Below, piece by piece: positions 1 to 35,894 of a stretch of 35,894 bases of DNA; position 1 is the first letter of the stretch; every line of letters starts with the position of its first letter. Location of the stretch: positions 1 to 35,894 of the IMG/VR virus record IMGVR_UViG_3300006923_000069; one strand, written 5' to 3'. Position numbers and translations under genes: made by a program. This DNA comes from a virus. Under the pieces are notes generated by a model. It was given only the letters and a program-made list of their open reading frames with translations. It was not told the DNA's origin and did no database searches.

Positions 1-248
1 CTGTATCCAGAGTCAATAACACCGACAGCGTTGCGAAGAGATAAGCCAGTCTTTGATACTGATGACCGTGGAAAGATAAGCCCAACATATCCGTCGGGTA
101 TCTCCATGGCTATCTGTGTATCGTAGACTTGGTTGCCGTACTTATCTATGATGTGACTTACAGCATAGAGATCCATACAAGCGTCTCCGGGTTTTGCATA
201 TCTAGGCACCTTGGCATCAGGACTCAGTTTCTTGATTTTCACTTTCAT
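1..248 (-). CDS. dut: dUTPase (dUTP pyrophosphatase), 3' end outside window
   Basis: Hydrolyses dUTP to dUMP and PPi, keeping uracil out of phage DNA and feeding dTMP synthesis (ThyX is also encoded here). The visible 82 residues show the trimeric dUTPase motif I-like stretch PGDACMDLYA (about residues 21-30), the motif II stretch PRSSVSKTGL (about 61-70), and the motif III start NAVGVIDSGY, where the conserved Asp binds the deoxyribose. The ATG at 248 follows a good ribosome binding site (GGAGG, 6 bases upstream). The gene starts inside the 3' end of the preceding 88-aa ORF (32-nt overlap), so the two are probably translationally coupled. The C-terminal motifs IV and V lie beyond position 1. 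Family assignment is confident; only completeness is unknown. Confidence 0.93.
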   Translation of the reverse strand, partial: MKVKIKKLSPDAKVPRYAKPGDACMDLYAVSHIIDKYGNQVYDTQIAMEIPDGYVGLIFPRSSVSKTGLSLRNAVGVIDSGY

Positions 249-483
249 CTGGTGCCTCCGGATCTGGGTTGAGTGCTTTCAACATTGAGTCAAACTTTAT
301 AAAGGCTAGTCTCAAGTTGTTCATAGACGTTTCCATCTGTTCTTTGGTTAAGTCTCCATAATCTTCTTCTTGATAGTTCTCAAGATAAGAGTTAAAGACT
401 TCTGATACACAAAAAGCAGCGACTGCTAAGTCCCCTTGAGTTAACAAGGGGGTTTCGTGTGGGTTTTCATTTGTCACTTCCAT
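217..483 (-). CDS. Hypothetical acidic protein, 88 aa
   Basis: I do not recognise a family. The protein is acidic and probably helical, with a Gln/Glu/Asp-rich middle (EDYGDLTKEQMETSMNNLRL) and a highly acidic Pro/Glu tail. The ATG at 483 is preceded by AGGAGG, and it overlaps the stop of the upstream 102-aa gene as TAATG. It overlaps dut by 32 nt. It is the second gene of a three-gene unit (102 aa, 88 aa, dut) driven by the promoter at 823-851. That context suggests a DNA or nucleotide metabolism accessory, but nothing in the sequence establishes a function. Confidence 0.8.
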   Translation of the reverse strand: MEVTNENPHETPLLTQGDLAVAAFCVSEVFNSYLENYQEEDYGDLTKEQMETSMNNLRLAFIKFDSMLKALNPDPEAPDESENQETES

Positions 484-791
484 TATTCACCTCCTGATGG
501 TACAACTTGCTTAATAGAGTTGAATAGGTCAATAAACTCGTCCATATCAACATCATCTTTGATCATCCTATGGATCTTAACGGCTGTTCGCTGTTGTTTA
601 GCATCAAGCCATTCATTCTCCTTATAGTCTGCTTTGAGATCCTTCAATTGCTCTTTGTATGGAGCCATCGCGTCCTCTATTGCCTTCACAGATTTGATAA
701 AGTCGATCATATGACCTGCTTCGTCTTTGTCTGTGTCTTCGTCGTCCCATTCGGCGACCATTACTATTTTGTCTTTATTATCATTCCACAT
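483..791 (-). CDS. Small helical protein, possibly GapR/DUF2312-like, 102 aa
   Basis: Mostly helical and highly charged. Residues about 28-75 (IDFIKSVKAIEDAMAPYKEQ, then LKADYKENEWLDAKQQRTAV) follow the pattern of the GapR/DUF2312 family of small DNA-binding proteins: a heptad-like helix, then a short K/D-N element, then a basic helix. This is resemblance by eye only. GapR proteins bind overtwisted AT-rich DNA ahead of replication forks, which would suit a replication unit, but the N-terminal acidic segment is unusual. The start at 791 follows AAGGAGG. It is the first gene after the promoter at 823-851, and its stop overlaps the next ATG. Confidence 0.75.
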   Translation of the reverse strand: MWNDNKDKIVMVAEWDDEDTDKDEAGHMIDFIKSVKAIEDAMAPYKEQLKDLKADYKENEWLDAKQQRTAVKIHRMIKDDVDMDEFIDLFNSIKQVVPSGGE

Positions 792-822
792 AAATCCTCC
801 TTATTGGTTATTGTGTAGTTAT

Positions 823-851
823 ACTATAACATGCCCTCGACAATTTGTCAA
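823..851 (-). promoter_or_regulatory. Sigma70-type promoter inside a near-perfect palindrome
   Basis: On the minus strand, TTGACA (851-846), a 17-bp spacer and TATAGT (828-823), with TG two bases before the -10. The -35 box sits in a 21-bp inverted repeat at 834-854 (arms CCCTTGACAA and TTGTCGAGGG around a central A, one mismatch). That looks like an operator as well as a promoter. It drives the 102-aa, 88-aa and dut genes. Confidence 0.85.
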
Positions 852-870
852 GGGACTTTTATTATTTTTT

Positions 871-2316
871 TTATTCTTTAAGTTCTCGAAAGGTTCTGTG
901 AAAATAGCCAGATATTGAACGTTCCCGACTCTCTCTTCGGCGCCTTTCTTTGTTCCACTTTGTGAACGAAACTGAGATTTTTTTCGGATAAAGATCAAGT
1001 CTTCTGCCGTCCTGATTGAACATATTGATTTCTGCTTTCTTAGCCTCATCAAATTCGGTATAGAAATATTTCTCTTTACCAGTTGATGAGAGGTGACCAT
1101 GACCATACCCAGTTTTCTTTATTTTCTCCAAAAGAGCCGCAACTCTGTCTTCCTCTTTTTGATCGGGCCATGCTTCTATTCTAGCTAAGCGGCGATCTTC
1201 CAAATTTCTTTTTATCTCTTCCTTTCGCTCATATCTTTGACGGAATAGTTTATCTCTCTCTTCTTGTTGAGCCACGAACTCTTCTTCCGTTCCCAGACTC
1301 TCAAGGTGTTGCTCCAAGGACCCTATTCTTTCTATGATATTGTTATAAATGACCCTTGTGTCTTCTAGAAGAGATTCCCAAAGAATTCTTTTTTCAAGAT
1401 AAGGATTCTTTTTGCTTATCTCTTCGACAGTGTTGCCAAAGGCAGATAAGACCGTGTTTTTCCCCCACTCGGAAGCAAATGCTTCTTTGAAACAAACAAG
1501 ATCTTGTTCTAAATCTTTAATTTTCTTGTTGATAGACCTCATTGAAGAAATTAGTTTTGTTGCATCTCCTTGATAATAGGGACTTTCTGATCTCCGCTGT
1601 GGACTCAAATCATTCATAGCCTTTTGAACTCCATTTTTTAACTTTCTAATGTCGACATAAAGCGATTCTCTTTGAGCGCGAACTCTTCTTTCGTTTTCAG
1701 CAATAAAAACAGCAAGTGTGTTTGCCTCACCAAACACTTCCTCATGTATCTTGAGATTTTCTGCTATAGCCAATTCGTTGAGATAATAGTTGAAACCGTC
1801 GCCGGTTGTCATATATTCAAACTCCTCTTGGACCTTTTCTTTATGAGATTTTTTACGAATGTTCCAGTCGTTGTCATAGCCACGGTAGTCTGTTAAAGAC
1901 CCTATCTTTTCGTTCTTCCACACATCCCAAGAAGTAATCGCTGATTGCCTTCTTTCGGACCAACTAGCTTTGCGATACTTTTCATCACCATAAAAATTGC
2001 GTGTATTTGTTGATTCTGTGTTCGTTCTTTCGTAAAATTCCGGAAGATTCATGTTGCCTATGGCTATAGGAAAGCGCACCAACTTGCTATGGAATTTCTT
2101 TTGCTCTTCAAGATAGGCAATTGAGGCTTTGGTTTTTGCTACTTCCCATCGATATTGGATCAGCTCTGTGTCTTCTTTTATTTCTTCATAATCGAATTTT
2201 ACGGTAGCACCAGTTACTGGTTCGTAAACCGTATCATGAAGATTGCGTTGTGGCTTAGCTTCAAGGCGAAGCTCACGGTAGTTTGTGTAATGTTTGTTGT
2301 ATGAATTGTACGGCAT
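871..2316 (-). CDS. Large charged coiled-coil protein of unknown function, 481 aa
   Basis: No family recognised. It is strongly hydrophilic, rich in Glu, Lys and Arg. Long predicted helices run from about residue 190 to 400, including heptad-like stretches such as SINKKIKDLEQDLVCFKEAF and EERDKLFRQRYERKEEIKRN. The C-terminus is Arg-rich (KERRRRESRERS). There is no signal peptide and no membrane segment. I chose the ATG at 2316 (MPYNSYNKHY) because GGAGG lies 5 bases upstream; an in-frame TTG at 2328 overlaps that binding site and is unlikely. It is a single-gene unit with its own promoter (2427-2454) and a leader of about 100 nt that can fold. It could be structural, DNA-binding or host-directed. 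Confidence 0.8.
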   Translation of the reverse strand: MPYNSYNKHYTNYRELRLEAKPQRNLHDTVYEPVTGATVKFDYEEIKEDTELIQYRWEVAKTKASIAYLEEQKKFHSKLVRFPIAIGNMNLPEFYERTNTESTNTRNFYGDEKYRKASWSERRQSAITSWDVWKNEKIGSLTDYRGYDNDWNIRKKSHKEKVQEEFEYMTTGDGFNYYLNELAIAENLKIHEEVFGEANTLAVFIAENERRVRAQRESLYVDIRKLKNGVQKAMNDLSPQRRSESPYYQGDATKLISSMRSINKKIKDLEQDLVCFKEAFASEWGKNTVLSAFGNTVEEISKKNPYLEKRILWESLLEDTRVIYNNIIERIGSLEQHLESLGTEEEFVAQQEERDKLFRQRYERKEEIKRNLEDRRLARIEAWPDQKEEDRVAALLEKIKKTGYGHGHLSSTGKEKYFYTEFDEAKKAEINMFNQDGRRLDLYPKKISVSFTKWNKERRRRESRERSISGYFHRTFRELKE

Positions 2317-2348
2317 AGTATCCTCCAAGGTTGTTAATTCATTGTTAA

Positions 2349-2397
2349 GAGAGCATGACTTAATGAAGTCTTTTTGTTGGAGATCACTTGGGCTCTC
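2349..2397 (-). promoter_or_regulatory. Foldable mRNA leader of the 481-aa gene
   Basis: In the minus-strand transcript, GAGAGC (2397-2392) can pair with GCUCUC (2354-2349). Inside it, GACUU-CAUU-AAGUC (2370-2357) forms a tight 5-bp hairpin. A strong AAGGAGG lies upstream of this structure, followed by UUG codons that could open a 25-codon ORF ending at UAA before the real gene. The fold is inferred from complementarity only. Confidence 0.35.
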
Positions 2398-2426
2398 AAT
2401 TTAGCCTTCAACCTCCTTCTGTTTAT

Positions 2427-2454
2427 ATTATAACACGTTTGCGTTATTTGTCAA
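2427..2454 (-). promoter_or_regulatory. Sigma70-type promoter for the 481-aa gene
   Basis: Minus strand TTGACA (2454-2449), 16-bp spacer ending in CGTGT, then TATAAT (2432-2427). It belongs to the window-wide promoter family and lies just after the methylase stop codon. Confidence 0.88.
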
Positions 2455-2463
2455 GTTTTTTTC

Positions 2464-3687
2464 TTAAAATATTTCACCAGTAAAATCAGCTGTAATGTCT
2501 TCTTCATCTACTTGCTCTCCCTTATCGATTACGATAACGTATTCGATGTTCTTCTTTTTCTTTGCATTCTCTGCTTTGTCTCCACCTGCTCCGATGCGGG
2601 ACATGACATGTCTATCATGTTCTTTTTGATGGAACTTGTAATCCTCATATTGTTTACATATGTCCTCCATGTCACTATACTTGATAAGACCCTCGTCTGA
2701 GTAAGAGAATACACAATATCTAACAGGAAGTCTGTCAATCAGTTGTTTGGTTGCTTCCAAGGCTGTGCGCTTTGAATACCAAGGGCTCTTCATTGATTTA
2801 TCCCAGTGCTCATTTGTCTTTTGCTTTACTCTGTCTATTCTTCTGTTGGTCTTGAGACTTACTTGTGGCTTGTCCCAACGAGCGATGCTGTCCCATATAT
2901 GATAGTACGTTGAGTAGTCTGCTGCTGTATATGGCGGATCAAGATAGGCAACCGATGCATTTGGATAAGTTAGTTTAAGAGCATCACCACATAGATGTTG
3001 TCCTTCCATACCTTCAATGCTTGGGATGGCAGTTAATACTAAGTCTTTATGTACCCTATCTGATTTCCAACCTTTAAGATAGGCTTGTTGAAGGCCTACT
3101 GTATTGTCCAGCTTGTCAAGTGCGAAGATAAGACAGGCAATGAGATAGGATTTTTCCCATGGCTCAATCTCCATGACTTCGATCTCCTCTCTTATTGCAT
3201 CTGCCTTGGCTCCGTTCTTCGGATGCCAGACTTTTATATTAACTGTCTCCTTCTCCATGGTGAAAGTCTTTGCTTTCTTTGTTTTCATTACTTTTTTACC
3301 TTCTTCTTCAACCTCTTCAGAGATCATATCATATACCTTCTTGTCGACTATTATATCAACATCACAATAATTGTTAGTCAACCAGTCTGCTTTTGGTGGG
3401 ACAAGGTTCAACTGATCTATATATTGTTGAAGGTACGATACCTCGCCATTATTGCATATAAACGCCTCAGAGTACACTTCAGAGGCCCAAGATAAGTCAC
3501 TAGTGGTAACATCATAACCTCTCATTTTGAGAGCCTGAGCGACCCTTGTCGTGCCTGTAAACACATCAATTACTTTCATATCTTCTTTATCTAAGTCATC
3601 AATCACTTGCATGATCAACGGCAATATCTTGCTTTTACTCCCTAGGTAACGAACACCATAGGTCGTGATTTTGTCTTCTTTATCCAT
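2464..3687 (-). CDS. D12-class (Dam-like) adenine-N6 DNA methyltransferase, 407 aa
   Basis: It transfers a methyl group from S-adenosylmethionine to adenine N6 in DNA. Diagnostic features: an N-terminal G-x-R-Y-L-G-S-K-S-K element (11-20) typical of the D12 class, an SAM-binding motif I variant (DVFTGTTRVAQAL, 41-53), and the catalytic DPPY (250-253) followed by an aromatic-rich stretch (YTAADYSTYYHIW). At 407 aa it is longer than Dam (about 280); the extra length is a charged insert at about residues 100-180, probably part of target recognition. The start at 3687 has AAAGGAGG and overlaps the upstream nuclease gene by 8 nt, so the two are co-translated. Methyltransferase class is secure. Whether it belongs to a restriction system or is a lone protective methylase is inferred from the neighbour. 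The recognition site cannot be read from sequence. Confidence 0.92.
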   Translation of the reverse strand: MDKEDKITTYGVRYLGSKSKILPLIMQVIDDLDKEDMKVIDVFTGTTRVAQALKMRGYDVTTSDLSWASEVYSEAFICNNGEVSYLQQYIDQLNLVPPKADWLTNNYCDVDIIVDKKVYDMISEEVEEEGKKVMKTKKAKTFTMEKETVNIKVWHPKNGAKADAIREEIEVMEIEPWEKSYLIACLIFALDKLDNTVGLQQAYLKGWKSDRVHKDLVLTAIPSIEGMEGQHLCGDALKLTYPNASVAYLDPPYTAADYSTYYHIWDSIARWDKPQVSLKTNRRIDRVKQKTNEHWDKSMKSPWYSKRTALEATKQLIDRLPVRYCVFSYSDEGLIKYSDMEDICKQYEDYKFHQKEHDRHVMSRIGAGGDKAENAKKKKNIEYVIVIDKGEQVDEEDITADFTGEIF

Positions 3688-4195
3688 AAATTACCTCCTT
3701 TATATTTTGTAGTTCTTTTTTATAGTTGTCAAAGCCCCAAATTATTTTTATTTTCAAGCCTTTTTGTTTTGCCTCTAAGCAAAATTCCTTATAAACCTCG
3801 ATGTCTTCTGCGGCGGAACCTGTGAATACATACCACAACCAGTTATCACCATCGTATACACCTTTCTCTATTTTCATCAAGTCATAGAATACTTTTTCTT
3901 CTGTTGTTCCATGTTTGTCTGAGTGTTTTTGCTCTAGGATGATGCCTCTTCCGCTTTTTGTAATTGGTATGAAACCATCAGAGACAAACTTTCTTTTCTT
4001 TCCTTTCGGAGTTGTTTGTCTCCACTCCTTGGGTGGTTCGTGATATCTCCTACCCCATTCTGATATTCCGTGGTCTTCAAAATCTTTTTTAAGTTTTAAA
4101 AAAGAAAAGCCAACAGACTCTGTTATACTCGCTAGCATCTTCTCTGATTTGGTACCAGATACTGCTGCACCATGATTATGTTTCTCTTTACTCAT
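3680..4195 (-). CDS. Probable PD-(D/E)XK type II restriction-like endonuclease, 171 aa
   Basis: Likely a site-specific DNA endonuclease. A PD-(D/E)XK core can be read: Asp73 (SDGFIPI), a short hairpin, then ILEQKHSD with Glu88-x-Lys90. The His after the catalytic Lys recalls the EAKHQG element of EcoRI-type enzymes. A following helix (TTEEKVFYDLMKI) and a later strand (LWYVFTG) fit the fold. The N-terminus is basic and could contact DNA. The start at 4195 has GGAGG. The gene overlaps the D12 methylase downstream by 8 nt, and both run from the promoter at 4220-4247, the gene order of a compact type II restriction-modification pair. The motif is visible; target specificity and the restriction role are inference. 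Alternatives are a host-genome-degrading nuclease or a repair nuclease. Confidence 0.65.
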   Translation of the reverse strand: MSKEKHNHGAAVSGTKSEKMLASITESVGFSFLKLKKDFEDHGISEWGRRYHEPPKEWRQTTPKGKKRKFVSDGFIPITKSGRGIILEQKHSDKHGTTEEKVFYDLMKIEKGVYDGDNWLWYVFTGSAAEDIEVYKEFCLEAKQKGLKIKIIWGFDNYKKELQNIKEVIYG

Positions 4196-4219
4196 ATTAT
4201 CCTCCGAGTTTGTAAGTGT

Positions 4220-4247
4220 AATATAACACGTTTTCTTATTTTGTCAA
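4220..4247 (-). promoter_or_regulatory. Sigma70-type promoter for the nuclease-methylase pair
   Basis: Minus strand TTGACA (4247-4242), 16-bp spacer ending in CGTGT, TATATT (4225-4220). The -35 box is also the end of the upstream 56-aa gene (codons TTG ACA AAA TAA). Confidence 0.87.
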
Positions 4248-4406
4248 ATATTTTTTTATATATTTTTTCTCAACCCACATTGGGCGATCACAAGTTGTCC
4301 ATAAGATCTTCATGACTTTCCACTCATTACGGTAATCAATGATGATCCCCAATGGTTCATTTGCTAGTGCATATTGCACTAATTCTCCTATCCTAAAAGT
4401 GACCAT
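4236..4406 (-). CDS. Small SH3-like protein, 56 aa
   Basis: A short ORF beginning MVTFRIGELVQYAL, with a central GIIIDYRNEW and a C-terminus RPMWVEKKYIKKYLTK. The opening F-x-I-G-E-L-V, the G-I-I-I strand and the W-V-x-K-K-Y tail resemble small phage proteins with an SH3/KOW-like barrel; comparable elements occur at 12285-12557, 13175-13480, 13881-14315 and 18565-18846. The ATG at 4406 has only a weak site (GGGA), but the gene overlaps the dnaE stop by 19 nt, so coupling is likely. A GTG further in has a better site (AGGAGA) but would remove the family-defining N-terminus. The last codons contain the -35 box of the next promoter. Confidence 0.7.
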   Translation of the reverse strand: MVTFRIGELVQYALANEPLGIIIDYRNEWKVMKILWTTCDRPMWVEKKYIKKYLTK

Positions 4407-7400
4407 GCGATATCAACGTTCCCATAAGTACTAAAACCCCAGTCTAATGAATACTTTGGCTTTAGCATATACGGTCTATTGGTATAGATCACATCCTTAT
4501 CGGGATTCACAGACCAACAACGTATCCTAGTTTCAACAGAGTTAGAATCAATAAGAGTAATCATAAAGTAGTGCTTACCATTACGAGTCTTCTTCTTCTC
4601 AACCTTTCGAGGAATAGCCCAACAGATTTGTAAGTCGGGGTCATACTCTGAGATAGGAGGGACGAACTTCTCTTCTAGTCTGTTCTGTATATGATTGGTC
4701 ATAACCATTGAGATAGGGAAGATACCAGTGAGACTTGCATAGTGTTCTATCTTCTCCTCTTGGGTAAATGAACCCTCGGGACGATACTTTTCAATGTTCT
4801 CATCTAGTTTCTTCTTAGTTCTCGGCTTGTCGACACATACGGCAGACCAGAAGTGTCTGTCACCTGTGAAACGTTCATCCACCAAATCATCTAATGCGCC
4901 TGCTCTACACAGAACATCAAATGCTTTCTTGTTCAGCTTGTTGTACTTAACCTCGGAATGAAATAGCATCTCTTCGACAGTATTGAACGGCCGATGAAGA
5001 AGTATCTGCTCAAAGGCAGAGTCACCAAGGCCCTTGATACCAGTCAACGGAGCGATGAGTGTCTCATCATCTTCAATACGCCAAGTATCCTCTGAATAGT
5101 TTACGTGCAACGGCTTGATCTTATAACCATGTTGCTTAGCAAGGTTGATTGCCTTCTCCTTACGAGACTCTGGTTCCTTATCCAAAAATGAAGCCGTCCA
5201 TTCCGTTTGGAAATAGGTACAGAGCCAAGCACATTGATAAGAGATCACAGAGTAAGAGACAGCGTGAGACTTGTTGAAGCCATACCCAGAAAAATACTCA
5301 AAGGTTTGCCATAGTCTCCCAGCGGCATGCTTATCAATACCATGACCAACACAACCACGAATGAACTTGGTATGTATCTTGTCTTTGACCTCAAAGCCTT
5401 TGCCAGTTCCTTTCTTGGTTAAGATCTTACGAAGTAGATTTGCCTCATCCATTGTGATTCCATCACCAAGACGATAAGCCAACATAGCTATCTGCTCTTG
5501 GAAGATAAGGAAACCATGTGTCTCTTTGGTTATTTCTTCGATGATTGGGTGAAGATACCGCACACTTGATGGGTCTTCAACTGCCTCAATATAAGACTTA
5601 TCAACACCAGCCGATAAAGGACCGGGACGATAGATAGAAGTGATAGCAGAGAGGTCAATGATAGACTTAGGTTTGGCTTGCTTAGCAAAGCGCTGGGCTC
5701 CATTCTCTGTGAACTGAAAGATACCAATCCACTTACCGTCTTCAAAGATAGTCTCATAGACTGCTTGGTCATTGAGATCAATCGTATCCGGATGGAGCTG
5801 CTCGTCATAAAACTTTTTAATGTCCTCAAACGTTGGGTTCTCGATACCATGGTGACGACGAAGGATCTTACCAATACAGTCCTCAATCATACGAAGAGTC
5901 GATAAGCCAAGTATATCAAATTTGATAAAGCCCATTGGTTCAAGTTGTCGAACGTTTTGGCCCTCAGACCACGGAGTCTGTCTGACTCCTTTGGACGAGA
6001 TAAGGGGCATAAAGCGGTCTAAACCTTCACCGACCACAACACCACCAGCGTGACGAGAACAAGACCTGTAAGAACCTTGTAGAGCCTCGCAGTGACTTTG
6101 AACGTCTGGGTACTTCTTGAAGAACTTCTGAAGAGAATCAGAGAATTCTATGACTTCATTAAATGTTGGAGTATACACGCCGGCCTTGATACCGTGCTTC
6201 TTCTTTGCAAGAGGTGTTGCCTCTGCCATCATTTTGCCAGTAACAGCATTGACTTCGATGAACGGAATCTCATAGAACTTTGATATGTCCTTGATAAGAG
6301 AGCGTAGTTGCAGAGTATTCCAGTTAGAGATGGGAACAACAGTTGAATTTCCCCATTGTTCAATCAAGATGTCCTTGAGAGTCATCGGGTCAGATACATC
6401 ATAATCTATGTCAGGATAATCCGTAGCATCTGATCGAAGGAAACGGGAGAATAATAGTCCATAAGCAATAGGATCGATTTGAGTGATGCCCAGAGCATAA
6501 GCGACCAGAGAACCAGCCGCAGAACCTCTACCGGGGCCTGAAAGTTGTACTTCATTTGTTTTATCCGAAATAGCTTTCATTGTAAGAAAGTATTTTGAGA
6601 AACCACGGTCAGCGATTACCTTTAACTCATGCTTAAGTCGCTCCTCATACTCGTATATAGTCGAGCGAGACTTCGTTTGCTTGCTCATTAAACCTTTTTT
6701 CCTAAGAAGAGAGAACAAACCCTCGGACGCAAGTCGTTCGAGATAAGTGTCTTCCTCATATCCAGCAGGGACAACGAAGTCCGGAAGACGAACAGTTGTG
6801 TCGGGCAAGAAGTCCTCGCATCTCTCAAACGCAATGTGACAAGACTCTTCAATAGAGTCTCGAACCATGTCGTCATCATATTCAACACCACACTTCTCAG
6901 AATATTTCTTGTAAGACTCCCACATGTCGTCTCCGTTCTTTGGGTAGAGTTCAAATTCTAGGTCTTCCCTCGCCTCGGGGAATTCGCCCATCCATTCGGG
7001 CTTGCCTTTGCCAATCCAACCAAGACGTTTGTATAGTTCTCGGTGCTCCCAAGCATCAGGATTGGGATAGTGAGAGTCAGCAGTTGATACTAACTTCATA
7101 TCGAATTCGTCAGCAATTTGAACAATATATCGATTGAGTTCATGCTGTTCGGGTACACTGTTCCATTGTAATTCACCATACCAACGATCACCGAAGATAT
7201 CTTGCATTTTGCGAGTAGTCTCTCGCATGCAGTCCAAGATGGCTTCCTCACCTTCTTCACGGTTCTGCCAGTAGCAACCAGCATACACTCCGCCAAGACA
7301 AGCAGACATAGCAATGACGCCCTCATTATATTTAGCGAGGAGATCATAGTCCATGCGTGGTTTGCGATAGTAATAGTCTCCATGATAAGATTCCGAGACC

Positions 7401-8143
7401 ATCTTGAAGATGTTGTTGAGACCAGTTTGGTTCATTGCGATAAGAATAAGGTGACGAGTACGATTGATATCCGACTTGGACAAACCTTTGGACTCACCAT
7501 CAGCCTCGATATTTGTGCCGGAACGATCAGCATCAATCGTCTTGGCTTTCTTCTTATCTTTCTTAAGCTCTTCGAGCTTCTCCTTCCATTCGGGAACCGA
7601 TGGAGTAAAATATGCCTCAACACCAAAGATTGGCTTGAGGTTCTTTCCGGCTTCTTTCATCTTCTTTGCATGAAGCACTTGATAAGCAAAGCCATTCATG
7701 TTGCCATGATCGGTAAGTGCAAGGGCGTCGCACCCATTTAGGTATGCAAAGTCCATGTGTTCTTGTGGGTAGCCAAAGCCATCAAACGGCGAGCCTACAC
7801 CACTATGAGCGTGTAAGTTTACAAAGTTTAATGTACTTTGTTCTCTTTTATTTTCCCCATTACACCTCTTTACTTCATCCATTATTCTTTGTATCTGCTT
7901 AGTGTTTTGAGATACAAGACCAGTAGACGTGTTACGAGATATTCTATACTCAAAATACCCATCTTTAGTCGATTGGTCATCATCAATAAAGTCTGTTACT
8001 ACCTTATCAATCGATATTTGATCAAAACCTAGTGTAAGTAAGTGTGATATTGGGAAAGTAGATATTGTCTCTCCCTGTTTTTTAATGATACCATTGTAGC
8101 TTTTGCTCAATGGTCTAATTTGTAAAATTACATATGTTTCCAT
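4388..8143 (-). CDS. dnaE: DNA polymerase III alpha subunit (family C, DnaE-type), 1251 aa
   Basis: Family C replicative DNA polymerase. Domain order: an unassigned N-terminal region (1-107); a PHP domain (HAH 111-113, TDHGNM 144-149, GVEAYF 174-179, DSHY 356-359); then the polymerase core with the nucleotide-binding loop GPGRGSAAGS (536-545), catalytic PDIDYD (577-582, Asp578 and Asp580) and the third Asp in KFDILGL (Asp743). SRHAGG (696-701) and FNKSHAVSYS are family hallmarks. The C-terminus continues through helix-hairpin-helix and OB-like regions. Length is near the bacterial enzyme (about 1160 aa), plus about 100 extra N-terminal residues. The start at 8143 has GGAGG, and the promoter is at 8171-8198. 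No separate proofreading subunit is visible here; the PHP domain keeps several metal ligands. A second, family A polymerase is encoded at 32104-33288. Confidence 0.96.
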   Translation of the reverse strand: METYVILQIRPLSKSYNGIIKKQGETISTFPISHLLTLGFDQISIDKVVTDFIDDDQSTKDGYFEYRISRNTSTGLVSQNTKQIQRIMDEVKRCNGENKREQSTLNFVNLHAHSGVGSPFDGFGYPQEHMDFAYLNGCDALALTDHGNMNGFAYQVLHAKKMKEAGKNLKPIFGVEAYFTPSVPEWKEKLEELKKDKKKAKTIDADRSGTNIEADGESKGLSKSDINRTRHLILIAMNQTGLNNIFKMVSESYHGDYYYRKPRMDYDLLAKYNEGVIAMSACLGGVYAGCYWQNREEGEEAILDCMRETTRKMQDIFGDRWYGELQWNSVPEQHELNRYIVQIADEFDMKLVSTADSHYPNPDAWEHRELYKRLGWIGKGKPEWMGEFPEAREDLEFELYPKNGDDMWESYKKYSEKCGVEYDDDMVRDSIEESCHIAFERCEDFLPDTTVRLPDFVVPAGYEEDTYLERLASEGLFSLLRKKGLMSKQTKSRSTIYEYEERLKHELKVIADRGFSKYFLTMKAISDKTNEVQLSGPGRGSAAGSLVAYALGITQIDPIAYGLLFSRFLRSDATDYPDIDYDVSDPMTLKDILIEQWGNSTVVPISNWNTLQLRSLIKDISKFYEIPFIEVNAVTGKMMAEATPLAKKKHGIKAGVYTPTFNEVIEFSDSLQKFFKKYPDVQSHCEALQGSYRSCSRHAGGVVVGEGLDRFMPLISSKGVRQTPWSEGQNVRQLEPMGFIKFDILGLSTLRMIEDCIGKILRRHHGIENPTFEDIKKFYDEQLHPDTIDLNDQAVYETIFEDGKWIGIFQFTENGAQRFAKQAKPKSIIDLSAITSIYRPGPLSAGVDKSYIEAVEDPSSVRYLHPIIEEITKETHGFLIFQEQIAMLAYRLGDGITMDEANLLRKILTKKGTGKGFEVKDKIHTKFIRGCVGHGIDKHAAGRLWQTFEYFSGYGFNKSHAVSYSVISYQCAWLCTYFQTEWTASFLDKEPESRKEKAINLAKQHGYKIKPLHVNYSEDTWRIEDDETLIAPLTGIKGLGDSAFEQILLHRPFNTVEEMLFHSEVKYNKLNKKAFDVLCRAGALDDLVDERFTGDRHFWSAVCVDKPRTKKKLDENIEKYRPEGSFTQEEKIEHYASLTGIFPISMVMTNHIQNRLEEKFVPPISEYDPDLQICWAIPRKVEKKKTRNGKHYFMITLIDSNSVETRIRCWSVNPDKDVIYTNRPYMLKPKYSLDWGFSTYGNVDIAWSLLG

Positions 8144-8170
8144 GTTATCCTCCGAGATATTGATGTTTAT

Positions 8171-8198
8171 AATATAACACGTTTATAATATTTGTCAA
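8171..8198 (-). promoter_or_regulatory. Sigma70-type promoter for dnaE
   Basis: Minus strand TTGACA (8198-8193), 16-bp spacer ending in CGTGT, TATATT (8176-8171). The leader is about 30 nt to the dnaE ATG. Confidence 0.87.
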
Positions 8199-8269
8199 GT
8201 GTTTTTTTTGTTTTTTAAATTTCCCAGTCTTTCAACCAGTTTAAAGCTTTTTCTTCTTGTAATGTATCC

Positions 8270-9433
8270 CTAGGCTAACCTTCGTAAGTTTTTCTTGGCA
8301 AACTTGCCCGAGGATTCATCATATTCCCAAGCTTCATAACAACCGTTCGCTGTTTGCTTAGCAAATAAAATCTTCATCATTATTGGCATACCTGAATTTT
8401 TTACATTTATGTTTTTATTCCAGCCTTCCATAAAGCTAATAAAAGACTCTCTTTGTTCCCCTATGTATTCTTCACTAGTGATATCTTTTGTTAAAGTATC
8501 ACCAACTCTCACACAGGCTTGAATTCTATCACCAGTGGTCGTCCAAACTTTTCTAGCTAAGAAAGCAGCCATTGTAGTTTTTTGAAAGTTACCAGTATGC
8601 GTAGCATATCTTTTTTGTGGAACTAAAGAAGTTTCCGGGCTCCAAGTAGATGAAGGCCAGTATTTCTTCCATTCAACATTAATCTTCTCATCATCTTGGA
8701 AAGGAATGGATTGACTGATGTGTCCAGCAAAAGCAATGTTCTTAGCCCTTGTCTTTAATCTAGAAGAGGTGTTTGGTTTCCATTCTTGGCACCATTTATC
8801 AGCCCATTCTAGTTTCTGTTCTTCAGTATATTTTAACATTGCAGGGTCTAGTTTTGATTTGATGTCAAACTTTGTGGTAATTTGATGAGCAATATCTTCA
8901 GCAGTTTCTGGTTGTGTTTCATCACCTGTCTCTTTATTAGAAAGGCTGGCAATATCACTACCAATGTCGTTTTTCTCATCAACAGTAAGGAGATCATCAC
9001 AGTCAACAAGAATGCAATGTCCTGTAAACTGTGAATTGGGATAATTTTTAAATCCTTTCAATATTGCTCTAACTCTGTGGTTTCCAATTGAAATATAGTA
9101 TTTGCCATCAACTTTGAAAACAAAAGGTAGTCTGTTGAGTTTTTTACCTTCAACATAGAATTCTTCCTCTAATTGATCGATTTTTTCAAAAGATTCAGAA
9201 GTCATCCTGCATTGGAAGTAGCCAAAATGAGGATCTTCGTGGCTAGCAAATAATCCTTGTAGACTCTTGATATTTAATAATTTTACAGACAAGTTATATT
9301 CCTTGATAAGGAACCAAGCTTCTCTTTGTCGAGAATCACCCTTGTCTATTTGAGGGTTTTGGTACCCTAGTGAAGATATTCTGTCTTCGATATCTGTGTA
9401 GTTAAACGCTTCTCTTAATTTAGGTTTGTTCAT
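8270..9433 (-). CDS. ParB-N-domain-like protein, 387 aa
   Basis: Residues about 100-150 read FVFKVDGKYYISIGNHRVRA followed by ILKGFKNYP. This is the ParB/Srx-like fold signature, in which G-N/E-H/R-R-x-x-A lies on the nucleotide-binding turn; ParB-fold proteins of phages include CTPases and nucleases. The rest (Glu/Thr-rich linker about 185-205, Trp-rich C-terminal half) is unfamiliar. No helix-turn-helix is obvious. The start at 9433 has GGAGG and its own promoter at 9463-9490. After the TAG stop (8272-8270), the +1 frame continues for 17 plausible codons to a TAA just before the next promoter, so the true product may be slightly longer (see findings). The ParB-like assignment rests on a short motif. 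Confidence 0.72.
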   Translation of the reverse strand: MNKPKLREAFNYTDIEDRISSLGYQNPQIDKGDSRQREAWFLIKEYNLSVKLLNIKSLQGLFASHEDPHFGYFQCRMTSESFEKIDQLEEEFYVEGKKLNRLPFVFKVDGKYYISIGNHRVRAILKGFKNYPNSQFTGHCILVDCDDLLTVDEKNDIGSDIASLSNKETGDETQPETAEDIAHQITTKFDIKSKLDPAMLKYTEEQKLEWADKWCQEWKPNTSSRLKTRAKNIAFAGHISQSIPFQDDEKINVEWKKYWPSSTWSPETSLVPQKRYATHTGNFQKTTMAAFLARKVWTTTGDRIQACVRVGDTLTKDITSEEYIGEQRESFISFMEGWNKNINVKNSGMPIMMKILFAKQTANGCYEAWEYDESSGKFAKKNLRRLA

Positions 9434-9462
9434 AATTCCTCCGTTGTTGTTATGATACTTAT

Positions 9463-9490
9463 ATTATAACATGTTTGTAATATTTGTCAA
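9463..9490 (-). promoter_or_regulatory. Sigma70-type promoter for the ParB-like gene
   Basis: Minus strand TTGACA (9490-9485), 16-bp spacer ending in CATGT, TATAAT (9468-9463). It lies between the PiT stop and the ParB-like start. Confidence 0.88.
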
Positions 9491-9497
9491 GTATTTT

Positions 9498-10451
9498 CTA
9501 TAAAGAATCGAAATAAATAACACCTGATACCACTGCGACGGACAATCCAAGTCCGATCATAATTTTTAAGAAGTCTGCAACGAGCATTGGAAAGATCACG
9601 TTGATCTCTTTCCCCTTATTGAATGTGCGATAGACGGCCAACTCTCGGCCGGCCAATAGTCCAACGAAGACCCAAGTCGTGCTCATAGGGATTGCACTGT
9701 GTATCTTGAAATACCAAAGAACCATTGCATAGAACAAGTCAATGAGACAAGCCGAACGAACGAATCTTGTTCCGCTCTTGGATAAGACGATCTCTTGAAT
9801 CTTCCCACCTTTTGTATAGAACAAATGAGCGAGACCTCCAACAAGGATAGCAATAACTCCAAGCATAGTTGATAGAGACACTCCGTCTCTTGGAAGATAG
9901 ACGAATACATTGGCAATGTCATGAGACAGCCACATATACCACAAGAGACCAGTTGAGAACCATTGAGCCATCGACCAATATCTTTTGTGTTCTTCCTTGA
10001 CCGGTTGCTTCTCATCGAGAAACCGAGAGACCACCGTCCAAATACCATAAGCAGCAATGGCGGCAACGCCATAACCGAGAGCGGACTTCATTATGATCTT
10101 CTCCAAGACAAGACCACTTGAGAACGCACTAAGGGTTAACAGAGTTGTCGAGACGGGAATACCAAACCTAGTAAGGACGAGCAACAATATTGGTGCTGCT
10201 GCGTGGTACCAATAGAACTGTTCGGGAAGAGGGATCTTATCCAATCTCCCAAATGCAATATCGCCACCATACCAACCCGATAAAAGGGTTGCGGTCAAGA
10301 TAACCGATGTGAAAGCCCACATCCAATACCATTTAACCTTTTTGCTGTTGGAACTAATAAAGGTTCCGAGCGTTTGAGCACTATCGTTTCCAATAACGGA
10401 ATAAGCCGCCAAGAGAAAACCAATAGAGCCATATACCATTGATAAAGACAC
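9498..10451 (-). CDS. PiT-family inorganic phosphate transporter, 317 aa
   Basis: An inner-membrane phosphate permease coupled to H+ or Na+. The two inverted-repeat PiT signatures are visible: GNDSAQTLGTF (21-31) and SHDIANVFVYL (176-186), matching the family G-x-N-D-x-A-N-x motif. Each half also has the G-I-P-V-S-T-T / A-I-P-M-S-T-T motif (97-103, 253-259). About eight to ten hydrophobic segments are present, with a charged cytoplasmic loop at 145-158. It is shorter than bacterial PitA (about 500) and close to a minimal PiT core. The start is GTG at 10451, with AAGGAGA 6 bases upstream. It is the last gene of the tRNA, ADA, ClpS, VOC unit. It probably raises phosphate uptake during infection. 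Confidence 0.9.
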   Translation of the reverse strand: MSLSMVYGSIGFLLAAYSVIGNDSAQTLGTFISSNSKKVKWYWMWAFTSVILTATLLSGWYGGDIAFGRLDKIPLPEQFYWYHAAAPILLLVLTRFGIPVSTTLLTLSAFSSGLVLEKIIMKSALGYGVAAIAAYGIWTVVSRFLDEKQPVKEEHKRYWSMAQWFSTGLLWYMWLSHDIANVFVYLPRDGVSLSTMLGVIAILVGGLAHLFYTKGGKIQEIVLSKSGTRFVRSACLIDLFYAMVLWYFKIHSAIPMSTTWVFVGLLAGRELAVYRTFNKGKEINVIFPMLVADFLKIMIGLGLSVAVVSGVIYFDSL

Positions 10452-10533
10452 AGCAATTCTCCTTTGTTTTTTTTGCTATATTAAATAGCATATAAGATAA
10501 TGGAAAACAGTCTTGTCGCATCATTGGTACAAA

Positions 10534-10827
10534 CTATTTTTTATACTTGATTAACTCGTAAATGTTTCCAAATGGATCTGCTTTATAGACGGATAAACTG
10601 CTGTCCCTATGGGGCTTAGCACAATCATTATCGTTGAACTCATCAACCTCAAAAGCAATATGAGGAGGATGTTGGTGCTTTGATACAAAGGCTAGCTTTA
10701 TATTCTCAAATTGAACAAGACCCCAAGTATCATCAACATATAGGATCTCGGCGTCAAAGATATCTCGATACCACTCGGCTGCTTCTTTTGGGTCTTTAAC
10801 CTGCATGGCAATGTGATCAATCTTCAC
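10534..10827 (-). CDS. VOC (glyoxalase/bleomycin-resistance fold) protein, 97 aa
   Basis: A vicinal-oxygen-chelate fold protein: it opens V-K-I-D-H-I-A-M-Q-V-K-D, continues EAAEWYRDIFDAEILY, then HPPHIAFEV, and closes with KADPFGNIYELIKY. Possible metal ligands are the His of IDHIA, the His of PHIAF and the Glu of IYELIK. Substrate is unknown. At one betaalphabetabetabeta repeat pair it is slightly short. I place the start at GTG 10827, because this gives the normal family N-terminus; the longer GTG at 10857 runs through the overlapping micro-ORF. There is no strong binding site, and translation is likely coupled to the 26-aa peptide whose stop it overlaps. Confidence 0.8.
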   Translation of the reverse strand: MKIDHIAMQVKDPKEAAEWYRDIFDAEILYVDDTWGLVQFENIKLAFVSKHQHPPHIAFEVDEFNDNDCAKPHRDSSLSVYKADPFGNIYELIKYKK

Positions 10828-10897
10828 TGATCCATCCGATAAACAATATAATCGCACTGATTATACTCAATAACATTAATATATAAAATGAAGTCAT
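10817..10897 (-). CDS. 26-aa single-span membrane peptide
   Basis: The ORF begins MTSFYILMLLSIISAIILFI and ends GWISED: one continuous hydrophobic helix of about 20 residues with a short acidic tail, which is a typical single-pass membrane micro-protein. AAGGAG lies 6 bases before the ATG. The ATG overlaps the upstream stop (ATGA), and its own stop overlaps the start of the VOC gene. It could be a lysis, transport or transporter-regulating peptide (a PiT transporter is in the same operon), but no homolog is recognised. Confidence 0.6.
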   Translation of the reverse strand: MTSFYILMLLSIISAIILFIGWISED

Positions 10898-11061
10898 CTT
10901 TTCTCCTTTTCGATCTTTCTCAATACTTCTTCTAATAGCGAAAGAGCCATCATAAGCTCTCGGTTGTAATCATCGACTGATGTTGTCCAATATCTTGCTC
11001 GTTTGAGCTTTTTGACAATGCCATCAACCAATAACCACATTTTTTGTTCGTGTTGATTCAT
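10894..11061 (-). CDS. Hypothetical helical protein, 55 aa
   Basis: The ORF begins MNQHEQKMWLLVDGIVKKLK and ends LSLLEEVLRKIEKEKR: two amphipathic helices, basic overall, with no recognised family. The ATG at 11061 follows GGAGG and overlaps the clpS stop as ATGA. The next micro-ORF overlaps its own stop the same way. Tight overlaps on both sides and a good binding site make it very likely translated. Confidence 0.72.
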   Translation of the reverse strand: MNQHEQKMWLLVDGIVKKLKRARYWTTSVDDYNRELMMALSLLEEVLRKIEKEKR

Positions 11062-11390
11062 TCCGCCTCCATTGTTATAAGCAAGGGATGAGCATGGCTC
11101 TTAATGTGGTCATGACATCGGATGATCTTCATCTCGGCAATTTCTTTTGAATAAACGCCGGCAATGCCCTTGCCCTCATTATGGACCATCATGGTGATCG
11201 CATTTGCTTTATCAATAGACATGTGGAACACATCAATTAATACTGCTGCGACAAAGTCCATGGGAGTATAATCGTCGTTATGTAATACAATCTTATACTT
11301 CTTTGGTGGTTCTATCTTCTCTCTTGAGCGGTCCTTGGTATCAATACCAGTTCCCGTTCCCTCTTTCCGTTGTTTTTTTCTTTGTGCCAT
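11058..11390 (-). CDS. clpS: ClpS, N-degron adaptor of the ClpAP protease, 110 aa
   Basis: It delivers proteins with N-terminal Leu, Phe, Tyr or Trp to ClpAP and inhibits other ClpA substrates. Residues from about 30 on match the family: PPKKYKIVLHNDDYTPMDFV (Asn-Asp-Asp of the N-degron pocket), then MMVHNEGKGIAGVYSKEIAE (pocket His in VHNEG), then HPLLITME at the end. The N-terminal tail of about 29 residues is charged and disordered, as in host ClpS. I chose the ATG at 11390 (MAQRKKQRKE), 5 bases after GGAGG; the longer frame has no site. It sits between adenosine deaminase (2-nt gap) and the 55-aa gene. Phage ClpS is uncommon and suggests redirection of host proteolysis. Confidence 0.95.
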   Translation of the reverse strand: MAQRKKQRKEGTGTGIDTKDRSREKIEPPKKYKIVLHNDDYTPMDFVAAVLIDVFHMSIDKANAITMMVHNEGKGIAGVYSKEIAEMKIIRCHDHIKSHAHPLLITMEAE

Positions 11391-11392
11391 TG

Positions 11393-12283
11393 TTACCTCC
11401 GTTGAAAAATAGCTTGTTGTGCATTTGTTTTGCACTGGTTAATTTGCTTATGTGTGAGATCGCAATATGTTCTTGCGATAGCATACTCTTTTGCCAAGAG
11501 TGTATTTGATAATAATATATTATCCGCACATACTGCAACCTTAACTCCGGCGTCAACCCATTGCTTTATGGGATGATCGACAATGGCCTTTATAACCCCA
11601 GTATGGTGGTTGGATGTTATGCATGCTTCGATGGTTACTTCTTTTTCCAATACAAGGTCAAGGGTCTTCCAGTCATTCAATAGTGTTAGTCCGTGACCAA
11701 TGCGTTGGGCATGAAGGAAGTTGATCGCAACTTCGATTTCCTTTGGCGAACGCCCTTCAGCGGCATGTACGGTTCTTCCAAGACCCATATCTCTCGCTTT
11801 GGTGAATGGTTTGTCATAGTCTAATAGGTTATATCGATGTTCTTCTCTCGGTGCTCCTGCGAGGTCAATGCCGACAACTCTTGGGCGAGTTCTTGCAATC
11901 TCAACAAGGGTATTCAATACACTTGGTGGTTCTCCGTATAGTCCGCAAAGAATAAGGTTGGCGTTCTCGTCGAGCCCACTAATGGCGGCATCAACGATCT
12001 CTTCGACGTGAGCACCATTGTGTAGTTGTGGGGCAAACCTTATCTCCGTGTGGGATACTCCATATGTTCGTGAGTCTTCGCATATCTCTCTTGTGACCCT
12101 TTCAACAGCGTCGGGTTCTTGGAGAGCCGATAGTGTTATTTTGAACTTTGATAGTGCGTCGTGTATCCCCATTCCCGGATGAAAATAGATATCCTCGGGT
12201 ATTGGGTAATTTTTTTGGTGGAGTAAATCTTCCAAGGTACTGGACCTTAACGACCCATCTAAATGACAATGTAATTCTACCAT
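11393..12283 (-). CDS. Adenosine deaminase family hydrolase, 296 aa
   Basis: Deaminates adenosine (or a related adenine nucleoside) to inosine. The metal-dependent amidohydrolase signatures are in order: ELHCHLDGSL (His5, His7), HAAE (173-176, catalytic Glu), RIGHG (194-198), and CADN (252-255, the zinc Asp254). The residue after the zinc Asp is Asn, a variation I believe also occurs in some ADA-like proteins, so the exact substrate is uncertain. At 296 aa it is shorter than E. coli Add (333). The ATG at 12283 has GGGAG, and the 90-aa gene ends immediately upstream. It probably recycles purines from degraded host nucleic acid, or removes an adenosine-type signal. Confidence 0.88.
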   Translation of the reverse strand: MVELHCHLDGSLRSSTLEDLLHQKNYPIPEDIYFHPGMGIHDALSKFKITLSALQEPDAVERVTREICEDSRTYGVSHTEIRFAPQLHNGAHVEEIVDAAISGLDENANLILCGLYGEPPSVLNTLVEIARTRPRVVGIDLAGAPREEHRYNLLDYDKPFTKARDMGLGRTVHAAEGRSPKEIEVAINFLHAQRIGHGLTLLNDWKTLDLVLEKEVTIEACITSNHHTGVIKAIVDHPIKQWVDAGVKVAVCADNILLSNTLLAKEYAIARTYCDLTHKQINQCKTNAQQAIFQRR

Positions 12284-12284
12284 G

Positions 12285-12557
12285 CTATCTCCCTTTCTTT
12301 GTTAGTAATTCAAACTTAAGTTTAACAAACTCTTTTCTTATTTTGATGTGTTTTCCTGAAAATAGGAGAACATCTACCCATAATGGTCTGCTGTCTCCAA
12401 CGTCAATAACAACTCCAAGTTGTCCTTTATATTTTGACATTGCGGTTCGGTGGAACCTTCCAAGTGAAAAAGGTCGGATCTCCACTACTGTTCCTACTTC
12501 GTATTTGAATCTCACTGTTTTGACCTTTGGAAGGTTTTTCTTGCTGAATACTTTCAT
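12285..12557 (-). CDS. Small SH3/KOW-like protein, 90 aa
   Basis: A basic N-terminus, then a beta-rich core: FKYEVGTVVEIRPF, YKGQLGVVIDVGDSRPLWVD, and HIKIRKEFVKLKFE. The V-G-T-V-V-E opening, the G-V-V-I-D strand and the final I-R-x-E-x-V-K pattern match the other small SH3-like proteins of this window. Function unknown; such barrels often bind nucleic acid or protein tails. The ATG at 12557 has GGAGA. It lies directly after the tRNA in the same transcript and ends 1 nt before the adenosine deaminase start codon. Confidence 0.75.
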   Translation of the reverse strand: MKVFSKKNLPKVKTVRFKYEVGTVVEIRPFSLGRFHRTAMSKYKGQLGVVIDVGDSRPLWVDVLLFSGKHIKIRKEFVKLKFELLTKKGR

Positions 12558-12574
12558 TCTTTCTCCGTTAAAAA

Positions 12575-12651
12575 TGGTGGACTCTCAAGGACTTGAACCT
12601 TGGGCCATCCGATTATGAGTCGGGTGCTCTAACCAACTGAGCTAAGAGTCC
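12575..12651 (-). tRNA. tRNA with CAU anticodon (probably Ile2, possibly Met)
   Basis: A 77-nt cloverleaf with encoded CCA. The acceptor stem GGACTCT pairs with AGAGTCC. The D arm TAGCTCAGTTGGTTAGAGC and T arm CAAGG-TTCAAGT-CCTTG are canonical. The anticodon CAT is at 12617-12615 in the loop CTCATAA. The C4-G69 pair, the stem flanking CGA-CTCATAA-TCG and the TTAGCTCAG start look more like tRNA-Ile2 (lysidine-modified, reads AUA) than elongator tRNA-Met, but the two are close and I cannot settle it. AUA is frequent in the surrounding genes, which would favour Ile2. It is the first element after the promoter at 12667-12695. Confidence 0.93.
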
Positions 12652-12666
12652 TTGTGTGATAATTAT

Positions 12667-12695
12667 ATTATAACATGTTTTGTCTTAACTGTCAA
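12667..12695 (-). promoter_or_regulatory. Sigma70-type promoter for the tRNA operon
   Basis: Minus strand TTGACA (12695-12690), 17-bp spacer ending in CATGT, TATAAT (12672-12667). Transcription should start only about ten bases before the tRNA 5' end. The -35 box overlaps the last codons (Leu-Asp-Ser-stop) of the upstream 87-aa gene. Confidence 0.9.
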
Positions 12696-12948
12696 GCAAA
12701 ATCATTTCAATTTGCTCAATTCTGTTCTTGTGTTTTAATATATATTCCTTGTGAACAGATATTCTTCTTAAATATCGCTCTTTAAAATCCGGATCTTCAA
12801 TTGACAAAATCCTAAATTTATCAATTTGTTGCTCTCTTTTCTGTATGTTAATCAACAAAGTATCTTTTTCTTCCATCAGCTTGGCCGCTGATTCTTTTGA
12901 AATTGTCTTTTTTGACTTGTATATTCTTCTATAAAATTCTTTAAACAT
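12685..12948 (-). CDS. Hypothetical basic coiled-coil protein, 87 aa
   Basis: No family recognised. It begins MFKEFYRRIYKSKKTISKES and is helical throughout, with heptad-like spacing (KLMEEKDTLLINIQKREQQI, later YILKHKNRIEQIEMILL). I chose the ATG at 12948: it follows the stop of the 68-aa gene by 4 nt and has AGGTAG upstream. Longer versions overlap that gene completely. The last codons contain the -35 box of the tRNA promoter. Confidence 0.7.
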   Translation of the reverse strand: MFKEFYRRIYKSKKTISKESAAKLMEEKDTLLINIQKREQQIDKFRILSIEDPDFKERYLRRISVHKEYILKHKNRIEQIEMILLDS

Positions 12949-12952
12949 ATTA

Positions 12953-13159
12953 CTACCTATCAAGTAAAAATCTTGATTTTTCTTGGAATAAGGACATGTT
13001 CTCTTTTGATATCTTTGCTTCATGAAAATCGCCAAATAAGGGATTTTGAAACCAGACCCAGATGAAGTCCTCTTGTTCGTTGAAACAATAGCATGTCATA
13101 CCCTTTTTAAATATGCCTTGATCCTTGATTACAACGAAGTATTTTTCTTTATATCTCAT
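12953..13159 (-). CDS. Hypothetical beta-rich protein, 68 aa
   Basis: Short and aromatic-rich (YFVVIKDQGIFKKGMTCYCF, then FIWVWFQNPLFG). A beta-barrel-like pattern with F-K-K-G in the first third makes it a possible divergent member of the SH3-like family of this window, but I would not insist. There is no good binding site at the ATG (13159). It lies 15 nt after the 101-aa gene, so coupling is possible. Coding is supported mainly by fit between its neighbours. Confidence 0.6.
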   Translation of the reverse strand: MRYKEKYFVVIKDQGIFKKGMTCYCFNEQEDFIWVWFQNPLFGDFHEAKISKENMSLFQEKSRFLLDR

Positions 13160-13174
13160 ACTATAACTAGTATC

Positions 13175-13480
13175 TCAAATATCTGTCTCTACTAAAATAA
13201 GAGAACCTTCCATAACATGACAATATTCTCCTCCATCTATTCTCTTAATCTTATATTCCACAACATATATTGGCTGTGGTTTGTAACAATCGAACCCTAT
13301 CACCTTAAATGCAGTGACCTCTGCTATAACGCCCATACCATCTTTTAAATAAAAACCGAACGCACTTCCGACAGCTCCCGGCCTTATAAAGACCAAATCT
13401 CCTATTTTGAATTTTGGAGTTTGATCGATTGGCAATTCATCCACACTTATGTTTACGAATTTTTCGGGTGGGGTAGTCAT
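13175..13480 (-). CDS. Small SH3/KOW-like protein, 101 aa
   Basis: A flexible N-terminus (MTTPPEKFVNISVDELPIDQ), then PKFKIGDLVFIRPGAVGSAF, GMGVIAEVTAF, PIYVVEYKIKRIDGG and EYCHVMEGSLILVE. The P-K-F-K-I-G-D-L-V-x-I-R start is almost the same as in the 18565-18846 protein (P-K-F-K-L-G-D-L-V-K-I-R), so these look like paralogs. Function unknown. The ATG at 13480 overlaps the upstream stop by 4 nt (ATGA) without a strong binding site, which implies coupling. Confidence 0.78.
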   Translation of the reverse strand: MTTPPEKFVNISVDELPIDQTPKFKIGDLVFIRPGAVGSAFGFYLKDGMGVIAEVTAFKVIGFDCYKPQPIYVVEYKIKRIDGGEYCHVMEGSLILVETDI

Positions 13481-13881
13481 GTCATCTCGAACCTCGCAAT
13501 GTTATCACATATCGTACACCCTTTAAGGTATCGACCAGTTTTGACTTTTGGTTTGTCATATGAACCACAATGTGGGCATATTTTTTCAGTTTGTATCTCA
13601 GCCATTTTTATTGCACCACTAATATAATCATCAGTGTCTCCTTGGGTGTAAAAACGCAAGAAGCCGAATTTGCTTTTTACTTGAACTATTTTTATAGTGG
13701 TTTTGTCGTACGACACCTTATGTTCAATAAGTCTCACCAAGTCGGCGATTATCTTATCCCAAGGTCTCGGCACTGAGTAATCAAAACATTCATCGAATGC
13801 GTCAATGACAAAGTCTTGCATTTTATCATCTAAGTGCTTTGAGAGTCTCTCCCATATATATGTGTTCTTATTTTCTTTCAT
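13477..13881 (-). CDS. Zinc-ribbon protein of unknown function, 134 aa
   Basis: The N-terminal two thirds are helical and acidic (IWERLSKHLDDKMQDFVIDA), followed by a strand pair (SKFGFLRFYTQGDTDDY). The C-terminus carries two CxxC knuckles (CPHCGSYDKPKVKTGR, then GCTICD), a zinc ribbon. Similar helical proteins with a terminal zinc ribbon occur as uncharacterised bacterial and phage proteins. The ATG at 13881 (MKENKNTYIW) follows GGAGG and overlaps the upstream stop (TAATG). Confidence 0.75.
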   Translation of the reverse strand: MKENKNTYIWERLSKHLDDKMQDFVIDAFDECFDYSVPRPWDKIIADLVRLIEHKVSYDKTTIKIVQVKSKFGFLRFYTQGDTDDYISGAIKMAEIQTEKICPHCGSYDKPKVKTGRYLKGCTICDNIARFEMT

Positions 13882-14315
13882 TATACCTCCAGTTTGAAAA
13901 TCTCTTCTTGTCTGCACAAAGTGGTCTCCCAACCATTTGTTATCTCATAATCATACCAAGAGCAGTCTAAACTATGCTTGTTAATTATGCCTTTTATCAT
14001 CCAAACACCCTTGTCATTTAACAAATCGCTATTTGGAAAATATCTTATAGGATCGCCTAATTTAAAAGTCAATACCACCTTACCCGTATAAGTTCCCGTA
14101 AATCCACCCGTTCCACACAACTCTTGGATATGTTCCAGACATGCATCGTAGTCAGGCCAAGGCGCAAACAAGGAGGATGCAAGATCATTCCCATCGTGTT
14201 CCCACCATAGTGGACTAGCGATAAATATTGTATCAATGTTCCCGTTCTCAGTTCCACAATAACTCCCCCATCCGCAATCGCAAGGATCACATTCACAAAC
14301 TGGACATATATCCAT
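13881..14315 (-). CDS. Cys-rich knuckle plus SH3-like domain protein, 144 aa
   Basis: The N-terminus MDICPVCECDPCDCGWGSYC has seven cysteines, probably binding zinc. The C-terminal half, from VVLTFKLGDPIRYFPNSDLL to WETTLCRQEEIFKLEV, repeats the F-K-L-G-D-x-I-R-Y opening of the local SH3-like family. It is thus a two-domain variant. The ATG at 14315 follows AGGAGG. Its stop overlaps the next start as TAATG. Function unknown. Confidence 0.75.
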   Translation of the reverse strand: MDICPVCECDPCDCGWGSYCGTENGNIDTIFIASPLWWEHDGNDLASSLFAPWPDYDACLEHIQELCGTGGFTGTYTGKVVLTFKLGDPIRYFPNSDLLNDKGVWMIKGIINKHSLDCSWYDYEITNGWETTLCRQEEIFKLEV

Positions 14316-14329
14316 AGCACACCTCCTGT

Positions 14330-15250
14330 CTAATAAATAGTGCCGGTACCGACGACTTCCCATTCCATATGGGTTTCCACATATGAATTATTTATATCAG
14401 TCTCAACAAGTTCGATTTTATGACGGACAAGGTGAATTGCTGCCAATGAGCCAACTTGATAACTTTGTAAATATTGTGAGGGTATCGTCATTGTGCCGTG
14501 GTCCGGTCCGGTACAGGTAACATATCCAAGAAATTGTGATCCGTCCCAAGAGTAGACTGCGACGGTGACCATAAAAATAGAGTCGGAACTGGTCGGTCCC
14601 CACGTAAATGTTGCTCCGGAGCGGTATATTGGGGCTTCAAAAGCATAATATGGATCAACCCAAAGCATGGTATATGGTTCAATAAAATCGAAACCATGAG
14701 AGGAAATAAAACTATAGTTCCCTTCGTCTGTAAATACGTCATATCTGCTATCCCTTTCCAGTTGTGATTCCCAGATCTGGTTGTACTCGTATGTTCCAAA
14801 AGCAACTGGGTTTGCTGAGAACGTATGGTATTCTCCTTCTATATAGATAGAGGGACCGACATCTATTGGAACTGTTGATGGACTGGTTGATATTAAGTTG
14901 TTTGTGCATTGTCCATTCGGTGGCATCCATTCGGTGTGGCCATCAGATGATGGTTGGTGAAATGTTGCTGCGAATTGTATTGAAATATCTTGGGGCTCGC
15001 CCATACAAGCCGGACAAGCGACCTGTCTTAGTTTTAAGTAAGTATATCCGGATATTCCACTGCGTTCTGTTTGCTCGAATGATGGTTCTCCGGAAGGTTC
15101 CCAACTCGGCTCAAATGTTGGTTGAGATGACGAGGATGGCTCTGATGTGGGCTCTGTTGTGACCGTAACTCCGGACGTATCCTTTGTCTCTTCTTCTCTT
15201 TTCATGATACTTACGTCTCCGTAACATGCTAGTAGTATTGATAATATCAT
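14330..15250 (-). CDS. Predicted lipoprotein with Ser/Glu/Pro linker, 306 aa
   Basis: MILSILLAC at the start gives a very short type II signal with lipobox L-L-A-C (Cys9). A low-complexity linker rich in Ser, Glu and Pro (about residues 30-62, with repeated E-P-S) precedes a beta-rich exported domain of about 230 residues containing a CPAC pair (about 79-82). The E-P-S linkers resemble surface lipoproteins of marine deltaproteobacteria-like bacteria. The signal is unusually short and lacks an N-terminal Lys/Arg, so processing is uncertain. The ATG at 15250 has GGAG and overlaps the upstream stop (TAATG). Possible roles are superinfection exclusion or altering the cell surface; no homolog is recognised. 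Confidence 0.72.
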   Translation of the reverse strand: MILSILLACYGDVSIMKREEETKDTSGVTVTTEPTSEPSSSSQPTFEPSWEPSGEPSFEQTERSGISGYTYLKLRQVACPACMGEPQDISIQFAATFHQPSSDGHTEWMPPNGQCTNNLISTSPSTVPIDVGPSIYIEGEYHTFSANPVAFGTYEYNQIWESQLERDSRYDVFTDEGNYSFISSHGFDFIEPYTMLWVDPYYAFEAPIYRSGATFTWGPTSSDSIFMVTVAVYSWDGSQFLGYVTCTGPDHGTMTIPSQYLQSYQVGSLAAIHLVRHKIELVETDINNSYVETHMEWEVVGTGTIY

Positions 15251-15801
15251 TATATCTCCATTTTAAATAAGTGTTTTAAGAAAACTTTTATTAAACGTTC
15301 TCTACATTTCTCGTCGTCTTCGCATTCATAGAACTTCCAAGAATACATTCCATTGTTTTTTTCTATTTTCTGTTTAAGTTTAAAGGCCTCTTGTTTCAAA
15401 AGAGGCATTACCTCTGTTATATTATCTGGTTCTATTCCTCTTTCTAGAGCTTCTTCTAATAAAATAGACCAATCTCCATTCTCATAAGCTTCGTTTATCA
15501 TTTTAAAGACTTTTGAGTCTCCGCCATTCTTATCGGGATGAGATTCTTTTGCCAGTTGCCTATACAGTTTGTTCATCTTCTTCTCTTCTTTTTTCTCGGG
15601 TTTCTTGTTTATTATGGCCAGTCTTCGCTCAGAGGACTCAAACATCTCTTCAACTCTCTCCGTATTTTCTTGATTTGCAGTATTCAAATCAATATCATTG
15701 TTGGCACAATATTCTCTATACTTATTTTCAAAAACCAAATGTGCATCCAATAGTACGGCTTCTTGATATTCAAGTTCGCTTCTTAAAAACTTAACCTCCA
15801 T
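15250..15801 (-). CDS. J-domain (DnaJ-like) protein, about 183 aa
   Basis: An N-terminal coiled-coil region, then a J-domain core: NKLYRQLAKESHPDKNGGDS with the HPD tripeptide that stimulates Hsp70 ATPase, followed by KVFKMINEAYENGDWSILLE. It resembles small bacterial and phage J-proteins in which the HPD helix hairpin is followed by an A-Y-E-x-x-D helix. It likely recruits host DnaK. The start is difficult: an in-frame ATG at 15837 lies inside the -10 box of the promoter at 15836-15864 and would not be in the mRNA, so I prefer the ATG at 15801 (MEVKFLRSEL), though its binding site is weak. The stop overlaps the lipoprotein start. Confidence 0.82.
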   Translation of the reverse strand: MEVKFLRSELEYQEAVLLDAHLVFENKYREYCANNDIDLNTANQENTERVEEMFESSERRLAIINKKPEKKEEKKMNKLYRQLAKESHPDKNGGDSKVFKMINEAYENGDWSILLEEALERGIEPDNITEVMPLLKQEAFKLKQKIEKNNGMYSWKFYECEDDEKCRERLIKVFLKHLFKMEI

Positions 15802-15835
15802 TAAAAGTTTCTTATATTTCTTTACTCTTATAGAC

Positions 15836-15864
15836 ATTATAACATACCTAGTCTGATCTGTCAA
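15836..15864 (-). promoter_or_regulatory. Sigma70-type promoter for the J-domain operon
   Basis: Minus strand TTGACA (15864-15859), 17-bp spacer ending in TATGT, TATAAT (15841-15836). The -35 box falls in the last codons (Leu-Asp-Arg-Ser-Asp-stop) of the upstream gene, and the -10 overlaps an in-frame ATG of the J-protein. Confidence 0.87.
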
Positions 15865-16759
15865 GTGCAATTCGTTGAAATTCTGAATATTTTATTATTC
15901 TTTCATGAGGTCTTTTGACTGAGAGGGAGTATTCCGAAGATAAATAGTTCCTATAATCTTCCCACGATCCAAGATTAAAAAACTCTTTTGGTTCATAAGA
16001 GTTATCAGGTGTTATATCTAGTTCTGTAAAAACATATTTAAGGTCAAACCATCTTGCTGAATATTGTTCAATTGCTGGTAAAACTCTAGATGGCGCTCCA
16101 GAAGCGTTATATTCTCCATCTGCATACATTCCTGTTCCTGTTCTGATGTTTCTTCTGTATCTTATGAATTCGTCTTTACCAAATGAGAAAGATGCGAAGT
16201 GATTCTCATTCATTGCTTGTCCGTTATATGTTACATAGAAGTTCTCATTAGAAGATATTTTACTTCTGTGTTCTCTTATCTCGGCAGGATTGAATATTCC
16301 ATATGGGAAAGAAACCCAATAGCGGTCCGGTATTAACCATTTAGAGAGCTTTGAAGACACTTTGAGGCATGTTAGTGCTCCTTGGATAACAGACCACGAC
16401 AAACAGTCTCTACGGTCTCTATCCTTTGGATGTATTGGGACATAGAATATTGGTATCCTTCGTCTCGACTCATCGGGATATGGATCGTGCTTTCTAAATG
16501 CCCAAACGGGGTCTTGGATGAAATCTCCAATGCGATGCCTTACAAACGGCGCCGTATCAGCATGAAGGACCACCCATATCGTTTCGCACCCAGCATAGGC
16601 ACACTCGTAAATAGCGGCTTCTAACATGGTGTAGTTGGCTGCAACGGGCATCATAAAGTCTGGCCATTCCATGCCAAAGTCTAAGGGTTGTCCCGCACAA
16701 GGTACAATACCAGCTAAATGGTAAGAGTTTGTATTGTGAGGTTTTGAGTTAATTTCCAC
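15848..16759 (-). CDS. Nucleotidyltransferase-like (GT-A fold) protein, 303 aa
   Basis: Residues 15-70 follow the sugar-nucleotidyltransferase pattern: LAGIVPCAGQPLDFGMEWPD, then FMMPVAANYTMLEAAI and AGCETIWVVLHAD. This matches the family G-x-x-P-A-A-G, then P-K, then M-x-x-x-I and A-G-x-x-x-I-x-I-V. The glycine-rich loop is shortened and the P-K lysine is replaced (W-P-D), so activity may differ. The rest is aromatic-rich and unfamiliar. The start is GTG at 16759 with AAGGAAG upstream, overlapping the previous gene by 46 nt. It could modify a sugar or DNA base precursor, but the substrate is unknown. Confidence 0.6.
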   Translation of the reverse strand: MEINSKPHNTNSYHLAGIVPCAGQPLDFGMEWPDFMMPVAANYTMLEAAIYECAYAGCETIWVVLHADTAPFVRHRIGDFIQDPVWAFRKHDPYPDESRRRIPIFYVPIHPKDRDRRDCLSWSVIQGALTCLKVSSKLSKWLIPDRYWVSFPYGIFNPAEIREHRSKISSNENFYVTYNGQAMNENHFASFSFGKDEFIRYRRNIRTGTGMYADGEYNASGAPSRVLPAIEQYSARWFDLKYVFTELDITPDNSYEPKEFFNLGSWEDYRNYLSSEYSLSVKRPHERIIKYSEFQRIALDRSD

Positions 16760-17520
16760 AGTTGACTTCCTTTATCTAGTTGTATGTCCAGTATCTCTTC
16801 GATTGAGAAACCGTTGTTGTATTTATAATATATCTCTCGGTACATGTGCTCTATCTTCACAGCGTAGTGAAGTTGAAGTCCTTTCTTGTTGTATCCATTT
16901 GATTGCCCTCTAATTCCGGCATCTTTCATCATTCTCAAGGTTTTGAGACGGGCATATGTCTCTGAATAATAAGGATCGTCAATCTCATTCTCTGAGATAG
17001 TTGATAGAGAGCAAACGTCTTTCATGTCAGTTCTGGTTGATTTTCTGGTTGATGGATGAAACAATAGCGTGTGGCAGAATTCTGATGTTGGATCTGCCAA
17101 GGCATTAAACTGGTGTCTTGCTCCTGATCTGACCGCAAACCAATCATATAGTACTATTTCGTCTGTTTTTTCTTTGTCAAACTCGATCATTTCGTTATAA
17201 GCCACCTCAATCTTCTTATTATCGAGAGTTATTATAACCATTTTGTCGTCTTCCAGTCGAAACGTCTGTATGTTATTGGGAAATATGACCAGACCGGCCA
17301 TTGACAATATAAATAATAAGCGATCCCAAACTTGACTCTTTCGGTGGTGGAGCTTGTTTGAAAACCCTATAAATGATAAATCCCAATGTTCTGGGCAGAG
17401 ATCCAATTGGAACGGGATATGTGGGATATCTACTATTATCGGGAGGTTGTTTTTATATGCATACATCACAGCAGTCAATGAACCGCCAACTACAACTTTA
17501 TCAAAATATAATTTATTCAA
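16714..17520 (-). CDS. Unknown protein with Rossmann-like N-terminus, 268 aa
   Basis: The N-terminus YFDKVVVGGSLTAVMYAYKN followed by NLPIIVDIP looks like the first beta-alpha-beta of a Rossmann fold (V-V-V-G-G-S-L-x-A, then an acidic residue after strand 2). It could be an FAD/NAD-dependent enzyme remnant, but the second half matches nothing I know. The start is TTG at 17520, four bases after AGGAGG, and the downstream NTase-like gene overlaps its end. The pairing suggests the two act together. Confidence 0.6.
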   Translation of the reverse strand: MNKLYFDKVVVGGSLTAVMYAYKNNLPIIVDIPHIPFQLDLCPEHWDLSFIGFSNKLHHRKSQVWDRLLFILSMAGLVIFPNNIQTFRLEDDKMVIITLDNKKIEVAYNEMIEFDKEKTDEIVLYDWFAVRSGARHQFNALADPTSEFCHTLLFHPSTRKSTRTDMKDVCSLSTISENEIDDPYYSETYARLKTLRMMKDAGIRGQSNGYNKKGLQLHYAVKIEHMYREIYYKYNNGFSIEEILDIQLDKGSQLWKLTQNLTIQTLTI

Positions 17521-17528
17521 CTTTCCTC

Positions 17529-18593
17529 CTATCTAGTGTGGCCTTGTTTTTCTATTCCCATAATGAAAGATTCAAACACTTCTGCATATTTAACGAAAAA
17601 GATCTCAGGAACATTGTCGACGATATCTAAGAATTCAAAAAATTCAACCGGCTTTTCCCATGCGTCTAAGCTCTGTTTTGTCCTAATCAATAGCATTTCT
17701 AAATAAGGCCCCATCAATTCTAATTGCTTTTCAGGGGGCATTTGCAATATTGGATCATGTGGATTACCATATGTCAATATAAAAAAGTTTCTTACCATCT
17801 TAGCATAGCTCCTGTCGGCTACTGATACTTCTTGGTTACGCTCCTTTTCTATCTCTTCGGTGAGATCTCCCAAGCGATAGTTTGCATCGTAAGAAACAGG
17901 ATCTAACGGTGGAATCTCTGAGTCTGGTTGCTCGCCCAAGGCCTGTTTTACTCTTCCCATTAGGTTTTCCATGGAGAATAAAAAGTGATGTTGTTCTGGG
18001 ATATTCTTCAACTCTGGTGTTCTTTTGAGCATGAAATCTTTTCCTGCTCTTGTATCCTTATAAACAGAGCGTCTTCTTGTTGCAAATACATAATCATCAA
18101 AATGACCGGGAGCATTTTTGAGCATATGTGTCGATTGGTGAGTTTGCTCTTGATCAGCTGATCTTTCATCCAACATATTTTGGATTATAAAATCAACATC
18201 AGAAGCTAAGACTTTCTTGTCATAAGAGTTCAAACTCATGAGAAAGTGACCAACTCTTTCGTTTAACTCTCTGTTAACTGCTGCTATATTTTGGTTATTT
18301 TGTAGCTTACCGTCAGGTGTTACTCCTCTATAGACGTATAATAATAAGTTTGTTTCTTTTGGATTTGTTATCTTCCTTACCTCACCATCGTCATCCATCA
18401 TTTCTTCGCCAACAGTCAAATAGGGTCGTTGTAAAAATCTGTCTATATTAACGCCTATCTCAATTCTAGACTCTTGAACCTCTTGCGGAGCGTGTGTAAT
18501 TTCTCCCGTTGCTCTTGTTTGTGTTTGTTTATATCTATCGGTTGTGATAGATTCTCTAAGAAATTTATTCTTTCTCAATATCCGTATTTTCAT
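17529..18593 (-). CDS. Hypothetical protein, 354 aa
   Basis: No family recognised. It begins MKIRILRKNKFLRESITTDR, a short basic amphipathic lead. The middle is charged and mostly helical, with Gln/Asn-rich stretches (LQNNQNIAAVNRELNERVGH). The C-terminal third is helical and rich in Phe (EKPVEFFEFLDIVDNVPEIF). There is no signal or membrane segment. The ATG at 18593 has GAGGTAAAA upstream and overlaps the preceding SH3-like gene by 29 nt. Size and composition would suit a virion-associated or propeptide-bearing protein, but this is only a guess. Confidence 0.72.
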   Translation of the reverse strand: MKIRILRKNKFLRESITTDRYKQTQTRATGEITHAPQEVQESRIEIGVNIDRFLQRPYLTVGEEMMDDDGEVRKITNPKETNLLLYVYRGVTPDGKLQNNQNIAAVNRELNERVGHFLMSLNSYDKKVLASDVDFIIQNMLDERSADQEQTHQSTHMLKNAPGHFDDYVFATRRRSVYKDTRAGKDFMLKRTPELKNIPEQHHFLFSMENLMGRVKQALGEQPDSEIPPLDPVSYDANYRLGDLTEEIEKERNQEVSVADRSYAKMVRNFFILTYGNPHDPILQMPPEKQLELMGPYLEMLLIRTKQSLDAWEKPVEFFEFLDIVDNVPEIFFVKYAEVFESFIMGIEKQGHTR

Positions 18594-18846
18594 GTACTTT
18601 TACCTCTTCTAAAAACGTCTCTGGCATCATTTTAATTAGTTTGCCATCTATTAAAACGTCATAAGTCCACCAACCAAAAAGCAGGATATCCTTAGTGCTA
18701 GTTTTGGTATAGTGATAGGCTTCACAGTTTATCAAGCCGTATTCAGCTTTGGCACCTTCATATTGAGCGAATAAAAGACCCAAGTTTCTAATTTTGACTA
18801 GGTCTCCGAGTTTAAATTTAGGTGGTGCTTTCTGAAATTCTTCCAT
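18565..18846 (-). CDS. Small SH3/KOW-like protein, 93 aa
   Basis: After a short lead (MEEFQKAP) it reads PKFKLGDLVKIRNLGLLF, then GLINCEAYHYT, LFGWWTYDVLIDGKLIKM and PETFLEEVKV. The P-K-F-K-L-G-D-L-V-K-I-R opening closely matches the 13175-13480 protein, indicating duplication. I prefer the ATG at 18846; a TTG at 18870 is also possible. Neither has a clear ribosome site. The gene starts inside thyX, so translation is probably coupled. Confidence 0.75.
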   Translation of the reverse strand: MEEFQKAPPKFKLGDLVKIRNLGLLFAQYEGAKAEYGLINCEAYHYTKTSTKDILLFGWWTYDVLIDGKLIKMMPETFLEEVKVHENTDIEKE

Positions 18847-19567
18847 CTTTGGTTTCACGATACGACCCAACAGCTACAGGCCATAAGTCGCTAGCAATTT
18901 CCAAACATGCTTCAGCAACTCTCTGAATCTCCCATTGCGCACCCTCATGAGTGCGAAGGTCTATAAATTTAAGTAGATTCGAAAGGTTGCAAGTTCCGTA
19001 GTATTCGGTATATAAGTTCTGTGGGAGTATCATTCTCGCTTGTTCTCGGCAGATGCCCTTGTCCAACATATCATTATATGCATCAAGGCACTTGTCCGTG
19101 CATATACTCAAATAATCAGAAACCCTAATAGACGCGTCCATCATCGCACCATCATCTAAATCCCACATTTTGGGGTTAATCAGTTTTTTGGGGTCGGATG
19201 CTTGTCTGTTGCTTTCGTGTTGTGTTCGAAATACTTCTGGTAGATAGAATTCCAAGCCTTTATCTGTATATCTTCTCGATATCTCATTGTAAGACCACGT
19301 ACGGTGACGGTGGTGCTGAGACCGTACAAAGAGAGGCACAACAAATTTAAAAGTAATAACGTTATGCTCAAATGTTGAAGTGTGTTTGTGCTTAACGAGA
19401 TACTTAACCAGTCGCTTATCTTTATCATCGAGTTCATCTTTTGTGTTACCAAAGCTAACCCTAGCACTATTAACGATGGTAAGGTCAGTACCCATATGGT
19501 CAACATAACTAACCCTGCCAATCTGATCATTATAGAGAAATAGCGTTCGATTGTATCGATCACTCAC
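18818..19567 (-). CDS. thyX: FAD-dependent thymidylate synthase ThyX, 249 aa
   Basis: Converts dUMP to dTMP using methylene-tetrahydrofolate, NADPH and FAD. The ThyX signature R-H-R-x-x-S-x-N-E-x-S-x-R is complete at residues 87-99. Flanking family features are visible: an early ARVSFG element, and HTSTFEH before the motif. The length is typical. The start is GTG at 19567 after GAGGTGAAGG, overlapping the upstream gene by 8 nt. Together with dUTPase and the class II RNR it makes a full dTTP supply route. Confidence 0.96.
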   Translation of the reverse strand: MSDRYNRTLFLYNDQIGRVSYVDHMGTDLTIVNSARVSFGNTKDELDDKDKRLVKYLVKHKHTSTFEHNVITFKFVVPLFVRSQHHRHRTWSYNEISRRYTDKGLEFYLPEVFRTQHESNRQASDPKKLINPKMWDLDDGAMMDASIRVSDYLSICTDKCLDAYNDMLDKGICREQARMILPQNLYTEYYGTCNLSNLLKFIDLRTHEGAQWEIQRVAEACLEIASDLWPVAVGSYRETKDGRISESTT

Positions 19568-20240
19568 CCTTCACCTCGTATATTCCACCAATTTGACGTC
19601 CATCGACGTTATCGATTTTCTCAGGTCTTACATTGGCCTTGTATTCCATATCTGGGTCTGTAAAGAATGGAATAACAAACTTCTCATTTCCAATTCTCGA
19701 GAACATATCTTGTCTCCCTTGGATACTAGCGTCATTCAAAATAACATCCTTTTCATCAGAAACGGTGTATTTCTCTGCTTCAGGCCCTTCTTCGGGATGG
19801 CACTGGATAAATAAAAATCTAAAATAGATGTTTGCTCCTGCTCCTTCATCTGCCATAGCTCTTTGTTTTTCACCCCAGATAACGGAGTCTTGTAAATACT
19901 TTTTACCAAGCCAAACGATAGATGCTTTAGGGGCATTTACTACAAGAAACGAGTTTTCAGCTGTTCCGAAATATTGACCATCTATTGGGTAATACCTCAA
20001 ACCCTGAGATTCCATATTTTTCACTAAATCTTCCATCATTGCTTGATTGTTCCAATCTGGTGGTGGGTTTGGTGGATTCTCTGCTGAGAGCATGGCGACA
20101 GTATACGGTCCGCCGGCTTGGAATTGAGCCGCTAAAGCTGCTCTTGCTTCACCTAATCCGATCTGTTCTTCGTTTATCGGAGATGAGCCCATCTCTTCCA
20201 AAATTAGTTTCTTTAAAAAATCTCTAGTTAGTTTCATCAT
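19560..20240 (-). CDS. DUF3293-like protein with amphipathic N-terminal lead, 226 aa
   Basis: Residues about 45-125 resemble DUF3293: PYTVAMLSAENPPNPPPDWN, then NQAMMEDLVKNMESQGLRYY, and ENSFLVVNAPKASIVWLGKK with a following Q-D-S-V-I-W. This matches the family pattern of A-x-N-P, N-x-x-L-x-x-x-L and S-F-L-V...Q-x-A-V. Function unknown. The N-terminus MMKLTRDFLKKLILEEMGSS is a short amphipathic helix that I have the impression recurs on unrelated proteins of large phages. GGGAG sits just before two tandem ATGs (20240, 20237). It is co-transcribed with the GroES-like gene and thyX. Confidence 0.72.
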   Translation of the reverse strand: MMKLTRDFLKKLILEEMGSSPINEEQIGLGEARAALAAQFQAGGPYTVAMLSAENPPNPPPDWNNQAMMEDLVKNMESQGLRYYPIDGQYFGTAENSFLVVNAPKASIVWLGKKYLQDSVIWGEKQRAMADEGAGANIYFRFLFIQCHPEEGPEAEKYTVSDEKDVILNDASIQGRQDMFSRIGNEKFVIPFFTDPDMEYKANVRPEKIDNVDGRQIGGIYEVKGE

Positions 20241-20511
20241 TAACACTCCCAAATATGTAGTTTTCTAAGATTAAATAGATCTTTTGACCCTTTATCTCCA
20301 TTTCTTGAAGCATAGATCTTTGAAAAATAATTACGTCACCTGTGTATAGGGAGAGATTGCAGTCATCAGCATAGGTTATAATTTTACCCAATGCATACGG
20401 TGATTTTGGTTTCATGTAATCCTCGGGCAGCAAAAAGCCCTTATCTTTCTCTTCTTCTTGTTCGTCAAGTATCTCAACCATGACATGTCTATTGAATATT
20501 TCTTTTATCAT
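20224..20511 (-). CDS. GroES-like co-chaperonin, 95 aa
   Basis: Likely caps the host GroEL ring, as gp31 does in T4. The order of strands matches Cpn10: FNRHVMVEILDEQEEEKDKG (opening R-V-x-V-x), FLLPEDYMKPKS (the I-L-P that precedes the mobile-loop region), ALGKIITYADD (G-x-V-x-x-V-G position), LYTGDVIIFQRS (V-K-x-G-D-x-V-L-F) and KGQKIYLILENYIFGSV (Y-L-I-L-x-x-x-D-I-L-A). The length is typical of GroES (about 97 aa). The ATG at 20511 has TTGGAGG. The leader from the promoter at 20694-20722 is about 175 nt and highly foldable. Confidence 0.85.
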   Translation of the reverse strand: MIKEIFNRHVMVEILDEQEEEKDKGFLLPEDYMKPKSPYALGKIITYADDCNLSLYTGDVIIFQRSMLQEMEIKGQKIYLILENYIFGSVNDETN

Positions 20512-20533
20512 TTTACCTCCAAATAAAAAACAG

Positions 20534-20657
20534 GGTGTGAAATTTAGTTTACCTTGGTCTACACCGGCTTATTCAGCTACAACGTCGTGCTCACACCATG
20601 ACCACGATCATCACGCAAAGAAAAGTTGCTATGAAATCTACCCAACACCTAAAGCCG
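20534..20657 (-). promoter_or_regulatory. Structured leader RNA before the GroES-like gene (candidate riboregulator)
   Basis: In the minus-strand transcript several helices nest: CGGCUU (20657-20652) with AAGCCG (20570-20565); CAAC (20628-20625) with GUUG (20583-20580); and UCGUG (20607-20603) with CACGA (20589-20585). The 13-nt hairpin loop contains GGUGUGA (20597-20591), which is complementary to UCACACC (20540-20534) near the ribosome site, a potential pseudoknot. The same DNA also reads as a plus-strand His-rich ORF (see findings). No known riboswitch class is recognised. The evidence is complementarity only. Confidence 0.45.
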
Positions 20658-20693
20658 AATAGCAAAAAATACCTCTTAAAAAGTATTATTAAT

Positions 20694-20722
20694 AATATAA
20701 CACATTAAGAGGCATTTGTCAA
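20694..20722 (-). promoter_or_regulatory. Sigma70-type promoter for the GroES-like/thyX operon
   Basis: Minus strand TTGACA (20722-20717), 17-bp spacer ending in GTGT, TATATT (20699-20694). The spacer carries CCTCTTAA, and TTAAGAGG recurs just downstream of the start site as its inverted partner, a possible operator. Confidence 0.87.
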
Positions 20723-20734
20723 GTTTTTTTTATT

Positions 20735-20920
20735 TTAACCCAAGTTTTTCTTGCTTTGGACTTCCTTTCTGAGTTCTTGCAATTCTGTTCTTGCCAAGTG
20801 CATGATCTTTCTTGCTCGGACCGCAGCAGACTTATATCCATAAGCATGTTCTTCGACCTTTTCCAAATCAGCTATTGCTGCTTGGAGATTCTCAATAAGT
20901 TTTTCCATTCTCTCTTTCAT
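20735..20920 (-). CDS. Histone H1-like Hc1-type protein, 61 aa
   Basis: The sequence MEKLIENLQAAIADLEKVEE, then KSAAVRARKIMHLARTELQE and LRKEVQSKKN fits the N-terminal helical domain of the Hc1/histone H1-like family: D-L-x-K-x-E, then K-A-A-x-R-x-R-K, then E-L-R-K-E-x-x-x-x-K. The basic Lys-rich tail of chlamydial Hc1 is missing, as in many short bacterial versions. It probably binds DNA or nucleoid proteins. The ATG at 20920 has AAGGAGT; it follows the RNR gene by 10 nt and is the last gene of the exonuclease-helicase-RNR series. Confidence 0.72.
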   Translation of the reverse strand: MKERMEKLIENLQAAIADLEKVEEHAYGYKSAAVRARKIMHLARTELQELRKEVQSKKNLG

Positions 20921-20930
20921 AATATACTCC

Positions 20931-22787
20931 TTAGATTATTTCGCAAGCTCCACCAGCACAAGCGGCTTCGCCTTTAAGATTTGTGTTGTCCTCTATCTCG
21001 ATCACACCGTCAAGATTGACTTCAACCAGTGTAGTAAGTAGTTTCTCATACGTTTCTTCATCGCAGTCCTCAAACGGAGCCTGTTTATAACTGTGCTCAG
21101 AATAAGGCAAAACAGACAAACCATTGTAATTGTTTTTGTTTTCCCACATCCATTCTCCAACCTCAAACCATTCGTCTGGTTTAATAGTTATTGTTGCCGA
21201 AACGTTGTTTGAATTTTGTCCACTTCTATGGCCTTTCTTGACCCATTTAAGGTGCACATCTTTTACCCTACCCAATAGGTCCAAGGCACTCTCGTGACGC
21301 GTTATAGAGCCTTCTGGGGCCTTCTGAGGTACACTTATGACTGCTGTGTCATGTGGCCTGAAGTATTCATCTTCAACAAGCTCTGGGTGCCTTATTGTTA
21401 GATATTGATATATTGATTCGTTCTTTCCAACCCTTAGGCGTCTGATGTAATAGTCATTGTGCCATGCGTGAATGCCACTTGACGTTCCAAGTGTTAAAGA
21501 GGTTGTTCCTGCTGGTTTCACTGTTGTACACCTAGCTGCTGGCTTTATTCCTATTTTCTCCGCAATTTCTGCGTTGGTTAGCTTTACAATCTCCGCAGCT
21601 CTTGGCATATCCAACTTAAGTACATTACCTGATGCTATCCCTGTCATTGAAACTCCAATAAGATAGTCTTTCTCTGTGTTTCTTTGCCATACTGGCCTGA
21701 GGTAGTGAAAGTCGGTATATGATGCTTGGAGGGTTCCAATGATGGATGCGGCTCGAGACCTGTCTTCGTATTCTTCTTGAGTCTCTATATCACTAACATT
21801 TATCTCCGTGAGGTTGCAAAATTGAAAAGGGCGGAGAGATATCTCACAACAAGGATTACAACCGTAGTCCTTATCATTAGTAAAATAAAAACCGGGCTCA
21901 CCAGTTCCTGATTGCTTAACTCTATCCCATAAATCCAGAAATGTATCCTTATCAATGCGATGACGCATGATAACAACAGAATTGTTTGCCCTACCTCTTT
22001 GAGGATTTGTTTCCCACCAATTCCCTGCTTTTGCTGCAAGCATAGCTTGATCATCGGCAGAAAAAAGAGAGATAAGAGCAGCACGGCGAATACCACCAGC
22101 AAGGACGGCATCGGCGATGTGGCAGACAACATCGTGGACTTCGATAGATGATAGTTGATCACCTTCTTCTTTTGAATCGAGTATTCCTTCAACTTTAACA
22201 AGACATTCTCTCAATGGTTGGGGGCCGGGTGCTTTACCGCCGGATGTAACTAGTCTTGCACCTTTCGGACGGATATCCGAAAAGTCAAATCTTAGACGAC
22301 TTGTTCCCTTAAAGTAGGATTTAACTAACATACCAACAGCATCAGCCCAACCTTCGATAGAGTCTCCAATTAAGAAACGTCGGGTTCTCTTTGGGTTTGG
22401 TTTGTTGATGGCCGGCAGTTTCTCAATATGGCTCCGCTGAACTGAATATCCAACGCCTGTTCCGCCTAATAAAAGGAACATAATCTCTCCAAATACACGA
22501 ATATCGTCTATCGGAGCATAAGCGCAATTAAAGACACGATTGGGAGAGACTTCTATGGGTTTTCCTCCAAACTGCATTGATCGCATTGATGGCAATATCT
22601 CCTTGTCATAAACATATTGATATGCCCAGTCTATCTCTTTGTCTAAACTGGGAAATTTCTTAAGATGCATTTCCTTGTTTCTGGTAACTAATTCGACCCA
22701 GTTTTCTCTTCTCTGCTCCTCGGGCAGATATCTAGCGTACTTCATGTGTACAGTTATTTCTGATAATATTTTATTCGCAATTCCCAT
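20931..22787 (-). CDS. Class II (B12-dependent) ribonucleotide reductase, monomeric type, 618 aa
   Basis: Reduces ribonucleoside triphosphates to deoxy forms using adenosylcobalamin. It follows the Lactobacillus-type monomeric enzyme: Cys88 (redox partner), the finger-loop region YGCNPCCEISLRPFQFCNL with thiyl Cys313, Asn311 and Glu315, and Cys324 eleven residues on (the same spacing as the known 408/419 pair). The C-terminal shuttle pair is C-A-G-G-A-C (610, 615). LLGGTGVGYS and the SGGKAPGPQP loop are also conserved. At 618 aa it is over 100 residues shorter than the bacterial enzyme. The ATG at 22787 has AAGGAG, 14 nt after the helicase stop. It needs cobalamin from the host but no oxygen and no second subunit. 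Confidence 0.95.
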   Translation of the reverse strand: MGIANKILSEITVHMKYARYLPEEQRRENWVELVTRNKEMHLKKFPSLDKEIDWAYQYVYDKEILPSMRSMQFGGKPIEVSPNRVFNCAYAPIDDIRVFGEIMFLLLGGTGVGYSVQRSHIEKLPAINKPNPKRTRRFLIGDSIEGWADAVGMLVKSYFKGTSRLRFDFSDIRPKGARLVTSGGKAPGPQPLRECLVKVEGILDSKEEGDQLSSIEVHDVVCHIADAVLAGGIRRAALISLFSADDQAMLAAKAGNWWETNPQRGRANNSVVIMRHRIDKDTFLDLWDRVKQSGTGEPGFYFTNDKDYGCNPCCEISLRPFQFCNLTEINVSDIETQEEYEDRSRAASIIGTLQASYTDFHYLRPVWQRNTEKDYLIGVSMTGIASGNVLKLDMPRAAEIVKLTNAEIAEKIGIKPAARCTTVKPAGTTSLTLGTSSGIHAWHNDYYIRRLRVGKNESIYQYLTIRHPELVEDEYFRPHDTAVISVPQKAPEGSITRHESALDLLGRVKDVHLKWVKKGHRSGQNSNNVSATITIKPDEWFEVGEWMWENKNNYNGLSVLPYSEHSYKQAPFEDCDEETYEKLLTTLVEVNLDGVIEIEDNTNLKGEAACAGGACEII

Positions 22788-22800
22788 GTTGTTCTCCTTA

Positions 22801-24156
22801 TTATTTTGATCCTGATAAATTTGAATATTTGTTCTTTAAATATGACAGGGCGTCTTTTGCACCCATCTGTGGTTCTTCTGGTGCTTCATCTAGGACTTTT
22901 ATATTAACATTAGACCAATCAACAAAAGCATTGAACACAAGCCCATCAGGGCCATTTCTGTTCTTTGCAATAAATATGCGTCCCTTGTTGGACTGCTTAT
23001 CTGTTGGTGTTCTAGAAAGTGAATAGATGAAGTCTGCTACGAAGCATTTGTTAAAGGCTTCTGATATGGATTCCATTGTGATAACTTCGGCATTAAGTCC
23101 ACCCCTATTTGTTTGCGATGCTGTTAATACAGTACATTCGTGTTTTTGGGCTATGGCTCTAAGTTCTTCATAAATGTTTTCCAATTCATGCCTCTTTTCG
23201 GATGATGACTTTCTAGGTCTTAATAAATCCGCATAATCAACAATAACGACGTCAGGCTTGATACCACGCTTCATGAGCTTTTCAATGTGATTCTCAATGT
23301 TTTTCGTTGACGCTGATTTCGTCGGATACTCCTTAATAATTAGTCGACCTGCTACATCTTTTATCTTTTCCATGACGATATCTTTAGAATGTATCAAATC
23401 CTTTAATCCAACTCCTGTTATACAAGAGTCGTATCTTTGGCCCACAATAGTGTCTGCAAGCTCCAAGGTGTAGTGTACAACCGTCTTTCCAAGCTCTAAG
23501 GCTGTAGCCCCCTGATGGACTAAAACCATCGACTTACCGGCACCTGTTGGGGCAATAACAACGGATAGTTCTCTTACACCGAATCCTCCACAAGTTATCT
23601 CATCTAATTGCGGCCAACCGGTTGTTGTTGGACTTCGGGACTGGATTTCAAAACGGGCCTCTGCGTCTGTAATGTAATCATGACCAAAGTTGTTGTCTGT
23701 ACCTAGTGTCAAGGCTGCTTGAATCTCTTTCTCGATCTCATCGAAAGAAGAGTTCTGGATGAGTTTTACTGACTTCATCATAGCCTTCTTCAGTGCTTGT
23801 TTACGACAGAAGTCTATGGACGTGTTAATAACGTGCTCTTTGTTCTCCACTGCTCGGGTTTTGAAACTGATGAATAATTTTTTCAGTCTTTCCCCAGTGC
23901 TCTTATCAAAACTCTTTACATTGCTTTTAATAAGAGATGCCATCATATCATAACTTGGATGTGGCGTTGGAGAGTACTTCTCCTTGTATTCTGTTAAGAT
24001 CTGCACGAATGCTCTAATATCTACGCTTTCAAAGAAGTCGATCTCAAGCACTTCCATGATTTGATCGCAAAACGGGCGATCCTCCAACATAATCTGGCAA
24101 AGGCTCTCTTGAAAATGCCTTCCTCCGATATTACTAAATGTTTCTTTTCTATCCAT
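22801..24156 (-). CDS. Replicative DNA helicase, DnaB/gp41-type, 451 aa
   Basis: A hexameric 5'-3' helicase that unwinds DNA ahead of the polymerase. The N-terminal about 170 residues are the helical DnaB-N-like part. The RecA-like motor has Walker A APTGAGKS (202-209), a Walker B-type VVIVDYADLL, TLEL before it, and the ASQTNRGG motif. The C-terminus lists F-I-A-K-N-R-N-G-P, typical of DnaB motif 4. I chose the ATG at 24156 (MDRKETFSNI), 5 bases after GGAGG, rather than the longer frame that runs into the promoter. No primase is visible in the window. Confidence 0.93.
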   Translation of the reverse strand: MDRKETFSNIGGRHFQESLCQIMLEDRPFCDQIMEVLEIDFFESVDIRAFVQILTEYKEKYSPTPHPSYDMMASLIKSNVKSFDKSTGERLKKLFISFKTRAVENKEHVINTSIDFCRKQALKKAMMKSVKLIQNSSFDEIEKEIQAALTLGTDNNFGHDYITDAEARFEIQSRSPTTTGWPQLDEITCGGFGVRELSVVIAPTGAGKSMVLVHQGATALELGKTVVHYTLELADTIVGQRYDSCITGVGLKDLIHSKDIVMEKIKDVAGRLIIKEYPTKSASTKNIENHIEKLMKRGIKPDVVIVDYADLLRPRKSSSEKRHELENIYEELRAIAQKHECTVLTASQTNRGGLNAEVITMESISEAFNKCFVADFIYSLSRTPTDKQSNKGRIFIAKNRNGPDGLVFNAFVDWSNVNIKVLDEAPEEPQMGAKDALSYLKNKYSNLSGSK

Positions 24157-24179
24157 ATTTACCTCCGAATGTAATATTA

Positions 24180-24207
24180 AGTATAACACGTTTTACTGTA
24201 TTGTCAA
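24180..24207 (-). promoter_or_regulatory. Sigma70-type promoter for helicase, RNR and Hc1-like genes
   Basis: Minus strand TTGACA (24207-24202), 16-bp spacer ending in CGTGT, TATACT (24185-24180). The TGA in the -35 box is the stop codon of the exonuclease gene. Confidence 0.87.
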
Positions 24208-25154
24208 GAAATTATCTTTCTTAAAATTCGATAAAGGTTATCTAACTTCATCGTTATTTGGCCATCTGCCATTAAGAGCTTCTGAAGGCCTATTTTATTG
24301 AATTCTGGTTCGAAATTTTCTACTGCATAATCAATTTGTCTTATTGCATTCCCACCTATCAATGGATCATATAGTTGCATGATCTCATAGTTATGCTGAA
24401 TCAATTCAGCGTGTTCGATAATTTTTGTGTGAGCGCTGATCTTTTTGTCTAAACCTTTGCAATAATCTGTGAGTGTTTTCACAGTTTGAACTTCCTCGTC
24501 AGCCATAAAAGGAAAACGACTCTTAATTGTTTTGAGACCAACTCGTGGTACCCCGCTAAGGTTGTCTGATTTGTCACCCGCAATAGCCCTAGCAAGAGCA
24601 AAATTGTTGGGATGAATACCATGTTCCGAGATAAGGTCGACCTTGTTGACAAGTTTCTTTTGTATTGGTCGATAAAGAGTTGTTCGTTCCCCAACTAGTT
24701 GGAAGAAGTCCCTATCACTTGAAATAATATACTTATGATATTCATGATACTTCTCATGATCATTGAGATAGGCGATTATATCATCGGCTTCCACATAATC
24801 AACAATAAGTTGTATGATTGGCATCTCATTGAGATATTCCATAAGCCTAACGTGTTGGTAGGCTTTATTATTCTCTTCTTCCGTCTCCGAAAGTTCAAAC
24901 ATCCTTCTATTGAACCGTACGGGCTTCCTACCTGCTTTGTAGCCCTTGTCCATATCTTTACGCTTTTGCGACCCTCCAGAGCCGTCCCATGCGATGATTA
25001 TCTCATCGGCATCAAAGTCGTTGCAAGACTTTTGAAGAGATTTCAAGAAGCCAACGGCTCCTCCTATCATATTCCCCTTGGGGTCCATTGTTGGGTTTAT
25101 TATGTATGATCTCAAAAACATATTGAGACCATCGATTATTATTAAGTTTTTCAT
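24204..25154 (-). CDS. 5'-3' exonuclease / flap endonuclease (T4 RNase H, T5 D15 type), 316 aa
   Basis: Removes RNA primers and 5' flaps during lagging-strand synthesis. Visible family residues: Asp8 in LIIIDGLNMFLRS, an IIAWDGSGGSQKRKDMDKGY helical-arch region, the metal-binding YVEADDIIAYL and SSDRDFFQL, and an H3TH DNA-binding turn in AGDKSDNLSGVPRVGLKT. The length is typical of phage enzymes. The ATG at 25154 has GGAGG and the promoter at 25176-25203. Its stop codon lies inside the next promoter. Confidence 0.94.
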   Translation of the reverse strand: MKNLIIIDGLNMFLRSYIINPTMDPKGNMIGGAVGFLKSLQKSCNDFDADEIIIAWDGSGGSQKRKDMDKGYKAGRKPVRFNRRMFELSETEEENNKAYQHVRLMEYLNEMPIIQLIVDYVEADDIIAYLNDHEKYHEYHKYIISSDRDFFQLVGERTTLYRPIQKKLVNKVDLISEHGIHPNNFALARAIAGDKSDNLSGVPRVGLKTIKSRFPFMADEEVQTVKTLTDYCKGLDKKISAHTKIIEHAELIQHNYEIMQLYDPLIGGNAIRQIDYAVENFEPEFNKIGLQKLLMADGQITMKLDNLYRILRKIIS

Positions 25155-25175
25155 TTATCCTCCGAATGTAAATAT

Positions 25176-25203
25176 ATTATAACACATTCTCATCTTTTGT
25201 CAA
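25176..25203 (-). promoter_or_regulatory. Sigma70-type promoter for the exonuclease
   Basis: Minus strand TTGACA (25203-25198), 16-bp spacer ending in GTGT, TATAAT (25181-25176). The -35 box encodes Leu-Asp of the upstream protein's C-terminus. Confidence 0.88.
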
Positions 25204-25972
25204 GTGAAAATGTTTTTTGTTTTGAATTTGGCCCCAGCCTTCTTCTTATGCGCTTGGGCTCTAGCTTTTTGGTTGAGTGGTTTTTTCTAATCTCATCTCT
25301 CTTTCTGGCTTTTTCTATTAAGCCATTGTCCAAATCTTCTTTATAGGCGCAATCTCTGCATGCTGTGTAATGATCTTCATCTCTCATATCAACATAACGA
25401 TACATACCTTTTATCCATTTTTCAGTTGCTCTAGTTAAGAAAAACTCATCCTTATATCTGTTGTATTTATCAATATGATACTTATCGGTGATTTTGACAG
25501 AGACTTTATGTTCAACTATTTTAGGTTGACTAAACCCTGATTTGTTGTTCTTGCACCGTTTGTTGCGGCAGAAATAACTTCTTGATTTAAAGCCAAGATG
25601 AATATCACTATTATTGCAAACCGTGCAGTGTTTTTTCTTAACTATTTGTTCTTGAAATAATTGATCTTTAGGATATTCACCTAAGTGTTTTTTATACTCT
25701 TTTGAATACCCCAGATTTCGTTTTGTTTCAGATAAGTATTTCTTAAATGTCTTTGGATGCCAAGTGTGTTGTATTGTCAACCTTTCTGTTGATCCACATT
25801 TTTCGCAACATTGTTTTATTTTATTTTTTCTATTTTTTTTCCAAAGTTCAGTCTTCCAAGGCTTAAATGGTTTTTTTCTCATCTCTTTATTTCTAATCCA
25901 AAATGTACGAACTTTTATATTTCCAGATAGAAAATCATTTATATTTTCAAAGATATCTTTTTCATTCTTCAT
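25190..25972 (-). CDS. Zinc-finger/HNH-like protein, 260 aa
   Basis: Very basic. C-E-K-C-G (Cys56, Cys59), then LTIQHTWHPKTF (His69, His72) resembles the start of an HNH nuclease, where CxxC precedes the catalytic His. A second cluster C-T-V-C-N (116, 119) and C-x4-C (135, 140) forms another zinc ribbon. A further CRDC near residue 207 completes a third. Several zinc ribbons with an H-x-x-H core suit an HNH-type (possibly homing) endonuclease or a nucleic-acid binding protein. The full HNH motif is not certain. The ATG at 25972 uses a GGAGG inside the end of the upstream 30-aa ORF. Confidence 0.65.
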   Translation of the reverse strand: MKNEKDIFENINDFLSGNIKVRTFWIRNKEMRKKPFKPWKTELWKKNRKNKIKQCCEKCGSTERLTIQHTWHPKTFKKYLSETKRNLGYSKEYKKHLGEYPKDQLFQEQIVKKKHCTVCNNSDIHLGFKSRSYFCRNKRCKNNKSGFSQPKIVEHKVSVKITDKYHIDKYNRYKDEFFLTRATEKWIKGMYRYVDMRDEDHYTACRDCAYKEDLDNGLIEKARKRDEIRKNHSTKKLEPKRIRRRLGPNSKQKTFSLDKR

Positions 25973-25973
25973 C

Positions 25974-26066
25974 TTACCTCCACTCCTGATGTATCGCCCA
26001 AGATCCTAAGATCGGCATAACGATAAATACAAGGGCAAAAACTGCCCACAAATATGTGTAATCCAT
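25974..26066 (-). CDS. 30-aa single-span membrane peptide
   Basis: The ORF opens MDYTYLWAVFALVFIVMPIL and ends GSWAIHQEWR: one hydrophobic helix of about 20 residues with a polar tail. GGAGG lies 5 bases before the ATG and the gene has its own promoter (26089-26116), which makes translation very likely. The last codons (GAG TGG AGG TAA) double as the binding site of the next gene, whose ATG follows 1 nt later. Function unknown; lysis or membrane-remodelling roles are possible. Confidence 0.68.
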   Translation of the reverse strand: MDYTYLWAVFALVFIVMPILGSWAIHQEWR

Positions 26067-26088
26067 TTTTTCCTCCGAATATAATATT

Positions 26089-26116
26089 AATATAACACGT
26101 TCTCATTATTTGTCAA
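26089..26116 (-). promoter_or_regulatory. Sigma70-type promoter for the 30-aa peptide and HNH-like gene
   Basis: Minus strand TTGACA (26116-26111), 16-bp spacer ending in CGTGT, TATATT (26094-26089). It restarts transcription straight after the recombinase terminator. Confidence 0.88.
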
Positions 26117-26126
26117 GTAAAAAGAT

Positions 26127-26155
26127 AAAAAAAACCCCCGATGGATTATCGGGGG
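26127..26155 (-). terminator. Strong intrinsic terminator after the recombinase gene
   Basis: In minus-strand orientation, CCCCCGAT, a 5-base loop (AATCC) and ATCGGGGG form an 8-bp perfect stem (26155-26135), followed by eight T (26134-26127). It ends the ssb-lipoprotein-recombinase transcript about 26 nt after the stop codon. Confidence 0.95.
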
Positions 26156-26180
26156 CCAACATAGGAGAACTTACATGTTG

Positions 26181-27296
26181 TTATTCTTCATCTTCACCTT
26201 CTAGTTTGATATTTGAATTGCCTGTATCAAACTGTTCGATCAATTCATAGTCCATCATCTTGATGACCATTTCTCTAAACTTTTTATCTTCAAGCTTTCC
26301 TTTCCAGTCTTTTTGTCGGAACTTATGCTCCTTGCCCTTTGGGCCTTTAAGGTAACACCAACCTCCCCCAACTCGATAGGAGGATGACTGTTTGATGACT
26401 TCAAGCCAAGACTCTTCGTCCATTACGCCTATTCCGTCACCCCAAAGTATCTGAAAGCCACACATTCGATCTTGCGTTCCAAAGCGCGACTTCTTCAACT
26501 TTGCCTTTACTTCTGAGCCTATTCTCCGTCCACTTTCGTCAAAGACAAATGACTTTTTGGACTTTCTGGAGGTAAGCCAGATCCGAAGAGAAGACATATA
26601 TTCTATGGCCTTTCCTCCGGGTGCGAACCAAGGTGTTGTCAATGCTTCCGCAATATTGTTTGTAATATTCGTTTTGAGTTGGTTTACAAGCAACAGGGCG
26701 CATTGTTGGTTTGCCAGAGGCAGTGTAAGTTTCCTAAAACCTTTTCCAAGTATCCTTGGTTTCATGGCCATGGTCGCTTGTGGGTTAAAGTTCCCTTCAA
26801 TGTCTTTTTCACAGGCAGTAGCCGCTATTGAGTCCCAGATGAATAAAAACCTTTGTTCAGGGTAATCATTCATTAGGTCTTCGATTGTTCCTAACACCTT
26901 TTCAACTGTAATCGCCTGAGCGTACATCCAGTTGTTATCCAAGTCTATTCCAGACTCTTCAAGGAACATCGGGTCAATAGCAGACTCTGAGTCGAAATAC
27001 ACTACGAAAAGGTCTCTCTTCTGAGCGTTTGCCGCTATCTGTACTGCCATATAAGACTTACCAACAGAGGATTGACCAGCCAATTCGGTGATCTTTCCAA
27101 CTGGTATTCCTGCCATTTTACCTTTGCAGATAATGGAGTCTAACCAGCGAGAGCCTGTTGGTATCCAGTCAATTACTTGAGTTGGATTTTTCTCTCTTAA
27201 ATCAAAGGCCGCTTCAAGACCCATTGACTTATTAATTTTTCTTTTCATTTCTTTGATGTTAATTTTTCCTGCTTTCATTTGTATAAGTTCTCCCAT
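26181..27296 (-). CDS. RecA/UvsX-type recombinase, 371 aa
   Basis: ATP-dependent strand-exchange protein for recombination-dependent replication and repair. Walker A is GQSSVGKSY (74-82), followed by VVYFDSESAID (98-108, the Glu that activates water) and Walker B FLFIWDSIA (150-158). The L1 and L2 regions and LLLVNQLKTNI follow in order. It is closer in style to phage UvsX than to bacterial RecA. The ATG at 27296 has a weak AAAAGAGA site. An ATG six codons further has GGGAGA and is an equally good choice. The gene ends in a strong terminator. Confidence 0.93.
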   Translation of the reverse strand: MGELIQMKAGKINIKEMKRKINKSMGLEAAFDLREKNPTQVIDWIPTGSRWLDSIICKGKMAGIPVGKITELAGQSSVGKSYMAVQIAANAQKRDLFVVYFDSESAIDPMFLEESGIDLDNNWMYAQAITVEKVLGTIEDLMNDYPEQRFLFIWDSIAATACEKDIEGNFNPQATMAMKPRILGKGFRKLTLPLANQQCALLLVNQLKTNITNNIAEALTTPWFAPGGKAIEYMSSLRIWLTSRKSKKSFVFDESGRRIGSEVKAKLKKSRFGTQDRMCGFQILWGDGIGVMDEESWLEVIKQSSSYRVGGGWCYLKGPKGKEHKFRQKDWKGKLEDKKFREMVIKMMDYELIEQFDTGNSNIKLEGEDEE

Positions 27297-27368
27297 ATTG
27301 TTCTCTTTTCCTTGTTGTTATGGTATGAGGCATCTGATAACCGTTTGCCTCCCTGTCGGATGGAAAGG

Positions 27369-27509
27369 TTATTCAACCTCTTCCTCGGCAGTTTCTTCTT
27401 CTGGAACTACCTCCTCTTCTGGTGTTACCTCTTCCGACAATTCGGCAGAGTCTTCTTTATCTCCGCATCCAAACATGAGTGCTGAGAATAATATAAAATT
27501 CTTTTTCAT
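27369..27509 (-). CDS. Small predicted lipoprotein, 46 aa
   Basis: The ORF opens MKKNFILFSALMFGCGDKED: a proper type II signal (KK, hydrophobic core, lipobox L-M-F-G-C with Cys15), then a short acidic tail made of repeated Glu, Pro and Val. AAGGAG lies 6 bases before the ATG. The mature part is only 32 residues, so it may be an entry-exclusion type surface lipoprotein or a fragment. The C-G-D-K-E-D start is common in lipoproteins of marine deltaproteobacteria-like hosts. It sits between ssb and the recombinase gene. Confidence 0.78.
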   Translation of the reverse strand: MKKNFILFSALMFGCGDKEDSAELSEEVTPEEEVVPEEETAEEEVE

Positions 27510-27535
27510 TTTGTCTCCTTTATAATGAGAAAGGT

Positions 27536-27558
27536 GCCCTCCTTTATAGCCGGAGGGC
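27536..27558 (-). other. 7-bp perfect inverted repeat between ssb and the lipoprotein gene
   Basis: GCCCTCC and GGAGGGC flank a 9-base loop. It lies just after the ssb stop, but the following bases (ACCTTTCTC) are not a clean U tract. It could slow or partly terminate transcription, or be an RNA-processing site that sets a high ssb to lipoprotein/recombinase ratio. Confidence 0.45.
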
Positions 27559-27572
27559 GAGGCTTGGCTCCG

Positions 27573-28328
27573 TTATCCCATTAACTTTTCGAAAGCATCA
27601 TTGACTGCGTCAGTCCCATACTTTGCTGTTTCGGATGAACGACCTTCGGAGGTGGTCTCGTTCGATAAGAACTCATCCAGAATAGCTTGAACTTCATCGG
27701 AGGATTTGCGTTCAAACAAGCCCGATACATCGGGCACAGAGTCAAGTAGAGCTTCGCAATCTGCGACATCATCATCACACAAAACCGATGGTCGTCTACG
27801 AGGCTTAAGAATGGTCTTTGGAAAAGAGCCGGGTGTGCCGGGGACGTTATAGTTAAGAACTATATCGGTACCGACCTCGGAGTCTGTAATATCACCATAA
27901 TCTGGGTCTAGAACAAGTCCGAGAAGAGTTTCATATGCCATCTTGCCATAAGACCAGACTCGCACTCCATCAGCTTCTTCCCCTCGAACCAATATCGGAG
28001 AAAAGTAGCGTTTACGAACAAACAATTTCTTTGCTTCTCGTTTGGCAGTATCGTCGTTATTTTGTACTCCATCTCTCCAAAGTTGAGAGGCAAAGTTGCA
28101 AATAGGACAATCTTCTCCGTGGTTTGCTTTAGGGCAGAGGATTCCGGGATTCTTCCCTACATTGTAGTGAAAATGATACTCTTTAAATGGATCCCCATCT
28201 TTTGTGGGTAAAATACGAATAGTTTGATCGCCCTCACTTGGACGCCATTTCGTATTGTTTCTTGACGCTTTCACGCCGTTCTTACTTGCGTTTAATTTAG
28301 CTCGCATTGCTTCTAAGTTTATAGCCAT
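27573..28328 (-). CDS. Single-stranded DNA-binding protein, T4 gp32-like, 251 aa
   Basis: Coats single-stranded DNA and coordinates the replisome. It has a basic N-terminal arm (MAINLEAMRAKLNASKNGVK), an OB-fold core and the zinc site seen in gp32: C-P-K-A-N-H-G-E-D-C-P-I-C (Cys65, His70, Cys74, Cys77). The C-terminus is acidic and flexible (SSDEVQAILDEFLSNE) and ends in a short helix, as expected for the partner-binding tail. The ATG at 28328 has AAGGAG. Its long leader contains a candidate pseudoknot, recalling autogenous control of T4 gene 32. Confidence 0.92.
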   Translation of the reverse strand: MAINLEAMRAKLNASKNGVKASRNNTKWRPSEGDQTIRILPTKDGDPFKEYHFHYNVGKNPGILCPKANHGEDCPICNFASQLWRDGVQNNDDTAKREAKKLFVRKRYFSPILVRGEEADGVRVWSYGKMAYETLLGLVLDPDYGDITDSEVGTDIVLNYNVPGTPGSFPKTILKPRRRPSVLCDDDVADCEALLDSVPDVSGLFERKSSDEVQAILDEFLSNETTSEGRSSETAKYGTDAVNDAFEKLMG

Positions 28329-28437
28329 GTTTTCTCCTTTGTTAATTTTAGATGACTTATTTGTCTAAGGCAGAGAGCTAAATATCGCTCCCAACCAGTT
28401 TGCTTCTATTTGAGGCCTCAATAAGAAGATAAAGGCA

Positions 28438-28474
28438 CCGAGTTTTTTTACGAACGTTGGTTATCTCGGCCAAC
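28438..28474 (-). promoter_or_regulatory. Candidate H-type pseudoknot in the ssb leader
   Basis: In the transcript, GUUGG (28474-28470, reading down) pairs with CCAAC (28460-28456). The loop CCGAG (28469-28465) pairs with CUCGG (28442-28438), with an A-rich linker between. The structure lies about 110 nt before the ssb start. A second hairpin, GGGAGC-GCUCUC, and a 12-base palindrome (TTGAGGCCTCAA at 28410-28421) lie between. T4 gene 32 is repressed by its own protein through a leader pseudoknot, so this is a plausible autoregulatory site. Confidence 0.45.
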
Positions 28475-28539
28475 AACTAAGAATACAAATTATTAAGTAT
28501 TAAGTTTTTTTTATATTTATGAATGTTACGCTAGTGTTA

Positions 28540-28803
28540 CTATCCGTTGATAGTTACTTCTTGTCTCGTATGAGTTGGTGCTGTAACTACGGTGTCATGG
28601 TTAAAGACTCTCCAGCCATTTTGATCAAGATCGAAGACTACTTCGTGTTTTGAGTCAAGGTATTGAGGCTTTTGGCCAGATCCTCGAAGGGATTGAGGGA
28701 CCGCATTTTCCTTAATAAAACGCATAGAACGAGTTGTGCCGTCGCGTTTTACGAAGCTACCGCTATAGACGTTAGCATTGATTGTGATTGTATTATTAGA
28801 CAT
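28540..28803 (-). CDS. Small WYL_2/SH3-like beta-barrel protein, 87 aa
   Basis: The pattern GSFVKRDGTTRSMRFIKEN, then HEVVFDLDQNGWRVFNHDTV fits the small phage family with F-x-K-x-D-G-T-x-R-x-M and G-W-R-x-F-x-x-D, annotated as WYL_2/DUF2693 (Sm-like barrel). Function unknown, possibly RNA- or DNA-binding. The ATG at 28803 has GAGGAGG. Tandem promoters at 28886-28913 and 28986-29014 lie upstream, and the gene precedes ssb, with which it is probably co-transcribed. Confidence 0.75.
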   Translation of the reverse strand: MSNNTITINANVYSGSFVKRDGTTRSMRFIKENAVPQSLRGSGQKPQYLDSKHEVVFDLDQNGWRVFNHDTVVTAPTHTRQEVTING

Positions 28804-28885
28804 ATTTCCTCCTCAGGTGTTAGTTGTCAATTTTGTTAGAGAGTTGATGTTTCGGTTGACCTCCCAGAACAACCATCGTGTTATT

Positions 28886-28913
28886 AATATAACATGTTTT
28901 AACATTTTGTCAA
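28886..28913 (-). promoter_or_regulatory. Sigma70-type promoter, proximal of a tandem pair
   Basis: Minus strand TTGACA (28913-28908), 16-bp spacer ending in CATGT, TATATT (28891-28886). The leader to the WYL_2-like gene contains GGTTG/CAACC arms around a GGGAGG. Confidence 0.87.
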
Positions 28914-28985
28914 GTATTTTTTTTATTTTTTTTATCAGCGATGTGAGAGCGACCTTAATAAAGGTTTTTGTTTTATTGTATTTAT

Positions 28986-29014
28986 ATTATAACATACTTT
29001 CATAAGTTTGTCAA
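28986..29014 (-). promoter_or_regulatory. Sigma70-type promoter, distal of a tandem pair
   Basis: Minus strand TTGACA (29014-29009), 17-bp spacer ending in GTATGT, TATAAT (28991-28986). Its TGA is the stop of the upstream nuclease gene. Between it and the proximal promoter lies only a short hairpin (ACCTT-TATT-AAGGT). Confidence 0.88.
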
Positions 29015-29451
29015 ATTATTTTTTTACTTTTTTTCGAGTGTCTATTTGGAACGTCGAATTTTGGAAACAAATCAGATTTATACTTGTTAACACTGAATGA
29101 CTTGGTTGGGATCTTTGAATAGTTTGAGATATGATAGTAGTGGGTTTTTCCCTCTCTATTAACTCCAACTAACCACTCAATGCCATGTTGTGCATAATCT
29201 ATTGAGTTTCTTGTTTTTCCATTATGACTGACTCTTTCACCGGAGCGGTCAATGACTTTTGAGATAGAATTTCCAGACATTGTTTTGACTTGAACTCTCT
29301 CAAACCTTCCATTTCCCCGATCAACTACTAAGTCATAAATTGAATCTCTGGAACTAGGTTCTAGAATGATCCAGCCCTTATCAATAAGGTCGAGTTTAAC
29401 TATCGTCTGGTTTTTATCACCAGAACGGTTTGATGTGTCTCTATATGCCAT
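29011..29451 (-). CDS. PD-(D/E)XK nuclease of the PDDEXK_5 type, 146 aa
   Basis: The core reads KLDLIDKGWIILEPSSRDSI, then Y-D-L-V-V (Asp40), and FERVQVKTMSG with Gln54-x-Lys56. This D...(E/Q)xK arrangement after G-W-x-I-L-x-P is that of the small intron-associated / group PDDEXK_5 endonucleases, related to Holliday-junction resolvases. No intron or intein is seen nearby, so a junction-resolving or repair role is as likely as a homing role. The ATG at 29451 has CGGAG and the promoter at 29470-29498. The stop TGA is part of the next promoter. Confidence 0.75.
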   Translation of the reverse strand: MAYRDTSNRSGDKNQTIVKLDLIDKGWIILEPSSRDSIYDLVVDRGNGRFERVQVKTMSGNSISKVIDRSGERVSHNGKTRNSIDYAQHGIEWLVGVNREGKTHYYHISNYSKIPTKSFSVNKYKSDLFPKFDVPNRHSKKSKKII

Positions 29452-29469
29452 TGTGTCTCCGATATTTAT

Positions 29470-29498
29470 ATTATAACATACTTTGGTATATTTGTCAA
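29470..29498 (-). promoter_or_regulatory. Sigma70-type promoter for the PDDEXK_5 gene
   Basis: Minus strand TTGACA (29498-29493), 17-bp spacer ending in GTATGT, TATAAT (29475-29470). Nearly identical to the promoters at 28986-29014 and 29985-30013. Confidence 0.88.
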
Positions 29499-29517
29499 AT
29501 TATTTTTTTATTTTTTT

Positions 29518-29955
29518 TTATAATCTTATTACTTTTGGTTCCTTGCGAAAACCAAATGTTATAAGAATTCCCACGGGGTCCATGGAATAACCATAACATG
29601 CTTCTATTGAAATAGAGAATGATCTCTTTTTCTTATAAAGCTCTACTTGTGGTCCAAAAGCCAAAGGATAAAGTCTAAGACCCATGCCTATTCGAGACTT
29701 ATCAAGTTGAACACCAGTTACTGCTTTTACAGTCAGTATCGTTGGAAATGCAACTCCATATTGAAATTCCGAGAATGCTTTTCCGTCGGTTTTTGTCTTT
29801 ACTCTAAGGTAAGATGCTCCGGGAAAACCTCCTTGGCACCAATCTCCTCCTAAACAGGCTCCTATGTTCTTTTCATTATAAGTAGTTGTCTTGGCTGCTG
29901 TTGGATTGGAAAAGCCCAGCAAAAAGCCCATAAATAATGGTACAAGTTTCTTCAT
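29518..29955 (-). CDS. Exported protein, probable outer-membrane beta-barrel, 145 aa
   Basis: MKKLVPLFMGFLLGFSNPTA followed by AKT is a clear Sec signal peptide (cleavage near residue 21). The mature part has a CLGGDWCQGG segment (possible disulfide) and alternating strands (YGVAFPTILTVKAVTGVQL, IGMGLRLYPLAFGPQVELY, RSFSISIEACYGYSM, ILITFGF) with aromatic ends. This resembles a small outer-membrane barrel of about six strands. Being phage-encoded, it may modify the receptor or block superinfection. The ATG at 29955 has TGGAGG. It is a single-gene unit with its own promoter. No homolog is recognised. Confidence 0.75.
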   Translation of the reverse strand: MKKLVPLFMGFLLGFSNPTAAKTTTYNEKNIGACLGGDWCQGGFPGASYLRVKTKTDGKAFSEFQYGVAFPTILTVKAVTGVQLDKSRIGMGLRLYPLAFGPQVELYKKKRSFSISIEACYGYSMDPVGILITFGFRKEPKVIRL

Positions 29956-29984
29956 TTTTATCCTCCATTTTAAATGATATACAT

Positions 29985-30013
29985 ATTATAACATACTTTG
30001 ATAAGTTTGTCAA
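29985..30013 (-). promoter_or_regulatory. Sigma70-type promoter for the exported barrel-like protein
   Basis: Minus strand TTGACA (30013-30008), 17-bp spacer ending in GTATGT, TATAAT (29990-29985), starting two bases after the glnII stop codon. Confidence 0.88.
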
Positions 30014-30014
30014 A

Positions 30015-31043
30015 TTATTTTTTTGTTGATCCTATGATCACCGAAGCAACTTCATATGGATCACAATTGGATGCTGGTCTCCTGTCTTCGATATAACCAG
30101 CCCAATCGTTATCAACCATTGCTTGTGGTATTCTAATGCTAGCACCACGATCACCAACGCCATATGAAAATGTATCAATATGTTGGGTCTCATGAAGTCC
30201 AGTCAAACGTTTCTCGTTATCTGAGCCATAAACCGCCATGTGTTGATCTTTGTTCTCCTTGAATGATTCCATAAGGTCTACAATTCCTTGTTCTCCACGG
30301 GTTCCTGCTCTCATCCAGTTGGTTGAGAAGTTTGTATGACATCCTGATCCGTTCCAATCACCAGCAACTGGTTTTGGGTGTAAATTGATGCCATATCCTG
30401 ATTTCTCCGCTAATTTAGATAGAACATAACGGGAAACCCATAAGTCGTCACATGCTTTCAAAGTATCATCAGAAAAACATTGATATTCCCATTGCCCTAA
30501 TGCTACTTCTGCATTAACGCCTGTTATTTTTATATTCATCTTTAAGCACGTATGCATGTGCTCTTCAACTAATTCTCTCCCAACGGCGTTAAATGAACCA
30601 ACACTGCAATAATAAAGTCCTTGAGGGGGTGGTGCGAAATGCTCTCTCCACCCAAGAATAAGCTTGGGTTTTTCCATGATGAAGTACTCTTGTTCAAAGC
30701 CCCACCAAAATCCTTCTTTACAACCTTCATGAAGTCCACGAAGAGCAGCACGAGAATTGGAAGAGTGAGGAGTTCCATCAATATTATTGACTTCACATAG
30801 AATAATAAAGTGTCTAGGTTTATAACAATAGGTTCTCACAGGCTTCAGAATGCACTCAGATGCAGATCCGGGAGCTTGTTGTGTTGATGATCCGTCAAAG
30901 TTCCAGACGGGACAGTGTTCAACGGGGAAACTCATGTTTGTCACAGAGTATCCTAAGTGGTCAAAGTCGCCAACTTTGATTTTTGAACGCAAATTGGCTG
31001 TTTTGTAACCGTCAAGCCAAACGTATTCTAAGATAGTACTCAT
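30015..31043 (-). CDS. Glutamine synthetase, type II (GlnII/eukaryote-like), 342 aa
   Basis: Joins ammonia to glutamate with ATP to form glutamine. The GSII signatures are complete: WNFDGSST (47-54), GFEQEYF (115-121, metal-binding Glu117 and Glu119), AGDWNGSGCHTNFST (227-241), then GLHETQHIDTFSYGVGDRG with ASIRIP, and EDRRPASNCDPYEV near the end. The length matches the type II family (330-370), not the 470-aa bacterial GSI, and no adenylylation tail is present. The ATG at 31043 has AGGAA. It follows the tubulin-like gene by 1 nt, and an internal promoter-like element lies within that gene. A phage GlnII implies infection in nitrogen-limited cells or a need to keep glutamine high for nucleotide synthesis. 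Confidence 0.95.
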   Translation of the reverse strand: MSTILEYVWLDGYKTANLRSKIKVGDFDHLGYSVTNMSFPVEHCPVWNFDGSSTQQAPGSASECILKPVRTYCYKPRHFIILCEVNNIDGTPHSSNSRAALRGLHEGCKEGFWWGFEQEYFIMEKPKLILGWREHFAPPPQGLYYCSVGSFNAVGRELVEEHMHTCLKMNIKITGVNAEVALGQWEYQCFSDDTLKACDDLWVSRYVLSKLAEKSGYGINLHPKPVAGDWNGSGCHTNFSTNWMRAGTRGEQGIVDLMESFKENKDQHMAVYGSDNEKRLTGLHETQHIDTFSYGVGDRGASIRIPQAMVDNDWAGYIEDRRPASNCDPYEVASVIIGSTKK

Positions 31044-31044
31044 T

Positions 31045-31857
31045 TTATTGTTCCTGTATATAATGTGTGAATTTTATTGAATAAAAATAAGAAATATTGG
31101 ATGAATTTTCCCATAAGCCAAAAGATGACTCTATGTCTTTCTCTTTATCTAAAACAACATGCTTCTTAACATTTGTTAAAAAGGTTTTATTATTCTTTTT
31201 ATCTTCTTCACTAATACTATATAAATAACATGATTCTGTAATGTTGTCAAGTAAAAAGTATAAGTTTTCTTGATTATTTTCTATGTCTCCGATGCTCACG
31301 GTACGAATTCGGGAGATCGCCTTTGGCTCATGATGAGAGCCCATAAATGGTTCGGTATTTGCGAAATATCCATAGTTTGAGATGAAATTGATAATAGCGT
31401 TATCTATATTGTCATAATAGTTCTCGATTGTACCTTCCCCAACAAACTCTTCTATCTGGGTATTCGAAAACAACCACAATACGTCAATCATGCCAGATCT
31501 TGCATATTGCTGTAAAACGTTGAAAACCACTCGTTCTTGCTTGGTTTGAGTCTTCGAGAGAAGAATGGGATCGGACGATATATGGATCACATTTAGGTTT
31601 CGGTCCTTAAGTTGTTCCAATATTGCCAAACATGCACCAGAAACCTTTCCAGCTCCTGATGTGATAAGCCAGATGTCTTGTTGTTTTCCAAGTCTCAGCT
31701 TATTTGCCATTTTAGGGACGCTAGCTTCGTATTCTTCGTGCGTTGAACACTTCGGAAGGTGTTTACCCCCGTCAACAACTATCGTCCGTATATTGCCATT
31801 CTTGGGCATTTTAGAGCATATGTTTTTTCCTGCTTCTCCAAGTCCTATAATTACCAT
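31045..31857 (-). CDS. Tubulin/FtsZ-like protein, divergent, 270 aa
   Basis: The N-terminus MVIIGLGEAGKNICSKM matches the FtsZ/tubulin opening (I-x-G-x-G-x-x-G-x-N). After IRTIVVDGG and DIWLITSGAGKVSGACLAIL (64-80) comes the tubulin signature position (G-G-G-T-G-S-G in canonical members), here S-G-A-G-K-V-S-G. VIHISSDPILLSK and a helix followed by DVLWLFSN continue the fold. The T4 loop is altered, so GTP binding is possible but not assured. The C-terminal half is short. It could form filaments as phage PhuZ/TubZ do, or be a non-polymerising relative. The ATG at 31857 has AAGGAG, 1 nt after the 82-aa gene. Confidence 0.65.
   Translation of the reverse strand: MVIIGLGEAGKNICSKMPKNGNIRTIVVDGGKHLPKCSTHEEYEASVPKMANKLRLGKQQDIWLITSGAGKVSGACLAILEQLKDRNLNVIHISSDPILLSKTQTKQERVVFNVLQQYARSGMIDVLWLFSNTQIEEFVGEGTIENYYDNIDNAIINFISNYGYFANTEPFMGSHHEPKAISRIRTVSIGDIENNQENLYFLLDNITESCYLYSISEEDKKNNKTFLTNVKKHVVLDKEKDIESSFGLWENSSNISYFYSIKFTHYIQEQ
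31222..31250 (-). promoter_or_regulatory. Possible internal promoter before glnII
   Basis: Minus strand TTGACA (31250-31245), 17-bp spacer ending in CATGT, TATTTA (31227-31222), with the same TG upstream of the -10 as the main promoters. It lies within the tubulin-like gene, about 180 nt before the GlnII start. Confidence 0.45.
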
Positions 31858-31858
31858 T

Positions 31859-32107
31859 TTATCTCCTTATCAGTTCAACATCGATATTGTCTGTATCGAA
31901 TTCTATCCACACTCTTGCTCCACAACTCAAAGGTTTGTGAGGTCTATAGACGACCCTGCCTATCTCAACTCCATCCTTTGTTTTGAGAACGGCTTCATGA
32001 GCATAGTCATTCTCTTTATATGTTTTTACTGTTAGGACAGGTTCGTCGGTTCCTTCTTTTGTATTCTTCCGAATCTTATGTTGATTAACATGTATTATTT
32101 TTTTCAT
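31859..32107 (-). CDS. Conserved phage protein of unknown function, 82 aa
   Basis: MKKIIHVNQHKIRKNTKEGT, then EPVLTVKTYKENDYAHEAVL and VVYRPHKPLSCGARVWIEFD. I believe this small protein, with its I-H-V-N-Q-H-K-I-R opening and P-L-S-C-G-A-R-V-W-I-E end, is conserved in T4-like marine phages, where its function is unknown. The ATG overlaps the polymerase stop by 4 nt (32107/32104). It is co-transcribed with the tubulin-like gene. Confidence 0.8.
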   Translation of the reverse strand: MKKIIHVNQHKIRKNTKEGTDEPVLTVKTYKENDYAHEAVLKTKDGVEIGRVVYRPHKPLSCGARVWIEFDTDNIDVELIRR

Positions 32108-33288
32108 TGTATTTTCTCCATTGATCCAAGGGTCTTGCCCATTGAAACATTTACTTTGAACTCTCCAAGTTTTGTGTCGGAGAATATCTCAATAAGTTTT
32201 CTTATCTCGTCTCGTTCTGTCGAGTGAACGTCTAATATAATTGAATCGTGCACAAGGAACGCTACATTTGTTCTGAGGTTTCGGCAGAATCGATGGATGG
32301 CGTTTGCCCTATCAAGGAAATTGTCCGACGAAGTTGATTGGATGAGATAGTTGAGTGCATGGAAATCATCTGAAGGTATTGCTCTTCCAAACGGAGTAGT
32401 GACAACTCCCTCTGCATAATGTTTCTCCAAGACCTTTGTTTTGTCGTAATACTCAGTATCGACTGCTGTTGAAGTTGGGTTGTATAGCCATGCAAATATC
32501 TTTGTCTTCGCATCAGCTCTAGAAATATTATCATCAAAAATATTGTTTTGATTGAAATCATGAATGTCTCCTGTGGGTTGTGGGTGCCCGGAGAGGTGTA
32601 GTAGGGTCCTTAACTCGGCACCATTGAAGTCAAGTTCCACAAAGCCGTCATATTTAGGCACGATAATGTCTCTTATTTCCTTCTTTAAGTTAAGAATGGG
32701 GAAAGACCCCTCCTCAAGTCCCAAACGGCCTGTAACGGTCCCATAGGGGTTGTAACGGACAAATACCTGTTGTTCCCAATATCTCTTGGCGAGATACATT
32801 GCTTTCTGGTCTGTTTGTGCGAATCTCTTGAGGAGAGGCCAATTTACTCTCACCTCTTGGTCGGCAATCTCTTTGCAAGTTACCGTTATATCGTGAAGTA
32901 AGCGGTAATGAGCAGGTCTTTCGTTGTTCTCGAGAACCCACTCGGTTATTTCGTTGAAAGTCTCGTAATAATGAGCAACATGGCTCTTTGGAACGAGATC
33001 ATAAAAGCAAACGTCTGAAAGTTTCACTCCTGAATGGATGAATGAACGAACATGTGCTTTTATTCTTTTCTCATGTGTTTCCCATCTCGTTTTGAGATGT
33101 TCGGGACACATCTCGGAAACTGTCTTGCCGTTGGCATATATTCTTGCCAACTGAACATCGAGATCTCCAATATGGGATGACCAATCCCAAGTAGCTGTGA
33201 GGGTATCGTTTGGCTTACGAAAACGTAATTTGCCATTCGAGAAATAGCCCAAACACTCTTTCTTGTCGTCAATAACTTGAAATATCAT
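32104..33288 (-). CDS. Family A DNA polymerase, short form, 394 aa
   Basis: DNA polymerase I-type polymerase domain. Motifs: NPYGTVTGRLG (180-190), motif A VELDFNGAELR (217-227, Asp220), motif B R-A-D-A-K-T-K-I-F-A-W-L-Y (257-269: Arg, Lys, Phe, Tyr at the canonical spacing), LNYLIQSTSSDNF (312-324) and motif C LVHDSI (345-350; the usual Glu after His-Asp is Ser). There is no 3'-5' exonuclease domain. The first about 150 residues are unfamiliar and short. The loss of the motif C Glu and of proofreading suggests a specialised (primer-processing or repair) role beside the DnaE enzyme. The ATG overlaps the upstream stop as TAATG. Confidence 0.9.
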   Translation of the reverse strand: MIFQVIDDKKECLGYFSNGKLRFRKPNDTLTATWDWSSHIGDLDVQLARIYANGKTVSEMCPEHLKTRWETHEKRIKAHVRSFIHSGVKLSDVCFYDLVPKSHVAHYYETFNEITEWVLENNERPAHYRLLHDITVTCKEIADQEVRVNWPLLKRFAQTDQKAMYLAKRYWEQQVFVRYNPYGTVTGRLGLEEGSFPILNLKKEIRDIIVPKYDGFVELDFNGAELRTLLHLSGHPQPTGDIHDFNQNNIFDDNISRADAKTKIFAWLYNPTSTAVDTEYYDKTKVLEKHYAEGVVTTPFGRAIPSDDFHALNYLIQSTSSDNFLDRANAIHRFCRNLRTNVAFLVHDSIILDVHSTERDEIRKLIEIFSDTKLGEFKVNVSMGKTLGSMEKIQ

Positions 33289-34526
33289 TAATCCTCCGAA
33301 TCAATTTCTATTGTATTTTGTTTGTTTAGATAATCATTCAGACCACCCGGTTTTTGATAGTAGGATGTTCTGTACTCATTATTAATATAACTTAATGCTC
33401 TGAAGTTGTCAAGTTTTTTGTAAAAGAAAGTTGCATTTTTTTCTAATCTGGCGAACTCGGCGGTATCGAATGTAAGATCCTCTTCTATATTTCTTATTTT
33501 AGCATATAATAGGTGAAATTGCAAATCGGAATAGTGATTATTTACTTCACCAACTGAAATTTGTTGTCTTACTTGGTTTGTTTGTGTTGTTTTAGTCTTT
33601 CCAAAGTATAAATTCTTTAATAATGGAAATCTACTTACGAATTGATTATAGTTTAATCTTAATTGATTCTTTAATTCTAATATATCTGTATGATATAATT
33701 GATTGTATAATAATTTATATATAGAATTATAATTAATTATATTATTATTAATTAAATACGCGCCCATGTGAGAATTCTCATTCGATGCAGCATCTGGGTT
33801 GGCGATCATTATCCATGGACAAATAAGTGAAATAGCGAAACCATGGTTCATAGCAACCTGTCGATATAGAAGGAAATTACTATCTTCCTTGAAGACCTCT
33901 GATTTAGTTTGATCGTTTCCACAATCTAAGTTTGCGATAGAAAACGCAAGTCCTGATGTGAAAATGTTTGAATGAGTGGATTTCTGCCATGCTGTCTGTG
34001 TAAAAGGCATATCAGGTCCCTTATTATGTAAAAAATTCAAAAAGTAGTTGACATATGAAGGAAAGTCTGGTATACTATTACTGTCTTTGTTTTGTATTAT
34101 TTGTTCTAGCACTTGTCCCATCAGATTTCCAATATATCTCTGATACATAACCTCAGGAGGTTCATATGACCTATAAACTTTAATGTTTGATAAAAACGGA
34201 TGTTGCTCATTAAAAGCAATTTGTCCACCACCAGCAGATAATGTCTGCTTATAATCCGCCAAGAAACCTTCCATAGCATCCACAGCGAAATTCACACCTC
34301 TTACAGACATTGAAGAGCCGTATTTGATACTGCTCTGCTTCGGAAACACAGAATTCATGCTCTTATCCACTCTTCCATAGAAGACAGTCTCAAAGCTGTT
34401 GATATCGGCAATACCTGCTTTTCTGGTTCCGTCGGCATTTTCATATGCATTGCCGTAATAACGACTTCTCTCTTGAAAGAGGTATTTCAAACTCTTTGTT
34501 TCATTTTTTCCATTATATTTAGCCAT
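33288..34526 (-). CDS. Unidentified protein, possibly virion-associated, 412 aa
   Basis: No family recognised. It is Asn/Gln/Tyr-rich with many short polar segments (NENSHMGAYLINNNIINYNS), of the type seen in phage structural proteins. The middle contains an Asn-rich stretch, and the C-terminal half is helical. I chose the ATG at 34526 (MAKYNGKNETKSL), 6-7 bases after GGAG, over the frame extending to 34580, which enters the upstream gene. The codons near 33384-33412 contain a promoter-like element that may help drive the polymerase. Confidence 0.7.
   Translation of the reverse strand: MAKYNGKNETKSLKYLFQERSRYYGNAYENADGTRKAGIADINSFETVFYGRVDKSMNSVFPKQSSIKYGSSMSVRGVNFAVDAMEGFLADYKQTLSAGGGQIAFNEQHPFLSNIKVYRSYEPPEVMYQRYIGNLMGQVLEQIIQNKDSNSIPDFPSYVNYFLNFLHNKGPDMPFTQTAWQKSTHSNIFTSGLAFSIANLDCGNDQTKSEVFKEDSNFLLYRQVAMNHGFAISLICPWIMIANPDAASNENSHMGAYLINNNIINYNSIYKLLYNQLYHTDILELKNQLRLNYNQFVSRFPLLKNLYFGKTKTTQTNQVRQQISVGEVNNHYSDLQFHLLYAKIRNIEEDLTFDTAEFARLEKNATFFYKKLDNFRALSYINNEYRTSYYQKPGGLNDYLNKQNTIEIDSED
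33384..33412 (-). promoter_or_regulatory. Possible internal promoter before the family A polymerase
   Basis: Minus strand TTGACA (33412-33407), 17-bp spacer, TATATT (33389-33384). It lacks the usual TG before the -10. It lies within the upstream coding region about 95 nt before the polymerase start. Confidence 0.4.
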
Positions 34527-34531
34527 AATTA

Positions 34532-35894
34532 TTACTCCCCAATTACCTGAGCCTGTGTTAGTGATATAACGTTCCTGCAATTCTCTACACCTTCTATTAT
34601 CTCGTCTGGATCTCTTTCATCTATATTCGCATCACTAGAATCACGGAAAACTCGATCAAGTGAGGGTTTTATATTATCTATATTACCACTATATAAAAAT
34701 CTGCCCTCAACCGATGTTTCAAACTTCTGAGGAGTTATGGTTGCCTTAACACCTGTAACAAGGTGGTACCCTCCGATGCCCATCAAACGAGAAAAGTTAA
34801 TATCCTCAGCACTGTCCTTGATCTCTGAACCGGGAATATTTGGTCTTCCAAACTTCTGACCTCCGATTGCGAATGGATCTAGGTAGAACTGCATTCCGGG
34901 AAGTAATAGAAAGTTTCCAAACAAATTTAGTGAAACATTGTAGTATGTCGCCAATTGAGCATAATTGCCCAATCCTTGGCTCCGAAACATTCGGGACTCC
35001 CGAAGGTATTGAACGTTTTGTTTCGACCAAGATGCGTTCTTAAGTATTCCACGGTCCGCACCGATGTGAAAGTGTAAAATTCCTTCATTACTGTTATCAG
35101 TCGAAACTCCCGTTCCTGTTTCGATGTTTTTTGGTGGGGCATCAACGTATATAACCGCATACTCCATAACTTGGTGACCATAAAGGCCTGATGACAAATG
35201 AAGGGGAAAAATCTTGTTTATCTGATCTCCTTCCTGTAGAGTAAAAAAGTCTGTTCCGGAGTCTGTGGTTCCACCATCAACTTCGCTTGATTCCATAATC
35301 TCCTCAAAGTTTCTGGAATTTGGTTGTTCACCTATAACAATATCTCCACCCTTAAAAGCTCTCGCTGTTGAGGAAAGATCAATGCTTTTATTCGCTAAGA
35401 TATTTCCTTGTCTAAATAAGATACTCTTATCCTCTTCTCGAGTAAAGCATATCTCCGACAAGAAGCATCCGCACACATCGTTTACGAAAGTTTGCAAAAA
35501 CTCCATAACGGGCATGTTATAAAGATCAGTTCCTAATATCTCGTTCATAAACCAACTTTTATATCCGTCAATTGTTATTGGAATAGATGCAATTGGGCAG
35601 ATAAGAGTGTTTAACGGTGCATTTCCATCTTCGTCCGGAAGGAATGGTCGGAGATCAAAATCTGTTAAAATAATCTTTATGTTCTCGGCTCCAACGACTG
35701 GTGTGCCGGAAACATACTGACAATCCAATATTGTATATAGCAAATCTCCGAGAAAGAAGAAGCCAAATTGCGTTTGAGGGTTGATTGCTTCGTTTTGGAT
35801 TGTGTCATCTAGAGTGGTAGATAATGTTGGTACACTTTCGAAACTACCAAGCCTCTCAAAGTCTTCCATTGCTTTCTGGGCTATGGAGGCTCTA
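34532..35894 (-). CDS. Unidentified protein, probably structural, 5' end outside window
   Basis: The frame stays open to the right edge (in-frame codons R-A-S-I-A-Q-K-A before the ATG at 35869, without a ribosome site there), so the true start lies beyond 35894. The visible about 450 residues mix hydrophobic beta-type stretches (FGFFFLGDLLYTILDCQYVS, FGNFLLLPGMQFYLDPFAIG) with polar loops (SGTDFFTLQEGDQ), as in large phage virion proteins. No family is recognised. The stop is 6 nt before the next gene's ATG. Confidence 0.75.
   Translation of the reverse strand, partial: RASIAQKAMEDFERLGSFESVPTLSTTLDDTIQNEAINPQTQFGFFFLGDLLYTILDCQYVSGTPVVGAENIKIILTDFDLRPFLPDEDGNAPLNTLICPIASIPITIDGYKSWFMNEILGTDLYNMPVMEFLQTFVNDVCGCFLSEICFTREEDKSILFRQGNILANKSIDLSSTARAFKGGDIVIGEQPNSRNFEEIMESSEVDGGTTDSGTDFFTLQEGDQINKIFPLHLSSGLYGHQVMEYAVIYVDAPPKNIETGTGVSTDNSNEGILHFHIGADRGILKNASWSKQNVQYLRESRMFRSQGLGNYAQLATYYNVSLNLFGNFLLLPGMQFYLDPFAIGGQKFGRPNIPGSEIKDSAEDINFSRLMGIGGYHLVTGVKATITPQKFETSVEGRFLYSGNIDNIKPSLDRVFRDSSDANIDERDPDEIIEGVENCRNVISLTQAQVIGE

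What the first reader, a model, noticed from the sequence alone, without database searches (positions are those of the whole stretch)
2464..4195. Phage-borne nuclease/methylase pair resembling a type II restriction-modification system
A 171-aa protein with a readable PD-(D/E)XK core (Asp73, Glu88-x-Lys90, then His as in EcoRI-type enzymes) overlaps by 8 nt a D12-class adenine methylase. Both share one promoter. Phages often carry lone methylases for protection, but a paired nuclease is unusual. It could attack competing phages or host DNA while the phage DNA is methylated. The nuclease motif is seen; the partnership and specificity are inferred.
Basis: partly seen in the sequence, partly recalled or inferred. 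Interest (0 to 1): 0.6.

Follow-up and report, generated by a model that had tools for sequence, protein, structure and literature searches.

The report
Viral nuclease-methylase pair, restriction-modification-like
This virus carries a small DNA-cutting enzyme and a DNA-marking enzyme as one two-gene unit, and related viruses keep that unit while changing the cutter, which is what one expects of a viral restriction-modification weapon that spares the virus's own marked DNA; no enzyme activity has been measured.

Summary
A 171-aa ORF (3680-4195, -) overlaps by 8 nt a 407-aa D12 adenine-MTase gene (2464-3687, -). One strong promoter precedes the pair and the next lies behind it. The 171-aa protein belongs to an uncharacterised, almost purely viral family (phrog_11134). 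Across 25 sequences Asp73, Glu88 and Lys90 are invariant, and AlphaFold2 (pLDDT 87.7) gives a PD-(D/E)XK fold like restriction enzymes.

The partnership is real in evolution. 30 of 36 nuclease loci with enough sequence have a D12 MTase directly downstream, of two subclasses that follow the nuclease tree. Conversely, all 19 readable loci of this MTase have a nuclease-like gene directly upstream: 11 the 171-aa type, 8 an unrelated ~300-aa gene with its own D...ExK signature. MTases 84-90% identical carry nucleases only 43% identical. Close pairs are under purifying selection.

Best reading (0.66): a virus-encoded type II-like R-M cassette that cuts DNA lacking the MTase's mark (host and/or competing phage). 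Cleavage, recognition site and methyl-blocking are untested. Main rival: a Holliday-junction-type nuclease. Phage R-M systems are known but rare; the nuclease family and its exchange appear new.

The parts
3680..4195 (-). Small PD-(D/E)XK nuclease gene (nuc1 family, phrog_11134), 171 aa; predicted restriction component
   Evidence: invariant D73, E88, K90 in 25 homologues
2464..3687 (-). D12-class N6-adenine DNA methyltransferase gene, 407 aa (not Dam subfamily); predicted modification component
   Evidence: DPPY motif; 82-83% identical in L006/L007
3680..3687 (-). 8-nt overlap of nuclease stop region and MTase start (coupled translation unit)
   Evidence: overlaps of 4-10 nt recur in many homologous loci
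3977..3979 (-). codon of Asp73 (first acidic residue of the PD-(D/E)XK core)
   Evidence: invariant in A6
3926..3934 (-). codons of Glu88-x-Lys90 (catalytic E-x-K)
   Evidence: invariant in A6
4220..4247 (-). sigma70-type promoter of the pair: TTGACA-N16-TATATT with TG extension
   Evidence: similar sequences before the nuclease in L006, L007, L013, L002
4200..4205 (-). ribosome-binding site GGAGGA of the nuclease
   Evidence: sequence
3693..3699 (-). ribosome-binding site AGGAGGT of the MTase, inside the nuclease gene
   Evidence: sequence
2427..2454 (-). next promoter (TTGACA-N16-TATAAT), belonging to the downstream 485-aa gene; marks the end of the two-gene unit

Best explanation
The two genes form a virus-encoded, type II-like restriction-modification cassette. 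The D12 MTase puts N6-methyladenine at its target site in the phage's DNA. The 171-aa PD-(D/E)XK protein (probably acting as a dimer, like other small enzymes of this fold) cuts DNA in which that site is unmethylated, that is, DNA of the host and of competing phages in the same cell. Because packaged phage DNA arrives methylated from the previous cycle, and hemimethylated daughters stay protected, the nuclease gene can be transcribed first from a shared promoter without harming the phage. Shown: the genes, overlap, promoter-like sequences, predicted fold, invariant catalytic residues, recurrent linkage, different nucleases in front of a nearly constant MTase, and purifying selection. Inferred: DNA cleavage, shared specificity, methyl-blocking, dimerisation, the target DNA and the timing.
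For: Fold: AlphaFold2 model with pLDDT 87.7 and pTM 0.83. Its best structural matches are mostly PD-(D/E)XK enzymes, many of them restriction enzymes: BstEII Z 9.4 (131 residues, 3.3 A), BsaWI 8.0, PspGI 7.9, MunI 6.8, BsoBI 6.5, EcoRII-C 6.5. D73, E88, K90, E18, G96, E100, K101, D105 and K108 are invariant in 25 sequences. Linkage: 30 of 36 nuclease loci with at least 700 nt downstream have a D12 MTase starting within about 170 nt, many with 4-10 nt overlaps. This includes the isolated Synechococcus phage ACG-2014f, gp188-gp189. The MTase class (alpha-type or Dam-type) follows the nuclease tree: 3 changes against 9.5 in shuffles, none of 200 as low. No solitary MTase: of 19 relatives of this MTase with readable upstream sequence, 11 have nuc1 and 8 have an unrelated ~300-aa gene with D...ExK. 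Exchange is nested in the MTase tree: L053 (nuc2) lies within a clade otherwise of nuc1 at 100/99 support. Faster nuclease: MTase 84-90% identical with nuclease 43% (window/L006, L006/L007); 87% with 39% (L013/L018). Selection: dN/dS of close nuclease pairs 0.07-0.15.
Against: No nuclease activity, recognition site or methyl-sensitivity is shown. The fold class also covers Holliday-junction resolvases (Hjc Z 6.1), mismatch endonucleases (EndoMS 6.2) and SfsA (6.9), and the tool warns that Z under 8 may be only a common arrangement. Foldseek alone gave no PDB hit below E 1e-3. No REase profile in Pfam or PADLOC reaches significance; Pfam PDDEXK_11 is weak (6 of 25 members, best E 6.9e-5; the two matching members seen one by one were below the cut-off). 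Two nuclease lineages have no MTase next to them: L032/33/40-43 and L019. No clear palindrome avoidance points to a site in the window. The linked genes sit among replication and recombination genes, which would also suit a repair role.
Confidence: 0.66

Rival explanations
1. The nuclease is a Holliday-junction resolvase or other recombination/repair nuclease of the PD-(D/E)XK fold that happens to lie next to a methylase in the replication module.
For: Hjc, MUS81, EndoMS and SfsA are among the structural matches. Small size. Neighbours are DNA polymerase III alpha, an SSB-like gene and a UvsX/RecA-like gene. Iyer and colleagues read other uncharacterised REase-fold phage proteins as resolvases (PMC7824862). 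Two lineages lack an adjacent MTase.
Against: A resolvase has no reason to follow the MTase class, to overlap the MTase gene in unrelated phages, or to be replaced in front of the same MTase by an unrelated ~300-aa D...ExK gene. It diverges far faster than its neighbour.
Confidence: 0.14
2. A methyl-directed nicking system like MutH with Dam: the nuclease nicks the unmethylated strand of newly replicated phage DNA to direct repair or recombination.
For: The partner MTases in the other nuclease clade pass the NCBIfam Dam cut-off in 6 of 7 records tested. PD-(D/E)XK fold.
Against: The window's own MTase is not in the Dam subfamily (14 bits against a cut-off of 115). No MutS or MutL homologue was looked for or noticed.
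Confidence: 0.08
3. The pair serves only to degrade host DNA and supply nucleotides, as in chloroviruses, rather than to exclude competitors.
For: Chlorovirus R-M enzymes degrade host DNA (PMC7253447). The window phage carries a ribonucleotide reductase, so nucleotide supply matters to it.
Against: Marseillevirus R-M does not degrade host DNA and its enzymes could instead cut other marseilleviruses' DNA (PMC7253447). Nothing in the sequence separates the two targets. This is a variant of the main explanation.
Confidence: 0.07
4. Chance adjacency of an orphan protective MTase and an unrelated small gene.
For: Solitary MTases are the rule in phages (PMC4176335).
Against: Recurrent linkage in at least three phage lineages and no solitary case among 19 loci.
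Confidence: 0.02

Closest known systems
Type II restriction-modification systems (PD-(D/E)XK REase plus D12 m6A MTase)
   Same: Adjacent small nuclease and D12 MTase genes in one operon; PD-(D/E)XK fold with structural matches to BstEII, BsaWI, PspGI and MunI; MTase matches PADLOC type II MTase profiles
   Different: Carried in the replication module of phage genomes; nuclease family matches no REase profile in Pfam or PADLOC; specificity unknown; nuclease exchanged in front of a nearly constant MTase
Chlorovirus and marseillevirus R-M systems (CviAI; mel_015/mel_016, GATC)
   Same: Virus-encoded m6A MTase with an adjacent REase that standard domain search did not recognise; used against host DNA or competing viruses (PMC7253447)
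   Different: Eukaryotic giant viruses; the nuclease family is not shown to be related; GATC specificity there, unknown here
Synechococcus phage ACG-2014f gp188-gp189
   Same: Homologous nuclease (about 30% identity over full length) directly upstream of a D12 adenine methylase
   Different: The MTase is Dam-like rather than of the window's type; both proteins carry only generic annotation; no function reported in the papers found here
Jumbo-phage Mom enzymes fused to REase-fold domains
   Same: A modification enzyme coupled to a REase-fold nuclease and proposed to attack host or superinfecting-phage DNA (PMC7824862)
   Different: Different modification chemistry (adenine momylation) and one fused protein
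REase-fold Holliday-junction resolvases (archaeal Hjc; phage RecB-family REase-fold proteins)
   Same: Fold class and size; Hjc Z 6.1
   Different: No MTase partner in the definition; structure-specific rather than sequence- and methyl-specific

Membership tests
Type II R-M system | Separate nuclease and DNA methyltransferase genes, adjacent and co-transcribed | tested here: met
   8-nt overlap and one promoter-like site before the pair; adjacency recurs in 30 of 36 loci; transcription itself not measured
Type II R-M system | The modification enzyme is a DNA methyltransferase | tested here: met
   PF02086 E 1.7e-24, PADLOC MTase_II E 4.8e-69, DPPY motif
Type II R-M system | The nuclease cuts at or near a specific DNA sequence | not testable with these tools
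   needs biochemistry
Type II R-M system | Nuclease and MTase share the recognition sequence and methylation blocks cleavage | not testable with these tools
   only indirect: MTase class follows the nuclease tree
Known REase families (Pfam, PADLOC profiles) | Nuclease matches a known REase family profile | tested here: not met
   no PADLOC hit; Pfam DpnII-MboI E 0.14 in one member only; REBASE was not available
PD-(D/E)XK nuclease superfamily | D ... (D/E)xK catalytic residues conserved | tested here: met
   D73, E88, K90 invariant in 25 sequences
PD-(D/E)XK nuclease superfamily | Core alpha/beta fold of the superfamily | tested here: met
   AF2 pLDDT 87.7; 128 PDB chains with Z of 5 or more, the top rows mostly PD-(D/E)XK nucleases; a prediction, not a solved structure
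EcoRI-type enzymes | E-x-K followed by His | tested here: not met
   the residue after Lys90 is H, N, Y, G or A across the family
Hjc-like Holliday-junction resolvases | Cleavage of four-way junctions | not testable with these tools
   fold similarity only (Hjc Z 6.1)
Dam subfamily MTase (partner in the window) | Score above the TIGR00571 cut-off | tested here: not met
   14.4 bits against 114.85; Dam-like partners exist in the other nuclease clade

The most novel reading that the evidence does not exclude
Tailed phages carry an unrecognised class of R-M cassettes in their replication modules. A slowly evolving adenine MTase acts as a fixed shield, while at least two unrelated nuclease families are exchanged in front of it. 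The MTase then confers protection against several nucleases, and the nucleases act as changeable weapons against other phages and host DNA.
Probability: 0.4. Interest if true: 0.72.

Novelty: new variant of a known kind. Interest (0 to 1): 0.57.

Why it matters
Complete R-M systems are thought to be nearly absent from phages (nine in 831 genomes, PMC4176335). Searches that rely on known REase profiles cannot see the nuclease families found here, so that figure may be too low. If the pair works as proposed, phages of several lineages carry a methylation-coded weapon for phage-phage competition or host takeover, as some giant viruses do. The isolated Synechococcus phage ACG-2014f carries a homologous pair, which makes the question testable. 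The nuclease family would also be a new source of small, methyl-sensitive endonucleases.

Tried and rejected
Sequence search of PDB chains with the single protein and with the 25-member profile: nothing relevant. MTase profile against PDB chains: nothing.

Recognition site from palindrome avoidance: in the window CGCG (0.32) and AGCT (0.64) are lowest, but the related genomes do not agree on one adenine-containing site; dropped. A lead to AATT from the annotation 'putative M.Tsp509I' of the Thermus phage phiLo MTase (29% identical) is too distant to use. phiLo_160, upstream of that MTase, is a helix-turn-helix protein, not a nuclease.

Fold search with the nuc2 model: only weak matches (HinP1I Z 4.1, HincII 3.4, Hjc 3.3), and four of its five models were poor, so nuc2 as a nuclease rests mainly on D...ExK and position.

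Plasmids: no convincing homologue. nuc2 in phage and plasmid records: no match.

Paper searches found no study of this nuclease family or of ACG-2014f gp188.

Full report
Observation. The two ORFs, strand, coordinates and 8-nt overlap are as reported. The 407-aa ORF is a D12 adenine MTase (PF02086 E 1.7e-24; PADLOC MTase_II E 4.8e-69) and not of the Dam subfamily. The 171-aa ORF alone matches only phrog_11134, of unknown function. A promoter-like site TTGACA-N16-TATATT lies just before the nuclease (4247-4220) and the next, TTGACA-N16-TATAAT, just behind the MTase (2454-2427). The window has 17 sites of the pattern TTGACA-N14-20-TATANT against 0.31 expected, 16 of them on the coding strand. 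The MTase has its own AGGAGGT inside the end of the nuclease gene.

Surroundings. The record is a 35.9-kb viral contig with DNA polymerase III alpha, ribonucleotide reductase, DnaB-like helicase, exonuclease and UvsX-like recombinase genes. The pair lies behind the polymerase gene, with one 56-aa ORF between. A near-identical contig covers the region (L001, 99.98%).

The nuclease family. tblastn against 50,697 phage records found only Synechococcus phage ACG-2014f gp188 (about 30% over the full length), which is followed directly by gp189, a DNA adenine methylase. Profile-based scans of viral contigs reached 38 loci in the widest scan. In the 25-member alignment D73, G74, E88, K90, E18, H8, G96, E100, K101, D105 and K108 are invariant. 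The residue after K90 varies, which removes the EcoRI-specific detail. Pfam PDDEXK_11 matched 6 of 25 members (best E 6.9e-5), though the two matching members seen one by one were below its cut-off. AlphaFold2 on this alignment gave pLDDT 87.7 and pTM 0.83, with strands and a helix around the motif as expected for the superfamily. Structural alignment listed mostly PD-(D/E)XK enzymes: BstEII Z 9.4, Cdn1 8.7, BsaWI 8.0, PspGI 7.9, Can2 7.4, MunI 6.8, BsoBI 6.5, EcoRII-C 6.5, Hjc 6.1, FokI 6.0. The fold class is therefore well supported; the kind of nuclease cannot be read from the fold. Only one homologue turned up among 84,980 bacterial and archaeal species genomes, beside a terminase-like gene, so the family appears to be essentially viral.

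Linkage. Of 36 nuclease loci with at least 700 nt downstream, 30 have a D12 MTase next, at -10 to about +160 nt (my tally from those listings). The exceptions are one group of near-identical contigs (L032/33/40/42/43) and L019. The contexts differ: behind DNA polymerase III alpha (window, L006, L007); between an SSB-like gene and a UvsX/RecA-like gene (many of L009-L018; these two names are my reading of the sequences); and among small genes in the Dam-like loci. Two MTase subclasses are used. The Dam-like ones pass the NCBIfam Dam cut-off in 6 of 7 records tested. MTase class follows the nuclease tree: 3 changes against a shuffled mean of 9.5, none of 200 as low (some long branches, so deep forks are unsure, and near-copies add to the clustering).

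The reverse test. A scan with the MTase family gave 20 loci. One begins at the MTase and cannot be judged (L048). Of the other 19, 11 have the 171-aa type upstream and 8 have a different ~300-aa ORF in the same place (in L063 only its end is present). This second gene (nuc2) shares K116, G119, E122 and E154-x-K156, with an Asp some 8-14 residues before the Glu, a D...ExK signature of its own. It has no significant Pfam or PADLOC match. Its model is uncertain (best pLDDT 81, the other four about 60-65) and matches HinP1I and HincII only weakly. In the MTase tree the two nuclease types are intermixed (3 changes; L053 with nuc2 sits inside a clade otherwise of nuc1 with 100/99 support). No MTase of this family was found alone, in contrast to phage MTases in general (143 solitary against nine R-M systems in 831 phages; PMC4176335).

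Rates. Window and L006: MTase 84%, nuclease 43%. L006 and L007: 90% and 43%. L013 and L018: 87% and 39%. L017 and L018: 91% and 94%. The nuclease is thus replaced, or diverges in jumps, while the MTase stays. For close pairs dN/dS is 0.07-0.15 for the nuclease and about 0.05 for the MTase (larger distances are saturated in dS and not used).

Mechanism. Together these fit a restriction-modification cassette: a conserved protecting enzyme with exchangeable cutters. The order nuclease-then-MTase under one promoter is acceptable for a virus because its packaged DNA is already methylated (inference). What the weapon is aimed at is not decided. In chloroviruses such systems degrade host DNA; in marseilleviruses host DNA is spared and other viruses' DNA can be cut (PMC7253447). 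The strongest rival is a Holliday-junction-type nuclease, a reading given to other REase-fold phage proteins (PMC7824862). It explains the fold and the replication-gene neighbours but not the MTase linkage or the exchange.

Limits. There is no cleavage, specificity or methyl-blocking evidence. REBASE was not available. Viral contigs are fragments, and the pattern-based scans find only relatives with particular peptide stretches, so the counts may be biased. Motif avoidance gave no site.

Verdict. Observation confirmed; interpretation supported in its main claim; mechanism inferred, at about two in three.

Noticed in passing
L050:2061-2993, L053:2108-2995, L054:2018-2977, L057:2033-2992, L059:2105-2959: A second, unrelated ~300-aa gene with D...ExK sits in the nuclease's place before the same MTase family; no significant Pfam or PADLOC match.
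   Followed up: partly
window, 16 sites on the - strand, e.g. 8171-8198, 9463-9490, 26089-26116: A strong repeated promoter-like sequence (TTGACA, 16-17 nt, TATAWT, often with AACGTGTTATA) before many genes; 17 sites against 0.31 expected.
   Followed up: partly
window 4236-4406 (-) and L006:4096-4269, 4828-4998: A 56-57-aa ORF lies beside the pair; in L006 a second, similar-looking one lies between nuclease and MTase.
   Followed up: no
L032, L033, L040-L043: The nuclease occurs without a D12 MTase on the contig, followed by a helicase-like gene, with catalytic residues intact.
   Followed up: partly
L019 (WOR-3 MAG): The only homologue found in a cellular genome assembly, beside a terminase-like gene; probably viral sequence in the MAG.
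   Followed up: partly
Dam-like loci L020, L021, L029-L031, L035, L037, L039: AGCT, CCGG and GGCC occur at about 0.2 of expectation, suggesting avoidance of host restriction sites.
   Followed up: no
L002 (ACG-2014f gp185-gp189): Two D12 MTases flank a 151-aa and a 961-aa hypothetical gene and the nuclease; the 961-aa gene overlaps the nuclease start.
   Followed up: no
L076:2853-4939 (Agrobacterium phage Atu_ph07): A distantly related MTase is followed with a 4-nt overlap by a 370-aa hypothetical gene, possibly another nuclease partner.
   Followed up: no
window 871-2328 (-): 485-aa charged protein of unknown function directly downstream of the pair with its own promoter-like site; only weak profile matches.
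   Followed up: no
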